From contig NC_012029.1 in NCBI RefSeq assembly GCF_000022205.1, positions 2,356,001 to 2,420,000 of the forward strand: a stretch of DNA of 64,000 nt, written 5' to 3'. The translations under genes were made by a program, and so were the position numbers. Position 1 is the first letter of the stretch; every line of letters starts with the position of its first letter. Positions 1 to 64,000 of this stretch are shown here, in pieces. The notes beneath the pieces were generated by a model. That model made no database searches and was not told the DNA's origin. It saw only the letters and a list, made by a program, of their open reading frames with translations. Source of the DNA: Halorubrum lacusprofundi ATCC 49239. Lineage in GTDB: Archaea > Halobacteriota > Halobacteria > Halobacteriales > Haloferacaceae.

Positions 1-350
1 CGCTCGATCCCACGCTACCGTTCCTGCTGGCGGCGGTCGTCTCGACCGGCGCGCTGGCCGTCACCGTCGCGGGCGGGCACACCGGCGAGGTGGTCGAGGC
101 GGGAATCGGGATCGCCACCGGCGCCGGCGGCGCGGTCGGCTGGCGACTTGTCGACGGCGACGAACCCGCGGTCCCGGTCCGGATCGCGGTCCCCGCGCTG
201 GCCGTCACCGGCGGGCTCTGGGTGGGCGCGTACGTGTTCGCGGGATCAGTTGCGGTCACGCTGGCCGCGACGACTGCCGCCGTGGTCGCCGTCGTCGCGC
301 TGCCCGCGCTGCCGGAGCGGATCGAGAGAATGTCGGGCGCGTGGAACTGA
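1..350 (+). CDS. C-terminal part of a multi-pass membrane protein (5' end outside window)
   Basis: The reading frame is open from base 3 and stops with TGA at 348-350. The visible 115 or so residues are almost entirely hydrophobic, with three to four predicted membrane segments separated by short polar loops (one loop reads DGDEPAVP), and a short charged tail (PERIERMSGAWN). A GTG at 90 could be mistaken for a start, but the frame continues upstream with equally coding-like Ala/Val/Leu-rich sequence, so this is the end of a longer protein. I do not recognise the family. It converges with the next gene across a 235-bp gap. Confidence 0.7.
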   Translation, partial: LDPTLPFLLAAVVSTGALAVTVAGGHTGEVVEAGIGIATGAGGAVGWRLVDGDEPAVPVRIAVPALAVTGGLWVGAYVFAGSVAVTLAATTAAVVAVVALPALPERIERMSGAWN

Positions 351-585
351 GCGGTTCTGCTGGGCGAGCGTCGTGGTCCCGTCTCGATCGACGGCGGGAG
401 TGAATAGTGCAGTTCGTCGGCAGCGATACGAGATATAAATAGACGTGAGCGACAGCGACACCACTCGCTCAGTTATAAACAACCGATCTGCGTCACGCAC
501 TCGCGCTCTCGATCGACGAACGAACGCAGCGCTCCCGGGCGTCAAAAAACGAGAAAAATCGCTGCCGCAGAGAACTGTCGCCGAA

Positions 586-1056
586 TCAGTCGTCTTCGAG
601 CGCCTGCGCGATGCGCTGGAGCTGACGGGTGGCGTCGCGGACCTCATCGCGGAGCTGGCGCACCTCGCGGACGAGTTCCTCGTTGCCGGCCTGATCGCCG
701 CGCTCCTCGCCGCGACCGCCCGCGCCGCCGGGACCGCCGCCGCCCATCCCGGGCGGGCCGCCCGCGCCGCCGGGACCGCCGCCGCCCATCATGCCGGACA
801 TCATCTGCGCGAAGGGGTTGCCGCCGCCACCGCCACCCATCCCGGGCGGGCCGCCGCCGCCACCCATCATCTCTTCGGGGTCGGGCCGGTCGCCTTCCTC
901 GCGCTCCTGCTCGCGTCGCTCGCGGATCTCCTCGACGCGCTCGCGGAAGGATTTCTCCTCGCCGTCGTCGCCTTCGGCGTCGCCGCCCTCGGCTCCGGCG
1001 GCGCTGTCGCCCTGTTCCTCGCCGTCGTCGGCGTTAGTGGGGTCGTCGTCTGCCAT
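586..1056 (-). CDS. Gly/Met/Pro-rich low-complexity protein with flanking charged helices
   Basis: A 156-residue protein starting at the ATG of MADDDP (a GTG 48 nt upstream in frame is less likely). Order: an acidic tail, a highly charged helix rich in E and R (about residues 32-58), then about 55 residues of almost only G, M, P and A with runs such as GGGGGPPGMGGGGGG, then a charged C-terminal helix with heptad spacing (VRQLRDEVRDATRQLQRI). This looks like two coiled-coil-capable ends joined by a flexible collagen-like linker. The gene has internal DNA repeats of about 28 bp near 722-750 and 765-792. A TATA-like CTTATAAA lies at 1113-1120. I know no function; low complexity makes homology searches unreliable. 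Confidence 0.75.
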   Translation of the reverse strand: MADDDPTNADDGEEQGDSAAGAEGGDAEGDDGEEKSFRERVEEIRERREQEREEGDRPDPEEMMGGGGGPPGMGGGGGGNPFAQMMSGMMGGGGPGGAGGPPGMGGGGPGGAGGRGEERGDQAGNEELVREVRQLRDEVRDATRQLQRIAQALEDD

Positions 1057-1212
1057 GGACTTCGGTTCGGTGGCCCGGCCGAAAAGGGTTGTCGTGCCGC
1101 CCACGACGGTGCGTTTATAAGTAGGAGACGAAGACGTCGGGCTCGCTCGCCTCGACTCGATCGTTTTGATCCGATCGTACCGGTCCGCTCGTACCGGCCC
1201 GCTCGCAACACC

Positions 1213-2187
1213 TCACTCGTGACCGGAGACGCGGACCGGCTCGTACGGCTCTTCGAGCCACTCCATGTCGGATTTCGAGAGATCGATATCGAGCGCCTCG
1301 ACCGCGTCTTCGAGGTGTTCGACGCTGGTCGTCCCGACGATGGGTGTGTCGACCCACTCTTTGTGGAACAGCCACGCCAACGCGATCTGGGCCATCTTCA
1401 CGCCCTTCTCGTCGGCCAGTTCGGCGACGCGCTCGTTGACCGCCAGCCCGCCGCCCTCGCGGTAGGGGTGTTCGTAGAGGTGCTCTTCGGTCTCTCCGCG
1501 GAGCGTGGCGTCCACGTCCTCGTGCGGGCGCGTGAGGTACCCGCGCGCCAGCGGACTCCACGGCATCACGCCGATCCCCTCCTTCTGACAGAGCGGGAGG
1601 GTCTCGCGCTCCTCCTCGCGGTAGGCGAGGTTGTAGTGGTTCTGCATGGTGGCGAACCGCTCGTACCCCTCGCGGTCGCTCGTGTGCAGCGCCTCGGCGA
1701 ACTGGTGGGCCCACATCGACGAGGCGCCGACGTGTCGGACCTTGCCGCGCCGCACGGCGTCGTCGAGCGCGGCCAGCGTCTCCTCGATCGGCGTGTCGTC
1801 GTCCCACCGGTGGAGCTGGTACAAGTCGATCGTCTCCATGCCCAGCCGATCGAGGCTGTGTTCGAGCTCCTGTTCGATCGCCTTCCGCGAGAGCCCGCCG
1901 GAGTTCGGGTTCGACTCGGCCATCTGGAAGTACGCCTTCGTGGCGACGACGCTCTCCTCGCGGTGGCCCTCCAGCGCCTCGCCGAGGACGCGCTCCGACT
2001 CGCCGTTCGAGTACATGTTGGCGGTGTCGAAGAAGTTCACCCCGAGTTCGAGCGCGCGCTCGACGATCGCTTTCCCCTCCTCCTCGTCGAGGACCCACTC
2101 GCGCCAATCCGAGTCGCCGAAGCTCATACAGCCGAGACAGATCTTCGAGACCGTCGTCCCGGTGCTTCCGAGCGTCGTGTACTCCAT
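1213..2187 (-). CDS. Aldo/keto reductase
   Basis: A 324-residue NADP-dependent aldo/keto reductase, usual length for the family, folding as a TIM barrel. The catalytic tetrad is visible: Asp54 and Tyr59 in NFFDTANMYS, Lys84 in VVATKAYF and His126 in LYQLHRW. The C-terminal cofactor-binding region carries the typical IVGTTSVEHLEDAVEAL pattern. It starts at the ATG of MEYTTLG, the canonical N terminus (first strand followed by GTTVSKICLG). It most resembles the YajO/Tas-like group that reduces aldehydes of unspecified type; the physiological substrate cannot be inferred. No obvious operon partner. Confidence 0.92.
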   Translation of the reverse strand: MEYTTLGSTGTTVSKICLGCMSFGDSDWREWVLDEEEGKAIVERALELGVNFFDTANMYSNGESERVLGEALEGHREESVVATKAYFQMAESNPNSGGLSRKAIEQELEHSLDRLGMETIDLYQLHRWDDDTPIEETLAALDDAVRRGKVRHVGASSMWAHQFAEALHTSDREGYERFATMQNHYNLAYREEERETLPLCQKEGIGVMPWSPLARGYLTRPHEDVDATLRGETEEHLYEHPYREGGGLAVNERVAELADEKGVKMAQIALAWLFHKEWVDTPIVGTTSVEHLEDAVEALDIDLSKSDMEWLEEPYEPVRVSGHE

Positions 2188-2252
2188 ATGGCGAGCAGAC
2201 AGAGGGGAAATAAAAAGGTACCCGCACCGGGCGGGTTCGCCGCGAGGGCGGC

Positions 2253-2450
2253 CTAGGCGTTCCGGAACGACGCGGTGTACACGAGGAACGCGCCCGTCAG
2301 AAGCACGAACGCGAGGAACGTCACGAGCGCGAGCACGTTCGCGACCGGAGCGAGCGGGTCGAGGAACGACTGCCCGGTCGAGCCGAGCACGAGCACGGCG
2401 AGGAGGGCGGCGATCAGACCGAGGAGCCAGTTCGTGAGGATATCGTCCAT
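2253..2450 (-). CDS. Small two-helix membrane protein
   Basis: A 65-residue protein beginning MDDILTNWLLGLIAALLAVLV, with one hydrophobic helix near residues 8-26 and a second near 38-60, joined by a short loop with LDPLAPV. The longer frame reaching 2552 adds Arg/Ser-rich sequence that is not coding-like, so I chose the ATG at 2448-2450. A T-rich TATA-like element lies about 27 nt upstream, consistent with a leaderless start. Function unknown; small two-helix proteins of this kind are common in haloarchaea. Confidence 0.7.
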   Translation of the reverse strand: MDDILTNWLLGLIAALLAVLVLGSTGQSFLDPLAPVANVLALVTFLAFVLLTGAFLVYTASFRNA

Positions 2451-2554
2451 ACCACTCCACTCACCGAGGCCGAGTAAAAAGGAGCGGGTGTTCCGGACGG
2501 CAGTCGAAACCGGCGTCCCCGTAGAGCTACGTCGGTCGCGTCCGTGTGGCATCC

Positions 2555-4260
2555 ATGAGCGACGACTCCGTCCTCTGGTTGCTAGGAGACCAGCTCAACC
2601 CCGATCTCGACGCGCTCGCCAACGCCGACGAGGTGCTGCTGATCGAGGCGCACGGCTTCGCCGACCGGAAACCGTACCACACCCACAAGCTGACGCTCGT
2701 GTTCTCGGCGATGCGACACGCCCGCGACGCGCTCCGCGAGCGCGGCCACGACGTGACGTACCTGCGGGCCGAATCGTTCGGCGACGGGCTGGACACGTTC
2801 TTCGACGAGGAGTTCGCTGGCGAGCCGGGCGACGCCGACCTCCGGCTCATGCGCCCCGCGAGCCACGGCGCGGGCGACCGACTGCGCGAGGTCGTTGCCG
2901 AGCGCGGCGGAGCGTTGGAGCTACTGGACAACGAGCTGTTCTGGACGACGCCCGACGACTGGCGTGAGTGGACGGGTGAGTCGACGGGTGAGTCGGACGG
3001 GGAGGAGACGGAACCGGATCGTCGGCGAGGACGGGAGCGCCGACAGACGCTACCGACAGGAGAACTGGTACCGCCACGTCCGCCGCGAGACGGGCGTGCT
3101 GATGGACGGCGACGAGCCGGTCGGCGGCGAGCGGAACTACGACGACCTCAATCAGGAGACGCCGCCGGACGGCTGGGAACCACCCGAGCCGCCGCGGTTC
3201 GACCCCGACGAACTCACCCGCGAGACTCACGCGTGGGTCCGCGAGCGGTTCGACACGTGGGGAACCGACTCTCTCGACGAGTTCGCCTGGCCGGTCACCC
3301 GCGAGGAGGCGCAGACGGCGCTCGACGCGTTCGTCCGCGACCGGCTCCCGTCGTTCGGGCGGTACGAGGACGCGATGGTGACGGACGAGCCGTTCCTCTC
3401 GCATTCGCTGCTGTCGCCCGCGATCAACCTCGGACTGCTCGACCCGCGCGAGCCGGTCCGGGCAGTGGAGGCGGCATACACCGAGCGCGGCGTCGAACCG
3501 GGCGCGTACGATCCCGACGAGGACCCCGCCGCCAGCGATTCTGGGACGACGCTGGACGCGTTCGGTAAGGAGGATCCGGGCGACGGAGCCGACGACCGCG
3601 GACCCGCTCCCGTCCCCCTCAACGCGGTCGAGGGATTCGTCAGCAGGTGATCGGCTGGCGGGAGTTCACCCGACACGTCTACCGCGAGGCGATGCCGGAG
3701 CTGGCGGCGGCCAACCAACTGGACCAGTCGCGGGAGCTCCCGCCGGCCTACCGAGACGGCGACACGGACATGCGGTGTCTCTCCGAGACGGTCGGTCACG
3801 TCCGGAAGTACGGCTACGCCCACCACATCGAGCGGCTGATGGTGCTCTCGAACATGGCGCTGCTCTACGGCACCGATCCCGCCGAGCTGAACGAGTGGTT
3901 TCACCTCGGGTTCGTCGACGCCTACCACTGGGTGACGACGCCGAACGTCGTCGCGATGGGGTCGTTCGGGACGGACGTGCTCTCCTCGAAGCCGTACGCC
4001 GCATCGGGGAGCTACGTGAACCGCATGAGCGACTACTGCGCGACCTGCCCGTACGCGGTCTCACGGACCACGGGCGAGGGCGCGTGCCCGCTCAACGCGC
4101 TCTACTGAGACTTCTAAGGGAGAACGGGGAGACGCTCCGCGGAACCGGTCGGATGGGACTGATGTACTCGCACCTCGACAACAAAGCCGAGTCGGAACTG
4201 GCCGCGATCCGCGAGCGGGCGGCAGCGATCAGAGAAATGGCGGCGGATGGAGATTTATAA
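2555..4260 (+). pseudogene. Cryptochrome/photolyase-related protein (DPRP family), broken by frameshifts
   Basis: The conceptual protein matches the deoxyribodipyrimidine photolyase-related family: N-terminal WLLGDQLNPDLDAL, then YRQENWYRHVRRETGVLMDGD, FLSHSLLSPAINLGLLDP, IGWREFTRHVYRE and the C-terminal YCATCPYAVSRTTGEGACPLNALY followed by RMGLMYSHLDNK, a region expected to hold FAD and possibly an Fe-S cluster. No single frame covers it. The frame moves by +1 near 3000-3016, by -1 near 3643-3648 (immediate stop TGA at 3648-3650), then meets TGA at 4106-4108 where the family has Trp, and shifts -1 again near 4112-4117. Total span matches an intact family member. Either a recently inactivated gene or several sequence errors; codon use is still normal, so decay is recent. 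Confidence 0.85.
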
Positions 4261-4295
4261 ACGCGATTCGCCTTCGACACCCGTGTCGGATCCGC

Positions 4296-4541
4296 TCACT
4301 CGCCGGCGGCGATACGCTGGATCCGGGGGAGCGCCTGCTCGTAGCCGAGCGCAACGACCCCGACGTACAGCGCGAGCAGACCCATTCCGACCGCCCACGC
4401 GCCGAGCGCGAGATCGCCGGCGGTGACTGCGGTGAGCCCGAAGCGTTCCAGCACGACGCCGATCGCCGAGGCGGCGCCGGCGCCGACGACGACGGCGAGG
4501 AGTTCGATCAGTTCGACGGCGACCGCGGGTACGTCGACCAT
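4296..4541 (-). CDS. Small two-helix membrane protein
   Basis: An 81-residue protein starting MVDVPAVAVELIELL. Two long hydrophobic segments (about residues 8-30 and 42-66) surround a short loop containing ERFGLTAV, and the tail is charged (QALPRIQRIAAGE). It lies convergent to the broken photolyase-related gene. No enzymatic motif is present; conserved haloarchaeal small membrane proteins often look like this. Family not identified with confidence. Confidence 0.7.
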   Translation of the reverse strand: MVDVPAVAVELIELLAVVVGAGAASAIGVVLERFGLTAVTAGDLALGAWAVGMGLLALYVGVVALGYEQALPRIQRIAAGE

Positions 4542-4632
4542 ACCGGTCCGGGGTGGCCGCGAAGTATCACTCTTTCGGGAGCGGGGCCGAGGAACATTCG
4601 TCCGTCAGAGACCACAAAACGGACGGTAGCAC

Positions 4633-4812
4633 CTACTTGAGCCCGAACGCCCGCATCGTCGAGTCGGCGACCCCCTTTGCAATCAGCGCGAGCCCGGCTA
4701 ACAGAACCATGACGCCCGCACCGACGATCGGATCGTGGACGGTTAGAACCCCGACCGCGATGAGGACGATCACGACGCCGGCGATGCCTTCGGACCCGAG
4801 GGTGTCGCGCAT
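4633..4812 (-). CDS. 59-residue two-helix membrane protein
   Basis: Translated directly from the minus strand: ATG at 4810-4812, TAG at 4633-4635. The protein has a short polar start (MRDTLGSEGIAGV), two hydrophobic helices separated by VHDP, and a conserved-looking end AKGVADSTMRAFGLK. This short G-rich two-helix pattern resembles a small haloarchaeal family (I think DUF7470, from memory). A T-rich TATA element (TTTTTAAAT on the minus strand, about 4834-4842) sits about 25 nt upstream, supporting the start and a leaderless transcript. Confidence 0.65.
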   Translation of the reverse strand: MRDTLGSEGIAGVVIVLIAVGVLTVHDPIVGAGVMVLLAGLALIAKGVADSTMRAFGLK

Positions 4813-4903
4813 GTCTCCGATCGCCGCCGTCGAGATTTAAAAAGGGTGTTTCCGTGCGGAGAGCGGCCCTTTTATTTCCGGGAGCGCGTATCACCGCGTA
4901 CGC

Positions 4904-5194
4904 ATGAGCAATGGAGACGGCGGCGGTCGAAACGATCTCCGGATGCCCGACGAGGACGAGGTGTTCGCGGAGGTCGTCGAGATGCTCGGCGCAAACCGGG
5001 TCCGCGTGCGCTGTGCGGACGGGAAAGAGCGGACCGCGCGCATCCCCGGGCGGATGCAGAAGCGCGTCTGGATCCGCGAGGACGACATCGTCCTCGTCGA
5101 GCCGTGGGACTGGCAAGACGAGAAGGGCGACATCGCGTGGCGCTACGAGAAGAGCGAGGCCGAACAGCTCCGGGAGGAAGGCCACCTCCAGTGA
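4904..5194 (+). CDS. eif1a: Translation initiation factor aIF-1A
   Basis: A 96-residue protein of the eIF1A/IF1 family, an OB-fold factor that binds the A site of the small ribosomal subunit and promotes start-codon scanning or selection. Characteristic sequence is seen throughout: ELDEVFAEV-type strand (here [20 protein letters not shown]), [22 protein letters not shown] and [17 protein letters not shown]. Length is typical for the archaeal factor. A TATA-like CTTTTATTT at about 4868-4876 is 28 nt upstream, so the transcript is probably leaderless or nearly so. It stands alone, followed by the ATP-grasp gene 56 bp downstream with its own TATA box. Confidence 0.95.
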
Positions 5195-5250
5195 ATCGGG
5201 TGCGGCGCGCCCCTCGCGATTTTTAAGTCCGAACGGTCCCGAACAGACGT

Positions 5251-6150
5251 ATGCTCCGGCTCGCGATGACGACGGACGCCGAGACGTTCGAACGCGTGCG
5301 CGGGCCGCTCGCCGACCGCGGGATCGCGATCGATCACGTGCAGGCGAAAGAGCGGGCGCTCCGCGTCTCCGGGGGTAGGGAGCGTGAGGGTCCGTCGGAC
5401 GCTGACGACGAGTTCGACGGCTTCGACGCCGGCTTCGTCTACCCCTCGCGACTTATGGAGGGCGTCGTGGTCGACGCACGGCTGTCGGTCCCGTGGGTGA
5501 ACGACCGGGAGGCCGTCCTCACCTCCCGGAACAAGGCGGGCGTGCTCGCCGCGCTCGACGCCGCCGGAATTCCGACGCCGCGGACGACGCTGGTGTCGAA
5601 CCCCGTCGACGAGGCGGTCGTCACCGAGGCCGTCGCGCCGTTCTCTTACCCCGTCGTCGTCAAGCCGAACTCCGCCACTCGGGGCGTGGGTGTCGCGACC
5701 GCGACCGATCTCGACTCGCTTCTGGGCGTCGTCGACTATCTCAACCTCGTCCACGACTACCGCGCGACCGGCGACAAGTCGTACCTGATTCAGGAGTTCC
5801 TCCCCGACGCGCGCGACTACCGGGCGATGGTCGTCGACGGCGCGTACGTCGGCGCGGTCGAGCGGGAACTCCCTCCGGACGCGGTCGAGGAGGGGCGGTG
5901 GAAACACAACGTCCACCGCGGCGCGGCGGCCACCGGTGTCGACCTCCCGGACCGCGCCCGCGAGTTGGCCGAGCGGACCGCGGAGGCACTCGGGATCGAC
6001 TACCTCGGCGTCGACCTGCTGGAGACGGACGGACGGCTGGTCGTCAACGAGACGAACGCGCGGCCGACCGTCGACGCGGCGACGAAGTACAAGCCCGACT
6101 TCTATGACCGGCTCGCAGGGCTGATCGAGCGGACCGCCGCGGGAGAATAA
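5251..6150 (+). CDS. RimK-family ATP-grasp ligase
   Basis: A 299-residue ATP-grasp enzyme that likely joins an amino acid to a carboxylate with ATP hydrolysis. Visible elements: the central domain RNKAGVLAALDAAGIPTPRT, the ATP-binding loop PVVVKPNSATRGVGV, QEFLPDARDYRAMVVDG, KHNVHRGAAATGV and the metal-binding end LVVNETNARPTVDAATKY. These match the RimK/LysX/coenzyme gamma-F420 ligase group rather than carbamoyl-phosphate synthetases. Substrate cannot be told from the sequence: ribosomal protein S6-type glutamylation, F420 tailing and LysW-type ligation are all alternatives. TATA box TTTTAAG at 5221-5227 gives a leaderless start at the ATG. Confidence 0.88.
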   Translation: MLRLAMTTDAETFERVRGPLADRGIAIDHVQAKERALRVSGGREREGPSDADDEFDGFDAGFVYPSRLMEGVVVDARLSVPWVNDREAVLTSRNKAGVLAALDAAGIPTPRTTLVSNPVDEAVVTEAVAPFSYPVVVKPNSATRGVGVATATDLDSLLGVVDYLNLVHDYRATGDKSYLIQEFLPDARDYRAMVVDGAYVGAVERELPPDAVEEGRWKHNVHRGAAATGVDLPDRARELAERTAEALGIDYLGVDLLETDGRLVVNETNARPTVDAATKYKPDFYDRLAGLIERTAAGE

Positions 6151-6164
6151 AAAGGAGGCTGCGG

Positions 6165-6542
6165 CTACTCCAGATCGATCGAGGCGGAGTCGTCGTCGCG
6201 GTCGAACACGACCTCCAACACGCCGTTGTTGAACGTCGCGTCCGCCGAGTGCTCGTCGACCGGGACGGGCAGTTCGACGGTTTCGTCGTACTCCCGCCGA
6301 TCGGACGCCGCAGAGATGGTGAGCGCCTCCCCGTCGCACTGCAGGGAGAGCTCATCCTTCGAGACGGCCGGGAGGTCGGCGACGAGTCGCACGCCGTCGT
6401 CGGTGGTGTACGCGTCCACGTGCGTCGCCGAGCCGAAGCCGGCGTCCTCGCTTCCGGGGTTCCCGTTGGCCATCTCGTTCATCATCCGTTCGATCTCCTC
6501 GAAGAAGTCGCCGAACGGATCGTCACGGTCGTCTCTATCCAT
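6165..6542 (-). CDS. Hsp20/alpha-crystallin family small heat shock protein
   Basis: A 125-residue protein. The N terminus is charged and amphipathic (DDPFGDFFEEIERMMNEM), followed by an alpha-crystallin-like beta domain with DGVRLVADLPAVSKDELSL, GEALTISAA and the closing strand FNNGVLEVVFDRDD. It lacks the IxI/V tail of many Hsp20s, ending SIDLE. It likely acts as an ATP-independent holdase in the cytoplasm. A TATA-like GCTTATC on the minus strand (about 6570-6576) is about 28 nt upstream of the ATG, and a perfect 12-bp palindrome sits between TATA and start. A second Hsp20-like gene is at 20202. Confidence 0.9.
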   Translation of the reverse strand: MDRDDRDDPFGDFFEEIERMMNEMANGNPGSEDAGFGSATHVDAYTTDDGVRLVADLPAVSKDELSLQCDGEALTISAASDRREYDETVELPVPVDEHSADATFNNGVLEVVFDRDDDSASIDLE

Positions 6543-6543
6543 A

Positions 6544-6555
6544 CCTCACGTGAGG
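6544..6555. promoter_or_regulatory. 12-bp perfect palindrome between TATA box and start of the hsp20 gene
   Basis: CCTCACGTGAGG is its own reverse complement and begins one base upstream of the Hsp20 ATG, where the leaderless transcription start would be. That is a good position for a repressor operator. It contains a CACGTG core. No regulator is identified; a chance palindrome is possible. Confidence 0.4.
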
Positions 6556-6794
6556 TCGCTGACCCCGATAAGCCTTCTGTCCACGACCGTCTTCGCCGCC
6601 GTTCGGGGTCGTGCAGGCGGTACGCGGCGACTTTGTCGATTGGCCGACACCTCCGGGATCCGCTCGGCTAGCATGTCCAGACATTGGCAAATCTGCTCGA
6701 ACAAGACCAAGCCGGACGTAACGAAAACAAACGATAGTGACTGTCTCGCGTTGACTCGGTCGGATTTAAGTATCTGGGCTCGCTTTTTTCGAAC

Positions 6795-7847
6795 ATGAGT
6801 AAATCATATCTCACCGCGGATGACGACGTGAGCGACGACGAGGTCGTCCGGGTGGGCCTCAACGGCTTCGGTCGGATCGGGCGAAACGTGTTCCGTGCGG
6901 TGCTGGAGTCGCCGCGCATCGATCTCGTCGGCATCAACGACGTGATGGACTTCGACGACATGGCGTACCTCGCGAAGTACGACACCGTCATGGGGCGGCT
7001 CGACGGCGTCGAGCGCGACGGCGACGCGCTGACGATCGGCGACACCTCAGTTCCGCTGTACAACGTGCAGGACCCCGCGGACCTCCCGTGGGACGAGCTC
7101 GACGTGGACGTGGCCTTAGAGTGTACGGGCGTCTTCCGTACCCGCGAGGACGCGAGCGCGCACCTCGACGGCGGCGCAGACACCGTGATCATCTCGGCGC
7201 CCCCGAAAGGCGAGGAGCCGGTCAAACAGCTCGTCTACGGCGTCAACCACGACGAATACGAGGGCGACGACGTGATCTCGAACGCCTCCTGTACGACTAA
7301 CTCCATCACGCCGGTCGCGAAGGTGCTCGACGCGGAGTTCGGCATCGACGCCGGCACCCTCACCACGGTTCACGCGTACACCGGCTCCCAGAGCCTGATC
7401 GACGGGCCGAAGGCGAAGACCCGCCGCGGTCGCGCGGCCGCCGAGAACATCGTACCGACCTCGACGGGCGCCGCGGGCGCCGCACAGGAGGTTCTCCCGC
7501 AGCTTGAGGGGAAGATCGACGGGATGGCGATGCGTGTTCCCGTCCCGTCCGGCTCGATCACCGAGTTCGTCGTCAGCCTCGATGAGAACGTCACCGCGGA
7601 CGAGGTCAACGCCGCCTTCCGCGACGCCGCCGACTCCGGGCCGCTCGCGGGCGTGCTCGGCTACACCGACGACGAGGTCGTCTCCAGCGACATCGTCGGC
7701 CTCCCGTTCTCCAGCTACGTCGACCTGCAGTCGACGAACGTCATCGCCGGTGGGAAGCTCCTGAAGATCCTCACCTGGTACGACAACGAGTACGGCTTCT
7801 CGAACCGGATGCTCGACATGGCCGCGTACGTTCAGGACGAAGCGTAA
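6795..7847 (+). CDS. gap: Glyceraldehyde-3-phosphate dehydrogenase, type I (bacterial type)
   Basis: A 350-residue phosphorylating GAPDH that interconverts glyceraldehyde 3-phosphate and 1,3-bisphosphoglycerate. NAD-binding GFGRIGRN is at residues 24-31, the nucleophile is Cys166 in SNASCTTNS and the base is His193 in TVHAYTGSQS; WYDNEYGFSNRM closes the fold. This is the bacterial-type class I enzyme, not the archaeal class II enzyme, and has an N-terminal extension of about 15 residues compared with bacterial proteins. TATA box ATTTAAGTA at 6764-6772. Phosphoglycerate kinase follows after 98 bp with its own TATA box, so the two glycolytic steps are adjacent but probably separately transcribed. 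Confidence 0.97.
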   Translation: MSKSYLTADDDVSDDEVVRVGLNGFGRIGRNVFRAVLESPRIDLVGINDVMDFDDMAYLAKYDTVMGRLDGVERDGDALTIGDTSVPLYNVQDPADLPWDELDVDVALECTGVFRTREDASAHLDGGADTVIISAPPKGEEPVKQLVYGVNHDEYEGDDVISNASCTTNSITPVAKVLDAEFGIDAGTLTTVHAYTGSQSLIDGPKAKTRRGRAAAENIVPTSTGAAGAAQEVLPQLEGKIDGMAMRVPVPSGSITEFVVSLDENVTADEVNAAFRDAADSGPLAGVLGYTDDEVVSSDIVGLPFSSYVDLQSTNVIAGGKLLKILTWYDNEYGFSNRMLDMAAYVQDEA

Positions 7848-7945
7848 GCGACTGATCGCAGCTGCGGACGGCTGGTCTGACACCCCCGGCGGCAACGTTG
7901 CCCCGGAGAACCACCGCTTAAATATCTCATCGACGACAAGTACCC

Positions 7946-9169
7946 ATGGCCGCTTTCGACACCATCGACGACCTTCCGGCAGACTCGCGCGTCCTCGTTC
8001 GGCTCGACCTCAACTCCCCGATCGAAGACGGAAAACCGCAGGACAACCGCCGGTTCGAGCGCCACGCGGAGACGGTCCGCGAGCTCGCCGATGCGGGTCA
8101 CCGCGTCGTACTCATGGCCCACCAGGGCCGTCCCGGCCGCGACGACTTCACGTCGCTTTCGGGCCACGCCGACATCCTCGCCGACCACGTCGGCCGGGAC
8201 GTGGCGTTCGTGGCAGACACCTTCGGCGACGAGGCGCTGGACGCCATCGACGCGCTCGGCGCGGGCGAGGTGCTCCTCCTTGAGAACACCCGAATGTGCG
8301 ACGACGAGCTTCCCGAGGCGGATCCCGAGGAGAAGGCTGAAACGGAGTTCGTTCAGACGCTCGCGCCGCAGTTCGACGCGTACGTCAACGACGCGTACTC
8401 GGCGGCCCACCGCAAGCACGCCTCGCTCGTCGGGTTTCCGCTCGTGCTCCCCGCGTACGCGGGGCGCGTGATGGAGACGGAGTACGAGGCCAACACCGCC
8501 ATCGCGACCCGCGAGTTCGACGGGCCGGTGACGATGGTCGTCGGCGGGACGAAAGCGACCGACGTGATCGGCGTGATGGACGCCTTGGACGACCGGGTCG
8601 ATCGCTTCCTGCTCGGCGGCGTCGCCGGCGAACTGTTCTTGCGCGCTGCCGGTCACCCGGTCGGTCACGATCTGGAGGGGACGGACCTGTTCGACGAGCA
8701 GTGGGAGGAGAATCGCGAGCTGATCGAGTCGGTGCTCGACGAGCGCGGCGACGCGATCCGGCTCGCGACCGACCTCGCGTACGAGGGTCCCGACGGCGAC
8801 CGCGCGGAGGTCGCCGTCGACGACATCGACGAGAAGACGGACGGGTACCTCGATGTCGGCTCGGAGACGATCGCGGCGTACGAACCGCCGATCCACGAGT
8901 CCGACGCGGTGTTCGTGAAGGGTGCTCTCGGCGTCTTCGAGGACGAGCGGTTCGCGGACGGAACGGTGGGCGTGCTCGAAGCGATCGCCGAGACCGACTG
9001 CTTCTCGGTGGTCGGCGGCGGCGACACCTCGCGGGCGATCGAGATGTACGGGCTCGACGAGGACGACTTCTCGCACGTCTCCATCGCGGGCGGGGCGTAC
9101 ATCCGCGCGCTGACGGGCGAGCCGCTGCCGGCCGTGGAAGTCTTGGAGGCGGCGGCCGGACGGCAGTAG
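7946..9169 (+). CDS. pgk: Phosphoglycerate kinase
   Basis: A 407-residue two-domain kinase transferring phosphate between 1,3-bisphosphoglycerate and ADP. The 3-phosphoglycerate-binding N-terminal domain shows RVLVRLDLNSP, MAHQGRPGRDDF and LLLENTRM; NDAYSAAHRKHASLVGF is the conserved hinge-side segment. The C-terminal nucleotide domain has MVVGGTKATD, VFVKGALGVFED and FSVVGGGDTSRAIE. Length is typical of archaeal PGK. TATA box CTTAAATAT at 7917-7925 lies about 24 nt before the ATG. It acts immediately after the neighbouring GAPDH in central carbon metabolism. Confidence 0.97.
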   Translation: MAAFDTIDDLPADSRVLVRLDLNSPIEDGKPQDNRRFERHAETVRELADAGHRVVLMAHQGRPGRDDFTSLSGHADILADHVGRDVAFVADTFGDEALDAIDALGAGEVLLLENTRMCDDELPEADPEEKAETEFVQTLAPQFDAYVNDAYSAAHRKHASLVGFPLVLPAYAGRVMETEYEANTAIATREFDGPVTMVVGGTKATDVIGVMDALDDRVDRFLLGGVAGELFLRAAGHPVGHDLEGTDLFDEQWEENRELIESVLDERGDAIRLATDLAYEGPDGDRAEVAVDDIDEKTDGYLDVGSETIAAYEPPIHESDAVFVKGALGVFEDERFADGTVGVLEAIAETDCFSVVGGGDTSRAIEMYGLDEDDFSHVSIAGGAYIRALTGEPLPAVEVLEAAAGRQ

Positions 9170-9257
9170 GGCGTCGGCGGGCCAGTAGACGGAACTGGAG
9201 GCGCGCGCGAGCGCAGACAGAGAGGGCAAAGCGAAAGCGCGCGCGGGCTCGAAGGAG

Positions 9258-9719
9258 CTACTCCTCGTTGAGGTCGAGGTCGAACTGCTCGTTTTCGGTG
9301 ACGGCGTTGAGGACGACGCTGGTGTTCGACTCGCGGATGTCGGCGTCGGTGAGGATCGACTTGATCTGGGCGTTCATCCCGTCCGTGTCAGTGAACTTCC
9401 CGATGGCGATCACGTCGTAATCGCCCGTGACCTCGTAGACGCTCACCATCTGTTTCTCCTGGCGGAGCTTCTCGGTCACGTCGGGGAGCGCGCTCCCCTC
9501 GACTTTGAGCTGGAGCACCGCGGTCACGTCGTAGCCGAGCTTGTCGTAGTCGACGATCGGCGTGTACCCTCGGATCACACCCTCTTCTTCGAGATCACGG
9601 AGGTGGTTCGACACCGTCGTCACCGATACGTCGAGCTCGTCGCCGAGACTCCTGAGGCTCGCCCGTCCGTTGCTGAGAAGGGAGTTGACGAGTTTCGCGT
9701 CGAGGTTTTCGTACGTCAT
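9258..9719 (-). CDS. lrp: Lrp/AsnC-family transcriptional regulator
   Basis: A 153-residue regulator with an N-terminal winged helix-turn-helix (about residues 5-50, [20 protein letters not shown] recognisable) and a C-terminal RAM/Lrp ligand domain ([34 protein letters not shown]-like end). A GTG directly precedes the ATG at 9717-9719; I chose the ATG because a minus-strand TATA box (ATTATAAAC, 9744-9752) then sits at leaderless spacing. It is divergent from glnA, the arrangement described in Halobacterium salinarum, where Lrp acts on glnA expression. Control of the adjacent glutamine synthetase gene is therefore likely but inferred. Confidence 0.93.
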
Positions 9720-9845
9720 CACACCAATCCACGTCTTCAGGGGTTTATAATTTTACGAACGTCCAGCATTCTTGCGCGACTGGCGGTTCATGCACCAAGC
9801 GATAAGGCCTTTATACTGGCAGATAACGAATGATACGTCCAGAAC
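9720..9845. promoter_or_regulatory. Divergent lrp/glnA promoter region
   Basis: The 126-bp gap carries a TATA box on each strand: ATTATAAAC (minus, 9744-9752) for the regulator and TTTATAC (plus, 9810-9816) for glnA, each about 25-30 nt from its start codon. The two transcription starts face away from each other, and the shared central 60 bp is the likely regulator-binding zone. No clear palindrome is visible by eye. Confidence 0.65.
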
Positions 9846-11216
9846 ATGACGGACGAACACGCGAAACCGGACGGCGGCCTCACGGCCAAAGAACAGGCGG
9901 TACTCGACGAGATCGAAGAAGAGAACGTCGATTTCCTGCGGCTCCAGTTTACCGACATCCTCGGCGTCGTGAAGAACGTCTCCGTGCCCGCTCATCAGGC
10001 GGAGAAGGCGTTCACCGAGGGGATCTACTTCGACGGCTCCTCCATCGAGGGGTTCGTGCGAATTCAGGAGTCGGACATGCGGCTCGTCCCCGACCCCGAC
10101 ACGTTCGCGGTGCTCCCGTGGCGCAGCGACGGCGAGGACGGCTCCGCGGCCGCTCGGATCATCTGTGACATCGTCACCACGGAAGGGGAACCGTTCGAGG
10201 GCGGCCCGCGCCAGGTGCTGAAGCGCGTCCTCTCGAAGGCCGACGACATGGGGTACACGGTCTCCATCGGACCGGAGCCGGAGTTCTTCCTCTTCAAGAC
10301 GGACGACGACGGCAACGCGACGACGATCCCCCACGACAACGGCGGCTACTTCGACCTCGCGCCCAAGGATCTCGCGAGCGACGTTCGCAAGGAGATCATC
10401 TTCACGTTAGAGGAGATGGGCTTCGAGATCGAGGCGTCCCACCACGAGGTCGCGGAGGGGCAACACGAGATCAACTTCAAGTACGACGACGCGCTCACGG
10501 CCGCGGACAACATCGCGACGTTCCGCGCCGTCGTCCGCGCGGTCGCGAGCCAGCACGACCTGCACGCGACGTTCATGCCCAAGCCGATCGCCGACATCAA
10601 CGGCTCTGGCATGCACAGTCACATCTCGCTGTTCGACGAGGACGGCAACGCCTTCGCCGACGACTCGGACGAGTTCAACCTGAGCGAGACCGCCTACCAG
10701 TTCATGGGCGGCATCCTGAACCACGCGAAGGCGTTCACGGCGGTCACCAACCCGACCGTGAACTCCTACAAGCGGCTGGTGCCCGGCTACGAGGCGCCCA
10801 TCTACGTCGCGTGGTCCGACACGAACCGCTCGGCGCTCGTCCGCGTGCCCGACGCCGCGGGCGTCTCCGCGCGCTTCGAGGTCCGCAGCCCGGACCCGTC
10901 GTGTAACCCCTACCTCGGACTGGCGTCGATGATCGCGGCCGGCCTCCACGGCATCGAGACGGAGGCCGACCCGGGCGACCCGGTCCGCGAGGACATCTAC
11001 GAGTTCGACGACGAGAAACGCCAGGAGTACGGCATCGAGACGCTACCGCCGAACCTCGGCGCCGCCGTCGAGGAGCTGGAGACTGACGAGGTCCTCCAGG
11101 ACGCGCTCGGCCCGCACACCTCCGAGAAGTTCGCCGAGGCGAAGTCCCAAGAGTTCAGCGAGTACCTCACCCAGGTGTCGCAGTGGGAGGAGGACCGCTA
11201 CCTGGAGACGTTCTAA
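9846..11216 (+). CDS. glnA: Glutamine synthetase, type I
   Basis: A 456-residue class I glutamine synthetase (glutamate + ammonia + ATP to glutamine). Signature regions: FYFDGSS-type start (here [11 protein letters not shown]), the metal/ATP site [41 protein letters not shown], the glutamate loop [27 protein letters not shown] and [14 protein letters not shown]. The C-terminal region lacks the adenylylated Tyr motif NLYDLP, as is usual in archaeal enzymes, so control is expected at transcription or by PII/allosteric effectors. Divergent from the Lrp-type gene. Dodecameric cytoplasmic enzyme by family. Confidence 0.98.
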
Positions 11217-11618
11217 GGCGACCGCGCGGTCTCGGTTCTCTCGTCCGATTTCGCTTTTCCACTCATCTCTCCGGCATCGACGTCGCGATCTGCGACGACT
11301 GTGTGAACCCGAACGAGCGATAGCGGGAGTAGATAAAACAGAGTTATCGCGCGGTCGATTATAAGTCAAGTTGCGGTGTTGCTGACGGGTATTTCTCGGT
11401 GATGCGAGAGCAAAACTCTCGCTTACAGCCGGCGCTTTGCGCCGGCGACGCCACCGCATCGTTTCTTTATAAGTATCTACTGCAGTCGCTCACGGTTTTT
11501 TAAATACTACATCGCCAGCGACGAACGTAACACTCACTCTCGCTCTCGATCGCGTTCGGACAAATCGCTATAAAAATCGCACCGCCGACCGCTCGTTACC
11601 GACGCCGGCTCGATCCGT
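11217..11618. other. 402-bp non-coding gap with several TATA boxes and a structured element
   Basis: This gap between glnA and the convergent nrdJ holds no plausible protein gene. It is more AT-rich than its surroundings and contains four TATA-like boxes (11359-11365, about 11467-11475, about 11497-11506, about 11570-11578). The compact two-hairpin element at 11401-11460 follows the first one. The purpose of the others, between two converging genes, is unclear. Confidence 0.6.
11386..11468 (+). ncRNA. Candidate small structured RNA
   Basis: TTATAAG at 11359-11365 predicts transcription starting near 11388. The following 60 bp fold into two perfect hairpins: a 7-bp stem (11404-11410 with 11416-11422, 5-nt loop CAAAA) and an 8-bp GC stem (11428-11435 with 11439-11446, loop TTT). 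Outer arms GATGCG (11401-11406) and CGCATC (11455-11460) are reverse complements and could close a three-way structure, though three bases compete with the first stem. A T-rich tail (GTTTCTTT, 11461-11468) follows, as in archaeal termination. No tRNA, H/ACA or C/D RNA consensus fits. A small palindromic mobile element or a bidirectional terminator are the alternatives. Confidence 0.45.
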
Positions 11619-14600
11619 CTAACACTCCGACCAGCCGCACGACTCGCACGTCTTGCAGCCCTCGGAGTAGTAGAGGTTCATGCCGCCGCACTCGGGACAC
11701 TCGGGCGATTCGCCCGCCGCGATGAGTTCTTGCATCGCGTCGTCGGCGCCAGCCGTGTCGTCCGCGGCGTCGGGGGCGTCTGCGGTGGGAGCGTCGGCCG
11801 GACCGTCGACCGGAGCGTCGGTCTCGGTTCCGGCGTCGACCGCGCCGCCGTCGGTCTGGCTCGGCGACTCGACGGTGCTCTCCACGTCGTCGAGACTCTG
11901 CTGTTGGGGGATCCCCTTATCGACATCGTCGTCGAGGTAGCGCCGAAGCGCGGTGCCGATCGCGTCCGGGATCGACTGGATCTGCTCGCCTTTGTCCCAC
12001 GCGACTTTCGGGCTCCGGGTACCCTGTAGCTCGTCGACGATCTCCTCGGGATCGACGCCCGAGCGGAGCGCCGTCGAGATGACTTTCGCGAGCGCCTCCG
12101 TGAAGGAGTTGGTGTAGCCGCCGGAGTGACCGATGTTCGCGAACAGCTCGAACGGCAGCCCGTTCTCGTCCTCGTTGATGGTGACGTACAGCTTGCCGTA
12201 GCCCGTCTCGACCCGCTGGGTGACGCCGTTCAGGGAGTCGGGGCGCGGGCTGCGCTCGCTGTAGTCGATCCGAGGCTGCTCGGTGGCTTCGAGGAGATCC
12301 GAAATCTCCGCGTCGATCGCCTGCTGGACGTCCTCGTTGTCGAGGAACGCCTCGACGCCGCCGAACACTTCGCCGATCTGCTCGACGATCGCCTCGGCCG
12401 CCTCGCTCTCGTCGGCGAACTCCGCGTTCTTCGCGCGCGTCGTGAGCACCTGCTTCGAGCGGGTTCCGTCGCGGTAGACGGTGACGCCCTTCCCGCCGTG
12501 GTCGTAGATGTAGCGGTACACCTCTTCCATCTCCTCGGCGGTGGCATCGTTCGGGAAGTTACACGTCTTCGAGATGGCGGAGTCGACGCCCTCCTGGCAG
12601 GCGCACTGGACCGACGCGTGCTGCTTGCCCGAGAGGTCGCCGGTGACGACGAACAACTCGCCGATCGCGTCCGGAACCGTCTCTAGCCCGTCTACGCCGT
12701 CGAACTCGTTCGTCGCCATCTGCTCTTGGGCCTCCTGCTTGACGGCGTCGACGTCGACGTCGTTCTCCTCTAAGGTGCGCAGGAAGTAGTCGTCGAACTC
12801 GACGAGCATCTCGTCGCCCTGCACGTCGTCGGAGACGTTCTTGTAGTAGGCGACGTTGTAGATGGGCTCACACCCGCCGGTGGTGTTGCCGATCATCGAC
12901 GTCGTGCCCGTGGGCGCGATCGTCGTCGTGTTGTGGTTGCGGATCGGGAACCCGTCCTCCCACTCGTCCGCGTCGAGCCCGGTATAGTGCTCGAACCAGT
13001 CGCGGTACTCGGTGGGGTTCGCGTACTTCGACTCCTCCCAGTCGTTGAACGTCCCGCGCTCCGTCGCGAGCTCGTGGGAGGTCTGCTTCGACGCGTGGTT
13101 GATGTGCGTCATCAGCTGGCGGGCGACCTCGTTACCCGGCTCGGTGCCGTACTGGATCCCCAGCTGAATGTACAGCTGCGCGAGCCCCATGACGCCCAGT
13201 CCGATCTTCCGCATGTCGCGGACCTTCTGTTCGATCTTCTCGACCGGGAAATCCGACATCGTGACCACGTTCTCTAAGAAGCGGGTGCCGTAGTCGATCC
13301 GCTCGTCGAACTCCTCGAAGTCGATCGCCTCCTCTAAGAACGCCGACATGGCGGCCTCCTCGGTGTCGTACTCGTCGGCGTGTTCGTCGGACCAGACGCG
13401 CCAGTCCGGCGCGTCCTGCGCCGCGAGCGTCGAGAGGTTGATGTGTCCGAGGTTACAGGCCTCGTACTCCTCCAGCGGCTGCTCGCCGCAGGGGTTCGTC
13501 GCGAGGATCCGGTGGTCCGGGTGTTCTTTGGTGTCGAAGGAGTGCTCCTTGTTCACGCGTTCGAGGTAGATGACGCCCGGTTCACCGTTCTCGTGGGCAC
13601 CCTCGATCATGTCGTCCCAGAGCTCGTCGGCCGGGATCGAGAGGACCTCGCCGACCTCGACGTGCTCGCCGAGGCCGAACATGTCGTAGATCTCCTTCGT
13701 CTCGGGGGTCGCGATGTGCGGCTCCTCCGTGCGCGGGTTGGTGAAGGTGAACTCCTCGTCGTTGTACAGCGCCTCCATGAAGTCGTCGGTGACGCCGACG
13801 CTGATGTTGAAGTTCGAGAGGTGGCCCTCGACCGCGTTTCGGAGGTGTTCGGGCACCTTTCCATCCTCGTCGATCAGCTCACGCGCCTCCTCCAAGGCGT
13901 CCGCGAAGGAGTTGTGCGTGAAGTCGTCGGGGTCGTTCAGGCGCAGCGAGTGAGCAAGGGAGACGTCCTTGTTCTTCGAGTGGATGAACTGGATGACGTC
14001 CGGGTGCGAGACGCGCATGACGCCCATCTGGGCCCCGCGGCGCGCGCCGCCCTGCGCGATCGTCTCGCACATCTGGTCGAACGTCCGCATGAACGTGATC
14101 GGGCCGGAGGCGATCCCGCCGGTCGAGCCGACCGCGTCGCCGTAGGGGCGGAGCTTCCAGAACGCGTACCCCATGCCGCCGCCGGACTGGAATACCTCGG
14201 CCGCCTCCTTGGCGGTCTGGTGGATGTCGGTGATGTCGTCTGCGGGAGAGTCGACGAAGCAGGCGGAGAGCTGCTGGAGCTCGTCGCCCGCGTTCATCAG
14301 CGTCGGCGAGTTCGGCATGAAGGAGAGCGACTCCATCCCGTCGCGGAACCGGTCCGCGGTCGCTTCGACGTGCTCGCGCACGCCCTCGGGCAGCTCGGGG
14401 ACGACGGTGGAGTACGCGAACTTATTGACGTTGTGTGCGGTGAGCGTCGTCTCCACGTCGTCGGTCGCGGTGGTCCCGGTCCCGAACACGTCGGCGGCGA
14501 GCTCGTCGCGACGCGGGTGGTCGGGCTTCAGCTGGTCGGGCGTGACGGTGACCTCGACGCCCTGCTTCTCGGCTTCGAAGACGGCCTCCGCGAGCGCGAC

Positions 14601-14789
14601 GTTGCGCGCGACGCGGTCGAACAGCCCCTCGGGATTCTCGATCGGCTCCCCGTCCGCGTTCTTCCGGAGGTAGCGCGCGGGCAGGATGTTGTGATAGGCG
14701 TTGGCCGTGAGACGGTCCTCTAGCGTCTCGCCCGTGGTTCGTTTGATCGGCAGTTCGACTTCGTCGGTGGCGACGTCGTCGCTGCTCAT
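11619..14789 (-). CDS. nrdJ: Ribonucleoside-diphosphate reductase, adenosylcobalamin-dependent (class II)
   Basis: A 1056-residue class II ribonucleotide reductase making deoxyribonucleotides with a B12-derived radical, independent of oxygen. Visible: the redox Cys in LQQLSACFVDSPADD, the radical-relay site NPCGEQPLEEYEACNLGHINL, the phosphate-binding PTGTTSMIGNTTGG, and a C-terminal domain with VDEL/LQGTRSP repeats. A Thr/Asp/Ala-rich linker joins a terminal zinc-ribbon-like tail with CPECGG and CKTCESCGWSEC, where the shuttle cysteines that re-reduce the active site reside. I chose the ATG of MSSDDVATDEVELPI; an in-frame ATG at 14892-14894 would add 35 poorly conserved-looking residues. No class I reductase subunit is nearby. 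Confidence 0.95.
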   Translation of the reverse strand: MSSDDVATDEVELPIKRTTGETLEDRLTANAYHNILPARYLRKNADGEPIENPEGLFDRVARNVALAEAVFEAEKQGVEVTVTPDQLKPDHPRRDELAADVFGTGTTATDDVETTLTAHNVNKFAYSTVVPELPEGVREHVEATADRFRDGMESLSFMPNSPTLMNAGDELQQLSACFVDSPADDITDIHQTAKEAAEVFQSGGGMGYAFWKLRPYGDAVGSTGGIASGPITFMRTFDQMCETIAQGGARRGAQMGVMRVSHPDVIQFIHSKNKDVSLAHSLRLNDPDDFTHNSFADALEEARELIDEDGKVPEHLRNAVEGHLSNFNISVGVTDDFMEALYNDEEFTFTNPRTEEPHIATPETKEIYDMFGLGEHVEVGEVLSIPADELWDDMIEGAHENGEPGVIYLERVNKEHSFDTKEHPDHRILATNPCGEQPLEEYEACNLGHINLSTLAAQDAPDWRVWSDEHADEYDTEEAAMSAFLEEAIDFEEFDERIDYGTRFLENVVTMSDFPVEKIEQKVRDMRKIGLGVMGLAQLYIQLGIQYGTEPGNEVARQLMTHINHASKQTSHELATERGTFNDWEESKYANPTEYRDWFEHYTGLDADEWEDGFPIRNHNTTTIAPTGTTSMIGNTTGGCEPIYNVAYYKNVSDDVQGDEMLVEFDDYFLRTLEENDVDVDAVKQEAQEQMATNEFDGVDGLETVPDAIGELFVVTGDLSGKQHASVQCACQEGVDSAISKTCNFPNDATAEEMEEVYRYIYDHGGKGVTVYRDGTRSKQVLTTRAKNAEFADESEAAEAIVEQIGEVFGGVEAFLDNEDVQQAIDAEISDLLEATEQPRIDYSERSPRPDSLNGVTQRVETGYGKLYVTINEDENGLPFELFANIGHSGGYTNSFTEALAKVISTALRSGVDPEEIVDELQGTRSPKVAWDKGEQIQSIPDAIGTALRRYLDDDVDKGIPQQQSLDDVESTVESPSQTDGGAVDAGTETDAPVDGPADAPTADAPDAADDTAGADDAMQELIAAGESPECPECGGMNLYYSEGCKTCESCGWSEC

Positions 14790-15249
14790 TCGACGGCCAC
14801 CCCGCTCGGTTGGCGTGAGATACGGATCATCTGTAGTGTTGGTGTACTGGCGAGGCGGGCCCTTGTACGTTCGGATATTCGGACCCGACAACATCTATAT
14901 GTACGATTCGTTATGCAACTTCGTTCCGCACGTCTGACGCTGAATTCGGTACGTCGGTACCGAACGGGTTCCGGACACATAAGCGTAGCCAGACCGGAGT
15001 GAAACTGATCAGCGATCGAAAAAACCGCATCAAGGAAGCTCCTCCCCACCGGAACAGAAGGGGGGGTTGTTTGATGAGACTTTTCAGGGGATGGCAGGTG
15101 TCGTCACGCTCACAGCCGCCACATCGATGCTCGATCGTCGGAGTCCGTCACAGTTCTTGCCACAGACTTGTCAGAATTCGATAACTGATCGGTCGACCGG
15201 CCGACCTCGTCCCCACAAGCTTATGCCCGACCTCACCGTGGGCCCGGAC
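14790..15249. other. 460-bp gap upstream of nrdJ
   Basis: A divergent gap between nrdJ (minus) and a small membrane protein gene (plus). For nrdJ the best TATA-like element is TACATATAG (minus strand, about 14893-14901), implying an untypically long leader of about 75 nt. For the plus gene, GCTTATG at 15219-15225 gives leaderless spacing. The middle part (about 14940-15210) shows no protein gene, tRNA or convincing hairpin. Short frames there are not coding-like. Confidence 0.5.
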
Positions 15250-15462
15250 ATGACCGCTTCGCTCGCCGCCTTTGCATCGTCGCTGCCGCTTCAGGCCGGA
15301 CTCCTTGCCAGTCAGGCGGGACAGTTGCTCGTCGCGCTCGTCGCCGTCGCGATCATCATCGTCGTCGGCAAGTTCGTGCTGAAGCTCGCGTGGCGACTGG
15401 TCACAATCGGGATCGTCCTCGTCGCCGCGTTCTTCCTGCTGTCGACGGCGGGACTGGTTTAA
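15250..15462 (+). CDS. 70-residue two-helix membrane protein
   Basis: Starts at the ATG of MTASLAAFASSLPLQAG, about 28 nt after a TATA-like GCTTATG, which argues against the longer frame. Two hydrophobic segments, about residues 25-45 (LLVALVAVAIIIVVGKF) and 50-68 (LVTIGIVLVAAFFLLS), are separated by a Lys/Arg pair, giving a helical hairpin. Cytoplasmic membrane location is expected. No function is recognised. It converges with cdc48, 39 bp downstream. Confidence 0.7.
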   Translation: MTASLAAFASSLPLQAGLLASQAGQLLVALVAVAIIIVVGKFVLKLAWRLVTIGIVLVAAFFLLSTAGLV

Positions 15463-15501
15463 AAACGACGACGACTGTTCAAAGATTCCCGAGCCGGAAC
15501 C

Positions 15502-17766
15502 TTACTGGAACGCGGTGCCGGGTTCGGTCTCCTCGCGATTGACCTCCGACCGCCGGAACTGCTTTTCGATCTCCTCGTAGCGCTCGCGCGTCTCGGGAGT
15601 GACGCTCGGGTTCACCTCGTCTAAGGCGTCCTCGAAGTGCTGCATCGTCACGCGGACGTTGCCCACGGACTCGCCCACTTCCTCGCGCGAGACACTGCCG
15701 ATGAGCTCTCGGGAGGCGTTCATCGACGCCTCGCGGGTCACCGCTTCGATGTCGGCGCCGACGTAGCCCTCGGTCTTCCGGGCGATGGCGTCCAAGTCGA
15801 CGTCGTCGGCCAGCGGCTTGTTCCGGGTGTGGACTTCCAGGATCTTCCGGCGGGCCTCCTCGTCCGGCACGGGCACGTGCACGTGGCGGTCGAGCCGGCC
15901 GGGCCGGAGTAGCGCCGAGTCGATCAGGTCCGGACGGTTCGTCGTCGCGATGACGACCACATCCTCCAGCGATTCGAGCCCATCGAGCTCCGTCAGCAGC
16001 TGGGAGACGACGCGCTCGCCGACGCCGGAGTCGCCGGAGTTCTTGCCGCGCTCAGTCGCGATCGAATCGATCTCGTCGAAGAACACGATCGTCGGCGCGT
16101 TCTCGCGAGCCTTGCTGAACACCTCGCGGACACCCTTCTCGGACTCGCCCACGAACTTGTTCAACAGCTCGGGCCCCTTGATCGAGATGAAGTTCGACTC
16201 GCTCTCGTTGGCGACCGCCTTCGCGAGCAGGGTCTTCCCCGTGCCCGGCGGGCCGTACATCAGCACGCCCTTGGCGGCCTGCATGTCGAGTTCCTCGAAC
16301 ACCTCGGGGTACTCGAGCGGCCACTGGATCGTCTCGCGGAGCCGCTCTTTGGTGTCCTCCAAGCCCCCGACCTGGTCCCAGCTGACGTCGGGGACCTCAA
16401 CGAACACCTCGCGCAGCGCGGAGGGTTCGATCCCCTTCATCGCCTCCTTGAAGTCGGACTCCGTGACCTGGATGGAGTTCAGCACGTCGGCGTCGATCTC
16501 GTCGCTTTCGAGGTCGAGTTCGGGACGGATGCGCCGCAGCGCGTGCATCGCGGACTCTTTCGCCAGCGACTCCAGATCCGCGCCGACGAAGCCGTGGGTG
16601 TTCTCCGCGTACTCGTCGAGGTCGATCCCGTCCACGAGCGGCATGTTCCGCGTGTGGACCTGCAGGATCTCCTTGCGCCCGTCGCGGTCGGGGACGCCGA
16701 CCTCGATCTCGCGGTCGAACCGGCCACCGCGCCGGAGCGCGGGGTCGATGGCGTCGACGCGGTTCGTCGCCCCGATGACGACGACCTCGCCGCGCTCTTC
16801 GAGCCCGTCCATCAGCGAGAGCAGCTGGGCCACGACGCGGCGCTCCACGTCGCCGCCGGCCTCCTCGCGTTTGGGCGCGATGGAGTCAAGCTCGTCCATG
16901 AAGATGATCGCGGGTGCCTCCTCGGACGCCTCCTCGAACACCTCACGGAGCTTCTCCTCCGACTCGCCGTAGTACTTCGACATGATCTCCGGGCCGGAGA
17001 TTGTGTGGAAGTTCGCGTCGATCTCGTTGGCGACGGCCTTGGCGATCAGGGTCTTCCCCGTGCCCGGCGGGCCGTGCAGGAGGACGCCCTTCGGCGGGTC
17101 GATGCCGAGCCGCTTGAACAGCTCCGGGTGCCGCATCGGCAGCTCGATCATCTCTCGGACCTGTTCGAGTTCGTTGTCGAGGCCGCCAATATCCTCGTAG
17201 GTCACGTCCGGTCCATCGCCGGAGCCGCCGGCCTCGCTCGGCCCGGTCAGCTCCTCTGCGGGGACCTCCGAGATTTCGATCTCGGTGTCGTCGGTGATGA
17301 CGACGGTTCCCGAGGGGGTCGTCGAGGCGACCTTCATCGGCACCGCCTGCGACTGGCCGCCCATCAGCCCGAAGCCGAGCGACGTGCGGATCGTCTGCCC
17401 CTCAGTCACCGGCTGACCGGAGAGCTTGTCGCGGATGAACGGAGATATCTGTCCACGCACGCGGAGCTGGCTCGGGAACGCGATCGTCACCGACTCCGCC
17501 CGTGAGACGTCGACCGACTCGACGGTCACGCGGTCGTCGATCCCGACGTCGGCCTCCTGGCGAAGCCGACCGTCGATGCGCACAACGCCGGTCCCGTCGT
17601 CCTCGGGGTAACCGGGCCAGACGCGGGCGATCGCGGCGCCGTCCGGTCCCTCGACGCGGATGATGTCCCCGCCGGAGAGTCCGAGCTCCTCGGCGGCGAT
17701 GCGGTCGATCGCCGCGAGGCGGCGCCCGGCGTCCTTCTGTTTTAAGGGCCTGACGGTGAGATTCAT
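15502..17766 (-). CDS. cdc48: CDC48/VCP-family AAA+ ATPase
   Basis: A 754-residue double AAA+ ATPase. The N-terminal double-psi barrel domain (residues 1-180) begins [20 protein letters not shown]1 has Walker A GPPGTGKT at 232-239 and Walker [10 protein letters not shown] near 288-295; D2 has Walker A at 505-512 and IVFFDEIDS. Hexameric unfoldase extracting or unfolding proteins, in archaea linked to the proteasome (PAN partner) and ubiquitin-like SAMP system. Its ATG overlaps the TGA of the upstream small gene by four bases (ATGA), so the two are co-translated. C-terminal tail is acidic but lacks an obvious HbYX motif (ends GTAFQ). Confidence 0.96.
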
Positions 17767-18014
17767 CGCTCGCCCTCCACCGTAACCACGCCGTTCGCGA
17801 CCGCGGTCGACGCGGCCGCCCCCGGCAGTTCGAACTCCGACTCGATCGGCTCACCGTCGCCCTCTATCACGACGATAGCGGTCTCGCCGACGGTGTCGAC
17901 GGAGACGTTCTCGGCGTCGGCACCAAGATCGGCGGCGACGATCCACCCATCCTCGTACTCGAACCGGCGGAGCAGCGGGCCGTCGCCGGTCGATCGGGTC
18001 TGTTGGGGATTCAT
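17763..18014 (-). CDS. Small beta-rich protein encoded just upstream of cdc48 (DUF7127-like)
   Basis: An 83-residue protein: [35 protein letters not shown] and a closing [11 protein letters not shown]. The strand pattern and ending (NGVVTVE) recall the Hsp20/alpha-crystallin fold but it is shorter and lacks the DLPG loop. I believe it belongs to a haloarchaeal family found next to CDC48 genes (DUF7127, from memory). Tight ATGA overlap with cdc48 suggests an adaptor, chaperone or stability partner; that role is inference. TATA box GTTTATATACT (minus strand, 18040-18050) lies about 30 nt upstream. Confidence 0.8.
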
Positions 18015-18015
18015 G

Positions 18016-18051
18016 CTAACTACAAGTTAGGTGCGAGAGTATATAAACTTA
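18016..18051 (-). promoter_or_regulatory. cdc48 operon promoter with inverted repeat at the start site
   Basis: Minus-strand TATA box GTTTATATACT at about 18040-18050, followed by the inverted repeat CTAAC-N5-GTTAG at 18016-18030, which ends two bases before the ATG. The repeat covers the predicted transcription start, a typical repressor position. Its core TACAAGTTAG recurs exactly at 19258-19267, upstream of another TATA box. Confidence 0.5.
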
Positions 18052-18100
18052 TCGCTGAAAATCGCATGACGTGAGATAGCATCGGCGTAGCGGTAGTGTT

Positions 18101-18170
18101 GCGGTTCGGGGTAATCGCGCCGGCGCCGGGGCGGTTCGGGGTAATCGCGCCGGCGCCGGGGCGCTTCGGG
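18101..18170. repeat. 30-bp tandem repeat, 2.3 copies
   Basis: Two identical 30-bp units occupy 18101-18130 and 18131-18160, and a third partial unit with one change follows at 18161-18170. The unit is GC-rich and contains GGCGCCGG. It lies in the divergent gap between the cdc48 operon and the hydrolase gene, upstream of both promoters. Unit length is a multiple of three but no gene here is supported. Confidence 0.85.
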
Positions 18171-18256
18171 CCGGCAAATTCGCTCAGATCTGACGCCGCG
18201 ATCAGGAACCCGGAACCGTCGACGACCTTTATAAGCAACGCGCGGGAGCAACGACC

Positions 18257-19042
18257 ATGGAGCGGGTCACGCACCACGACCGCGACACTGCCTACCGAGT
18301 CTCCGACCGCGGCGGCGACGGACCGACAGTCTGTTTTATCCACGGGAGCGGGGGGAGCAAAGACGTCTGGAAGGCGCAGGCGCGCGTGAGCGACCGATTC
18401 CCGGTCGTCGCGCTCGACCTGTCTGGCCACGGCGACAGCGGCGACATCGACGCCTCCGCCGGTCCCGAGGCGCTCGACGCGTACGCGGACGACGTGGTCG
18501 CCGTCGCGGAGGCGACGGGAGCGACCGTCCTCTGTGGCAACTCGCTAGGCGGAGCCGTCGCGCTGCGGGTCGCCTTGGAGCGCGACCTGCCGCTCGACGG
18601 GCTCGTACTCGCCGGGACGGGTGCGAAGCTCGCCGTCGCTGAACCCCTCCGCGATGCGCTCGCGACCGACTTCGACCGGGTGATCGAGCTGCTCCACGAG
18701 CCCGATCGGCTGTTCCACGACGCGCCACCGGAGTACGTCGAACTGTCGCGCGCCGGGATGCGTGAGTGCGGGCGCGCCGTCACCGAACGCGACTTCCGCA
18801 CCTGCCACGCCTTCGACGTCCGCGACCGGCTCGACGAGATCGCGGTGCCGTCGCTCGCGGTCGTCGGCGAGCATGACGCGCTCACGCCCGTCGAGTACCA
18901 CGATTACCTCGCAGACCGGATCGACGACTGCGAGCGCGCAGTGATCGAGGGTGCCGCACATCTCGCGATGCTCGAACAACCGGACGCGTTCAACACGGCG
19001 CTGGCGGCGTTTTGCTCGCGGCTCTCGCGAGCGTCGACGTAG
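18257..19042 (+). CDS. Alpha/beta hydrolase
   Basis: A 261-residue alpha/beta-hydrolase-fold enzyme. Oxyanion-hole motif FIHGSGGS is at 27-34, the nucleophile elbow GNSLGG puts Ser96 at the centre, and the acid and base are Asp207 (GEHDALTP) and His235 (GAAHLAM). The small cap between residues 125 and 180 is typical of esterases, haloperoxidase-like or C-C hydrolases; the substrate is unknown. TATA box CTTTATAAG at 18227-18235 is 22-30 nt upstream, a leaderless start. Stands alone. Confidence 0.92.
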   Translation: MERVTHHDRDTAYRVSDRGGDGPTVCFIHGSGGSKDVWKAQARVSDRFPVVALDLSGHGDSGDIDASAGPEALDAYADDVVAVAEATGATVLCGNSLGGAVALRVALERDLPLDGLVLAGTGAKLAVAEPLRDALATDFDRVIELLHEPDRLFHDAPPEYVELSRAGMRECGRAVTERDFRTCHAFDVRDRLDEIAVPSLAVVGEHDALTPVEYHDYLADRIDDCERAVIEGAAHLAMLEQPDAFNTALAAFCSRLSRAST

Positions 19043-19351
19043 CGACGGCTGAGTCAGCTCTCGTCGGCGTCGAGGGTCTTAAAAGGATACGGCGAGCGAA
19101 GCGACCGTCCGGGCCGCGCTCTCCTCCGGAGACGCGGCCCGCGTCCGGAGACGCGACCCGCGTCTGGAAGCCGGCTGGACAGAACTCGATGCGGTACCTC
19201 CCGATCGTCGATCGCTGTCGGTTTCGGTCTCCGATATCTTCCGTACTCACCTCGTGTTACAAGTTAGCACTCGACACTATTTAAATCGTTCGCCGGGATG
19301 CTTCGCCGGTCGCCGGCATACTTTTTAAACGGCAGCCTCGATGGGCGTGCA
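19043..19351. other. 309-bp gap with a 19-bp tandem duplication and two TATA boxes
   Basis: The gap holds a 19-bp unit repeated directly at 19126-19144 and 19145-19163 with one mismatch, the decamer TACAAGTTAG at 19258-19267, TATTTAAAT at 19278-19286, and CTTTTTAAAC at 19321-19330. The last box fits a leaderless start at 19352; the first box would give a transcript about 50 nt longer. No protein gene is supported here. Confidence 0.6.
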
Positions 19352-20089
19352 ATGGACGGATCCGGTTTCGACCGCAGCGCCGGTGAAGGCTCCCGCGGCA
19401 GCTCCGATCGCTCCGGTTCCCGCGAGGGCGACGCCGCTTCCGACGCCTCACACGATCCCGACGCCTCGACGCACGGCCCCACAGACCCGGACATCAACGA
19501 CCTGCTCGCGAAACTCGACGCTCTGAGCGACACCGTCGACGGGGACCACGAACGCGAGAAGGTGCGCCAGACCATCTCGCTCGTCGAGCGCATGCCCGGC
19601 AGCGCCGCGTTCACCACCCGTATCACGAAGTACACCTCCCGCGACATGGCCGAGTCGTTCGTCGGGGCGGTCCTCTTTTCGCTCCCCCTGCTCGTCGAAG
19701 GCGGCGTCTTCGAAATCGCCGGCTGGCTCGCCGGGACCTCCGTCGCGGGCGTCCCCGTCTTCCTGCTCGCGCACGTGGCGTTCGTGCTCGTCATGACCGC
19801 CGGCCTGCTCTACGCCGCCGACTTCCGACAGATCGAGATCAGGCACCCGATTTTGGGCGTCATCCCGCGCCGGTACGCCGGGGTGTTGCTCGTCTCGCTT
19901 TTCACCTCGGCGTTCATGCTGCTCCTGTGGGGTCGACTCCACGAGGGCGATCCGACGGGCCCCGAGCGAGGGGCCCGCGTGCTCGTCGTCTGGGCCGTGG
20001 CCGCGTTCGGCGCCGGGCTCGGTGACATCCTCCCGGGCGAGTCGCAGGGCGAGGACATCGGCGAGATCGACCTCGACTTCGACGACTGA
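19352..20089 (+). CDS. Integral membrane protein, DUF2391-like
   Basis: A 245-residue protein starting MDGSGFDRS, 22-31 nt after a TATA box; a longer frame from 19298 would begin in the promoter. The first 75 residues are hydrophilic and low complexity, then a segment DREKVRQTISLVERMPG-like (HEREKVRQTISLVERMPG) and five or so membrane helices (about 100-225), ending in an acidic tail. The layout fits the haloarchaeal DUF2391 family of putative integral membrane proteins. Function unknown. The upstream decamer shared with the cdc48 promoter hints at common control. Confidence 0.75.
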   Translation: MDGSGFDRSAGEGSRGSSDRSGSREGDAASDASHDPDASTHGPTDPDINDLLAKLDALSDTVDGDHEREKVRQTISLVERMPGSAAFTTRITKYTSRDMAESFVGAVLFSLPLLVEGGVFEIAGWLAGTSVAGVPVFLLAHVAFVLVMTAGLLYAADFRQIEIRHPILGVIPRRYAGVLLVSLFTSAFMLLLWGRLHEGDPTGPERGARVLVVWAVAAFGAGLGDILPGESQGEDIGEIDLDFDD

Positions 20090-20201
20090 TCGAGAACTGT
20101 GGCGACCGCCCGCGACGACCGCCCGCACCGACGACTCTAGCCCGAGCGGAACCGTCCCCCCTTTCCACACCTTTTTCGCCGCGGCGACCGTACCCGTGTA
20201 C

Positions 20202-20579
20202 ATGTCAGCGTTACGCGACGCGCTCCGGGACCTCCCGGACGCGGTGTTTGCGGACCTGCTTGAATCCGACGAGGGCTACGTGCTCGTCGTCGACCTCCCT
20301 GGCGCCACCGCCGAGACCACCGAGGTCCTCGCGGAGGACGGCCGAATCGTCATCGAGGGACGCCGTGAGAAGGAGGTCCCCGACGGGTTCCGCTACGTGC
20401 GCGAGGACCGACCGCTGTTTCTCGACGCGGAACTTCCCCTCCCGAGCGACGCGGACGGCAGCGGCGCCGACGCTGAGATGGACCGCGGGGTTCTCGAAAT
20501 GACGATCCCCAAGCGGACCGATGGCGCCTCCCGTACGATCCCGGTCGACGAGGCCGGCGACGACGAAGCCGACGCCTGA
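20202..20579 (+). CDS. Hsp20-like small heat shock protein
   Basis: A 125-residue protein starting MSALRDALRDLPD. The alpha-crystallin domain is recognisable: GYVLVVDLPGATAETTEV, GRIVIEGRREKEVPDGF, LFLDAELPLPSDAD and MDRGVLEMTIPK. The ending RTIPVDEAG contains an I-P-V approximating the IxI/V anchoring motif that the other Hsp20 here (6165) lacks. Holdase in the cytoplasm. The gene directly precedes a UbiB-family kinase gene with only three bases between, so co-transcription is expected. Confidence 0.85.
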   Translation: MSALRDALRDLPDAVFADLLESDEGYVLVVDLPGATAETTEVLAEDGRIVIEGRREKEVPDGFRYVREDRPLFLDAELPLPSDADGSGADAEMDRGVLEMTIPKRTDGASRTIPVDEAGDDEADA

Positions 20580-20582
20580 GGG

Positions 20583-22256
20583 GTGGTTACGCTGGTCAAT
20601 CTCCGTGCCTACTGGCGGTTTTTCGTGGTCATGCGGCGCTTCTCGCCGCTGATCGTCGCCTACTGGCGAGACCGGAAGCGGTACTTCCTGTTCGGCGGGG
20701 GCCGCGAGGTCGACGCCGAGACCCAGCGAGAGCGCGCCGCTATTCTCCTCGACATCCTGCTCACGCTCGGCCCCACGTTCATCAAGCTCGGGCAGATCCT
20801 CTCGACGCGGCCGGACATCCTCCCGCCAGCCTACATCGACGTGTTGGAGGGGCTCCAAGACGACGTACCGCCGGCTCCGTGGGAGGAGTCGAAGATCGTC
20901 CTCGAAGATGAGCTCGGACCGGTCGACGAGACGTTCGACGACTTCGACCGGGAGCCGATAAGCGGCGCGAGCCTCGGGCAGGTGTACACCGCCCGCTACG
21001 AGGGGAGCGACGTGGCCGTCAAGGTCCGCCGTCCGAAGATCGAGTCGCTCGTCGAGGCCGACCTCCGGACGATCCGGTGGTCGATCCCGCTGGTCAGGAA
21101 GTTCACCGGCAGCGGGCGGGCGTTCTCCTTGGAGAACCTCGCCGACGAGTTCGCGAAGACGATCCGCGAGGAGATGGACTACAACCGCGAACGGGCGATG
21201 CTCGAAGAGATCCGCGCCAACTTCGCCGACGAAGACCGGATCCGGATCCCGACCGCCTTCGAGGCAGTCTCCGGCCCGCGCGTGCTCACGATGGAGTATA
21301 TCCCCGGAACCAAGATCAGCGACGTCGACGCGCTCGACGACGCAGGGCACGACCGGAACGCCATCGCCGAGACGCTCCAGGACGTGTACCTCCAGATGAT
21401 CATCGATGACGGCGTATTCCACGCCGACCCCCATCCCGGGAACCTCGCCGTCGACGACGACGGTGCCGTGATCTTCTACGACTTCGGGATGGCCGGACGG
21501 GTGGACCCGTTCATTCAGGAGAAGATCGTCGACTTCTACGTCGCGGTCGCCCGCCAGGACATCGACGGCATCCTCGACACGCTGATCGCGATGGGCACCC
21601 TCTCGCCGGAGGCCGACCGCGAGGTGATGGGGAACGTGATGGAGCTTGCCATCGCGGACGCCAGCGGCGAGGACATCGAGCAGTACCAGGTGAACCAGAT
21701 CATCGAACAGGTGGAGTCGACCATCTACGAGTTCCCCCTCCGACTCCCGCCGGACCTCGCGCTCGTGTTGCGCGTCGCCACCGTCGTCGAGGGGGTCTGT
21801 GTCACCCTCGATCCCGAGTTCGACTTCATCTCGACCGCGACGGAGTATCTCAAAGAAGAGGGGTACTACGAGCAGACCGCCCGAAACCTCGCCGAGGGCG
21901 CCGGACAACAGGCCCAGAAAACGGCTGAGGCGCTGTTTACGGTCCCGCCGAAGGCAGACGACTTTCTCGACCGGGCGAACCGCGGTGACCTCCACATCGA
22001 CGTCACGATCGACGACGGCTCGAACGTCCTCGACAAGCTCGCGATGCGGATCGCTTACTCGGTGCTGCTCGCCGTCGGCGTGCTCTCCTCGACAATCCTC
22101 TACTCGTTCGCTCAGTCGTGGCGGCTCGCGGCGGTCGTACTCCTGCTCGCCGCCCCGCTCGCCGTCGCGCTCTACCGCTCGTTCCGGAAGAAGCGCGGGA
22201 TCCGGACGACGCCTCAGTTTACCAGACAGGGGATGAAAAAGCGGCGCGACGACTGA
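20583..22256 (+). CDS. ABC1/UbiB/AarF-family atypical protein kinase
   Basis: A 557-residue member of the UbiB family. The diagnostic extension motif KLGQ is in TFIKLGQILSTRPDILP; the Ala-rich loop SGASLGQVY replaces the glycine loop; VAVKVRRP carries the ATP lysine; HADPHPGNL is the catalytic loop and YDFGMAGR the metal site. Two C-terminal hydrophobic helices (about 485-535) anchor it in the membrane, followed by a basic tail. The family supports isoprenoid quinone synthesis in bacteria and mitochondria; haloarchaea make menaquinone, so the role here is open. I use the GTG at 20583, three bases after the hsp20 stop; ATG at 20631 is the alternative. Confidence 0.9.
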   Translation: MVTLVNLRAYWRFFVVMRRFSPLIVAYWRDRKRYFLFGGGREVDAETQRERAAILLDILLTLGPTFIKLGQILSTRPDILPPAYIDVLEGLQDDVPPAPWEESKIVLEDELGPVDETFDDFDREPISGASLGQVYTARYEGSDVAVKVRRPKIESLVEADLRTIRWSIPLVRKFTGSGRAFSLENLADEFAKTIREEMDYNRERAMLEEIRANFADEDRIRIPTAFEAVSGPRVLTMEYIPGTKISDVDALDDAGHDRNAIAETLQDVYLQMIIDDGVFHADPHPGNLAVDDDGAVIFYDFGMAGRVDPFIQEKIVDFYVAVARQDIDGILDTLIAMGTLSPEADREVMGNVMELAIADASGEDIEQYQVNQIIEQVESTIYEFPLRLPPDLALVLRVATVVEGVCVTLDPEFDFISTATEYLKEEGYYEQTARNLAEGAGQQAQKTAEALFTVPPKADDFLDRANRGDLHIDVTIDDGSNVLDKLAMRIAYSVLLAVGVLSSTILYSFAQSWRLAAVVLLLAAPLAVALYRSFRKKRGIRTTPQFTRQGMKKRRDD

Positions 22257-22271
22257 CCGTCAGTCGCACTG

Positions 22272-22312
22272 AGACCGTCCGGTCTGCCTCCCACGCTGAG
22301 ACCGTCCGGTCT
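22272..22312. repeat. Duplicated hairpin between convergent genes
   Basis: The 14-bp palindrome AGACCGTCCGGTCT (two-base centre) occurs at 22272-22285 and again at 22299-22312, spaced 27 bp, inside a longer direct repeat of CTGAGACCGTCCGGTCTG; a third partial copy (CGAGACT) is at 22324-22330. It lies exactly in the gap where the UbiB gene and the site-2 protease gene converge. A bidirectional transcription end is possible, but there are no T-tracts. Confidence 0.75.
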
Positions 22313-22346
22313 GTTTCCCACGTCGAGACTGCGTAATGTGGGCCGT

Positions 22347-23498
22347 TCACGCCGTGATGACTTCGATCGGAACGAGAAGGAAACAGAGCGCCCCGACCGC
22401 GAATGTTCCGATCCCAACGGCGAGTCGCGGCCAGCCGAGCCGCTCCTCGTCGGTCGGGTTGGCGGGGCCGTTGAACGCGATCACGAGCGAGAACACGCCC
22501 CAAAACGTCCACAGCCCTACCGACTGGTCGAGCCCGAAGCCGCGCCAGAAGTAGAGGTACGCGGCGATCGAAAAGAGGGCACCGGGAACCAGCGCCGCGA
22601 CCGTCTCCTGTCGCGGGCCGAGCATCGCCCGGACCATGTGCCCTCCGTCGAGCTGGCCGACCGGCAGGAGGTTGAGTAGGGTGAAGAACATCCCAACCCA
22701 GCCGCCGATCACTACCGGGTGTGCGGTGAGTCCCGGATCCTCGTACGCCGTCGGCTGCCCGATAAGATCGGCAATAATACCCAAAAGTGGTGGGTTATTG
22801 AACCGGATCACCGTCCCCGACGCGTTGGCGATCTCGGCCGGAACGCGGAGCGGGTCGAGAGAGAGCCCGATCGCAGTGACGACGACAGTCGCGATCAGCC
22901 CGGCGATCGGGCCGGCGACCCCGATGTCGAACAGGGCCCTCCGTGAGGGCATCCGACCTCGCATCCGGATGATCGCTCCGAGAGTCCCGAACGGGAACAC
23001 GAACGGGATGACGTACGGCAGCGAGACGTCGACGCCGTGGTACCGCCCGGCGACGTAGTGGCCGAGCTCGTGGGTCATCAAGACGCCGAGCACCGCGGCC
23101 GTGAACGGCCACGCCCGCAGCATGGTCAGGGGGTTCGCGGCGATCTCCTCCCATCCGATGTAGTACCACCCGTACGCGCCCACGAACAGCGTCGACAGAA
23201 CTGTCGCCGCGAACATGCCGATGTTCATCCACGGGATTCCGGCTCGTCCGTGGTCGAACGGAGTTGCGACGACGGTGTGGCCCCCCTCAACCGTCTCTAC
23301 GTCGACATCGTAGCCGGCGTCTCGGAACTCCGGGACCAGCTTCCGCAACAGCGTGCGCTCCGGAATGTACGACTCTCCGACGTACCGAACGCGGCCGTCC
23401 TCCCGGCAGATCTCGTCGACCCGGAAGAACGTCCGGAGCGGCTCCGGACGCGGAACGTCGGACGCCTCCGACGGCTCCACGTCCTCGTGTTCTGGCAT
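22347..23498 (-). CDS. Site-2 protease family membrane metalloprotease (M50)
   Basis: A 383-residue intramembrane protease. A soluble N-terminal domain (1-85) precedes the membrane part; HELGH at 143-147 supplies two zinc ligands and the catalytic Glu, and the later NLLPVGQLDGGH supplies the third ligand Asp. At least six hydrophobic helices surround these. Such proteases cleave membrane-bound anti-sigma or regulatory proteins or process membrane peptides; the haloarchaeal substrate cannot be inferred. No promoter partner nearby. Start at ATG of MPEHEDVEPSE. Confidence 0.93.
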   Translation of the reverse strand: MPEHEDVEPSEASDVPRPEPLRTFFRVDEICREDGRVRYVGESYIPERTLLRKLVPEFRDAGYDVDVETVEGGHTVVATPFDHGRAGIPWMNIGMFAATVLSTLFVGAYGWYYIGWEEIAANPLTMLRAWPFTAAVLGVLMTHELGHYVAGRYHGVDVSLPYVIPFVFPFGTLGAIIRMRGRMPSRRALFDIGVAGPIAGLIATVVVTAIGLSLDPLRVPAEIANASGTVIRFNNPPLLGIIADLIGQPTAYEDPGLTAHPVVIGGWVGMFFTLLNLLPVGQLDGGHMVRAMLGPRQETVAALVPGALFSIAAYLYFWRGFGLDQSVGLWTFWGVFSLVIAFNGPANPTDEERLGWPRLAVGIGTFAVGALCFLLVPIEVITA

Positions 23499-23694
23499 CG
23501 TCGGTGGTAGCTGGTCGGCGAGTATAAACCCCGCGTCGGGCGAGGCGTCCGGATCGATCGAGAGCGGGGAGAAAGGTTGCGGAACGACGGCTGGTAGGGA
23601 AGCCGTCAGAGTGTCAGTGCGAGTGACAGTGTGCGATTGTCAGCGTGGGTGCGGGGACGCGTGTGAACGCGCCGTTCGGTAGTACTTCCAGCGA

Positions 23695-23955
23695 TCAGGC
23701 GGGCTCGACGCGCCAGGTCGTCGCGCCCGTGTACGACCACTTCTCGACGGTGAGCTCCGTGGCCGAGTCTCGGAGCTTCAGCATCAGGGCGCCGATCTCC
23801 TTCGGCGAGAGATCGACATCCTGGGAGATGAACTTCCCTTTGAAGTACATCTCACCGTCCTCCGCGCGGTCGAGTAGGTACCGCTTCAGCCGCTCTTCCT
23901 TGCTGAGGTCGTCGGTCGAGGTCCCGGTCGTGGAGGGGTTTGCAGTCGCGCTCAT
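23695..23955 (-). CDS. Small winged-helix-like protein (DUF7123-like)
   Basis: An 86-residue protein with LSKEERLKRYLLDRAEDG, MYFKGKFISQDVDLSPKEIGALM and the end SYTGATTWRVEPA. The order of helices plus a final beta pair resembles a winged helix-turn-helix, so DNA binding is possible, but no ligand or dimerisation domain is present. It matches a conserved short haloarchaeal family (DUF7123, from memory). TATA box on the minus strand (CTTTATAAC, about 23984-23992) about 30 nt upstream supports the start. Confidence 0.75.
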   Translation of the reverse strand: MSATANPSTTGTSTDDLSKEERLKRYLLDRAEDGEMYFKGKFISQDVDLSPKEIGALMLKLRDSATELTVEKWSYTGATTWRVEPA

Positions 23956-24279
23956 GGTACACTCTCCGCTTATTCCCGGAGGGTGTTATAAAGGGAAGAC
24001 CGTTAGAGGGTGTTCAGTGGCTTTCAGGGCGTTTCAGGCCGACCCAACGAGCTAAAAGGTGTCAGACAAACGCTTCATAACCGTTTGATATCCACTTAGA
24101 CGTTTTATAATATCCTTAAAACGGTTTACTACACCAGCCGGGAACCTCGCCTTCGCCTCACCTCGTCGATGCACGATGCCGCCATTTGTCGGCAACAATC
24201 TCTGGATAATTCCGCCCGGGGCGCTCGCTCGCGTCCGGTCGAGGCCCGCGTTCGACAGTTTCTGCGCGCTCCCGTCCGG
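23956..24279. other. 324-bp gap with an AT-rich core
   Basis: The gap separates two minus-strand genes. Bases 24050-24135 are strikingly AT-rich for this genome, include TTTATAATAT and CTTAAAAC, and carry reverse-complementary arms AACCGTTT (24081-24088) and AAACGGTT (24121-24128). Bases 24140-24279 return to high GC. No protein gene, tRNA or transposase remnant is recognisable. Confidence 0.5.
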
Positions 24280-25164
24280 CTACTCTCTCCGGTGGACCCA
24301 GAACTCCTCGGCCTCCGTGGACTCCTTTTTGAATATCGGTACCTCGTCTTTCAGTCGGTCAATCCCGTCCTCGACCGTTCGGAACGCCTCCCCGCGGTGG
24401 CCCGCGAGAACGACGATAAACACGATATCTTCGCCCGCCTCGATCACGCCCGTCCGGTGGTGCATCCGAACTTCAAATACTCCGTCGCGCTCGGTCAGCT
24501 CGGCGGCGATGGCGTCCATCTGCTCCGCAGCGACCCCCTCGTACTTCTCGAACGCGAGGTGGGTCGTCCGGTCGTCGTTCGGAGCGTCTCGCGCGCGAAC
24601 TCGCCCGGTGAACGTCGCGATGGCACCGGCGCGGTCTGCGTCCGCTGACGCCTCCACCTGACGCACGAGCGCCTCCCGGGTGACCCACGGCTCCGCGTCG
24701 GCCAGATCCGTGACGAGCCCGTCGAGGTCGATCTGGTCGGGTGCGTCGGCGGCGGCGACGACCGATCCGGGAACGTCCGCCGGCTCCGCGTCCGCACCGA
24801 GCAGGACCGTCGGGACGCGCAGGCGGGACTCGCCGACCGCGACGAGGTAGTCGTGATCGGGCGCGAGTCCGTCGAGGAGGTCATCGAGTCCCTCGACGCG
24901 CCCGCGTCCCGCCCACGAGCCGTCTGCATCGAGCGCGATCGCCGTGTCGGCGGCCCTCTCCGCCGCTCCCTCGTCATCGGAGTCGTCTCGTCTCACCGCG
25001 ACGCCGCCGTCAGTCACCTCGGACTCGGCGGCTCGACCGGGGGCTTCGCCTCGTTCTCCGTCCTCCCCACCGCAGTCGACGACCGCCACTCGCCCATCGA
25101 GCCGGTCTGCGAGCGTCCCCGCGAGGTCGGTCGCTCCGGGGCCGACGATCGATATCGGTTGCAT
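24280..25164 (-). CDS. moaE: Molybdopterin synthase catalytic subunit MoaE with MobB-like N-terminal domain
   Basis: A 294-residue fusion. Residues 1-150 look like a degenerate MobB-type domain (SIVGPGATDLAGTLADRL, VAVVDCGG, YLVAVGESRLRVPTVLLGAD); the P-loop GxxxxGKT is not intact. Residues 165-294 are MoaE: AGAIATFTGRVR, LAFEKYEGVAAEQMDAI, VRMHHRTGVIEAGEDIVFIVV, GHRGEAFRTVEDGIDRLKDEVPIFKKE and WVHRRE. MoaE with MoaD inserts the dithiolene sulfurs of molybdopterin; in archaea the SAMP proteins serve as MoaD. Cytoplasmic. Divergent from pyrH. Confidence 0.92.
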   Translation of the reverse strand: MQPISIVGPGATDLAGTLADRLDGRVAVVDCGGEDGERGEAPGRAAESEVTDGGVAVRRDDSDDEGAAERAADTAIALDADGSWAGRGRVEGLDDLLDGLAPDHDYLVAVGESRLRVPTVLLGADAEPADVPGSVVAAADAPDQIDLDGLVTDLADAEPWVTREALVRQVEASADADRAGAIATFTGRVRARDAPNDDRTTHLAFEKYEGVAAEQMDAIAAELTERDGVFEVRMHHRTGVIEAGEDIVFIVVLAGHRGEAFRTVEDGIDRLKDEVPIFKKESTEAEEFWVHRRE

Positions 25165-25331
25165 ACTCGAAGGCGGACTGCGAGCGGCTTAGGCGTTTCC
25201 CGGCGCGGTCGGGATCAACCACCGCTGTTCGAGCTGTCCCGCCTGTGTCGGAACAAACGTTCGCCTGCACCGCTGTCTCCGCCTGTCCCGCTTGATAATC
25301 CTTAAGACCGCGACAGGGATATTCGACAGTA

Positions 25332-26057
25332 ATGAGAGTCGTCGTTTCTATCGGCGGGAGCGTGCTCGCGCCCGATCTGGACCCCGACCGGGTGGCCGCG
25401 TACGCCGAGGCGATCGAGCGACTGGCGGCCGACGGCTGCGAAGTCGGCGTCGTCGTCGGCGGGGGCGGCGTCGCGCGCGAGTACATCGAGACGGCGCGCG
25501 AATTGGGCGCCAACGAGGTCGAACTCGACCAGCTGGGCATCGGGACGACCCGGCTCAACGCCCGCCTGCTTATCGCCGCGCTCGCCGGCGGCGCGAACCT
25601 CTCGCCGGCGACGGGGTACGACGAGGCGGCCGCCGCCCTCCGCCGCGGGGAGGTGTCGGTGATGGGCGGCGTGACCCCCGGACAGACTACCGACGCGGTC
25701 GCCGCCGCCTTCGCGGAGTCGGTCGACGCCGACCTGCTCGTGTACGCGACGAGCGCGAACGGCGTGTACGATGCCGACCCCAACGTCGACGACGACGCGA
25801 CCCAGTTCGGGTCGATGTCGCCGGCGGAGCTCGTCGACATCGTCCTTCCGATGAGCCGGAACGCGGGGGCGTCTGCTCCCGTCGACCTGCTCGCGGCCAA
25901 GCTGATCGACCGCGCGGGCATCCGCTCGATCGTCCTCGACGGGACGAATCCCGAGGTTGTCGTCGACGCCGTCCTCCGCGGCGACCACACCGGCACCGAC
26001 GTGATTCCGACTGGGAGCGAGGAGCCGATCTACTGGACGGGGTCGAGCGACGCATGA
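25332..26057 (+). CDS. pyrH: UMP kinase
   Basis: A 241-residue archaeal UMP kinase of the amino-acid-kinase fold, phosphorylating UMP to UDP with ATP. VVVSIGGSVLAPDLDP, VVVGGGGVAREYIE, GIGTTRLNARLLI, VMGGVTPGQTTDAVAA and VYATSANGVYDADPNVDDDA are all family signatures. TATA box CCTTAAGA at 25300-25307 gives a leaderless start. Its stop overlaps the lysS start (ATGA), so pyrimidine nucleotide supply and lysyl-tRNA charging genes form one operon. Confidence 0.96.
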   Translation: MRVVVSIGGSVLAPDLDPDRVAAYAEAIERLAADGCEVGVVVGGGGVAREYIETARELGANEVELDQLGIGTTRLNARLLIAALAGGANLSPATGYDEAAAALRRGEVSVMGGVTPGQTTDAVAAAFAESVDADLLVYATSANGVYDADPNVDDDATQFGSMSPAELVDIVLPMSRNAGASAPVDLLAAKLIDRAGIRSIVLDGTNPEVVVDAVLRGDHTGTDVIPTGSEEPIYWTGSSDA

Positions 26058-27757
26058 GCGCCGACGACTCCCCGCACATCCTCTCGGAACAGGCGCGAGA
26101 CACGGACGGATCGGCGGGCGACGACGACGAGGGGGACGACGGCAAGGGGTTCCGCGCCTTCTGGGCTGACGTGGTCGCCGACGAGATCGAGGCGCGCGAC
26201 CCGGACGAGCCGATCGTGATCAAGGGCGGCGTCTCTCCTTCGGGGGTCGCACACCTCGGCAACTTCAACGAGATCATGCGAGGGTACTTCGTCGCGGCGG
26301 TGTTGCGCGAGCGCGGCCACGAAGTCCGGCAGGTGTTCACCTCCGACGACAAGGACCCGCTCCGCAAGATCCCGCGGAAGCTGGCGAACCCCGACGGGGA
26401 GATCGTGGGGCTCGGCGAGGTCGACGCGGGCGCGCTCGGCCGGAACCTCGGGAAGCCGTACACCGCGATTCCGGACCCGTTCGGCGAGCGCGACTCGTAC
26501 GCCGCCCACTTCGCCGCCCTGTTGAAGGCCGATGCCGACCGATTGGAGATTCCGGTCGAGATGGTCTCGAACACGGAGCTGTACGCCGACGGCGCCTTCG
26601 ACGACGTGACTCGGAGGGTCCTCTCTGACCTTGACGGCGTTCGCGAGGTGCTCTCGCAGTATCAGGACAAGGTCGACGGCGAGTACGTCCCGTTCAATCC
26701 GGTGTGTGGCGAGTGCGGGAAGATCACGGAGACGGTCACGAGCGTCGACCTCGACGCCGAGACTGTCGAGTACGTCTGTACCGACATGGACGTCGGCGAC
26801 AATACCATCGAAGGGTGCGGCCACGAGGGGACTGCCACGTTCCGCGAGGGGAAGCTCCCGTGGCGGCTGGAGTGGCCCGGCCAATGGGACGTGCTCGGCG
26901 TCGACTTCGAGCCGTTCGGCAAGGACCACGCGGAGGGGTCATGGCCCTCCGGCGTCGACGTGGCGCGGAACGTCCTCGGAATCGAGCCGCCGGTGCCGAT
27001 GGTGTACGAGTGGTTCACGCTCAACGGCGAGCCGCTCTCCTCGTCGGCCGGCAACATCGTCACCGTCTCGGAACTGCTCGACCTGCTCGAACCCGCGGTG
27101 CTCCGGTACTTCTTCGCGCTCCACCCGAAGAAGGCACGCGACCTCGACATCGAACGACTCGACCAGCTCGTCGACCGGTTCGACCGGTTCGAGCGCGCGT
27201 ACTTCGGCGAGGTCGACGACGAGGATCTGACCGCCTTCGCCGAGCGCGCCTACCCGTTCGTCGTTAGGCGCGCGGACGACCCGCCCACCGAGAAGCCCGT
27301 GCGGCTCCCGTACACCTTCGCGGCGGTCCTCGGGATGGTCGACGACCCAGCGTTCCGGGAGCGACTCGCCCGTGACGAGGGACACATCCCCGACGACGCC
27401 TCCGACGAGACCGTCGAAGCCGCGCTAGCCCGCGTCGAGAAGGCGCGCAACTGGGCGGAGCGCACCGCTAACGAGTACGACTACCGGCTCCAGACGGAGT
27501 TGCCCGACGCCGACTTCGACGACGATGTTGCGGCTGCGCTCGACGACCTCGCGGAGTTCGTCGCGGCCGGCCACGACGGCGAGGCGATCCAAGCGGAGAT
27601 ATACGAGACGGCGCGCGCACACGACGTTGAGGTGAGCGACTTCTTCGCCGCGGGCTACCGGCTCTTCTTCGACGACACGCAGGGGCCGCGGCTCGGCGAG
27701 TTCCTCGGCGAGTTGGAGCGTGACTACGTCGTGGCACGGCTCCGCCGGGAGGCGTAG
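26054..27757 (+). CDS. lysS: Lysyl-tRNA synthetase, class I
   Basis: A 567-residue class I LysRS, the archaeal type unrelated to the class II enzyme. After an acidic N-terminal stretch of about 35 residues the Rossmann domain starts with IVIKGGVSPSGVAHLGNFNE, where HLGN is the HIGH-type signature; the zinc cluster has CGECGK and CGHE; PLSSSAGNIVT is the KMSKS-type loop lacking the first Lys. C-terminal alpha-helical anticodon-binding region follows. Start ATG overlaps the pyrH stop by four bases. A frame extending upstream to 25292 simply runs through pyrH in another frame. The next gene starts right after its stop codon. Confidence 0.96.
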   Translation: MSADDSPHILSEQARDTDGSAGDDDEGDDGKGFRAFWADVVADEIEARDPDEPIVIKGGVSPSGVAHLGNFNEIMRGYFVAAVLRERGHEVRQVFTSDDKDPLRKIPRKLANPDGEIVGLGEVDAGALGRNLGKPYTAIPDPFGERDSYAAHFAALLKADADRLEIPVEMVSNTELYADGAFDDVTRRVLSDLDGVREVLSQYQDKVDGEYVPFNPVCGECGKITETVTSVDLDAETVEYVCTDMDVGDNTIEGCGHEGTATFREGKLPWRLEWPGQWDVLGVDFEPFGKDHAEGSWPSGVDVARNVLGIEPPVPMVYEWFTLNGEPLSSSAGNIVTVSELLDLLEPAVLRYFFALHPKKARDLDIERLDQLVDRFDRFERAYFGEVDDEDLTAFAERAYPFVVRRADDPPTEKPVRLPYTFAAVLGMVDDPAFRERLARDEGHIPDDASDETVEAALARVEKARNWAERTANEYDYRLQTELPDADFDDDVAAALDDLAEFVAAGHDGEAIQAEIYETARAHDVEVSDFFAAGYRLFFDDTQGPRLGEFLGELERDYVVARLRREA

Positions 27758-28009
27758 ATGCCCGAGGACCGCTCGCTCGACGAGTTCGAGGGCTCGGACG
27801 ATGACTCCGAGGACACCGACGACACCGCGGGCGCTGACGCGTCAGCCGCAGAACCGGATGATACCGTGATCGACGACGACCCGTCCCCCGCGACGGCGAC
27901 ATCAACGTGGACTACCGGCGGCGCCGACTGCGAGCGGTGCGGTGAGCGCGTTGAGCGCCGCTGGCTCGACGACGGAGACCGCGTCTGTCCCGATTGTAAA
28001 CTCTGGTAG
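27758..28009 (+). CDS. Small zinc-ribbon protein (DUF7573-like)
   Basis: An 83-residue protein whose ATG follows the lysS TAG without a gap. The first 50 residues are acidic and unstructured (SDDDSEDTDDTAGADAS); the end is a zinc ribbon CERCGERVERRWLDDGDRVCPDC with two CxxC pairs 18 residues apart. Such short proteins with a C-terminal ribbon are conserved next to lysS in haloarchaea (DUF7573, from memory). A role as a metal-binding or nucleic-acid-binding accessory is possible but unproven. Confidence 0.8.
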   Translation: MPEDRSLDEFEGSDDDSEDTDDTAGADASAAEPDDTVIDDDPSPATATSTWTTGGADCERCGERVERRWLDDGDRVCPDCKLW

Positions 28010-28085
28010 TTCAGTCAAGGTTTAATACGTCTCGGAGACAGCCGTTGCTTACGGCAAAAATCGGCTGAGGTTTAGTGAAATATAT

Positions 28086-28982
28086 ATGAAATTAGAATCT
28101 GATTTCATCTTCGGCCGGTCTCCGCGGGGGCTCACCGTCGCGTACCTTTGTCTTGGAGCGCTGTTCGTCCTCGCAACCGACCTCGCAGTCGTGTCCATGG
28201 TCGGATCGCTTTCGACGTGGACGCCGGTTCACGCCGTTGACGGGTGGCTGTTCGTCAGCATCTCGTCGCTGGTCTTCTACGGCGCGACGGCGTATCAGAA
28301 GCGCCGGGCGGCCGCCGCCCGGCGCGAGCTAGAGACGTCGAACCAGCAGCTCCAGGTATTGAGTCGGGTTTTCCGACACAACGTGCGAAACGATCTCAAT
28401 GTCATTCAGGGGTACACAGACCTACTCGCCGAGCGGGTCGACGACGAACGGAGCCGGGAATGCCTAGAAACGATCCGGGAGACGACCGACGACGTGGTGG
28501 AGATTAGCGAGAAGCTGCGCGTCATCGAGGATGCATCACCGACTCCTCCGAGTGGGCGAGTCGACCTCGTCGAGGCGGTTCGCGAGGCTGCCACGGGTGT
28601 CGACCGCACAGACGTCTCACTCACCCTCGACGCACCCGCCGAGGCGTGGGTCCATGCGGACGAGTCGATCGAGTATCCGATCCAAGAGGTGTTCGAGAAC
28701 GCCGTCACCCATAACGACGAGTCGGTGCGCCGGATCGACGCCCGCGTCACGGAGAACGGGTCGACGGCCTGTCTGGAAGTCAGTGACAACGGGCCGGGGA
28801 TCCCCGCCGACGAGCGAGCAGTGTTGCGCGCCGAAGAGGAGACGCCGCTGTCGCACGCAAGCAGCATCGGGCTGTGGCTCGTCAAGTGGATGTGCGAGAC
28901 GCAAGGCGGAACGGTCAGGTTCGAGACGACCGACGACGGGACGACGGTCCGGCTTCGATTCGACTCGGTCGACAACAGCTGA
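28086..28982 (+). CDS. Membrane sensor histidine kinase
   Basis: A 298-residue kinase. Two membrane helices (about residues 16-40 and 50-70) flank only a short extracytoplasmic loop, so no classic sensor domain is present. A linker helix leads to the phosphorylated His98 in RVFRHNVRNDLNVIQGY, then the ATPase domain with N box FENAVTHN (203-210), G1 box SDNGPGIP and a G2-like SSIGLWLVKWMCETQGG. No response regulator is adjacent, making this an orphan, as is common in haloarchaea. The start ATG follows AAATATAT directly; TTTAATA near 28021 may be the TATA box, implying a leader of about 40 nt. Confidence 0.9.
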   Translation: MKLESDFIFGRSPRGLTVAYLCLGALFVLATDLAVVSMVGSLSTWTPVHAVDGWLFVSISSLVFYGATAYQKRRAAAARRELETSNQQLQVLSRVFRHNVRNDLNVIQGYTDLLAERVDDERSRECLETIRETTDDVVEISEKLRVIEDASPTPPSGRVDLVEAVREAATGVDRTDVSLTLDAPAEAWVHADESIEYPIQEVFENAVTHNDESVRRIDARVTENGSTACLEVSDNGPGIPADERAVLRAEEETPLSHASSIGLWLVKWMCETQGGTVRFETTDDGTTVRLRFDSVDNS

Positions 28983-29029
28983 ACGCGAATCAGACGACAG
29001 AGAGGGGAGGACCGATCCGGTGTGCGGAC

Positions 29030-29164
29030 CTACTCGAGTTCTGTGATCGTCACGGCGTACACCGCGCCGCAGTTCCCGCATTCGACGTGGACTCCGCGGC
29101 TCGTCTCGCCGCGAGTGAACTCGGATATCTCCTCCGAGCACGAACACTCGAACTGGACTCTCAT
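29030..29164 (-). CDS. 44-residue zinc-binding microprotein
   Basis: A very short gene starting MRVQFECSCSEEISEF. It contains a C-x-C pair (residues 7 and 9) and HVECGNCGAVYAV (CxxC), enough to hold one zinc ion, and ends in a beta strand VTITELE. The frame continues upstream to 29260 but that part is not coding-like; a TATA element (TTTTAAATA, minus strand, about 29188-29196) lies about 25 nt before the chosen ATG. Small zinc proteins are abundant and often functional in haloarchaea; role unknown. Confidence 0.7.
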   Translation of the reverse strand: MRVQFECSCSEEISEFTRGETSRGVHVECGNCGAVYAVTITELE

Positions 29165-29251
29165 TGCTTTCGATACGCCGTTCTGATATTTAAAAGAATC
29201 CGTCCCAAAACCGCGTTTGAGAACTGGGACGCTTCGCAGTCGATCGTCGCC

Positions 29252-29328
29252 GACGGTCAATCATCGCTGACGGTCGGTCGTTGTTGACGGTCGGTCGTTG
29301 TTGACGATCAGTCGTCGTCGACGATCAC
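29252..29328. repeat. 17-bp tandem repeat, about 4.5 copies
   Basis: Units begin at 29252, 29269, 29286, 29303 and 29320 (partial), each starting GACG(G/A)TC. The second and third are identical; the outer ones have drifted. The array starts between two minus-strand genes and runs into the last codons of the DUF5808-type gene, whose acidic end (VIVDDD) is encoded by repeat sequence. The unit is not a multiple of three, so copy changes would shift that gene's stop. Confidence 0.85.
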
Positions 29329-29604
29329 TTCGACCGGTTCGTCGCTCGCGTCCGCGTCGTCGTCGTCAGCCGCCCCAGCGTCACCGCCCGACTGCGTCTG
29401 TTGATAGTAGAGCCCGCCGGCGATCCCGAGGACGATCCACGACCGCCAGTTCGCGAGGTTCAGCGTGTAGCCGATGCCGAACGGTTTCTCCACTAACATT
29501 CCCTTGCCGGGCTGCCAATACGACGAGAGCAGCCGTCCGAGGCTCGGCCGCTCGAAGTTGTACGGGATCCCGAGTATCTCTCCCGAGGACGGTTTGTCTG
29601 CCAT
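29308..29604 (-). CDS. DUF5808-like membrane-associated protein
   Basis: A 98-residue protein starting MADKPSSGEILGIPYNFERP; the ATG at 29602-29604 is preferred over a start 24 nt upstream because a TATA box (CTTTATATG, minus strand, about 29628-29636) then has leaderless spacing. The core NFERPSLGRLLSSYWQPGKGMLVEKPFGIGYTLN-type region (positions 14-48) is the DUF5808 signature, followed by a single hydrophobic segment (SWIVLGIAGGLYY) and an acidic tail. Function unknown. The tail lies in the 17-bp repeat array. Confidence 0.82.
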   Translation of the reverse strand: MADKPSSGEILGIPYNFERPSLGRLLSSYWQPGKGMLVEKPFGIGYTLNLANWRSWIVLGIAGGLYYQQTQSGGDAGAADDDDADASDEPVEVIVDDD

Positions 29605-29696
29605 ACCAGTATATCTCACTCCGGGCATATAAAGCGTGGCGCAACTCGGCGTCGTGCGCGAGCCGCCGACAACTCATCAGTCCCGATGCAGACGGC

Positions 29697-31412
29697 TCAC
29701 CGGTACCGCCCGCGGCCCTCTACGTCGCGGAGCCGGTCGAGAACGTCGTCGTCGCCGACCGTCGCGTATCCGTCCTCGAACGCCTCGATCAGCGGATCCG
29801 GATCGATCGCGGTCGCCCGGACGGACCCCTCGAACACGTGGAGATCCATCGCGTGGTCCTCAACGTGGCCGGTGTGATAGGCGAGCCCGAAGTCGATGAG
29901 TGCGGTCCGATCGTCGACGGCCGTCGTACCGTTCGCTTCGCCATCCCCTGTTTGTGTATCGGAATCTCCCACGCCCACCCGCACGTTCCGCGTAGTCGGA
30001 TCGCCGTGAACGATCCCCGCGTCGTGGAGCCGCGCGAGGTATCGCCCGACTGCCGCCACGCGCTCGGTTCCCCCGTCAAGGGCGGCGGCAAGGTCGCGGT
30101 CGCCGACGTACTGGAGCGTCAGCGTCGCATTCGGCACGTCGGCGTCGTACACCAACGGGGTCGTCACCCCCGCCTGCCGGGCCTCGCTCGTCAGCCGGGC
30201 CTCCGCGACGGTCCGGTCACGCCTGAGCGTCCGGTCGAGGCCGGGGTGACGGTACTCCTTCGGAACCCGGCGTTTGATCACCCGACGGTCGGCGGCGTCG
30301 GGCTCGCCGCTCGGGACAATCTCTACCGTCGCTTCGGCGCCTCGCCGATCCGCGTCCGTCTTGTCGTCGCTCCCGGGAGCACGGCCGCGAGCGACCGACT
30401 CACCGCTCCGCCACGTCACGGGCACCTGATCCGGGCGAAAGTTGGGATCGATCGCGGACTCCGAGATGGGGACTGTGTCGCCAGCCTGTGCCATCTTCGC
30501 GCCCAACACGGCGATCATCCCGGCGTTGTCGCGGAGGAACCGCGAGTCTGGGGCGTGGAAGCGTGCGCCGCGGGCCGCACACATCGACGCCAGCATCTCG
30601 CGAAGCCGATCGTTCTGTGCGACCCCCCCACCCAACACGAGCTCGTCGGCGCCGGTCAGTGAGAGGGCACGCTCCGAAACCTCCGTCAGCATCGCGAACA
30701 CGTGCTCTTGGAGCGAAAAACAGATTTCCTCGACTGGGACTCCGTCGTCGTACGCGTCGTTGGCGGCGGAGCTGATCCCGGAGAAGGAGAAGTCCATCCC
30801 TTTGACGACGTACGGGAGGTCGAGGAGGTCCTCCGGGCCGTCGTTTCCCTCGGCGTACCGCCGCGCCGCCGCCTCGACCTTCGGGCCGCCGGGGTGGTCC
30901 CAGCCGACGTGGCGGGTGAACTTATCGATCGCGTTGCCGACGCCGGCGTCCATCGTCTCCCCGAGCACGCGGTAGCGCCCGTCGTGGTAGCCGAGCAGGT
31001 GGGCGTTCGCGCCGGAGGTGTTCAGACACACCGGGTTTTCGAAGCCGGACTGATGGCGACCGATCTCTAAGTGCGCCACCATGTGATTGACGCCGACGAG
31101 GGGTACGTCGAGCGTCCCCGCGAGCGACCGAGCGGCGGTCCCGACGATGCGGAGACACGGGCCGAGTCCCGGCCCTCGCGAGAACGCGACCGCATCGATT
31201 GCGTCGGGACCATGCTCGGCCTCAGCCGTGGTGAGAACCGCGTCGACAACCTCGGGGATCGCCTCGGACATGTGCTCGGCAGCCTCGCGAGGGTGAATGC
31301 CGCCGCTGTCCGGCTCGTACGGGTTCGATTCGATGAGAACGGAGTCGGTCTCGGCGTCGTACAGGGCGGCGCTCGCGCACCACGCGGTTCCCTCGATGCC
31401 GAGAACGCGCAT
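29697..31412 (-). CDS. kae1-bud32: Bifunctional Kae1/TsaD - Bud32 fusion (tRNA threonylcarbamoyl transferase and kinase)
   Basis: A 571-residue fusion of two KEOPS subunits. Kae1 (1-325) shows ASAALYD, the metal-binding HMVAHLE (His110, His114), NTSGANAHLLGY and GGGVAQNDRLREML; it transfers threonylcarbamoyl to A37 of ANN-decoding tRNAs. Bud32 (about 375-571) has VIKRRVPKEYRHPGLD, HDAGIVHGDPTTRNV and LIDFGLAYHT, the kinase/ATPase partner. The linker of about 50 residues is acidic. The fusion is common in euryarchaea. Unusually, no S27ae gene separates it from rps24e, which starts the upstream cluster 11 bp away. Confidence 0.96.
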   Translation of the reverse strand: MRVLGIEGTAWCASAALYDAETDSVLIESNPYEPDSGGIHPREAAEHMSEAIPEVVDAVLTTAEAEHGPDAIDAVAFSRGPGLGPCLRIVGTAARSLAGTLDVPLVGVNHMVAHLEIGRHQSGFENPVCLNTSGANAHLLGYHDGRYRVLGETMDAGVGNAIDKFTRHVGWDHPGGPKVEAAARRYAEGNDGPEDLLDLPYVVKGMDFSFSGISSAANDAYDDGVPVEEICFSLQEHVFAMLTEVSERALSLTGADELVLGGGVAQNDRLREMLASMCAARGARFHAPDSRFLRDNAGMIAVLGAKMAQAGDTVPISESAIDPNFRPDQVPVTWRSGESVARGRAPGSDDKTDADRRGAEATVEIVPSGEPDAADRRVIKRRVPKEYRHPGLDRTLRRDRTVAEARLTSEARQAGVTTPLVYDADVPNATLTLQYVGDRDLAAALDGGTERVAAVGRYLARLHDAGIVHGDPTTRNVRVGVGDSDTQTGDGEANGTTAVDDRTALIDFGLAYHTGHVEDHAMDLHVFEGSVRATAIDPDPLIEAFEDGYATVGDDDVLDRLRDVEGRGRYR

Positions 31413-31422
31413 TCGGCTGGCG

Positions 31423-31731
31423 TTAGGCTTCCTCGGCGTCCGCCTCGACCTCGCCGCCGATCTTGTTGCGTTCGAGCATGTACTCCTGCTCGACGTCGAG
31501 CGCGTCCTCTGCGGTGTCGTACACCTTCGCGTAGCCGATCGTCTTGCGCATGCCGAACTTCGTGTCCAGCTCGTGGACGACGACCTCCTCAGAGGCCTTG
31601 TCGAGCTTGGCCGCGAGCGAGTCGCGGACCGACAGACGGGAGGGCGTTGCCTCCTCGTGGGTCGTCTCGAAACGAATGTCCGTGCGGTGCAACATCGGGT
31701 TCTCCTCTTCGGAGATGATATCGACGTCCAT
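31423..31731 (-). CDS. rps24e: 30S ribosomal protein S24e
   Basis: A 102-residue small-subunit protein of the archaeal/eukaryotic S24e family: MDVDIISEEENPMLHRTDIRFE, the TPSRLSVRDSLAAKLD helix, and FGMRKTIGYAKVYDTAEDAL. Length is typical for archaeal S24e. It is the last ribosomal gene of a conserved euryarchaeal cluster (aIF2 gamma, PIN protein, Rpo7, Spt4, dephospho-CoA kinase, S24e) and is followed after 11 bp by kae1-bud32. Confidence 0.96.
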   Translation of the reverse strand: MDVDIISEEENPMLHRTDIRFETTHEEATPSRLSVRDSLAAKLDKASEEVVVHELDTKFGMRKTIGYAKVYDTAEDALDVEQEYMLERNKIGGEVEADAEEA

Positions 31732-31826
31732 GGTTCAGTTAGGCGTATATCTCCTCGAAAGCTGTAAAAGGATTTCGAAGCGGGGGTGTCGCCGGCGTCG
31801 ATCGTTCGGCGGTCTCCGCCCGTATA

Positions 31827-32405
31827 TCACCGATCTCCGTCGGGAACGCGACCGAGCGCCTTGTAGGCCGCCTCGACGTCGCCGTCGAGCGCCTCGAACA
31901 GCTCTCGTGCCTCTGTTCGGGACTCCGGCGTAACCGCGACTCGGACCATCCCCTCGCCCGGCTGGCCGTAGACGACGCTCGCGCCGTCGGGCGCGGCGAG
32001 GATCGCTGGCAGGGCGGCCAGATCCTCCTCACCGGTTACCTCGATGATGACCGGGTCGGCGTCGGAGAGCGCCTCACTAAGCGCCTCGAGTAGCTCTGCC
32101 GACAGCGACGCGGCGGGGTTCTCCACGGAGAGACGGCGGTCGTCCGCGGCCGCAAGCGCGGAGCCGATCTCCGCGTCGACCGTCTCACGCTCGGTCTTTC
32201 CGTCAATCAGCGCGACATCGGGGACGCGGCCCGCCTCTCGCAGATGGTACGTGACCACGTCGCCTACCGCGATGATCGGGGCATCGGGCGCGGCCCGCTC
32301 ACCGCGGGTCTCCGCCGCGGCCGCGAGCAGTTCGTCGGCGTCGATCGTCACTGGGCCCAGTGGCTCCTTGAACGCGTCGCGCAGGGATTCGGGGAGTGTA
32401 AGCAT
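31827..32405 (-). CDS. GTP-dependent dephospho-CoA kinase (DUF359)
   Basis: A 192-residue archaeal enzyme for the last step of coenzyme A synthesis, phosphorylating dephospho-CoA with GTP; unrelated to bacterial CoaE. Family signatures: IIAVGDVVTYHL, VPDVALIDGKTERE, SVENPAASLS, VTGEEDLAALPAILAAP and VVYGQPGEGMVRVAV. It sits between spt4 and rps24e as in many euryarchaea. Confidence 0.93.
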   Translation of the reverse strand: MLTLPESLRDAFKEPLGPVTIDADELLAAAAETRGERAAPDAPIIAVGDVVTYHLREAGRVPDVALIDGKTERETVDAEIGSALAAADDRRLSVENPAASLSAELLEALSEALSDADPVIIEVTGEEDLAALPAILAAPDGASVVYGQPGEGMVRVAVTPESRTEARELFEALDGDVEAAYKALGRVPDGDR

Positions 32406-32451
32406 GGTAAGGTAGTGGTTGAAACCGGAAACCGTTACGCGAACCGCCGCC

Positions 32452-32649
32452 CTACCGGACCTTCAGCGCGTACGACCCGGCCTTCGTGACGTTCATCTCC
32501 TCCGCAATCTGACTCTCCTCGGGCTGGGTGATGATGACGTAGCCCGCCCAGTCCTCGGTGAGCGACGACGACCCGCAGTGCTCGCACGTCTGGGAGTCCG
32601 GGTCGTTGACGTGGTGGCACTCACGGCACGCCAGGCGGTCCTCGGCCAT
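32452..32649 (-). CDS. spt4: Transcription elongation factor Spt4
   Basis: A 65-residue zinc protein (CRECHHV and CEHCGSSS hold the metal) of the Spt4/RpoE'' family; partner of Spt5 in processive transcription. The core LACRECHHVNDPDSQTCEHCG and DWAGYVIITQPEESQIAEEM are characteristic. Its ATG shares one base with the TGA of the upstream rpoE1 gene (TGATG), so the two are co-translated. Confidence 0.95.
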   Translation of the reverse strand: MAEDRLACRECHHVNDPDSQTCEHCGSSSLTEDWAGYVIITQPEESQIAEEMNVTKAGSYALKVR

Positions 32650-33224
32650 CAGTCGGCCTCCTCACCGGTTTGTTCGCGGTGTTGTCGCTGGCCCTCCAGC
32701 CACTCGTGTTTCCCGAGGCCGGGCTGTTTCGCAGTGAGCCCGATCTTCGAGTCGCGCGGGTTGCGCTCGTCAATACTCTTGGTCACCACGCGCACCCGGA
32801 CAGCGTCGTCGACGCCGAGGGTCTTATCGGAGTCCGAGGAGGCGAGCTGCTGGTTCACCCCGTCGAATGTAAGGTACTCGTCGGTGATCTGCGAGACGTG
32901 CAGCAGGCCGTCGACCGGGCCGATACCGACGAAAGCACCGAACTCGACCGTCTCGACGACCGTGCCGTCGGCGACCTCCTGCATGTCGGGATCGTACGTC
33001 AGCGCGTCGAACTCTGCCTCGTAGTAGACGCCGGGGCGGTTGTGCAACACCGCTCCGTCGCCGATGTCGTGGACCTCGATGACGCTCACGACGCTACCCA
33101 CGTCTTCGTCCATTCGTCCTTCCAGTTTGTCTTGGAGCAGGGCTTTCACCCGCTCGTCGGTGACGTCCGCCAGGTGTTTTGGCGGCACCTCGACCGTATC
33201 CTTGAGTCGAACTCGTTTGTACAT
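32649..33224 (-). CDS. rpoE1: DNA-directed RNA polymerase subunit Rpo7 (E')
   Basis: A 191-residue stalk subunit of archaeal RNA polymerase, homologous to Rpb7. N-terminal RNP-like domain MYKRVRLKDTVEVPPKHL and VSVIEVHDIGDGAVLHNRPGVYYEAEFDAL, then an S1/OB domain FGAFVGIGPVDGLLHVSQITDEY that binds exiting RNA. The end (residues 170-191) is charged and probably flexible. Together with Rpo4 (not in this window) it forms the stalk acting in open-complex formation and processivity. Confidence 0.96.
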   Translation of the reverse strand: MYKRVRLKDTVEVPPKHLADVTDERVKALLQDKLEGRMDEDVGSVVSVIEVHDIGDGAVLHNRPGVYYEAEFDALTYDPDMQEVADGTVVETVEFGAFVGIGPVDGLLHVSQITDEYLTFDGVNQQLASSDSDKTLGVDDAVRVRVVTKSIDERNPRDSKIGLTAKQPGLGKHEWLEGQRQHREQTGEEAD

Positions 33225-33246
33225 ATTCGTTGGTTGTCCGCGTCCG

Positions 33247-33708
33247 CTAGGGTTCCGTTATCGCCAGTGTGTTCCGACCCCTTAAACCGATTACTGGTGC
33301 GCCCGCCTCCAGTACCCGGTTCGCCAGCGGTCGATCGTTGGTGACGACGCCGTCGACCCGGCCCTCGGTGACCAGTTCGACGAGCGCGTCGTCGGCGTAC
33401 GATTCCTCCGTCTCCACCGTCTCCGCCCGCGTCGCGAGGTCCGAACCCACGCTCGCCGCGGTCGCCTCCTTGCCGTTCCCGCCCTGCAGTCGGTCTAACT
33501 CCGACACGACCGCAGCCGGGACGACGGCCTCGTAGCCTCCGAGGAGCCGATCGAGCTCCTCAAACAGCCGCAAGTCCGCCTCGACCGGCGCCATCAGCGC
33601 GCTCGCGTCGAGCGCGACGACCGGGGCGTCGTCTCCCGCGAGGTCCTCGGGACGGGCGTCGCCCGCAGAGGTCGACTCCGGGCCATCCGCGCGGGCGTCG
33701 TCGGCCAC
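33247..33708 (-). CDS. PIN-domain protein (FCF1/Nob1-like nuclease fold)
   Basis: A 153-residue protein with GTG start two bases before the stop-distal end of eif2g. The PIN domain (about 30-150) has VVALDASALMAP (first acidic residue), VSELDRLQGG (Glu), SYADDALVELV and GVVTNDRPLANRVL (Asp pair), so the metal-dependent RNase site looks intact. Position between aIF2 gamma and rpoE1 is conserved in haloarchaea and suggests a role in rRNA or tRNA processing; not a toxin of a toxin-antitoxin pair, since no antitoxin is present. Confidence 0.88.
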   Translation of the reverse strand: MADDARADGPESTSAGDARPEDLAGDDAPVVALDASALMAPVEADLRLFEELDRLLGGYEAVVPAAVVSELDRLQGGNGKEATAASVGSDLATRAETVETEESYADDALVELVTEGRVDGVVTNDRPLANRVLEAGAPVIGLRGRNTLAITEP

Positions 33709-33709
33709 G

Positions 33710-34948
33710 CTACGACAGCGTTCCGACGCCGATGAGTCGCCAGCGCGCGCCGACGCGCCGGTTGATCGCGATCTGTGCGCCCTTCTCGGCGCAGACTGGC
33801 CGCTTGAGGCTCACCTCGCACTCGCCCTCGCGTGCGCTCGTTACCGCGCCGACCGTCGTCGCGGTTCCGACCGTGAGCATCAGCGGCTCGCCCGTGTTGA
33901 TATCCTCGACGTCGCCGTCGTCACCCTCCTCACTGCCGATGACGCGGTCGAGGAGATCGACTTGCATCTCGAACTCGTTGCGCGTCGGCGGGAGCGTGCC
34001 GGGCTCGCCGGCGACCTGTCCCGCGAGCGCGTCGCCCTTCGTCAGACTCGGATCGAGCCCGGTTCCGACGCCGAGCAGCCCGCCCGGTCGGGCGCTCTCG
34101 ACATCGTTGCTGCCGGCCTGCAGCGATCGCACCGTCGTTTCGAGGGGGCGCCACTCCGTTTGCCCCTCCTCGTCGACCTCGCGACCCGGCCGGATCTCCA
34201 GCCCGTCGCCGACGGACAGCTCGCCGCTGACCAGCGAGCCGCCCACGACGCCGCCCTTGAGTTCGGCTGCGGTCGCGCCCGGTCGATTGATGTCGAACGA
34301 GCGGGCCGCGTACATGCGGGCGCTCTCGCCGGGATCGCGATCCGGGGTCGGGATCTCCGATTCGATCGCGTCGATGAGGAGGTCCATATTGACCTCCTGT
34401 TGTGCGGAGACGGGGACGATCGGCGCGTCCTCCGCAACCGTGCCCTCGACAAACTCCTGAATCTGGCGGTAGTTGTCGACGGCGCGGTCGCGGTCGACCA
34501 AATCGACCTTGTTCTGTGCGATGACGATGTTCTCGATCCCGATGAGATCGAGCGCCATCAAGTGCTCTTCCGTCTGCGCCTGCGGGACGTCCTCGGTTGC
34601 GCTCACGACGAGCACGGCTCCGTCCATGATCGAGGCTCCCGAGAGCATCGTTGCCATCAGCGTCTCGTGGCCCGGCGCGTCAACGAACGAGACCGTCCGG
34701 ATCGGCTCGCTCTCTGAACCGTCCTCGCACTCCTCGTCGACGGTGTAACACTCGGGCGCGTCGACGCCGGGACAGCGCCGGAACGTTGCGTCCGCGTACC
34801 CCAGCCGGATGGAGATACCGCGTTTCATTTCCTCGCTGTGCTGGTCGGTCCACGAGCCGGACAACGCCTGCACGAGCGTCGTCTTCCCGTGGTCGACGTG
34901 ACCGACGAGACCGATGTTCACCTCCGGTTGTGTGTTGACTTCAGTCAC
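33710..34948 (-). CDS. eif2g: Translation initiation factor aIF-2 subunit gamma
   Basis: A 412-residue GTPase that delivers initiator Met-tRNA to the ribosome as part of the aIF2 heterotrimer. G1 [19 protein letters not shown] is at residues 10-28, the zinc knuckle [16 protein letters not shown] follows, G3 is DAPGHE, G4 NKVD, then two beta-barrel domains. The start codon is GTG (34946-34948). It heads the cluster of translation/transcription genes reading towards kae1-bud32. Confidence 0.97.
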
Positions 34949-35120
34949 TGTTGGACCTCCTAACGGAGTAGTCTTACCGAAATTTGCTCCGTGCGAGTGA
35001 TAAAGTTGCTGTTATACTGGCGGGAGGCGTCCGCGGGCGAGGCGGCGATGCCGGCGACGTGCCGAGAGTGGTGCCCGGTCCGACGCCGCTTTAGGGTTCA
35101 CTGCCGTAGGTCGCGTCATC

Positions 35121-35615
35121 ATGGGATACGCGTGCCCGGTGTGCGAGACGCCCCAGCGCGACGGTGAACACCTCGCGCATCACCTCGCGTTCACGGCGAT
35201 GTTACACGGCGGCGACCACGAGGTATGGCTCGACGACCGCGTCACTGACTGGAGCGACCGGGAGCCCGCGGGGCTCGCGGCCGAGGTGACGCCCCACGCC
35301 GAGGACGCCGAGTACCACGAGGTGTTCGAGGATACTGTCGGCCACGGGCGGCCCGACGTCGACCTTGGAGCGCACGACCACGCCGGCCACGACCACAGCA
35401 CCGGCCGCAACCGTGCCGCGTCGGATAGGCCGGGCGCGGGCGATGCAGCCGGCGAGACCGATCCGGAGGTGGCCGCCGCGATCCGCGAGGCCCGAGAGAT
35501 GGCGCGGGAGGTGGGCGACGGCGACGATGGCACGAGCGTCGAAAGCGACGCGGGCGGCAACGACGGCGAGACCGATTCCGCCGCCAGCGACGACCCCGAG
35601 AACCCGTCCGCGTAA
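35121..35615 (+). CDS. Zinc-motif protein, DUF5810-like
   Basis: A 164-residue protein starting MGYACPVCETPQRDGEHLAHH: a CxxC with two downstream His residues suggests a C2H2-type zinc site. The region to about residue 70 (FTAMLHGGDHEVWLDDRV) is the conserved DUF5810 core; the rest is a His/Asp-rich and then acidic low-complexity tail with a helix EVAAAIREAREMAREVG. Followed 36 bp later by the DUF5809-type gene, a pair that is commonly adjacent in haloarchaea. Function unknown. Confidence 0.82.
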   Translation: MGYACPVCETPQRDGEHLAHHLAFTAMLHGGDHEVWLDDRVTDWSDREPAGLAAEVTPHAEDAEYHEVFEDTVGHGRPDVDLGAHDHAGHDHSTGRNRAASDRPGAGDAAGETDPEVAAAIREAREMAREVGDGDDGTSVESDAGGNDGETDSAASDDPENPSA

Positions 35616-35651
35616 CGGAACGCCCTTTTTAGTCGACGGCGAACGACGGGT

Positions 35652-36089
35652 ATGGAGACCAGAGGGACGTTCGCCCCGGAGACCCGCGCCGACGCGCTCG
35701 AGTACTACGAGGAGGTCGGGCCGGTCGCGCAGGTCGTCGTCCGCGAGGCGACGAAGGCGATGTCGTTCGGCGCTGACGAGTACGACGAGCGGGTCACGCC
35801 CGAGGTGATCCGGACCGCGCGCGACGCGACCTTCGCCGAGATGCTCGTGGTCCACGTCGGCGAGGAAGGGGAGTTCGACGACTGGCTCGCCGAAAGCGAA
35901 TTCGACGAGGACGATGTCGTCCGGATCGGGTCCGACAACGTCGACAACGTGGTGTGGCACCCGATCCCCTTCGCCGACACCGTTATCGCAGCGACGTATC
36001 AGGAGGAGCCCGACGCGGCTGCCAGCACCCTCCGCCGGAACGCGTTCGGCCGAGTGTACCGCGAAGAGTTCTACGAGTCCGGCCGGTAG
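35652..36089 (+). CDS. DUF5809-like protein
   Basis: A 145-residue soluble protein starting METRGTFAPETRADALEYYEEVGP. Notable segments are VVREATKAMSFGADEYDERV, DATFAEMLVVHVG, NVDNVVWHPIPFADTVIAATY and the end NAFGRVYREEF, matching the haloarchaeal DUF5809 family that accompanies DUF5810 proteins. No catalytic motif is visible. A TATA-like CTTTTTAG near 35624-35631 suggests its own leaderless transcript. Confidence 0.82.
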   Translation: METRGTFAPETRADALEYYEEVGPVAQVVVREATKAMSFGADEYDERVTPEVIRTARDATFAEMLVVHVGEEGEFDDWLAESEFDEDDVVRIGSDNVDNVVWHPIPFADTVIAATYQEEPDAAASTLRRNAFGRVYREEFYESGR

Positions 36090-36415
36090 TCAGTTATAGC
36101 GGAACGGCTGCCGCTTTCAGGTGAGAAAACGAGAGAAGTCGAAGCCGCGGAGGGGTTATCGCCAGCTCCCGCGAAATCGTCGGCGTCCTCTGGGCTCACC
36201 GGCGCGTGCTCCTCGTAGTTCGCGCCGCCCGAGAGCGGTACCCCGCCGAGCGCCTGCGCGCGCCCGGCGATCACGTCGGCGCCCTCCTCGAGGTCAATCG
36301 CAATTCAATATACTGAAAATACTTTTTGTATATTTAAAATAGACCAGTGACATCACCGTCGGCTCCGCCTGCGAAGGGAAACGTCTTAATGGACTACGCG
36401 CGCAGTTCATGGTGT
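36090..36415. other. 326-bp gap with a gene remnant and an AT-rich promoter zone
   Basis: Bases 36130-36304 hold a minus-strand Dps-like remnant (listed separately). Bases 36300-36345 are AT-rich, with arms ATATAC (36308-36313) and GTATAT (36328-36333). CTTAATG near 36385-36391 is the TATA-like element placed correctly for the HEAT-repeat gene starting at 36416. Confidence 0.55.
36130..36304 (-). pseudogene. Remnant of a Dps/ferritin-like (DpsA) gene
   Basis: Minus-strand translation from 36304 reads IAIDLEEGADVIAGRAQALGG and continues VPLSGGANYEEHAPVSPEDADDF. This matches the middle of haloarchaeal Dps proteins, where the helix with (A/E)RxQALGGVP precedes an APV(S/T)xED loop. Upstream is an immediate stop (TGA at 36305-36307) and no start; downstream the sequence loses the family pattern after about 50 residues. 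So roughly a quarter of the gene survives. An intact copy may exist elsewhere in the genome. Confidence 0.5.
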
Positions 36416-37789
36416 ATGAGCAACGGCGACGACGACCCGGCCGACGCCTCCGGAGAGGCCGACGCCGCGGACGACGCGGAGGAGGCGGGCGGCGCCGGCG
36501 AGTCGACGGATGCGGCCGCCGCGCCCACGCTTCCCGACGAAGCGACCGAGGAGTCCTTGAACGAGTACCTCGACGAGATCGCGGAGCGCCTCGACGACGC
36601 CGAGACCGAAGCGGACCTCGACGATATCGACGCGCTCCTCGACGACGCCGAAGACGGGCTCGACGAGGCCGACCTCCCCGAGCCGGACGAGGACGACGAG
36701 GACGCCGACGACCCGCGCGGCGACCTCGAAGACCGGATCGCGGAGCTCCGTGACGGCGTCGAGGAGGCCCGTGGCCCCTACGCCGAGGACGTGATCGATG
36801 CGATCGAGGCCGCCGCGTCGACGCTCGAAGACACCGAATGGACCGCAGACGGGCGCGACGACGCCGCCGACGCTGTCGACGCCTTCGTCGAGGAGGCGTC
36901 CGAGTCGGTCGCGGTCGACGCGTTCCCCGAACACGACGACCTCGACGAGCTGATCGCCGCGCTCGACGCGGTCGCCGAAGCGGTCGCTGACGCGGATCTC
37001 GATCCCGACGCCGACGCCGAGACGATCGCAGCCCTGATCGACGCGACGGACGGGCTCGAAGCGGGCCTCGACGACGCCGAGGAGTGGGACGACCTCGAGA
37101 CTCACGAGCAGCTCCGCGCGCAGGGGTACTACGACGTGCTCGGCCACTACAAGGACTTCCCGGTCGAGTGGTCCGCGCTGAAGGAACACGAGGCGCGCGG
37201 CAACGTCGACATGATCCTGCTCGCGCTCAACTCGCTGGAATCCGACTTCATGGAGCGCCACTGCCTCGAAGCGTTCGAACGCATGGGCAAACGCGGAAAG
37301 ACCGAGGCCTCCCTGGAGGAGCTTCTCGGCCGCGCGGAGAAGCGTGATCAGTTCGCGATCCGTATCCTCGGCAAGATGGCGGCCGAAGAGGCGACCGAGA
37401 CGCTCGTCGAGTTCGTCTCGGAGGACTCGAACCCGCAGCTCCAGAAGATCGTGTTCAAGGCTCTCGGCGAGATCGGCGCCGCGGAGGCGGTCCAGCCGCT
37501 CGCGGACCAGCTCGATCCCGAGGGGGACACCGAGGACCTCGTGCGCCCCCACGCCGCCCGTGCGCTCGGACTCATTGGCGACACCCGCGCGATCGACCCC
37601 CTCGCCGACGCGCTCGCCGAGGACGATTCCGACGACGTCCGCGCCGCCGCCGGCTGGGCGCTCCGCCAGATCGGCACGCGCGAAGCGATCGAAACGGTCG
37701 CCGAGTACGCGGACGAGCACTCCTTCATCGTCTCCACCGAGGCCGAGAAGGCCGAGCAGTCCCTCGACGCGGCGTCGGCGACCGCCTGA
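36416..37789 (+). CDS. HEAT-repeat (PBS-lyase type) protein with a long acidic N-terminal half
   Basis: A 457-residue protein starting MSNGDDDPAD, 25 nt after a TATA-like CTTAATG. Residues 1-245 are extremely acidic and rich in Ala/Asp/Glu with helical periodicity (LDDAETEADLDDIDALLDDA repeated in variants), a probable coiled coil. Residues 265-445 are HEAT repeats of about 30 residues: AIRILGKMAAEEATETLVEF, VFKALGEIGAAEAVQPLADQL, AARALGLIGDTRAIDPLADAL and AAGWALRQIGTREAIETVAEY. A scaffold or protein-binding role is likely; no enzymatic residues. Confidence 0.87.
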   Translation: MSNGDDDPADASGEADAADDAEEAGGAGESTDAAAAPTLPDEATEESLNEYLDEIAERLDDAETEADLDDIDALLDDAEDGLDEADLPEPDEDDEDADDPRGDLEDRIAELRDGVEEARGPYAEDVIDAIEAAASTLEDTEWTADGRDDAADAVDAFVEEASESVAVDAFPEHDDLDELIAALDAVAEAVADADLDPDADAETIAALIDATDGLEAGLDDAEEWDDLETHEQLRAQGYYDVLGHYKDFPVEWSALKEHEARGNVDMILLALNSLESDFMERHCLEAFERMGKRGKTEASLEELLGRAEKRDQFAIRILGKMAAEEATETLVEFVSEDSNPQLQKIVFKALGEIGAAEAVQPLADQLDPEGDTEDLVRPHAARALGLIGDTRAIDPLADALAEDDSDDVRAAAGWALRQIGTREAIETVAEYADEHSFIVSTEAEKAEQSLDAASATA

Positions 37790-37823
37790 CGCCGACCGCG
37801 GTTCGACCGACCATTCTTATCTA

Positions 37824-39584
37824 ATGCCGCGGGCACGGTCCCCCGTGTCGCCCGCATCCTCCCGTGCCGCAAGCGACTCGACCGCGAGCGTCACCGCCGT
37901 CGCGCTCGGGCTGCTCGTCCTAACGACCGTCGCGCCGGTCGCAGCCGTGGGTGACGCCGGGACCGGCTCAGGGGTCGCTGGGGTCGACCCGGAAGGCGCC
38001 GTCGCGCAGTCGAACGACGGGACGGAGAACCGGACGCTCGTGGCGGAGCAGCCGCGGATCCTCGAGCTGTTCCCGAACCCGACGGCGGCGGAGAACCGCG
38101 GCGAGTACCTCGTCGTCCGGCTCCCCGAGCGCGGGAATTGGTCGCTCTCCGACGGCTACTACGAGGCGGCGGTCCCAGCGAACGCGAGCGGTGTCGTCGC
38201 GCTCTCGATGGATCCCGCGAACACGACGCCACTGCTCGACGACGAGACTGCGGTCGCCGGCAGCGGCGGCACCGGCGAACCGGAGCTCCGCGTGCTCGAC
38301 GGCTACTTCCCGCTTGCCGCCTCCGGCGACCGGATCGAGCTTCGCCGAAATGGGACGGCAGTCGCCGTGGTCGACTACGACCGCGCGCCCGAGGGGCATC
38401 GCTGGCGCGCGGACTGGGGCGAGTGGCGACCGCGAGGGTACGACCCGCGGCCCGTGGTCAGAACGGAGAACGCGACCGTGACGCCGTTCGTGCTGCCGGA
38501 CAGTCCAGAGATTCCGGTCGAGCCGCTCCGCGCGGCCGACGACCGCCTGCTGCTCGCCGGTTATACGCTCGGATCGGAGCGTGTCGCTGACTTGCTGGTC
38601 GCGGCCGCCGACCGCGGCGTCGAGGTGCGGGTCCTCATCGAGGGCTCACCGGTCGGTGGGTTCTCCGCGCGGAGCGCCCGGCTCCTTGATCGGATCGTGG
38701 CCGCCGGCGTCGAGGTTCGCGTGCTCGACGGCAACCCTGAACGGTTCCGCTTTCACCACGCGAAGTATGCCGTCGCCGACGACCGCGCGATTGTGCTCAC
38801 GGAGAACTGGAAGGCGTCCGGGACGGGCGGGCGAACCAACCGCGGGTGGGGCGTCGTCACCGGAACATCGCGATCCTCGACCGACGACGGAGCGGTCGCG
38901 AACGACCTCGCCGCCCTCTTCCGCGAGGACGCCGCGGCGTCCGACGCTCGGTCGTGGTCGTCGTTCCGGAACGACACCGAGTTCCACGAATCGGGGACGG
39001 CGAACGAGTCGTACCCGACGCGATTCGAGCCGCCGGCGGCGACGACGGCGGATGTCGAACTCCTGACGACCCCAGGCAACGCCGCCGATCGCTTGGTCGC
39101 GCGGATCGACGCCGCCGACGACCGCGTGCTGGGCGTGGTCCCACGGACCGGCGGGCCGGATAACCGGATCGTCCGCGCACTCCGGCGGGCCGCCGAGCGC
39201 GGCGTCGACGTTCATCTCCTGTTGTCCAGCGCGTGGTACGACCGCGAGGAGAACCGCGCGCTGGTCGACGAGCTCGCCGACGAGCCGATTGAGGTGGCCG
39301 TCTCCCAACCGCGAGGCCGATTCGGGAAGATTCACGCGAAGGGGCTCGTCGTCGACGACACAGCCGTCGTCGGAAGCCTCAACTGGAACGAGGGCGCGGC
39401 GACGGAGAACAGAGAGGTATTGCTCGCGGTCGAGGACGGATCGGTGGCGGACTTCTACGCCCGCGCGTACGCGGCGGACTGGCGCGGTGGCGGGGTCCAC
39501 CTGCCGATCGGGTTGCTCGGCGGATTAGGAGTCGCTCTCGCGGGAGCGGGGGTCATCGCGCGCCGGGAGGTGGCGTTCGTGTGA
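37824..39584 (+). CDS. Exported phospholipase D-like protein, membrane-anchored
   Basis: A 586-residue protein. N-terminal signal segment with a hydrophobic core (VTAVALGLLVLTTVAPVAAVG), a lamin-tail-like beta domain (about 70-190: EYLVVRLPERGNWSLSDGYYE) and two PLD domains with intact HxKx4D motifs at His312/Lys314 (HAKYAVAD) and His504/Lys506 (HAKGLVVD), the latter followed by GSLNWNEG. A C-terminal hydrophobic helix (LLGGLGVALAGAGVIA) and basic tail would anchor it. Predicted to act outside the cell on phosphodiesters: lipids or nucleic acids. Longer upstream frame overlaps the HEAT gene and is rejected. Confidence 0.88.
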   Translation: MPRARSPVSPASSRAASDSTASVTAVALGLLVLTTVAPVAAVGDAGTGSGVAGVDPEGAVAQSNDGTENRTLVAEQPRILELFPNPTAAENRGEYLVVRLPERGNWSLSDGYYEAAVPANASGVVALSMDPANTTPLLDDETAVAGSGGTGEPELRVLDGYFPLAASGDRIELRRNGTAVAVVDYDRAPEGHRWRADWGEWRPRGYDPRPVVRTENATVTPFVLPDSPEIPVEPLRAADDRLLLAGYTLGSERVADLLVAAADRGVEVRVLIEGSPVGGFSARSARLLDRIVAAGVEVRVLDGNPERFRFHHAKYAVADDRAIVLTENWKASGTGGRTNRGWGVVTGTSRSSTDDGAVANDLAALFREDAAASDARSWSSFRNDTEFHESGTANESYPTRFEPPAATTADVELLTTPGNAADRLVARIDAADDRVLGVVPRTGGPDNRIVRALRRAAERGVDVHLLLSSAWYDREENRALVDELADEPIEVAVSQPRGRFGKIHAKGLVVDDTAVVGSLNWNEGAATENREVLLAVEDGSVADFYARAYAADWRGGGVHLPIGLLGGLGVALAGAGVIARREVAFV

Positions 39585-39620
39585 GGCGACGCGGCGACCG
39601 AACGGGCGTTCGGGTCCGCG

Positions 39621-41567
39621 TCAGTCGTCGATCGCGACCGTCGACGAGAGCGCCTCGTCGATCTCCGCGTCGGCCATCTTCTCGACGAGCGTCTCGATAA
39701 CGGCGCTACGGCGGCCCTTCACGAACTTGATCGAACCGACGACGAGGTGACCGCCGCCCGAGACGCCCGCTTCGGGAAGTTCCTCGTTCAGTTCGGTCAC
39801 CATGTTCGGGATGTCGAGCCGAACGCCATCGGAGCGAAGCACGCAGAAATCGGGACCGTAGCCGATGGTGATGACGGGGTCACCGGTTTCCTTGACGCGA
39901 GTGTCGTGGAGCTCGCCGGTCGTCTTCCCGGGCGCGGGGTAGGTGAACCGGTGGGCGTACTCGTCGAGGTCGATGCGGTAGAGGTGCGCGCCGGAGGCGA
40001 GCCGCTCGTGTTCGACGTGGTCGTCGACGGCGTCGAGCTGGCGTTGCACGTCGCGGTCGGCTCGCTCGGAGAGGAACTCGACCAGCTCCTCGTGGCGTGC
40101 TTCGTCCTCACAGCCCACGTTGAGGGCGTCGTTGACGAGGGTCTTCCCCTCGGAGTAGCGCAGCCAGTGGGCGGCGTAGTCGAGCGCTTCGCCGATGTCG
40201 AGCAGGTCGGACTCGTCGTAGCCGGCGCCCTCGGCGAGCGCGACGTAGTCGTCCATCGTCTCCGCCTTCGAGCGGTCGGAGAGCCCGGCGACCGCCGGGA
40301 CGTGTTCGAGTTCGCCCGTGATCGACGGGTCGATCAGCCGGGCGAGTTCGACGCACATCATCCCCGTGGTGACTCGGTAATCCTCGTCGTGGAGGTACGG
40401 GTTGACGTGGGCGTCGAGGAGCGGTTCGACGGCCTCGGGATCGGGGTGGTGGTGGTCGACGACTGCGATGGGGATGTCGTAGTGCGCGAGGTTCTCGTAG
40501 GCGGGCACGTCCTCCTCGGTCGAACCGTTGTCGAGCATCAGTAGGAAGGGGAGCTTCTGGCCGTGGCGGGCACGCCCCTCCAGCGCGAAGTTCAGATCGC
40601 GGGTCACGTCCTCCATCTCGTAGTACGGCGCCTTGCTCGGGAGCCGCTTGAACAGGTGTTGGGCCGCGTCCGGGTCCTCGTGGACATCGCAGACGAAGTT
40701 CTCCAAGGCGAGCTGGACTGGGATCGCGGCACACATCCCGTCGCCGTCGGCGTGGTGTCGGACGCGGATCGGACGGCCGGCGAGCACGGTGCGGCGGAGC
40801 AGCCGCGCCAGTTCCCGGAGGTCGTCGTGGATCGGCTCGAACGCCTCCCACTCGACGAGCGGGTCGACGTCGGCGGGCTCGGCGCGCTCGTCGAGAGCCG
40901 CCTCGAAGCGCTCGCGGGCTTCGGCCGCTCGCCCCTCGGGGAGCCGCTTCAGCGAGTCGACCTCCAGCTGGAGAGCGTTCTCGCGGGTCTCAACCGTCCC
41001 GCTGACGTGGACCATGTCGCCGACCTCGACCTCGGGGTACGCGCGGACGCCGGCCTCCTCGAAGGCGGCACACGAGACGACGCCGGAGGCGTCCGCGACG
41101 GCGAAGATCGTCGGCCCACCTGTCTGTTTCGCCTGCACGACCTCTCCTTCGACGGTGACCTCGTCGCCGGGCGTGAGCCCGCGGACGCGGGAGACGGTCG
41201 GCTCGTGGACGACCGTCTCCGTGCGGTAGTCGTCGAGGTTCTCGTCGTCGAACGCCACGTCGCCGTTCTCCTTCACCTCGGTCAGCCGGACCACCAGTCG
41301 GTCGCCGACGGCGTAGTCACCGTCGAGATTCGACTCGTGGACGAGCCCCGAGAGGGCGTCCGAGACGTCGACGAAGATGCCGTAGTCGACGACGCAGTTG
41401 ACTTCAGCGTGGTACAGCGCATCGACTTCGGCGTCTTCAAGGGTGCAGTCCGATGCCAGATCGTAGACAGTCGGCCGGTCGTCAGCCGCCCCCTCCGCCG
41501 TGTCGGCGTCGGGTTCGGGGCTCGAATCGCCCCGCGTGCCGGAATCCCCGGCGGTGTTATCGCTCAT
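39621..41567 (-). CDS. DHH-family phosphoesterase, RecJ-like, with S1 and OB domains
   Basis: A 648-residue protein. After an acidic start comes an S1 RNA-binding domain (about 45-120: CVVDYGIFVDVSDALSGLVHESN), an OB-fold domain (130-215: VTVEGEVVQAKQTGGPTIFAVADASG), then the DHH domain with RVRHHADGDGMCAA, MLDNGSTEEDVPA and AVVDHHHPDPEAV, and a C-terminal DHHA1 domain ending SGGGHLVVGSIKFVKG. This is the archaeal RecJ-like/nanoRNase group, related to GAN and aRecJ nucleases; single-strand DNA or RNA exonuclease activity is expected. Confidence 0.92.
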   Translation of the reverse strand: MSDNTAGDSGTRGDSSPEPDADTAEGAADDRPTVYDLASDCTLEDAEVDALYHAEVNCVVDYGIFVDVSDALSGLVHESNLDGDYAVGDRLVVRLTEVKENGDVAFDDENLDDYRTETVVHEPTVSRVRGLTPGDEVTVEGEVVQAKQTGGPTIFAVADASGVVSCAAFEEAGVRAYPEVEVGDMVHVSGTVETRENALQLEVDSLKRLPEGRAAEARERFEAALDERAEPADVDPLVEWEAFEPIHDDLRELARLLRRTVLAGRPIRVRHHADGDGMCAAIPVQLALENFVCDVHEDPDAAQHLFKRLPSKAPYYEMEDVTRDLNFALEGRARHGQKLPFLLMLDNGSTEEDVPAYENLAHYDIPIAVVDHHHPDPEAVEPLLDAHVNPYLHDEDYRVTTGMMCVELARLIDPSITGELEHVPAVAGLSDRSKAETMDDYVALAEGAGYDESDLLDIGEALDYAAHWLRYSEGKTLVNDALNVGCEDEARHEELVEFLSERADRDVQRQLDAVDDHVEHERLASGAHLYRIDLDEYAHRFTYPAPGKTTGELHDTRVKETGDPVITIGYGPDFCVLRSDGVRLDIPNMVTELNEELPEAGVSGGGHLVVGSIKFVKGRRSAVIETLVEKMADAEIDEALSSTVAIDD

Positions 41568-41717
41568 GGACGCTCATCGGGAACGGCCGGTGTTAAGCTT
41601 GTTCTCTCGCGTCTCCGGCGCCGACGGGAGCGTGGCTCCGGCGGCGTTTCCAGCGGAGCGACGGGGCCTTCTCCGCGGTCCGGAATCCATATGGGGCGAC
41701 GGCACCTCCGCTCGCGT

Positions 41718-42239
41718 ATGCGACTGTTCCGCTCGGACGAACTCCTCGGGATCGCCCGGGAGACCATGGAGTTCGTCCTCGAGGCGAGCGAGGAGAGCCA
41801 CCCCGACGAGTACATGGGGTTCCTCCGCACGGACGACGCCCGGAAGCTCGACCTCGACCGGGACGGGCAGGTGATAACCGATGTGCTCGTCATCCCGGGT
41901 ACGGAATCGAACCCGACGAGTGCCAGCGTCCGCACCCACATGAAGCCGAACGACATGCGGGCGGTCGGCTCGGTCCACTCCCATCCGAACGGTGCGCTCC
42001 GGCCGAGCGACGCTGACCTCGCGACGTTTGGACAGGGACAGATCCATATCATCGTCGGCGCTCCGTACGGGTGGGGCGACTGGAAGGCATTCGACAACGA
42101 GGGCCGACAGACGACCCTCGACGTGCTCGACGTGGAAGTGCCCGACGAGCACTTCTTCGATTTTACCCAGGAGGACATCGATCGCGAGATCGGCGAGGAA
42201 CGACGCGATGACGGTGGCTTCCTCTCGTGGTTCCGATGA
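41718..42239 (+). CDS. JAMM/MPN+ metalloprotease (SAMP deconjugase type)
   Basis: A 173-residue JAB1/MPN/Mov34 metalloenzyme. The complete zinc motif is visible: Glu31 in DEYMGFL, then [15 protein letters not shown] with His87, His89, Ser97 and Asp100. It closely resembles HvJAMM1 of Haloferax volcanii, which removes ubiquitin-like SAMPs from conjugated proteins. The start chosen at [11 protein letters not shown] is the family N terminus; the frame extends far upstream only as antisense of the DHH gene. Its TGA overlaps the ATG of ribL (ATGA), so they form one operon. Confidence 0.92.
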
Positions 42240-42697
42240 CGCGGGTCGTTGCACAGGGGACCTTCGACCTACTCCATCCCGGCCACGTCCATTATCTGGA
42301 AGACGCGGCGACGTACGGCGACGAGCTTCACGCCATCGTCGCCCGCCGCACCAACGTCACCCACAAGCCGGCACCGATCCTCTGTGCCGAACAGCGCCGC
42401 GACATGGTCGCGGCGCTCACCGCGGTCGACGAGGCCCATCTCGGCCACCCCGAGGACGTGTTCGTCCCCATCCAGCGGCTCGACCCCGACGTGATCGTGT
42501 TGGGATTCGACCAGCACCACGACGAGGCCGACATCGCCGCCGCGCTCGCAGAGCGCGGTATCGACTGCCGGGTTGAGCGCGCCTCGGGCCGCGATCCACG
42601 GTACGAGGACGAACTGCTCTCCAGCGGCGACATCGTCGATCGGATCCTGAAACAGCGCGGATCCGACTGCGACGGCGCCCGCGAGGGACAACGATAG
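42236..42697 (+). CDS. ribL: FAD synthase RibL (archaeal FMN adenylyltransferase)
   Basis: A 153-residue nucleotidyltransferase of the HIGH superfamily: [20 protein letters not shown] carries HPGH (14-17), [18 protein letters not shown] the second signature, and [12 protein letters not shown] the ribose/phosphate region. In Methanocaldococcus RibL converts FMN and CTP/ATP to FAD; archaea lack bacterial RibF. Length fits. Co-translated with the JAMM gene by ATGA overlap; no functional link between the two is evident. Confidence 0.93.
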
Positions 42698-42773
42698 TGA
42701 TCCCACAGAGCGACGAACGCCACAATACGCCGAAGCGCGGAACCTATATGGGTCGGTTCCTAAAACCGTCCAA

Positions 42774-44177
42774 GTGACGATACCTGACCGATTCCCCGCG
42801 GTTCTCGCGGCGGCGGCGATGGGCGTGTACCTCCTGATCGTCGTCGGCGCTACCACCTCGCTCACGGAGGCGGCCGCGGCCTGCGGCGGCTGGCCCGCCT
42901 GTGGGAACGGCGCCGAGCTCCCGACGGCGACCGAGGGCTGGATCGCCCTCGGCCACCGGCTGCTCGCGGTCGTCGTGGGGGCCCTCGTTGCCCTCTCCGC
43001 CGTCCTTGCATGGCGCGACGGCGCGAGCCGTCGAATCCGGGCTGCGCTCACCGCCGCGCTGCTCGTGTACCCCGCGCAAGCCGGCGTGGGCGCGCTCGTC
43101 GCGGTGGGCAGCCTCCCGGCCGCGCTCGGCTCTCTTCACCTTCTCCTCGGCGTGGCCATCTTCGCGGCCGTGCTCGCCGGGCTCGCGTGGTGGCTGGAAG
43201 CCGAGACCGGCGACCCGGACGACGTTCCGGTCGACTTCCAGCCCGGGACTGACGACCTTCCGCCGGTCGAGGACGCCCCCGAACCGGATGTACCGACCGC
43301 AACGGTCCCCCGGCTGCGGGCGACTGCGGCGGCGTACTTCCGGCTGATGAAGCCGCGGCTGATGTGGCTGCTCTGTCTGGTCGCCGCCGCCGCGATGGCG
43401 CTGGCCGGCGGTTCCGGATTTACCCCCCGCATTGTGGCCGCGACGCTCGTCGGCGGCGCGCTCTCTATCGGCGCCTCCGGCACGTTCAACCACGTGCTCG
43501 AACGCGACGTGGACAAGCGGATGCAGCGCACGAACGACCGCCCGCTGGCGACCGACCTCGTGCCGGTGTCCCACGCGCTCGCGTTCGGGGGAACTCTCAC
43601 GCTCGTCTCGGTCGGTCTGTTCTGGACGGTAAATCCGCTGACAGCGGCGCTCGGACTGATCGCTATCGTGTTCTACAGCGTCGTGTACACCCTCATTCTG
43701 AAGCCGAACACGGTGCAAAACACCGTGATCGGCGGGGCCGCCGGCGCGCTCCCCGCCCTCATCGGCTGGGCCGCGGTGACCGGCGAAATCGGCGGCGGCG
43801 GGCTGTTGCTCGCACTGGTCATCTTCCTGTGGACGCCCGCGCACTTCTACAATCTCGCGTTGGCCTACAAGGACGACTACGAGCGCGGCGGCTTCCCGAT
43901 GATGCCCGTGGTTCGCGGGGAGACGACGACGCGCCGGCACATCGTCTGGTACCTCGGAGCGACGCTCGTCGCGGCGGTCGCACTCGCGGCGGTCGCAGAG
44001 CCGCTCGGCGCACTCTACGCCGTCGTGGGTGTCGCCGTCGGCGCCCTGTTCCTCTGGATGGTCGTCCGGCTCCACTACGAGCAGACTGAGGACGCGGCGT
44101 TCCGGGCGTTCCACGCGTCGAACGCCTACCTCGGCCTCCTGCTGTTCGCCGTCGTGTTCGACGCGCTCGTGGTCTGA
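42774..44177 (+). CDS. ctaB: Heme O synthase (CtaB) with an N-terminal CtaA/COX15-like domain
   Basis: A 467-residue membrane protein with GTG start 23 nt after a TATA-like CTATATG. Residues 1-140 contain four hydrophobic helices with a Cys-x4-Cys (CGGWPACGNG) and two lone His (GHRLLAV, LGSLHLLLG), as in heme A synthase half-domains. An acidic linker leads to the UbiA-type prenyltransferase (190-467): NHVLERDVDKRMQRTNDRPL has the first Asp-rich motif, YKDDYERGGFPMMP the second. It farnesylates heme b for terminal oxidases. It lies upstream of the ba3 oxidase operon, consistent with supplying its heme. Confidence 0.93.
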   Translation: MTIPDRFPAVLAAAAMGVYLLIVVGATTSLTEAAAACGGWPACGNGAELPTATEGWIALGHRLLAVVVGALVALSAVLAWRDGASRRIRAALTAALLVYPAQAGVGALVAVGSLPAALGSLHLLLGVAIFAAVLAGLAWWLEAETGDPDDVPVDFQPGTDDLPPVEDAPEPDVPTATVPRLRATAAAYFRLMKPRLMWLLCLVAAAAMALAGGSGFTPRIVAATLVGGALSIGASGTFNHVLERDVDKRMQRTNDRPLATDLVPVSHALAFGGTLTLVSVGLFWTVNPLTAALGLIAIVFYSVVYTLILKPNTVQNTVIGGAAGALPALIGWAAVTGEIGGGGLLLALVIFLWTPAHFYNLALAYKDDYERGGFPMMPVVRGETTTRRHIVWYLGATLVAAVALAAVAEPLGALYAVVGVAVGALFLWMVVRLHYEQTEDAAFRAFHASNAYLGLLLFAVVFDALVV

Positions 44178-44248
44178 GCGCGGTGGTCCAGGAGAGACGT
44201 CCCGCCAGACGCCTCTTTTAAGACCGCTCGCGCCCCAACGTTTCTCGT

Positions 44249-44491
44249 ATGACCCGCATCGAAGTCGAGTACTGCGTCCCGTGCGGCATGTTGAACCGCG
44301 CCCGAGATGTCTCGGAGGCGATCCTCAAGCAGTTCGGCGAGGAGATCGACGAAGTCGCGTTAGTGACCGGCGACGACGGTGTGTTCGTCGTGCGCGCCGA
44401 CGGCGAGGTCGTCTTCGACAAGACGGAAGACGAGTACGACGTGGACGCCATCGTGCGCGCGGTGAAACCGTATGTCGGCGCGGCGGCGTAA
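44249..44491 (+). CDS. Rdx/SelW-like redox protein
   Basis: An 80-residue thioredoxin-fold protein of the SelT/SelW/SelH (Rdx) family: VEYCVPCGMLNRARDVSEAIL has the redox pair Cys9/Cys12 (C-x-x-C), followed by the typical short strands GVFVVRADGEVVFDK and helix VDAIVRAVKPYV. No selenocysteine codon is involved. It sits between heme O synthase and a copper ATPase, so a thiol/copper role in oxidase assembly is plausible but only inferred. Confidence 0.9.
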   Translation: MTRIEVEYCVPCGMLNRARDVSEAILKQFGEEIDEVALVTGDDGVFVVRADGEVVFDKTEDEYDVDAIVRAVKPYVGAAA

Positions 44492-44531
44492 CGGCGTGAC
44501 CGGCTGACAGCCTCGCAGTCGCCTCCTTCCG

Positions 44532-46982
44532 CTACTCGCCTTTATAAACGGCTCGCGCGGAGTTCGACACCACGAGGAGGCTGCTCGTCCCCATCGCGAC
44601 CGCGGCGAAAAGTGGATTGAGGACCCCCGAGACGGCCATAGGGATCGCGACCGCGTTGTAGACGAACGCCCACCCGAGGTTCTGCTTGAGCCGGCGGTTC
44701 GTCCCGCGGGTGACTGCGAACAGTTCCGGAATTGCCGACAGGCGGTCCTCCAGCAGGACGGCGTCGGCAGCGTCGGCGGCCAGATCGGTCCCGCTCGCGA
44801 CGGAGATACCGATGTCGGCCGCCGCGAGCGCGGGCGCGTCGTTGCTCCCGTCGCCGACCATCGCGACGCGCTCGGTCGCGGTCAGGCGCCGAACCGTCTC
44901 GGCTTTCGCCTCCGGCGGGACCTCCGCGAACGTCTCGTCGATCGCGGGATGCTCCTCGAACCGGCGGGCCGCGGCCGGGGAGTCGCCGGTGAGCACGACC
45001 ACCCGGCGCCCGTCCGCCGCGAGGTCCTCGACGACCGCCTCCCAGCCCTCGCGCACCTCGTCGCCGACGACGAGAACGCCTCTGACGGCCCCGTCCCAGC
45101 CGACGTACACGGGGACGCGACCCGCCTCGCGAGCGTCCGCGCCGACCGCGTCAAGCGACTCGGACACGGCCCACGCGTCGCCCTCGAACAGCGACCGGTG
45201 ACCGACGACGACCTCGTCGCCGTCGATCCGTCCGGAGACGCCCCTGTCCGTGACCGTCACGTCCGCGGCCGCGGGCGACGGTTCGGTCGCGGCCCCCGTG
45301 CCGTCGTCCCTCGCCGCGCTGCCGTCGATCGCCGTGCCGCCGTCAGTCGCCGCGGCCGGGCGAGCGGCGATCCCGTCGCCTTCCGTCTCTTCTCCGCGCA
45401 CCCCCGCGACGATCGCCTCCGCGATCGGGTGGACCGAGGCGCGCTCCAGCGCCGCGGCCCGTTTCCGAACGGTCGCCGGGTCCGTTCCGTCCGTCTCGGC
45501 CCCGAGCAGCCGCATCTGCCCGTCGGTGAGGGTCCCGGTCTTGTCGAGCACGACCGTGTCGATGTCGGCCGCCTCCTCGAAGACGGCGTCGGAGACGATC
45601 ACGATCCCGCGCCGGGCCGCGTCGCGGATCCCGGCCGCGACCGCTAGCGGGGTTGCGAGTCCGAGCGCGCAGGGACACGAGACGATGAGCACCGTGAGTC
45701 CGACCAGCGCCGCCTCGGTCGGCGAGGCACCGAACGCGAGGGTCGCGCCGGCCGCGAGGACCGCGACCGCGACGACGAGGGGGACGAACACCGTCGCCAG
45801 CTTGTCGACGAGCCGCTGGATCCCCGACCGCGAGCTCTGGATCTCCCACAGCATCCGTACGAGCGTGTCGAGGGTACTCTCTGCGTCCTCGCCCACCTCG
45901 ACGACAATCGGGGCGTCGGTGACGACGGTGCCACCACGGACCGCGTCACCCTCGCGTTTCGTCGCCGGGAGCGACTCGCCGGTGACCAGGGCCTCGTCGA
46001 CCGCGGCAGCCCCCTCGGCGACGATCCCGTCGAACGGCACGCGCTCGCTGGGACGTACGAGCAGGCGATCGCCGGGGGCGACCGCGTCCGTCGCGACCGT
46101 CTCGCCCGCCTCGGTTCGGACCTCGCGGTCGGTCACAGTCGTGAGCTCCGAGAGTGCACCGGTCGCGCGCCGCTTGATCAGCGACTCGTAGTGGTTGCCG
46201 GCGGTGACCACCAGGATGACGGCGATCGTCACGTCGAAGTAGAGGTCGGTCCGGCCGAGGAACATCGCGAGGGTGCTGTACGCGTACGAGCTCACCGCCG
46301 CGATCGACACCAAGAGATCCATGTTCGGCTGGCGAGCGCGAAGGCTCACGTAGGCGCCACGCAGGATGGGGTATCCCGTATAAAACAGGACAATGGAGGC
46401 GAACACCCACACCTGCGTGAACAGGTACAGCCCCGAGACCCCGCCCAGATCGAGGAAGGGCTCGTAGCCGAAGTAGGTGGGATACAGGAAAACGACGTAC
46501 CACAGCATCGCCATCATCCCGAAGAAGCCGCCGCCGATCAGGAACCGGACGACCGCGTCGTCGCCCTCGGCGTCTGGGTCGGCGCGGTTACTTGCCGAGT
46601 ACCCCGCGACCGAGAGGCGCTCGGGGAGCTCGTCGGCGCCGACGGCGTCAGGGTCGTAGTCGACCCGGATCGTGTCGGTGGCGTAGCTCGCCTCCGCGGC
46701 CGCGACGCCCGCCTGCTCGCCCGCGGTCATTTCTAGGAATGACTCGCAGGTCGCACAGTGCATCCCATCGACGTGGAGGAACGTCGTCTCACCCTCGAAG
46801 TCGTCGTCCGGCTCCGCGTCCGGGCGCCGTTCCTCGACCTCGTCGAGCCCGTCGAGCCCTTCCGCGTCACCGAGCGATCTCGCGACGGCGAGACAGCCCC
46901 GACAGCAGAACTCGCCGTCGACGTCCGGGGCCGTATGGGGATCGTCCCCGGTCGGCAGGTCACAGAGTGTACAGGGTGGCAT
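44532..46982 (-). CDS. Copper-translocating P1B-type ATPase (FixI/CopA-like)
   Basis: An 816-residue P-type ATPase. N-terminal cysteine-rich part CTLCDLP plus EFCCRGCLAV (as in FixI/CcoI), then an HMA domain with HCATC (Cys76, Cys79). Eight or so membrane helices; the transport site is SCPCALG (436-438), phosphorylation Asp480 in DKTGTLTDG, actuator TGES, and hinge MVGDGSNDAPALA. An Ala/Gly-rich insert of about 50 residues lies in the nucleotide domain (around 520-580). FixI-type pumps export Cu(I) for CuB/CuA assembly of oxidases; the adjacent ba3 oxidase genes fit. Start MPPCTLC chosen over an in-frame ATG 24 nt upstream. Confidence 0.94.
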   Translation of the reverse strand: MPPCTLCDLPTGDDPHTAPDVDGEFCCRGCLAVARSLGDAEGLDGLDEVEERRPDAEPDDDFEGETTFLHVDGMHCATCESFLEMTAGEQAGVAAAEASYATDTIRVDYDPDAVGADELPERLSVAGYSASNRADPDAEGDDAVVRFLIGGGFFGMMAMLWYVVFLYPTYFGYEPFLDLGGVSGLYLFTQVWVFASIVLFYTGYPILRGAYVSLRARQPNMDLLVSIAAVSSYAYSTLAMFLGRTDLYFDVTIAVILVVTAGNHYESLIKRRATGALSELTTVTDREVRTEAGETVATDAVAPGDRLLVRPSERVPFDGIVAEGAAAVDEALVTGESLPATKREGDAVRGGTVVTDAPIVVEVGEDAESTLDTLVRMLWEIQSSRSGIQRLVDKLATVFVPLVVAVAVLAAGATLAFGASPTEAALVGLTVLIVSCPCALGLATPLAVAAGIRDAARRGIVIVSDAVFEEAADIDTVVLDKTGTLTDGQMRLLGAETDGTDPATVRKRAAALERASVHPIAEAIVAGVRGEETEGDGIAARPAAATDGGTAIDGSAARDDGTGAATEPSPAAADVTVTDRGVSGRIDGDEVVVGHRSLFEGDAWAVSESLDAVGADAREAGRVPVYVGWDGAVRGVLVVGDEVREGWEAVVEDLAADGRRVVVLTGDSPAAARRFEEHPAIDETFAEVPPEAKAETVRRLTATERVAMVGDGSNDAPALAAADIGISVASGTDLAADAADAVLLEDRLSAIPELFAVTRGTNRRLKQNLGWAFVYNAVAIPMAVSGVLNPLFAAVAMGTSSLLVVSNSARAVYKGE

Positions 46983-47082
46983 GTGTGTTCGCTTCAGAGG
47001 GTCCACAGGAGTGGTTCGTGGCTCGGATACGCCGAGTCCTGCTCGGCGCGATCTGGTCGCCGACTACGTCCGGTCCAGTCGA

Positions 47083-47292
47083 CTACGCCTGTTTCGGGTC
47101 CGCCGCGCCGTCGTCACCACCGCCGATCCCCGGCAGGCTCCCGCCGGTCGCCACTCGGAGGCTCGCCCAGATGAGCAGCACATTCACCAGCGTGATCGCG
47201 ACGAAGATCTCCGATCGGTCCGCGATGAACACCGCCGCGGGGACGAGCCCGCCGAGCACTAAGAGTACGGCCTGTTGGAGCGAGAAGTTCAT
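47083..47292 (-). CDS. Small two-helix membrane protein next to ba3 oxidase genes
   Basis: A 69-residue protein starting MNFSLQQAVLLVLGGLVP, with a second helix EIFVAITLVNVLLIWASLRV and a Gly/Asp-rich tail. It is divergent from the oxidase operon and 100 bp downstream of the ATPase start. A TATA-like TATATAT at about 47318-47324 precedes it. The longer frame upstream passes through the oxidase promoter and is rejected. Possibly an oxidase accessory subunit or assembly factor, by location only. Confidence 0.7.
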   Translation of the reverse strand: MNFSLQQAVLLVLGGLVPAAVFIADRSEIFVAITLVNVLLIWASLRVATGGSLPGIGGGDDGAADPKQA

Positions 47293-47389
47293 GCCGTAAC
47301 CAACGGCCGGCCGAACATATATAACACCCGTGTTTTCAGGGTCCGAGAACGGATAGACGTTATATGGTTCCTTATCAATAACGGGGCCC

Positions 47390-47596
47390 ATGGGCCGAAA
47401 CGAGGCCGCACACGCGCCCGCAGACGACGTGAGCGGTGACACAGTGAGCGGTGACACAGTGAGCGGTGACACAGAGGAGTTCGATCCGATCGGAACCCTC
47501 ACTCTCATCGGGATATATTTCGTTATCCTGGTGCTTTCGTGGGTGTACATCTACTACATCGAGTTCCTCGGCCGCGATCTGGTCGTTGTGGGGTGA
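47390..47596 (+). CDS. Single-helix small subunit of ba3-type oxidase (CbaD/subunit IIa-like)
   Basis: A 68-residue protein: hydrophilic N terminus with three perfect VSGDT repeats, then DPIGTLTLIGIYFVILVLSW-type helix (about 33-58) and a short end GRDLVVVG. Single-helix small subunits precede subunit II in ba3 oxidase operons (Thermus subunit IIa, Natronomonas CbaD). TATA-like GTTATATGG at 47359-47367 lies 23-31 nt upstream. Subunit II starts eight bases after its stop. Confidence 0.8.
   Translation: MGRNEAAHAPADDVSGDTVSGDTVSGDTEEFDPIGTLTLIGIYFVILVLSWVYIYYIEFLGRDLVVVG
47429..47473. repeat. 15-bp perfect tandem repeat, three copies
   Basis: Three identical 15-bp units (starting GTGAGCGG) at 47429-47443, 47444-47458 and 47459-47473 encode VSGDT three times in the small oxidase subunit. 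The unit keeps the frame, and each copy contains a GTG codon. Perfect identity implies recent expansion. Confidence 0.95.
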
Positions 47597-47603
47597 TCAT
47601 TGT

Positions 47604-48119
47604 ATGCACATTCACGCCTACGAGAAGATCTGGCTCGCGGTATCGGTGCTCCTGATACTGTTCCTCATCGGGTCGGTCACGTACGGCGCCGTCGGTCCCG
47701 GCGTCGCGATGGTGAGCGACACCGAACCGGCGATCGATTCCGGCGGGCTCGACGAGGACGAGCGGTTCTCGGAGCCCCGTGTCGAACAGGTCGGTGAAAA
47801 CGAGTACGCGGCGTACGTCGTCGCCCGTCAGTTCACCTTCCAGCCCGACCCGATCGTCGTGCCAGCGAACAGCACCGTGACGTTCTACGTCACCTCCGCG
47901 GACGTGATCCACGGCTTCGAGGTCGTCGGAACGAACGCCAACGCGATGGTCGTTCCCGGCGAAGTCTCTGAGCTCACCGTCAAAGTCGAAGAACCGCAGG
48001 AGTACGGCCTCATCTGCAACGAGTACTGCGGCGCCGGTCACCACGTTATGGAAGGAAAAGTCAACGTCGTCAGTCAGGCGGAGTACGAGGATCGAACCAG
48101 CGGAGGTGATGGCGAATGA
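47604..48119 (+). CDS. cbaB: Cytochrome c oxidase subunit II, ba3 type (CuA)
   Basis: A 171-residue protein with one N-terminal membrane helix (about 8-30) and an exported cupredoxin domain. CuA ligands are complete: His103 (DVIHGFEV), Cys138, Glu140, Cys142, His146 and Met149 in CNEYCGAGHHVM. The short length with a single helix is the B-family (ba3) form, not the two-helix A-family. Electrons arrive from halocyanin or a similar blue copper protein in haloarchaea. Its TGA overlaps the ATG of subunit I. Confidence 0.95.
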   Translation: MHIHAYEKIWLAVSVLLILFLIGSVTYGAVGPGVAMVSDTEPAIDSGGLDEDERFSEPRVEQVGENEYAAYVVARQFTFQPDPIVVPANSTVTFYVTSADVIHGFEVVGTNANAMVVPGEVSELTVKVEEPQEYGLICNEYCGAGHHVMEGKVNVVSQAEYEDRTSGGDGE

Positions 48120-49909
48120 GCGAGGCGATCGAAGGCGATCGGACGTTCGTCGACAAGTTCCCCGAAGAGGCGCGGATCGTTCGTGCCGCTCTTCTCAGCT
48201 CCTTCTTCGCGCTCACGCTCGGCGCGATCTTCGGGATCATCCAGACGCTCCATCGCACCGACGTCTTCCGGGGAATCATCTCCTCCACCGACTACTACAC
48301 ATCGCTCACCGCGCACGGTGTGTTCCTCGCGCTCAGCTTCACGACGTTCTTCCTCGTCGGGCTGTTCACATGGGCGGTCGTGCGGAGCCTTGATCGGCCG
48401 CTGATCAACACCAAAATCACCTGGACGTGGTACGGACTCATGGCTGTCGGGATGACGATGACCGGTATCTCGATCCTCGCCGGATTCGTCGATTCGATCG
48501 ACATGAGCGCGGACGTGCTGTTCACCTTCTACGCACCGCTACAGGCACACCCCATGTTCTACGCGGGGCTCGCCGTGTTCATCGTCGGGTCGTGGATCGC
48601 CGGCGCCGACTTCTTCCGGACGTGGCTCGCGTGGAAGCGTGAGAATCCCGACGAGCGGATCCCGCTGCAGACGTTCATGGTGCTGACGACGATGGCGATG
48701 TGGTACATCGCGTCGTCGGCTGTGGCGGCATCGGTGCTCATCTTCCTGCTGCCATGGTCGCTCGGACTGATCGATCAGGTGAACCCGACGCTGACCCGGA
48801 CGCTGTTCTGGTTCTTCGGCCACCCGGTCGTGTACTTCTGGCTGATGCCGGCGTACCTGCTGTGGTACACCGTTCTCCCGAAGATCGCCGGCGGGCGGCT
48901 GTTCAGTGACCCGCTCGCCCGCGTCGTGTTCGTGCTGTTCCTCCTGCTGTCGACTCCGGTCGGGATTCACCACCAGTACCTCGACCCCGGAATCGCGGAG
49001 GGGTTCAAGTTCATCTCGATGACGAACACGATGTTCCTCCTGTTGCCGAGCCTGCTCACCGCGTTCACGGTCGTGGCGAGCGTGGAGTACGGCGCCCGCC
49101 AGCGCGGTGGGACCGGCCTCCTCGGCTGGCTCACCGACCTCCCGTGGCGGAAGCCCGAGTTCACCGGGATGATGCTGGCGGGCCTGATGTTCGCCGCCGG
49201 CGGCTTCTCCGGGATGGTGAACGCCGGGATGAACATCAACTACATGATCCACAACACGATCTGGGTCCCGGGCCACTTCCACCTCACCGTGGGGACCGCG
49301 GTCGCGCTCACCTTCATGGCGGCCACCTACTGGATCTGGCCGCAGATCACTAACAAGCCGATCTACAGCCGGTCGATCGGGCTGTTCCAGGTCGTACTCT
49401 GGTTTATCGGCATGGCACTGATGTCGAACGCGATGCACGCGCAGGGGATCTTGGGCGCCCCGCGGCGGACCGCAGAGCCGGAGTACTCCGGGTTCGACTA
49501 CCCGACGATGTTCGGCGGGTTCGAGGAGCTCAATATCCAGATCGCGATCGGCGGGACGCTGCTTTTCGTCTCGACGGTCCTGTTCATCGGGAACCTCGTG
49601 CTCACGATGGGGAACCCGAAGGTCTCCGGGCTCGCGGAGTCGCTGCCGCCGGCGCTGTCCGGTCCCGACGACGCGCCGCAGGTGCTTGACAACCTCCGGC
49701 TGTGGTTCGGAATCGCGCTCACGCTCGTCGTGCTCGCGTACGCGCTCCCGCTTGCAGCGATCATCAACCGCGGCGGGCTCCTCGGGCCGGGTGTCGGCAC
49801 GTACCCGGTGTGGCTTGTGCCCGCGCTCGACGCGCTCGCAAACGCGGTGACGCCACTACTCGGCGCAATCGGCGACGCGTCGACCTCGCTCGTCGAGGTG
49901 GTTCGATGA
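48116..49909 (+). CDS. cbaA: Cytochrome c oxidase subunit I, ba3 type
   Basis: A 597-residue heme-copper oxidase of the B family with about 13 membrane helices. Ligands: His67 (TAHGVF) for low-spin heme b, His236 and Tyr240 (FGHPVVYFW, the cross-linked pair), His285/His286 (GIHHQ) for CuB, His387 and His389 (PGHFHLTVG) for the two hemes. The A-family D-channel motif is absent, as in ba3 enzymes. Reduces O2 to water and pumps protons. ATGA overlaps on both sides tie it to subunit II and to the CbaC-like gene. Confidence 0.97.
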   Translation: MSEAIEGDRTFVDKFPEEARIVRAALLSSFFALTLGAIFGIIQTLHRTDVFRGIISSTDYYTSLTAHGVFLALSFTTFFLVGLFTWAVVRSLDRPLINTKITWTWYGLMAVGMTMTGISILAGFVDSIDMSADVLFTFYAPLQAHPMFYAGLAVFIVGSWIAGADFFRTWLAWKRENPDERIPLQTFMVLTTMAMWYIASSAVAASVLIFLLPWSLGLIDQVNPTLTRTLFWFFGHPVVYFWLMPAYLLWYTVLPKIAGGRLFSDPLARVVFVLFLLLSTPVGIHHQYLDPGIAEGFKFISMTNTMFLLLPSLLTAFTVVASVEYGARQRGGTGLLGWLTDLPWRKPEFTGMMLAGLMFAAGGFSGMVNAGMNINYMIHNTIWVPGHFHLTVGTAVALTFMAATYWIWPQITNKPIYSRSIGLFQVVLWFIGMALMSNAMHAQGILGAPRRTAEPEYSGFDYPTMFGGFEELNIQIAIGGTLLFVSTVLFIGNLVLTMGNPKVSGLAESLPPALSGPDDAPQVLDNLRLWFGIALTLVVLAYALPLAAIINRGGLLGPGVGTYPVWLVPALDALANAVTPLLGAIGDASTSLVEVVR

Positions 49910-50121
49910 CCGTCGACGTGAGCCGCGGCGGGCTCTTAGTGACACTCGCGATCTTCAGTGTGATCATCTACGAGCTCCGGACAGTGCTCGACTTCATCGG
50001 CATCGAGCTGCCGCTGATTCCGTACATGGCCGGTGTCTTCATCCTCGCCGGCGTGACGGTCTGGTTCATCACGCTCAAGGGAGGCTGGCGAACTGATACC
50101 GAGAGCGACGAGCCGACGTAG
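49906..50121 (+). CDS. CbaC-like small membrane subunit of ba3 oxidase
   Basis: A 71-residue protein starting MTVDVSRGGLLVTLAIFSV, with two hydrophobic segments (about 9-27 and 38-58) and a polar end RTDTESDEPT. Its ATG overlaps the TGA of subunit I. Haloarchaeal ba3 operons carry a small gene of this type at this place (CbaC). Likely a structural or assembly subunit; no cofactor ligands are visible. Confidence 0.78.
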   Translation: MTVDVSRGGLLVTLAIFSVIIYELRTVLDFIGIELPLIPYMAGVFILAGVTVWFITLKGGWRTDTESDEPT

Positions 50122-50236
50122 CGACGCGTCGATACCGCTTCGCTCTATTTCGAGACGGCAATCGGCCGTTTTTTGCGCTTCCGCTGACCTCACCGGTGAC
50201 CACGGTAGTTATGTATATATAGCGCAAGACACATGC

Positions 50237-50488
50237 ATGGACGGAACACGCGTCACGGTTCAGTGTCGCAACTGTTCGCTCGCGGCGACGTACGACAGGC
50301 TCCGAGACGCCCGAACAGCTGTGGACGACCATGAGTCGACGACCGGTCACGACGTCCGGTGGGAGATCGAGTCGCTCGATGCAGGCGTCTCGCAGGCGGG
50401 CGCAGACGCAGGCGTCTGCGGTCGTCCGGGGTGCGCGAACGAGGACTCGCCGCTCGTCGACCCGGAACCGCCGGAACCCGAGTCGTAG
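50237..50488 (+). CDS. Small zinc-motif protein (DUF7542-like)
   Basis: An 83-residue protein starting MDGTRVTVQCRNCSLAATYD. A CxxC at the start, DDHESTTGHDVRWEIE in the middle with two His, and GVCGRPGCANEDSPLV near the end with two more Cys suggest one or two zinc sites. The pattern fits a conserved haloarchaeal family (DUF7542, from memory). TATA box TATATATAG at 50213-50221 is 16-24 nt before the ATG at 50237. No link to the flanking oxidase or sulfur genes is evident. Confidence 0.78.
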   Translation: MDGTRVTVQCRNCSLAATYDRLRDARTAVDDHESTTGHDVRWEIESLDAGVSQAGADAGVCGRPGCANEDSPLVDPEPPEPES

Positions 50489-50654
50489 CCGAAACACCGT
50501 CGGAACCGTCGTCAGAGCCGTCGTTAGGATTGTCGACGACCTCACCGCCGAACCCGTGAGTCGATTGTGGTATAAATATGTTCTGAGCATTTCTTTATAT
50601 TGGAACCACCACACAATATTAACTCCGCGGAGAGCAAAGGATCGCCTGTAACCC

Positions 50655-50897
50655 ATGTCCGATATCGACATCGAACCCACAGACACCGTCGACGCCCGCG
50701 GAGCCGCCTGTCCCGGACCGCTCATGGACCTCATCGGTCGAGTCCGATCCGCCAGCTCCGGGGACGTCATCTTGCTCTTGAGCGACAACGATCAGTCGTT
50801 GACCGACGTCTCCGAGTGGGTCGACGAGACCGACAACGAACTGCTCGCGGTCGACGAATCGGGCGACGACTACGGCTTCTACGTGGAGGTCGCGTGA
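50655..50897 (+). CDS. tusA: TusA-family sulfur carrier
   Basis: An 80-residue TusA/SirA protein. The persulfide-carrying Cys19 is in ARGAACPGPLMDLIG (CPxP motif), followed by the GDVILLLSDN strand and a helix SLTDVSEWVDETDN. It accepts and passes sulfane sulfur between enzymes. It lies one base upstream of a sulfide:quinone-reductase-like flavoprotein gene; together they form the left arm of a sulfur cluster. TATA-like TTTATATTG near 50593-50601 (leader about 55 nt). A second TusA is at 54441. Confidence 0.93.
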   Translation: MSDIDIEPTDTVDARGAACPGPLMDLIGRVRSASSGDVILLLSDNDQSLTDVSEWVDETDNELLAVDESGDDYGFYVEVA

Positions 50898-50898
50898 G

Positions 50899-52050
50899 AT
50901 GACCGACCGTATCGCCATCCTCGGGGGTGGCACGGGCGGAACGGTGCTCGCGAACAACCTCGCGGACCGGCTCGCCCTGGAGATTGACGCCGGCGACGTC
51001 GAGGTGACGCTGATCAACGACGACCCGGACCACGTGTACAAGCCGGTGTGGCTGTACGTCCCGTTCGGCCAGCGCGAGCCCGCCGACGGGCGCCGACCCC
51101 TCCGCGACCTCGTCGACGACCGGGTCGACGTCGCGATCGACCGGGTGACCGAGATCGACACAGACGCAAAGGAACTCGCGCTCCGTGACGGCTCCGGACC
51201 GCTCGGCTACGACCACCTCGTCGTCGCGACGGGCTCGACGCTCGCCGACGACGAGATTCCGGGGCTCGCAGCGGGCGGCCACGACTACTACTCGGAGTCC
51301 GGCGCACTGGCGCTCAGAGACGAACTCCTCTCGATGACCGAGGGCCACCTCGTGTTGAGTGTCGTCGGCACGCCGCACATGTGCCCGGCGGCGCCGCTGG
51401 AGTTCGTCTTCATGGCGGACAGCTGGTTCCGTCAGCGTGGGCTCCGCGACGACATCGAGATCACGTACACGTACCCGATCAACCGCGTCCACGGCAACCC
51501 CCAGATCGGCGAGTGGGCGGACCCGATAATGGCGGAGCGGGACATCAACACGGAGACGTTCTTCAACGCCGAGTCGGTCGACCCGGACGCGAAGACGATC
51601 ACCTCCATGGAGGGGACGGAACTCGACTACGACCTGTTGGCCGCGATCCCGCCACACCGCGGCGTCGACGTGGTCGACGAGGCAGGGCTGGGCGATCGTG
51701 GCTGGGTCGACGTGGATAAACACACCTTAGAGGCCGAGACGGCAGACAACGTGTACGCGCTCGGCGACGCCGCGACGACCGGCGTCCCGAAGGCGGGAAG
51801 CGTCGCCCACTATCAGGCAGGCGTCGTGGCACAGCGGCTTGAAAGCGAGATCCGCGGTCGGCCCGCAACCGCGACGTACGACGGAAAGACGCTCTGTTTC
51901 ATCGAGACGGGGATGGACGCCGCCTCGTTCGTCGAGTTCGACTACGAGAACCCGCCGTCGCCGGCGCCCCCCCTCCGAGAAGCTCCACTGGTCGAAGCTG
52001 GCGTACAACGAGTCCTACTGGCTCACCGCACGGGGGTTGCTCTGAGATGA
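50899..52050 (+). CDS. Sulfide:quinone-oxidoreductase-like FAD protein, C terminus frameshifted
   Basis: As sequenced, 383 residues. N-terminal FAD site IAILGGGTGGTVLANNLADRL, LVVATGSTLADDEIPG, Cys-containing GTPHMCPAAPLEF, and the second FAD motif ADNVYALGDAATTGVPKAGS place it in the SQR/FCSD group of flavoproteins, oxidising sulfide or persulfide and reducing quinone. At 51967-51973 there is a run of seven C. Removing one restores PPSEKLHWSKLAYNESYWLT, typical for the end of this family, with a stop at 52043-52045, one base before the next ATG. The sequenced frame instead gives an unrelated Arg/Val-rich tail to 52050. Sequence error or recent or reversible mutation. Confidence 0.85.
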   Translation: MTDRIAILGGGTGGTVLANNLADRLALEIDAGDVEVTLINDDPDHVYKPVWLYVPFGQREPADGRRPLRDLVDDRVDVAIDRVTEIDTDAKELALRDGSGPLGYDHLVVATGSTLADDEIPGLAAGGHDYYSESGALALRDELLSMTEGHLVLSVVGTPHMCPAAPLEFVFMADSWFRQRGLRDDIEITYTYPINRVHGNPQIGEWADPIMAERDINTETFFNAESVDPDAKTITSMEGTELDYDLLAAIPPHRGVDVVDEAGLGDRGWVDVDKHTLEAETADNVYALGDAATTGVPKAGSVAHYQAGVVAQRLESEIRGRPATATYDGKTLCFIETGMDAASFVEFDYENPPSPAPPLREAPLVEAGVQRVLLAHRTGVALR

Positions 52051-52694
52051 CGGGTGACGACCCCGAAAGCGGAGGAGAGGATCTCGACCGCGACGACCTC
52101 GAATCGATCGTCGCCGAGAATCCAGAGGCGGTCGCGACGTTCATCGACCGGCTCGATGCGGTCAACGAGTTCCTCGACGTGGTTGCACTCGGTGAGGGCG
52201 CGCTCACCGACGAGATGGTCGTCGAACTCGCGGGCACGGCCTCGACGCTCGCGGAATCGGCGGACGGGCTCGCGACCGACGAGACCGTGGCACTCGCCGA
52301 GACCGTCGGCGGGAACGGCGCGGAGCTTCGCGAGGCGATGGAGACGCTGATCGCGCTTCAGCGAAGCGGGACGCTGGACGAGCTCGCGGAGGTCGCGGAA
52401 GTGGGATCGCTCGCAACCGCCGCGCTCGACGACGAGATGGTCCGCTCGCTGGCCGGAACGGGCTCCGCGCTCGGCGAGGTGGCAGACACCGCCGCGGACG
52501 ACGACACCCGCGATGGGCTGAAGACGCTGTTGGCGGGGGTCGGCGCCGCCCAACGGAGCGATCCGGAATCAGTGGGCGCACTTGGGCTCGCGCGGGGGAT
52601 CCGCGATCCGGAGGTCCAGTACGGGCTCGGCTACGTGCTCGCGATCTCGAAGGCGATCGGGCGAGAACGCGCGGAGACCGACGACGACGTGTGA
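52047..52694 (+). CDS. DUF1641 protein
   Basis: A 215-residue, acidic, mostly helical protein of the DUF1641 family. It contains an internal duplication: LTDEMVVELAGTASTLAESAD (about 49-69) and LDDEMVRSLAGTGSALGEVAD (about 129-149). The conserved family end GLARGIRDPEVQYGLGYVLAISKAIG is present. DUF1641 proteins are usually encoded beside SQR-like flavoproteins or formate-dehydrogenase-like genes; here it follows the flavoprotein by one base in the restored frame, so a partner or membrane-adapter role is a fair guess. Confidence 0.85.
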   Translation: MTGDDPESGGEDLDRDDLESIVAENPEAVATFIDRLDAVNEFLDVVALGEGALTDEMVVELAGTASTLAESADGLATDETVALAETVGGNGAELREAMETLIALQRSGTLDELAEVAEVGSLATAALDDEMVRSLAGTGSALGEVADTAADDDTRDGLKTLLAGVGAAQRSDPESVGALGLARGIRDPEVQYGLGYVLAISKAIGRERAETDDDV

Positions 52695-52832
52695 GATCGC
52701 TGGTAGCGTCCGCACCGGTCGCCGCACCTCTTTCATCGTTCTCCCTGCTACGCCCGTCACACCGGGTCCGAGCCGTCGACCGCCGCAGTCGAACCACCTG
52801 ACTTTTTGATCGCTCGGAGCGTCGGCAGAGGC

Positions 52833-53831
52833 ATGACAACTCCAGACAGTCGGCTCACCTTCGGCATCCTCGGGACGGCGGGGATCGCGCGGAAAGCCGT
52901 CGTCCCGGCGATCGCGGCGAGCGACCACGCGCTCGGTGCGGTCGCGTCCCGGGACGGCGAGCGCGCCGAGCGGTTCGCCGAGGAACACGCGATTCCGCGG
53001 AGCTACGACTCGTACGAGGCGCTGCTCGAAGACGATGAGATCGACGCGGTGTACGTCCCGCTCCCGAACGGGCTCCACGCCGAGTGGACGAAGCGGGCAG
53101 CCGACGCCGGACATCACGTGCTCTGCGAGAAGCCGCTCGCGGTCGACGCGGCGGAAGCGCGCGAGGTGACCGATCACTGCGCGGAGCGGGGCATCACCCT
53201 GATGGAGGGGTTTATGTACCGATATCACCCGCGCACCGAGCGCGCGCTTGAACTGGTCGAACGGGAGTTAGACGACGTGCGCACCGTGACCGCAACGTTC
53301 CGGTTCCCGCTGTACGACCGCCCGAACGACGTGCGGCTGGACCCCGACCTCGCCGGCGGGTCGCTGATGGACGTTGGATGTTACCCCGTTTCAATCGCCA
53401 GGGCGGTACTCGGGACGCCTGACCGGGCGTACGCGCACACGCACGACACCCGTGATGCCGGCGTCGACACGGAGCTCGCGGGCGTGCTAGAGTACGAGGA
53501 CGGCCGGTCGGCGCGCGTCGCCTCCGGCTTCGACACGCAATTGGTCCAGCGCTACCGGATCGACGCGACCAACGGCTGGGTCGCGGTCAAGCAAGCGTTC
53601 GACACACCCGCCGACGAACCGGTGGAGCTGACCTACAAGATCGACGGACGGCACGGCGTCGAGACGTTCGATCCCGTTGACCACTACCGGCTGCAGGTAG
53701 AGCACTTCGCTGATCGCGTCGCCGACGGCGCTCGCCCGTTGACCGACGGAAAAGAAGCGGTCGCGAGTATGCGAGTTATCGACGCGTTATACGAGAGTGC
53801 CGCCGGAAACGGGTCGGTCGCGGTCGAGTAA
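52833..53831 (+). CDS. Gfo/Idh/MocA-family oxidoreductase
   Basis: A 332-residue NAD(P)-dependent sugar or polyol dehydrogenase-like enzyme. Rossmann start LTFGILGTAGIARKAVVPAI, then VYVPLPNGLHAEWTKRAADAG and HVLCEKPLAVDA with the catalytic-site Lys, MEGFMYRYHP, and GGSLMDVGCYPVSIAR; the C-terminal beta sheet follows. Related to xylose dehydrogenases and trans-1,2-dihydrobenzenediol dehydrogenases. It interrupts the sulfur cluster and has no visible connection with it. Confidence 0.92.
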   Translation: MTTPDSRLTFGILGTAGIARKAVVPAIAASDHALGAVASRDGERAERFAEEHAIPRSYDSYEALLEDDEIDAVYVPLPNGLHAEWTKRAADAGHHVLCEKPLAVDAAEAREVTDHCAERGITLMEGFMYRYHPRTERALELVERELDDVRTVTATFRFPLYDRPNDVRLDPDLAGGSLMDVGCYPVSIARAVLGTPDRAYAHTHDTRDAGVDTELAGVLEYEDGRSARVASGFDTQLVQRYRIDATNGWVAVKQAFDTPADEPVELTYKIDGRHGVETFDPVDHYRLQVEHFADRVADGARPLTDGKEAVASMRVIDALYESAAGNGSVAVE

Positions 53832-53851
53832 GAGGGGAATCGGGTCCGCCG

Positions 53852-54439
53852 TCAGACGAGTAGCTGGATGTCCGCGTCGACCATGTCCTGGAACGCGGAG
53901 GCAGCGCCGACGCCGGTCGTGACGCCGTCGTAGAAGTCGTCCTCGTCGTAGCCGAGCAGGTCGATCGTCATCTGACACGCCTGCAGTTCGACGCCGCTCG
54001 CGAGCGAGGTCTCGATGAGCTCCTCCACCGTCGCGACGTCGTTGTCGTCGATTTTGTTGCGCATCATGCGCGTCGTCATCCGGTCCATGCCCGGGAGCGC
54101 GGCGATCATGTTCGGGACCGGCATGTTCGGGTTCCCCACGGAGCTGAGCTGGAGGTTCTTCGAGTTCTCCTCGTGGAGGATCTCGAGACCCCAGAACGTG
54201 TGGAAGATGGTGACGTCGTAGCCGAAGGCGGCCGCGGTGCTCGCGAGGATGAGCGGCGGGTACGCCATATCGAGCGTCCCCTTCGTCGCGATGATGACCA
54301 TCTTCTGGGGACCGTCGTCGTCGACGTCGGTCCGGAGGTCCGATACCTCGGTCTCGAGTGCGTCGATGCGGGCCTGCAAGTCGGCGACGGCTTCGGGATC
54401 GAGATCGTCGTTCGTCGACGCCGGTGTGTCCGCGCTCAT
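53852..54439 (-). CDS. DsrE/DrsH-like (DsrE2) sulfur-transfer protein
   Basis: A 195-residue protein. Residues 15-45 are an acidic coiled-coil-like leader; then the DsrE-type fold with KMVIIATKGTLDMAYPPLIL, DVTIFHTFWGLEIL, MPVPNMIAALPGMDRMTTRMM and SGVELQACQMTIDLLGY, whose Cys155 is the persulfide site. DsrE2 proteins work with TusA and rhodanese in sulfur trafficking. The upstream tusA gene is one base away, so the two are an operon reading away from the rhodanese gene. Confidence 0.9.
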   Translation of the reverse strand: MSADTPASTNDDLDPEAVADLQARIDALETEVSDLRTDVDDDGPQKMVIIATKGTLDMAYPPLILASTAAAFGYDVTIFHTFWGLEILHEENSKNLQLSSVGNPNMPVPNMIAALPGMDRMTTRMMRNKIDDNDVATVEELIETSLASGVELQACQMTIDLLGYDEDDFYDGVTTGVGAASAFQDMVDADIQLLV

Positions 54440-54440
54440 C

Positions 54441-54695
54441 TCACTCGGTCTTCCGGACGTAGTGTTTGTACACGTCCTGGCCGTCCTCGGTCGCCTCTTC
54501 CTGATCGACGAGTTCGGCCCCGTCGGTCGATTCCGCCCAGCCCGCGATGTCGCTCATGCTCCCGGAGTCGGTGGCGACGATCTCGAGTACCTCGCCGGCG
54601 GCGAGGTCGTCGAACGCGCCTTTGGTCTTGATCACGGGCATCGGGCAGTTCTGTCCTCTCACGTCTAGCGTCTCGGCTGCGGTTTCCGTACTCAT
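54441..54695 (-). CDS. tusA: TusA-family sulfur carrier (second copy)
   Basis: An 84-residue TusA with Cys17 in DVRGQNCPMPVIKTKGAFDD (the CPMP form, closer to bacterial TusA than the first copy's CPGP). GEVLEIVATDSGSMSDIAGWAEST is the typical middle. Encoded one base before dsrE2, it is likely that protein's partner. A minus-strand TATA box CTTATACC near 54742-54749 implies a leader of about 20-25 nt. Differences from the copy at 50655 suggest distinct partners. Confidence 0.93.
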   Translation of the reverse strand: MSTETAAETLDVRGQNCPMPVIKTKGAFDDLAAGEVLEIVATDSGSMSDIAGWAESTDGAELVDQEEATEDGQDVYKHYVRKTE

Positions 54696-54871
54696 GTTGG
54701 GTTCCCCGTGTTGGGGTTACTGCACAATACTGGTTCCCGCGGTATAAGTGTGTCGATACTTGTGATTAACCTGAACAACTGAATTATCGAACGCGCACCA
54801 CAGACGGTGTATCGCCCTACACGTGCGTACAATGGTTTTGAATGAGCTTTCACCACATCATTATATTGTGT

Positions 54872-54890
54872 GTATAGTGAATTACTATAC
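54872..54890. promoter_or_regulatory. Perfect palindrome upstream of the rhodanese/MBL gene
   Basis: GTATAGT (54872-54878), five-base spacer GAATT, ACTATAC (54884-54890). It ends about three bases before the TATA-like CTCTTAAG (54894-54901) of the plus-strand gene, covering the TFB-recognition region, where a bound dimer could block or recruit initiation. The gap also serves the divergent tusA-dsrE2 operon, so one regulator could control both. No regulator gene is adjacent. Confidence 0.6.
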
Positions 54891-54923
54891 GAACTCTTAA
54901 GTTCCTTCCCTCATTATGAGTGG

Positions 54924-56132
54924 ATGTACATGGACGCAGACGAGATGGACTTTCCGACCCCGGACTCGGACGTCGACTCGATCGAACCCGAATCGCTCAA
55001 AGCTCGCATCGACGACGGCGAGTCGGTAACGCTGCTTGACGCCCGGATGTCGAGCGACTACGAGGAGTGGCGGATCGACGGGCCGAACGTCGAGTCGATC
55101 AACGTGCCGTACTTTCAGTTCCTCGACGAGGAGATCGACGACGACGTCCTCGCCCGCATCCCCGACGACGAACACGTCACAGTGCTCTGTGCGAAGGGCG
55201 GCGCCAGCGAGTACGTCGCGGGCGCGCTCGCCGACCGCGGCTACGACGTCGATCACCTGGAAGACGGGATGAACGGCTGGGCATCGATCTACGAGACTCA
55301 TGAGGTGACCGACTACGACGGTCCAGGAACGCTCATCCAGTACCAGCGTCCCTCCAGCGGCTGTCTCGGCTACCTACTGTACGACGGCGGCGAGGCTGCG
55401 ATCGTCGACCCGCTGCGTGCGTTCACCGACCGCTACCTCGCCGACGCCGAGGAACTCGGCGTCGAGCTGACGTACGCCTTCGACACACACGTGCACGCCG
55501 ACCACATCTCCGGGCTCCGCAATCTCGCCGACGAAGGCGTCGAGGCGATGCTCCCGGCCGCCGCCGCCGACCGCGGCGTCACCTACGCCGACGATGTCAC
55601 GCTCGTCGAGGACGGCGACGAGTTCACCGTGGGCGACGCGACCGTCGAGACCGTGTTCACGCCCGGACACACGACCGGGATGACATCCTACCTGCTCGGC
55701 GACAGCCTGCTCGCGACGGGCGATGGATTGTTCATCGAAAGCGTCGCCCGCCCCGACCTCGAAGAGGGCGACGACGGCGCCCCGGAAGCGGCTCGCATGC
55801 TCTACGACTCGCTGCAGACCCGTGTGCTCTCGCTCGACGACAACGTGCTCGTCGGCGGCGCACACTTCAGCGACGCCGCCGAACCGGCGGCGGACGGCAC
55901 CTACACCGCGCCGATCGGCGAGCTCCGTGAGCGGATGGACGCGCTCTCGGCCGACGAAGACGAGTTCGTCGAGACCGTCCTCGCCGACATGCCCCCCCGC
56001 CCGGCCAACTACGAGGACATCATCGCGACGAACCTCGGGCAGAACGCCGTCGACGACGACGAGGCGTTCACCCTCGAACTCGGGCCGAACAACTGCGCCG
56101 CGAGCCAGGATGCGCTCACGAGCGACGACTGA
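54924..56132 (+). CDS. Rhodanese - metallo-beta-lactamase fusion (persulfide dioxygenase-like)
   Basis: A 402-residue fusion. The rhodanese domain comes first (about 18-130): ESVTLLDARMSSDYEEWRID with the active-site Cys89 in VLCAKGGASEYVA. The metallo-beta-lactamase domain (140-400) has DTHVHADHISGLRN (188-201), FTPGHTTGMTSYLLG and TGDGLFIESVARPDLEEGD, as in ETHE1-type persulfide dioxygenases and related hydrolases. The usual order in bacteria is often MBL-rhodanese; here it is reversed. Predicted to oxidise or transfer glutathione-like or protein persulfide sulfur in the cytoplasm. ATG at 54924 fits leaderless spacing; 54930 is an alternative. Confidence 0.9.
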   Translation: MYMDADEMDFPTPDSDVDSIEPESLKARIDDGESVTLLDARMSSDYEEWRIDGPNVESINVPYFQFLDEEIDDDVLARIPDDEHVTVLCAKGGASEYVAGALADRGYDVDHLEDGMNGWASIYETHEVTDYDGPGTLIQYQRPSSGCLGYLLYDGGEAAIVDPLRAFTDRYLADAEELGVELTYAFDTHVHADHISGLRNLADEGVEAMLPAAAADRGVTYADDVTLVEDGDEFTVGDATVETVFTPGHTTGMTSYLLGDSLLATGDGLFIESVARPDLEEGDDGAPEAARMLYDSLQTRVLSLDDNVLVGGAHFSDAAEPAADGTYTAPIGELRERMDALSADEDEFVETVLADMPPRPANYEDIIATNLGQNAVDDDEAFTLELGPNNCAASQDALTSDD

Positions 56133-56201
56133 TCCGACCGTGACCGCACCTCACGATCGGCGACAGACCCACTCGCGCGCCACCATCGGGGGTGACCCGC
56201 G

Positions 56202-56726
56202 GTGATCGACGCCATCTTCGCCGACCTGCTGGGCCCCCAGACCGTCGACGCGCTGTTCCCGAACGGGATCTCCCGGTACGCGATCGGCGGGCTGCTCGTC
56301 GGCCTCGGGACCGTCTTGATATACCTCGGCACGGGGATCACGGCGGGCGCGAGCACGTTCCTGGAGTCGACCCTCTCGTACGTTTCCGGGCAGTCCCGAT
56401 TCGCACAGTACCTCCCGTCCCGTGACTGGCGCGTCGTGTTCACCGTCGGGATCATCGGCGGTGCCGCGATCTACGCGGTGATCTACCAGGGCGACCCGTG
56501 GTCGATCGCGGGCAGCGGCTGGACCACCGAGGTATCCGCTTGGCGGCTGTTCGTCGGCGGAATCCTCGTCGGAATCGGTACCCGCGTCGGGAAGGGGTGT
56601 ACCTCGGGCCACGGGATCTGCGGCGTCGGATCGGTCTCTCGCACGTCGCTGGTCGGCGTAGCGACCTTCCTCCTCGTCGCGATCGTGACTGCGAACGCCG
56701 TCTCCGCGTTGGGGGTGGGGCTATGA
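56202..56726 (+). CDS. YeeE/YedE-family sulfur-compound transporter, first half
   Basis: A 174-residue membrane protein with GTG start. Four to five hydrophobic helices; the conserved motif GKGCTSGHGICG (Cys133, Cys140) is near residues 130-141. Members such as TsuA carry thiosulfate through a path of cysteines. Only half of the single-chain bacterial protein is here; the second half is the next gene, whose ATG overlaps this stop (ATGA). They likely form a heterodimer. Located 69 bp after the rhodanese/MBL gene and probably co-transcribed. Confidence 0.9.
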   Translation: MIDAIFADLLGPQTVDALFPNGISRYAIGGLLVGLGTVLIYLGTGITAGASTFLESTLSYVSGQSRFAQYLPSRDWRVVFTVGIIGGAAIYAVIYQGDPWSIAGSGWTTEVSAWRLFVGGILVGIGTRVGKGCTSGHGICGVGSVSRTSLVGVATFLLVAIVTANAVSALGVGL

Positions 56727-57178
56727 GCCGGCATCCCCTGTTCATGCCGCTGATCCTCGGCGGCGGGCTCGTCTTCGGCTTCGGGCTCGGGTTCAGCCAC
56801 ATGGCGCGTCCGGAGGTCGTCATCGACTTCCTGACGTTCGAGGACTTCGGGCTCCTGTTCGTGATGTTCGGCGGCTCGATCGTCGCTGGACTCGCGTTCT
56901 GGACGCTCCCGAAGCTACGCGACACCGCGCCGCTCACCGGTCGCCCGTACGGCCGTCGCCTGAAGTCGTTCGACCGCAACGTCCTGATCGGCGGCTCCAT
57001 CTTCGGGGTCGGCTGGGGGCTTTCGGGCATCTGTCCTGGCGCCGCCTACGCCAGCCTCGGTGTCGGCAACTGGCCGATCCTCTACGCGATCGTCGGGATG
57101 TTCATCGGCGCCTACGCGCAGGGCGTCTGGCGGAGCCGCGACGCCGACGACCCCGCGGTGGCTCCGAACGACGACTGA
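56723..57178 (+). CDS. YeeE/YedE-family sulfur-compound transporter, second half (DUF6691)
   Basis: A 151-residue membrane protein starting MSRHPLFMPLILGGGLVFGFG. Conserved motifs are GFGLGFSHMARPEVVIDFL and GWGLSGICPGAAYASLG with Cys104, paralleling the Cys motif of the first half. Four helices. With the upstream gene it reconstitutes the two-repeat architecture of YeeE/TsuA. Substrate is likely thiosulfate or another sulfane-sulfur ion; inferred from family and cluster. Confidence 0.9.
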   Translation: MSRHPLFMPLILGGGLVFGFGLGFSHMARPEVVIDFLTFEDFGLLFVMFGGSIVAGLAFWTLPKLRDTAPLTGRPYGRRLKSFDRNVLIGGSIFGVGWGLSGICPGAAYASLGVGNWPILYAIVGMFIGAYAQGVWRSRDADDPAVAPNDD

Positions 57179-57292
57179 CGAGCGTCTCCGGACCGCAGAT
57201 CCGGCCCTCGGCGGCGGACACCCGTCCCCTACTGAGATTCGATTTTCTACGACGACCCGTTCGTCCACCCAGTAACAGTCGCGTTCCGCACC

Positions 57293-58594
57293 ATGACACA
57301 CAACCCTTCAGATACGAACGAGCCGACCGACGCGACGGCGAACGCCGCCGCTCCCAACGACGGTCCGCCCGTCCCGACCGAGCGCATCATCGACATCGCA
57401 ACCGACCTACTCGCGATCGATACACAGAATCCGCCCGGCGACGTTCGCCCGGCGATCGCGTATGTCGAGGAGTTACTTTCGACGGCCGGCTTCGACAGCG
57501 AGCGCATTGCGACCGACCCGACGAAGCCGAATCTGATCGCGACCGTGTCGGGCGAGTCCGACAGAACTCTGTTGTACAACGGTCACGTGGACACCGTCCC
57601 ATTCGAGCGCGAAGCGTGGGATCGCGACCCGCTCGGTGAACACGACGGTGACCGGATCTACGGCCGCGGTGCGACCGACATGAAGGGGCCGCTCGCCGCA
57701 ATGCTCGCGGCCGGCGAGGCGCTAGCCACCGCCGATAGAGACCCCCCGGTGTCGGTCGCGTTCGCGGTCGTAAGCGACGAGGAAACGGGCGGCGACGCCG
57801 GCGTCGACACGCTCGTAGAGCGCGGTGCGCTCGACCGACTCGCGCCCGACGGCTGCGTCATCGGCGAGACGACTTGTTCGGGCGGGCGTCACTCCGTCAC
57901 CGTGGCAGACCGCGGAAGCATTTGGTTGACCCTTCGCGCCTCGGGTACCGCAGCACACGGCTCGCGCCCGTTTCTCGGCGACAACGCGATCGACCGGCTC
58001 TGGGAGGCAGTCTCGCTGATCCGGTCGCGGCTCTCCGCCCGTGATCTCCGCCTCGATGCGACACTGCGACCGATCGTCGAGGAGTCCGTCGCGTTCTACG
58101 AGCCGACCCTCGGCGCGAGTACGGCTCGCGATCTCTTCGAACACCCGACCGTAAATCTCGGAACGATCGAGGGCGGCGAGACGGTGAACACCGTTCCCGA
58201 TTCGGCAATGGCCCGCCTCGACGTCCGGCTCACCGCCGGCGTCGACACCGCGGATGTGCTCGCCGACATTCGCGAGTGTCTCGCCGACTTCACGGCCGTC
58301 TTCGTCGCCGACGCGAGCTGGTCGCTCGGGAGCCACGAGCCGATCGAGAGCCCGATCGTCGAGGCCGTAACGCAGACCGCCGGCAGTGTGACGGGTGATC
58401 GGATATACCGACGGAGTGCGACCGGCGGCGGCGACGCGAAGACGTTCCGACATGCCGGAGTGCCGACCGTCGAGTTCGGATTCGGTACCGACACCGTCCA
58501 CGCCGTCGATGAGTACACGACCGTCGAGGCGCTACGGCGTAATGCGGCGGTGTACGCTCGCCTCCCGACCGTGTGGAACGCGATGGTCTCGTAG
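57293..58594 (+). CDS. M20-family metallopeptidase (ArgE/DapE-like deacylase)
   Basis: A 433-residue di-zinc amidohydrolase. Metal ligands and catalytic acids are in LLYNGHVDTVPF (His), GRGATDMKGPLAAMLA (Asp), VSDEETGGDAG (catalytic Glu-Glu) and CVIGETT; the lid domain carries GTAAHGSRPFLGDNAI, and the last ligand is in the C-terminal EFGFGTDTVHAVDEYT. Family members cleave N-acyl amino acids (acetylornithine, succinyl-diaminopimelate) or dipeptides; substrate not assignable. An N-terminal tail of about 25 residues is disordered. Confidence 0.92.
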   Translation: MTHNPSDTNEPTDATANAAAPNDGPPVPTERIIDIATDLLAIDTQNPPGDVRPAIAYVEELLSTAGFDSERIATDPTKPNLIATVSGESDRTLLYNGHVDTVPFEREAWDRDPLGEHDGDRIYGRGATDMKGPLAAMLAAGEALATADRDPPVSVAFAVVSDEETGGDAGVDTLVERGALDRLAPDGCVIGETTCSGGRHSVTVADRGSIWLTLRASGTAAHGSRPFLGDNAIDRLWEAVSLIRSRLSARDLRLDATLRPIVEESVAFYEPTLGASTARDLFEHPTVNLGTIEGGETVNTVPDSAMARLDVRLTAGVDTADVLADIRECLADFTAVFVADASWSLGSHEPIESPIVEAVTQTAGSVTGDRIYRRSATGGGDAKTFRHAGVPTVEFGFGTDTVHAVDEYTTVEALRRNAAVYARLPTVWNAMVS

Positions 58595-58667
58595 CGGAGA
58601 GCGCGAAGCGAGCGGCGATCGGACGGACATTTCATCAGGATATCGTCGATGCGCGTCGCTGGCGGGG

Positions 58668-58696
58668 AATAAATAAGAGAGCCGACGAGTCGGCTC
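58668..58696 (-). terminator. Hairpin terminator of the spc ribosomal operon
   Basis: Arms GAGCCGAC (58679-58686) and GTCGGCTC (58689-58696) form an 8-bp stem with a 2-base loop. Read on the minus strand, the stem is followed by TCTTATTTATT. It lies 33 bp beyond the secY stop, so it most likely ends the long ribosomal-protein transcript. On the plus strand the stem is followed by AAAAA, so it is not a terminator in that direction. Confidence 0.7.
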
Positions 58697-58728
58697 AAAA
58701 AGGCCGCATCGGGGAACGAACGTCGTTC

Positions 58729-60207
58729 CTACTCGTTGCCGAACATCTGCCGCATCATCGGATGCATCTCCATCAGCTGCTCTTCTGCGATCTCCTCGTA
58801 CAGCTTGTACGTGATAGAGACCGCGAGCAGCAGCCCGGTTCCGGAGACCTGACCGATGGTGCCGAGCAGGTTCGCCATGACGGCGAGCAGCCCGACGAGG
58901 GCGCCGCCGATGACAGTCACCTGCGGGATGTACCGCTCCATGACCTTCTCGACGACCTGCGGGTTCCGGCGGAATCCGGGGATCTGCATCCCGGAGTTCT
59001 GGATCTGTTTCGCCGTCGCCTCCGGGCCCATCCCGGTCGTTTCGACCCAGAAGATGGCGAAGATCGCACCGCCGACAACCATGAAGGTGAGGTCGATGAT
59101 CAGTCGAACCGCGATCATCCACGGCTCGACTGACGCCGGGATCTCACCCAGGAACCACATCCAGTCCGTACGGGCCTGAATCGGGTTCAGGTAGTAGAAC
59201 AGCCCGGAGAGGGGCTGACCCTGATTGCCGTAGACGCCGAGCCATCCGGGCATCCCCGCCCACTGCGAGGAGAGGAGTTGCCCGAGGAACTGGATGTTCG
59301 CCTGCAACGCGCGAACGAGGATCATCGGCAGAACGGACGCGTAGATGAGCTTCACCGGGAAGCGCCCGCGAGCACCCTTCACCCGCGCGTGCGACAGCGG
59401 GATCTCGACACGGACCGACTCCGCGTACACGACGATCCCGAAGATGAACAGCGTGGTGAAAAGCGCCAAGATGTTCCCCGGATCGAACAGCAAGTTCTGG
59501 AGCCCCTCCGCCGTGAACGGCGACAGCGACACCGGCACGTCGCCGACGATGATGCCGTACCAGCTTGCGAAGAAGCCGGACGCGCCGAGCGCGGAGAAGC
59601 TGAAGAACCCGCCGACGATCTGCTGGCTCACCGCCGCGATGATAAACAGCCCGACGCCGGAGCCGACGCCCCACTTGCTCACGATCTCGTCCATGAACAG
59701 GAGGAGGACGCCACCGATGAAGATCTGTACGAAGATCAGCGCTTCGACGCCGAACGTCCCGATGCCGAGCGCCTGTCCGACGGCCGGATCCGCGGGCAGG
59801 AACTCGCCAGTGAACACCATCGGCGCGGCCGTCAGCGCCGTGACGATGACCACCAGCAGCTTCTGGAGGCCCTGGTACAGGACCTGATCGCGCGGGTCGT
59901 CGGTATCGAGCCCCAGCAGGTTCGCACCACCCAACAGCTGGAGGACGATGGACGCCGTGACGATCGGTCCGATACCGACCTGTAACAGCGAGCCGGACGA
60001 GCCGGCAAGTACCGACCGGAACTGCCCGAAGAAGTCAGACCCCTGACCGGCTGCCAACCCAAACGGGTTGATGTTGGTCAGGAAGAAGTAGACGACCAAG
60101 ATGCCGGCCGTCCACATGAGCTTCCGCTTGAACGGAACGTGACCCGCGGGTCGCTCCACGACGGGCATCCGCGTGAGCACCGGTTCAGCGACCTCCTTCC
60201 AACTCAT
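58729..60207 (-). CDS. secY: Protein translocase subunit SecY
   Basis: A 492-residue channel subunit of the Sec translocon. Ten membrane helices in two halves; the plug region follows NINPFGLAAGQGSDFFGQF, a typical archaeal SecY/Sec61 alpha insert, and the cytoplasmic loops include ESVRVEIPLSHARVKGARGR and FRRNPQVVEKVMERYIPQV. Works with SecE and SecG/Sec61 beta (not here) in export and membrane insertion. Last gene of the spc operon, three bases after rpl15. Confidence 0.97.
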   Translation of the reverse strand: MSWKEVAEPVLTRMPVVERPAGHVPFKRKLMWTAGILVVYFFLTNINPFGLAAGQGSDFFGQFRSVLAGSSGSLLQVGIGPIVTASIVLQLLGGANLLGLDTDDPRDQVLYQGLQKLLVVIVTALTAAPMVFTGEFLPADPAVGQALGIGTFGVEALIFVQIFIGGVLLLFMDEIVSKWGVGSGVGLFIIAAVSQQIVGGFFSFSALGASGFFASWYGIIVGDVPVSLSPFTAEGLQNLLFDPGNILALFTTLFIFGIVVYAESVRVEIPLSHARVKGARGRFPVKLIYASVLPMILVRALQANIQFLGQLLSSQWAGMPGWLGVYGNQGQPLSGLFYYLNPIQARTDWMWFLGEIPASVEPWMIAVRLIIDLTFMVVGGAIFAIFWVETTGMGPEATAKQIQNSGMQIPGFRRNPQVVEKVMERYIPQVTVIGGALVGLLAVMANLLGTIGQVSGTGLLLAVSITYKLYEEIAEEQLMEMHPMMRQMFGNE

Positions 60208-60210
60208 TGG

Positions 60211-60708
60211 TTACGCCTCGTCGTCCTCGTCGTCGGAAGTGTTTTCCGATTCGTCAGCGGCTTCCTCGGCGCGCTCAGAGAGTGTCGCCTCGCCGCCAGC
60301 CTCCTCGATAAGTTCGACCGCACCGGCGGTGAACGCGTCGGCGGTGACGCGGAGCTCGCGGCGGACCTGTCCGCCGCCGAGTACCTTCACGACATCGGCT
60401 TCGTAGCCGTCCTCGACGACGTCGCGTGCGTCGATGACGTACGCGTCGCCGTCTTCCTCGGCGAGATCGTCTGCGGCGTACAGCGCCGCATCCTCGTCGA
60501 GCTTCTGGACGGTGACCTCGAGGACCTCGGTCTGCGCACTCTCGGGTCGTTTGAATCCGTACTTGCCGAGCGGGCCGTAGTTGTGGAACTCGTGTTTCGC
60601 GCGACCGGCCGCACCGCGACCGCCGCGGTGACCGGCACCGCGCCGGTTCTTATGCGTTCCGCCGCCGTGCGTGCGAGAACCGCGCTGTCGACGTTTCTTG
60701 TTCGTCAT
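60211..60708 (-). CDS. rpl15: 50S ribosomal protein L15
   Basis: A 165-residue large-subunit protein (uL15). The basic N terminus MTNKKRRQRGSRTHGGGTHKNRR threads into rRNA; GFKRPESAQTEVLEVTVQKLDE and the KVLGGGQVRRELRVTADAFT region are conserved, followed by a long acidic haloarchaeal tail (ESENTSDDEDDEA). Its ATG overlaps the rpl30 stop by four bases. Confidence 0.97.
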   Translation of the reverse strand: MTNKKRRQRGSRTHGGGTHKNRRGAGHRGGRGAAGRAKHEFHNYGPLGKYGFKRPESAQTEVLEVTVQKLDEDAALYAADDLAEEDGDAYVIDARDVVEDGYEADVVKVLGGGQVRRELRVTADAFTAGAVELIEEAGGEATLSERAEEAADESENTSDDEDDEA

Positions 60709-61169
60709 CGCATCGCCTCCAGGAGACTGTCGATCTCCTCCGTGGTGTGGCGACCGAGTTCGCCGCCCTCGATCACCGGGTGTTTGATGCCCTCGTGACC
60801 GCCGCGGGGGGCGTGGAGTCGGAGCGTCGGCGAGAGGCCCTGCTCGCGCAGGGTCGTCTCCTCGTCGACGAGCGCCTCGGCCAGCGCCTCCAGATCGGCG
60901 TAGTCGGTATTGTCGCCGATCCACTCGTCATCGATATCGGCCGAGCCTTCGAGAGGCTCGCCGCGTCGCGCGATGGTGGTCTTGACGACATCCACGCTCG
61001 GTTCCCCGAACGCGACGACATCGTTCACCTTGGTGAGCATGCCGCGGTACGAGTCCGTCTCGGGGACGAACGTCGCGTGGTTGACGCGCCCGATATTCAG
61101 CATGTCGAGGGTATCCTCGACGCCGTACTCGAGGTTCACGTCGCCGCGGAGCTGTACGATCGCTTGCAT
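60705..61169 (-). CDS. rpl30: 50S ribosomal protein L30
   Basis: A 154-residue uL30 (L7/L30e-like long archaeal form): [43 protein letters not shown] and the end RLHAPRGGHEGIKHPVIEGGEL. A GTG immediately before the ATG would add one residue; I chose the ATG, which overlaps the S5 stop by one base (TGATG). Confidence 0.96.
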   Translation of the reverse strand: MQAIVQLRGDVNLEYGVEDTLDMLNIGRVNHATFVPETDSYRGMLTKVNDVVAFGEPSVDVVKTTIARRGEPLEGSADIDDEWIGDNTDYADLEALAEALVDEETTLREQGLSPTLRLHAPRGGHEGIKHPVIEGGELGRHTTEEIDSLLEAMR

Positions 61170-61816
61170 CACTCGCTCACCTCGTCGTAGTGGACCTCAC
61201 GTGCATGCTGCGGCGTTCGGGACTGCGCAGCGTTCTCTAAGGCGTTGAACGTCGCCTTCGCGAGGTTGACGGTCGTCCGGGTGTTGCCGTCGGAGTTCGT
61301 CCAAGCGTCTTCGACGCCGGCGAGCTCCAAGATGTTGCGGACTGTCTCCGCCGCGGCCAGCCCGAGCCCCTGCGGGGCGGGCTGGATCTCGACGGTGACG
61401 GAGCCGGCCTTCCCCTCGGCCTTGCGGGTGAGGGAGTTCGTGCCGCCGGGCTGGTCCTCCCAGGACCCGGAGCCGCGGTCGACTTCGATGATGTTCAGCT
61501 TCGCGACATCGATCGCCTTCTGGATCGCGCCGCCGACCTGATCGTCTCGGGCCTGTGCGTAGCCGAGGTAGCCGTCGCGGTTACCCACGGCGACCACGCA
61601 GCGGAACTTCACGCGGCGGCCGGAGTCAGTCATCCGCTGGACCATGTTGATGTCCAGCACTTCGTCTTCCAGCCCCGGGAGGAGCTGGTCGACGATTTCC
61701 GCCTCCTTCAGCGGGAGGCCGGAATCGAGCGCCTGTTCCATCGACGAGATGTCGCCGTTCTGTACCTTGCGGCCGAGTCGCGTCCGCGGTTCCCAGCCGT
61801 CGTTGTGTCTACTCAT
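61169..61816 (-). CDS. rps5: 30S ribosomal protein S5
   Basis: A 215-residue uS5 with the double-stranded-RNA-binding-like domain: [30 protein letters not shown]-type segment (around 68-97) and the C-terminal fold with [18 protein letters not shown]. Start [18 protein letters not shown] is the archaeal N terminus. The gene overlaps rpl18 by eight bases. Involved in decoding fidelity at the A-site entrance. Confidence 0.97.
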
Positions 61817-62366
61817 GGTCCTCCTGGATTGTCGCGAGCACGTCGTCGAAGTGCTCGGGTAAGTCGGCCGCGTCGAAATCGCCGCTGTACAGCGGCTCGT
61901 CGAGCTGCTCGGCGTACGCGGCGATGTGCTCGCCACGCGTACGCGACCAGTCGGCCAGCACGTCATCGTTGTGCGGGATTTCGAGGCCGGCGTCGATCGC
62001 TCCTTCCTGTACTGCGAACGTCTTGTTGCCGGGCGTCGCCGTGTTGAGCCCGATGTCGAGGACGGCCTCGTCGAGGCCGGCGTCGACGGCGCGAGCGCCT
62101 GCGAGGTACCCGGTGAGGTACGCGCTGGGGAGATTGCCCGTGGGGGCGTCCCAGCCGTACTCGCCGAGCTCCTCGCTGGAGGCGGCCGCGTGGGTCTCGT
62201 CGCCGTCAGATCCGGGAGTCACCAGCTGCGCCCTGACGTGAGCGTTGCTCACCCGGGCGACCAGGCGAGGCTTGCCCGATTTCAGCAGGCGCAACCTCTG
62301 ATGGTAATCCGTCCGGACCTCGCGGCGGCGCCGCATCGGCACCTTGTATCGTGGTCCTGTGGCCAT
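61809..62366 (-). CDS. rpl18: 50S ribosomal protein L18
   Basis: A 185-residue uL18 binding 5S r[23 protein letters not shown] and the [24 protein letters not shown] segment (about 24-49) are the canonical start; ALTGYLAG-type (here [17 protein letters not shown]) and [20 protein letters not shown] follow. The acidic C terminus is a haloarchaeal feature. Its start overlaps the last base of rpl19e. Confidence 0.97.
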
Positions 62367-62827
62367 TAGTCCGTCACCTCGTAACCGTACTGCGTCTGGA
62401 TGTACGCCTCCAGCCGCGCGACGTCCTCGAACTCGCCACCGCTCGACTTGTTGTAGAGCGTGCGGTATTCGCTGGCGTCGAGAACGTCTTCCTCGTCGCG
62501 AAGCTCCTTCAGGCGGGCGCGCTGCGCGCGGATCCGCGCCTTCCAGTCATCTTTCGTGTTCTGTCGTGCGCCGGACTTCCCTTTCCGGGTGCCGGCGCCC
62601 GACTGGTGACCGTACGAGCGCTTCTCTGCGCGCTCGCGGGCCCGACCGCGGGAGTTCGTCTTCGCATCCTTCGCGCGGATCGTACCCTGGTCGATGAGGT
62701 CGCGGACGTCCTCTCGCGTGATGGCGTCCTCGATCTCCTCCTGTGCCTCGGGGTCGAGCCAGATGCGGCCCTTGCCGACGTCGAGCTCGTCCGCTGCGAG
62801 CCGTTTTTGCGCCTTCAGATCACTCAT
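62366..62827 (-). CDS. rpl19e: 50S ribosomal protein L19e
   Basis: A 153-residue eL19, archaeal/eukaryotic-specific. [40 protein letters not shown], and the basic helix [21 protein letters not shown] are diagnostic. Overlaps rpl32e by eight bases. Helps form an inter-subunit bridge by family knowledge. Confidence 0.97.
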
Positions 62828-63530
62828 CGTTGACCTCCACTTCGACGTAGGTCGGGTTCAGCACGCGGATTCCGCGCTCCTCCGCCTCGTCTTCGATCAG
62901 TTCGCGCTTGCGACCGCCGACCTTCGAGGCGATCCGCACCGCCTGCGTGTCGCCGTCGACGCCCTCAAGATCGTCCGTGTTGTGCACGCGGACCTCCTTG
63001 AAGCCGCTCGGATGTAGGTCGCGCGACGCCTTCGGCGAACGGAATCCCGCCTCGACGACGGGGCCTTTCGCCTTCATGCGGCGGCGCTGCTTGGAGAGCC
63101 CGCCGCGCGGCTTGCGCCACGACGTCGGGATGCGCTTCTTCTTGTGGTAGTCCTGCCGGTTGAACTGCGGTTTCCCCTCGCGGTGCTTCTGTGCGAGCGC
63201 GCGAGCGGTCTCGTCGTCCAGTTCCGGCGTCTTATCGGCGTGACCGCGGGGGCGAAGCTCCGTCTCGACGTCCTCGTCGGTGTCAGCCTCGTCGGCCTCC
63301 TCCTCCTCGTCCGTCTCGTCTTCGATCTCCGCGTCCGCCTCCTCGTCGACCTCCAGCCCGCCGACATCGGCTTTGATACGCGCTGCGAGCGCGTTACCGA
63401 CGCCGTCGACCTGGGAGAGTTCCGACTGGGAGGCGGCCTTCACGTCTTCGACCGTCTCGTAGCCGGCCGCGCGAAGGGGGTCCGCCTTCGAGGGACCGAC
63501 ACCGCTGATGTCTTCGAGTTCTTCGGCCAT
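62820..63530 (-). CDS. rpl32e: 50S ribosomal protein L32e with N-terminal helix-hairpin-helix extension
   Basis: A 236-residue eL32. The ribosomal core (about 115-236) has [42 protein letters not shown] and [12 protein letters not shown]. In front are a helix-hairpin-helix domain (1-60: [39 protein letters not shown]) and a very acidic linker of about 35 residues. Core L32e is about 130 residues, so the extension roughly doubles the protein; similar extensions are known in haloarchaea. Confidence 0.96.
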
Positions 63531-63533
63531 TGG

Positions 63534-64000
63534 TTAGGCACCTCCGGTGGGCTTCTCGACGATGTACACGCCGTCTTGGAAGACACGCGTGTCCTTGTCG
63601 GTCACCTTCGTCAGCTGTTCGATGTCGGCGGCGGTCTGCCCGACGGCCTCCTTGTCGGAGCCCGAAAGCGTGACCGTCTCGCCGTCGATCTGTACGTCCG
63701 TGTCCCCGCGGATCGGGGTGCGTCGCTGTGCTCGCTCGCCGAGGAAGTTCTCGATGACGACCTCGTCGCCCTCCACGGTCACCTGCATCGGGAAGTGGGC
63801 GTAGTACACTTCCATCGTGTACTCCCATCCGTCGGTGACACCGTGGATCATGTTGGCGACGTGGCTCTCGAAGGTGCCAACCGTGGCGTTCGTCTTCGCG
63901 TCCTCGTTCTCGGAAGCGATCGCGACGACACCGTCCTCGACCGTGACCTCGACGTCGGGGTACCAGAGGCGTCGCGTAACGCTCCCGTTGGGACCCTCGA
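63534..64000 (-). CDS. rpl6: 50S ribosomal protein L6 (5' end outside window)
   Basis: The C-terminal 155 residues or so of uL6. The frame is open to the window edge: EGPNGSVTRRLWYPDVEVTV, then TVGTFESHVANMIHGVTDGWEY, YYAHFPMQVTV, FLGERAQRRTPIRGDTDV and RVFQDGVYIVEKPTGGA. About 20 N-terminal residues are missing. An internal ATG at 63849-63851 is not the start. Three bases separate it from rpl32e. Confidence 0.96.
   Translation of the reverse strand, partial: EGPNGSVTRRLWYPDVEVTVEDGVVAIASENEDAKTNATVGTFESHVANMIHGVTDGWEYTMEVYYAHFPMQVTVEGDEVVIENFLGERAQRRTPIRGDTDVQIDGETVTLSGSDKEAVGQTAADIEQLTKVTDKDTRVFQDGVYIVEKPTGGA

Follow-up and report, generated by a model that had tools for sequence, protein, structure and literature searches.

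The question raised by this locus is whether the gene for a putative sulfide quinone oxidoreductase (SQR) in Halorubrum lacusprofundi ATCC 49239 really ends in the frame in which it has been recorded. The window analyzed here is a stretch of 64,000 nucleotides within the 2,735,295-base contig of a genome of 3 contigs and 3,692,576 bases, and it contains an SQR-family gene in which a run of seven C fills codons 357-358 and extends to the first base of codon 359. A preliminary description of the window had claimed that this run shifts the last 25 codons of the gene. The run and the open reading frame were both confirmed in the sequence, and their positions are collected with those of the neighboring genes in Table 1.

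Table 1. Positions of the SQR gene, its two alternative ends and the surrounding sulfur-carrier genes in the window.
Feature	Positions	Strand	Evidence
TusA sulfur-carrier gene, directly upstream	50655-50897	+	Pfam PF01206, E 2.2e-17
SQR-family flavoprotein gene as read, 383 aa, last 25 codons shifted	50899-52050	+	Pfam Pyr_redox_2, E 2e-19
C7 run, where the frame leaves the family	51967-51973	+	C7 there in 0/70 distinct orthologues
Family C-terminal tail and stop, in the other frame	51974-52045	+	Protein is the commonest orthologue tail
DUF1641 protein gene, whose start overlaps the shifted stop	52047-52694	+	Pfam PF07849, E 3.5e-12
DsrE2-like sulfur-carrier gene	53852-54439	-	Pfam PF13686, E 2e-51
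Second TusA-like gene	54441-54695	-	Pfam PF01206, E 7.7e-20

As recorded, the frame runs from its ATG over 383 codons to a TGA at 52048-52050 and ends in ...PPLREAPLVEAGVQRVLLAHRTGVALR. From the C7 run onward it reads LREAPLVEAGVQRVLLAHRTGVALR, a 25-residue tail that is unrelated to the family. When the bases behind the run are read directly in the other frame they give SEKLHWSKLAYNESYWLTARGLL and a stop, which falls one base short of the ATG of the DUF1641 gene. It had been proposed that six C would restore the family end in just this way, and the restored residues do match the tails of the orthologues. It had also been proposed that seven C lead to an unrelated tail with a stop five bases later that overlaps the DUF1641 start, and this too is what the sequence contains, the shifted TGA and the ATG being joined as ATGA.

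To compare the end of the gene with its relatives we used 30 loci from the genus, taking one genome for each species and including the window, together with 78 named loci; many genomes are present in both sets. Excluding the window and keeping loci with at least 60% identity over the first 356 residues gave 93 orthologue loci with 70 distinct coding sequences, and 14 further loci, which are bacterial, about 26-31% identical and end differently, were left out. The family tail ends all of the 93 haloarchaeal loci, with 18-23 of its 23 residues identical and all 23 identical in 57 loci. The preliminary description had named orthologues naturally carrying the sequenced tail as the observation that would speak against its proposal; neither this tail nor anything like it occurs in any of the 93. 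Because every one of these loci ends in the family tail and none in the shifted one, the 25-codon shift and the stop five bases later are not a product of chance.

The run itself is peculiar to this record among the sequences compared. At the same site the distinct orthologues have C6 in four cases, C5 in one, C4 in one and C3 or less in the remaining 64, and a C7 run is found nowhere in the SQR gene of any of the 70. The four C6 runs are in frame and at the same place as the run of the window; six C is the in-frame length here, but the family as a whole has not conserved it. The protein and its three nearest relatives are 91-92% identical up to codon 356, and the tail encoded in the other frame of the window is shared at the protein level with 38 of the 70 distinct orthologues. 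No copy of the gene from the same species was found among 52 genomes of the genus (the nearest is 92% identical) or among the 78 named loci, a set from which the own genome was possibly left out, and no SQR relative was found in viral contigs.

Over the 72 bases behind the run there is no position at which the base of the window is found in two or fewer of the 70 orthologues, and against each of the six nearest relatives they show 0-1 synonymous and 0-1 non-synonymous differences. Read in the family frame, this stretch of the window has a GC content of 0.50, 0.41 and 0.95 at codon positions 1, 2 and 3. The homologous stretch of a relative (G037), read in the shifted frame, gives 0.91, 0.48 and 0.43; the shifted frame lacks the coding signal. 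A loss of function would in time be followed by changes, and because none peculiar to this record are found after the run, the event is either very recent or missing from the cell. A search of the own genome with this protein returned only this gene at E <= 0.001, on which ground rescue of the tail by a paralogue was rejected. Matches to the broad flavoprotein family PF07992 number 30 in the host genome.

How much a real shift would matter depends on what the protein is and what its tail does. With 70.6 bits against Pfam PF07992 (Pyr_redox_2, cut-off 26.1) it has the two-Rossmann FAD-binding fold of the SQR and flavocytochrome c sulfide dehydrogenase flavoproteins. The nearest NCBIfam model is NF049943 for type III SQR, of which it is not a member: it scores 333.7 bits against a cut-off of 525, and two orthologues, at 331.5 and 330.5 bits, are likewise below it. 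C162 and C333 are invariant in an alignment of 41 sequences including the window protein, and alignment to human SQR suggests a redox role for the pair. The structural model of an orthologue matches human SQR (8dhk_B) with a Z score of 46.9 and an rmsd of 2.1 over 374 aligned residues, and the window protein does barely less well with a Z score of 45.4. The haloarchaeal protein shares the two Rossmann domains, C162/C333 and the overall fold with the solved SQRs of human (6oi5, 8dhk), A. aeolicus (3hyv) and A. ferrooxidans (3t31), although its identity to them is about 24% or less. The orthologue model can be superposed on the Aquifex enzyme up to residue 400 of its 429-residue chain.

After the last strand the AlphaFold2 model of the orthologue has a single C-terminal helix at 360-377 (block pLDDT 91 and 83). 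Most SQRs have two amphipathic C-terminal helices there and those of type VI have one, according to the available part of a published account (PMC9666304). In the window version the tail blocks have pLDDT values of 56, 47 and 27, and a low-confidence helix of foreign sequence is drawn at 362-377; the orthologues in the alignment may have pulled this model toward the helix and the fold. Y373 is invariant in 40 of 40 aligned SQRs, which include 14 bacterial sequences at 26-31% identity, and K366, W374, G379 and L381, all within the tail, are each at least 90% conserved in the same alignment. The family tail is a genuine element of the protein, because the helix of the orthologue is confidently predicted and residues of the tail are kept in bacterial SQRs that are only about 30% identical. 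The claim that a C-terminal element of the family had been replaced through a one-base shift is borne out by the orthologue tails and the helix model. It had further been suggested that the lost tail is a membrane-binding amphipathic end. This suggestion holds only in part, the Eisenberg hydrophobic moment (best 14-mer) being 0.27 for the family tail, which is weakly amphipathic, and 0.50 for the shifted tail.

Published truncations give some idea of the consequences. In the part of that account available to us, the aromatic residues of the quinone pocket are located in the first C-terminal helix, the Caldivirga SQR truncated at its C-terminal helices becomes cytoplasmic and inactive, and the Thiocapsa SQR truncated likewise stays membrane-bound with 55-83% activity (PMC9666304). 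Because these two outcomes differ, a real shift would probably, but not certainly, harm the use of quinone by the haloarchaeal enzyme. The idea of a membrane switch would be a further step, built on top of the role of the tail.

What we can say plainly is that the record has the shift, that none of the orthologues examined shares it, and that the family frame behind it is fully preserved. We lean toward the explanation that the consensus of this one record, finished by Sanger sequencing, is in error and one C too long at the run. The gene in the cell would then stay in the family frame throughout and yield a normal SQR, a flavoenzyme of two Rossmann domains that would pass electrons from sulfide to the quinone pool and end in a single C-terminal helix; the DNA of the cell would lack the extra base and the enzyme would be active. 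We favor this explanation because none of the 93 orthologue loci has the shift, there is no decay after it, the shifted frame lacks the coding signal, no second copy of SQR was found and the gene neighborhood is conserved. Such an error would leave a model cold-adapted archaeon with a reference protein whose C-terminus is wrong, and an SQR expressed from the database sequence would be a damaged enzyme.

How the genome was sequenced bears on both sides of this choice. For Sanger reads at 12.5x a run of seven C is of no great length, which counts against an error. The available part of the genome report describes ABI3730 reads at 12.5x coverage, Phrap assembly, an error rate of less than 1 per 50 kb and GenePRIMP curation (PMC5018182). 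That the genome was finished and curated in this way also counts against an error, although the stated bound would still allow dozens of errors genome-wide. A chromosome of 2,735,247 bases with 99.99% identity was obtained when the DSMZ stock of this strain was later sequenced with PacBio (PMC10544981). It is 48 bases shorter than the 2,735,295 of the present record, which counts for an error, but the difference is a net figure for which the main text does not give positions, and PacBio assemblies can themselves err in homopolymers. Records of the strain do therefore differ in length in this way. The laboratory stock ACAM34_UNSW is 99.999% identical over the chromosome; a single small intergenic change is named there and the SQR gene is not mentioned (PMC10544981), and we have counted this near-identity against an error as well. 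For a sister strain, an 80-base G+C-rich stretch with single-nucleotide repeats is reported, in the available part of the source, to have resisted Sanger sequencing (PMC6011602), which counts for an error.

We also looked at how often frames break elsewhere in the record. A sample of 264 kb around the window was compared with the relative G037, with codon-position GC as the filter. Before filtering the scan gave 17 and 12 candidates, with shadow reading frames abundant. After filtering, the 166 genes compared with G037 gave 10 candidate rows, 4 of which have coding signal on both sides and fall in three broken genes of this genome, namely SQR, a gene at about 2555-4114 of the window with two breaks, and one at 204779-204842 of the sample. 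In the opposite direction 167 genes were compared and 4 rows obtained, which are SQR, one break of G037 near a G6 run and 2 others. The rows that were dropped (6 and 2) were taken, on their GC values or position, to be matches of start regions or shadow frames. A second sample of 300 kb (92 and 96 genes compared, with partial synteny) contained no clean one-base slip, which counts against an error, and the five candidates flagged there as coding on both sides all have gaps of 23-61 bases. This survey is too small to tell error from mutation.

Runs of seven C or G can be checked directly, and there are 7 in the 264 kb of this genome and 4 in 260 kb of G037. Apart from the run in SQR, four of the other six lie in coding frames and align to G037 without an indel over the 70 columns shown; one of the remaining two gave no alignment and the other a gapped alignment without a clear gene. 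Because those four coding runs align without an indel, runs of seven are not generally miscounted in the record.

Compared with a 556-aa frame of G037, the gene at 2555-4114 of the window changes frame twice, near 2983-3018 and 3632-3641, with coding signal on all three pieces, and by eye it is a candidate photolyase-like gene. The third broken gene is a conserved one whose break, at G000:C2:2460779-2460842, lies inside a G+C-rich palindromic stretch. Such palindromes are a classic trouble spot for Sanger sequencing, and the break looks like a possible compression error.

We favor the consensus error over a real mutation, but the latter is a serious competitor to which we give the lesser weight. 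In this reading a +1 slip, recent and private to the sequenced stock or the species, would have replaced the SQR helix with an unrelated tail. A synonymous change could have given C6 and a subsequent slip C7, and interaction with quinone or the membrane would probably be impaired. The precursor state is natural, given the in-frame C6 of four distinct orthologues, and the correct reading of the four other coding runs and the presence of further broken genes in the 264 kb sample also speak for a mutation. The absence of decay after the shift is equally expected if the mutation is very recent. Against it are the strong constraint on the tail, which extends to the bacterial SQRs, and the fact that no second copy was found in the own genome that might stand in for the gene. 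Were the mutation real, the type strain would be a natural test of the role of the SQR C-terminal helix in an archaeon. Our literature search, judged by title or the start of the abstract, found no paper on this gene in H. lacusprofundi and none on type III sulfide quinone oxidoreductase in haloarchaea. In the main text of a proteome paper the terms sulfide, pyridine nucleotide, disulphide, DsrE and TusA are absent (PMC5118699).

The reversible switch of membrane attachment raised in the preliminary description found no support here, and we regard it as very improbable. It would have the C run slip back and forth in H. lacusprofundi, toggling the C-terminal helix of SQR against a different tail. 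The site is indeed a homopolymer inside a coding sequence, as in the phase-variable tracts of bacteria, and the two frames differ solely in the C-terminal element. The second frame continues open for about 58 bases beyond the normal stop in 57 of the 70 relatives; for 39 of those 57 the next ATG or GTG comes two bases on, which by arithmetic makes the second frame that of DUF1641. A slip in such haloarchaea could then conceivably fuse SQR to DUF1641, which is part of the same improbable scheme. Unlike the bacterial tracts, the run is short, just 7 bases, is not conserved and, known here from one record, showed no variation. The tract of a phase-variable locus would be kept long in relatives, and here it is shorter in each of the 70 distinct orthologues (C7 in none, C6 in four). 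The gene is moreover metabolic and not a surface gene, and one search of the open literature for phase variation at homopolymers in haloarchaea found nothing relevant. Both this switch and recoding are disfavored because either should leave a conserved tract or site in relatives and there is none. Least probable of all is a programmed or leaky +1 recoding, in which ribosomal or transcriptional slippage on the C run would restore the family tail in part of the product: CCC-C is a +1-prone sequence in bacteria and the family frame downstream is intact, but the next codon as read is CTC, the C7 site and the shift occur in no orthologue examined, all 93 loci reach the family tail in one frame where a programmed frameshift would keep its slippery site and shift, and nothing shows selection for recoding.

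The surroundings of the gene are those of its family. In 60 of 64 haloarchaeal loci a TusA gene precedes the SQR match by at most 60 bases, and in all 64 a DUF1641 match starts within 400 bases downstream of it. A DsrE2 match is present in 46 of these loci and a match to the second TusA in 62, although a considerable share of these 62 come from the first TusA gene, matched again at low identity. Judging by family names, this would be an ordinary cluster for sulfide oxidation and sulfur carriers. The TusA-SQR-DUF1641 module of other haloarchaea such as Halorubrum lipolyticum and H. kocurii is arranged in the same order, and its SQR is 91% identical over residues 1-356, but the one-base shift is found in the window record only and not in the modules of the other haloarchaea examined. 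Because the shifted stop overlaps its start, the DUF1641 gene should not be silenced even by a real shift.

The last 30 or so codons of SQR (window 51952-52045) also have the strongest conservation of synonymous codons in the gene. Among 64 distinct orthologues, 11 of the 12 top-ranking 12-codon windows for this property fall at the SQR end, and the codons kept there include a GCA in 41 and a TTG in 34. A signal for the translation of DUF1641 may be embedded in the end of the SQR gene.
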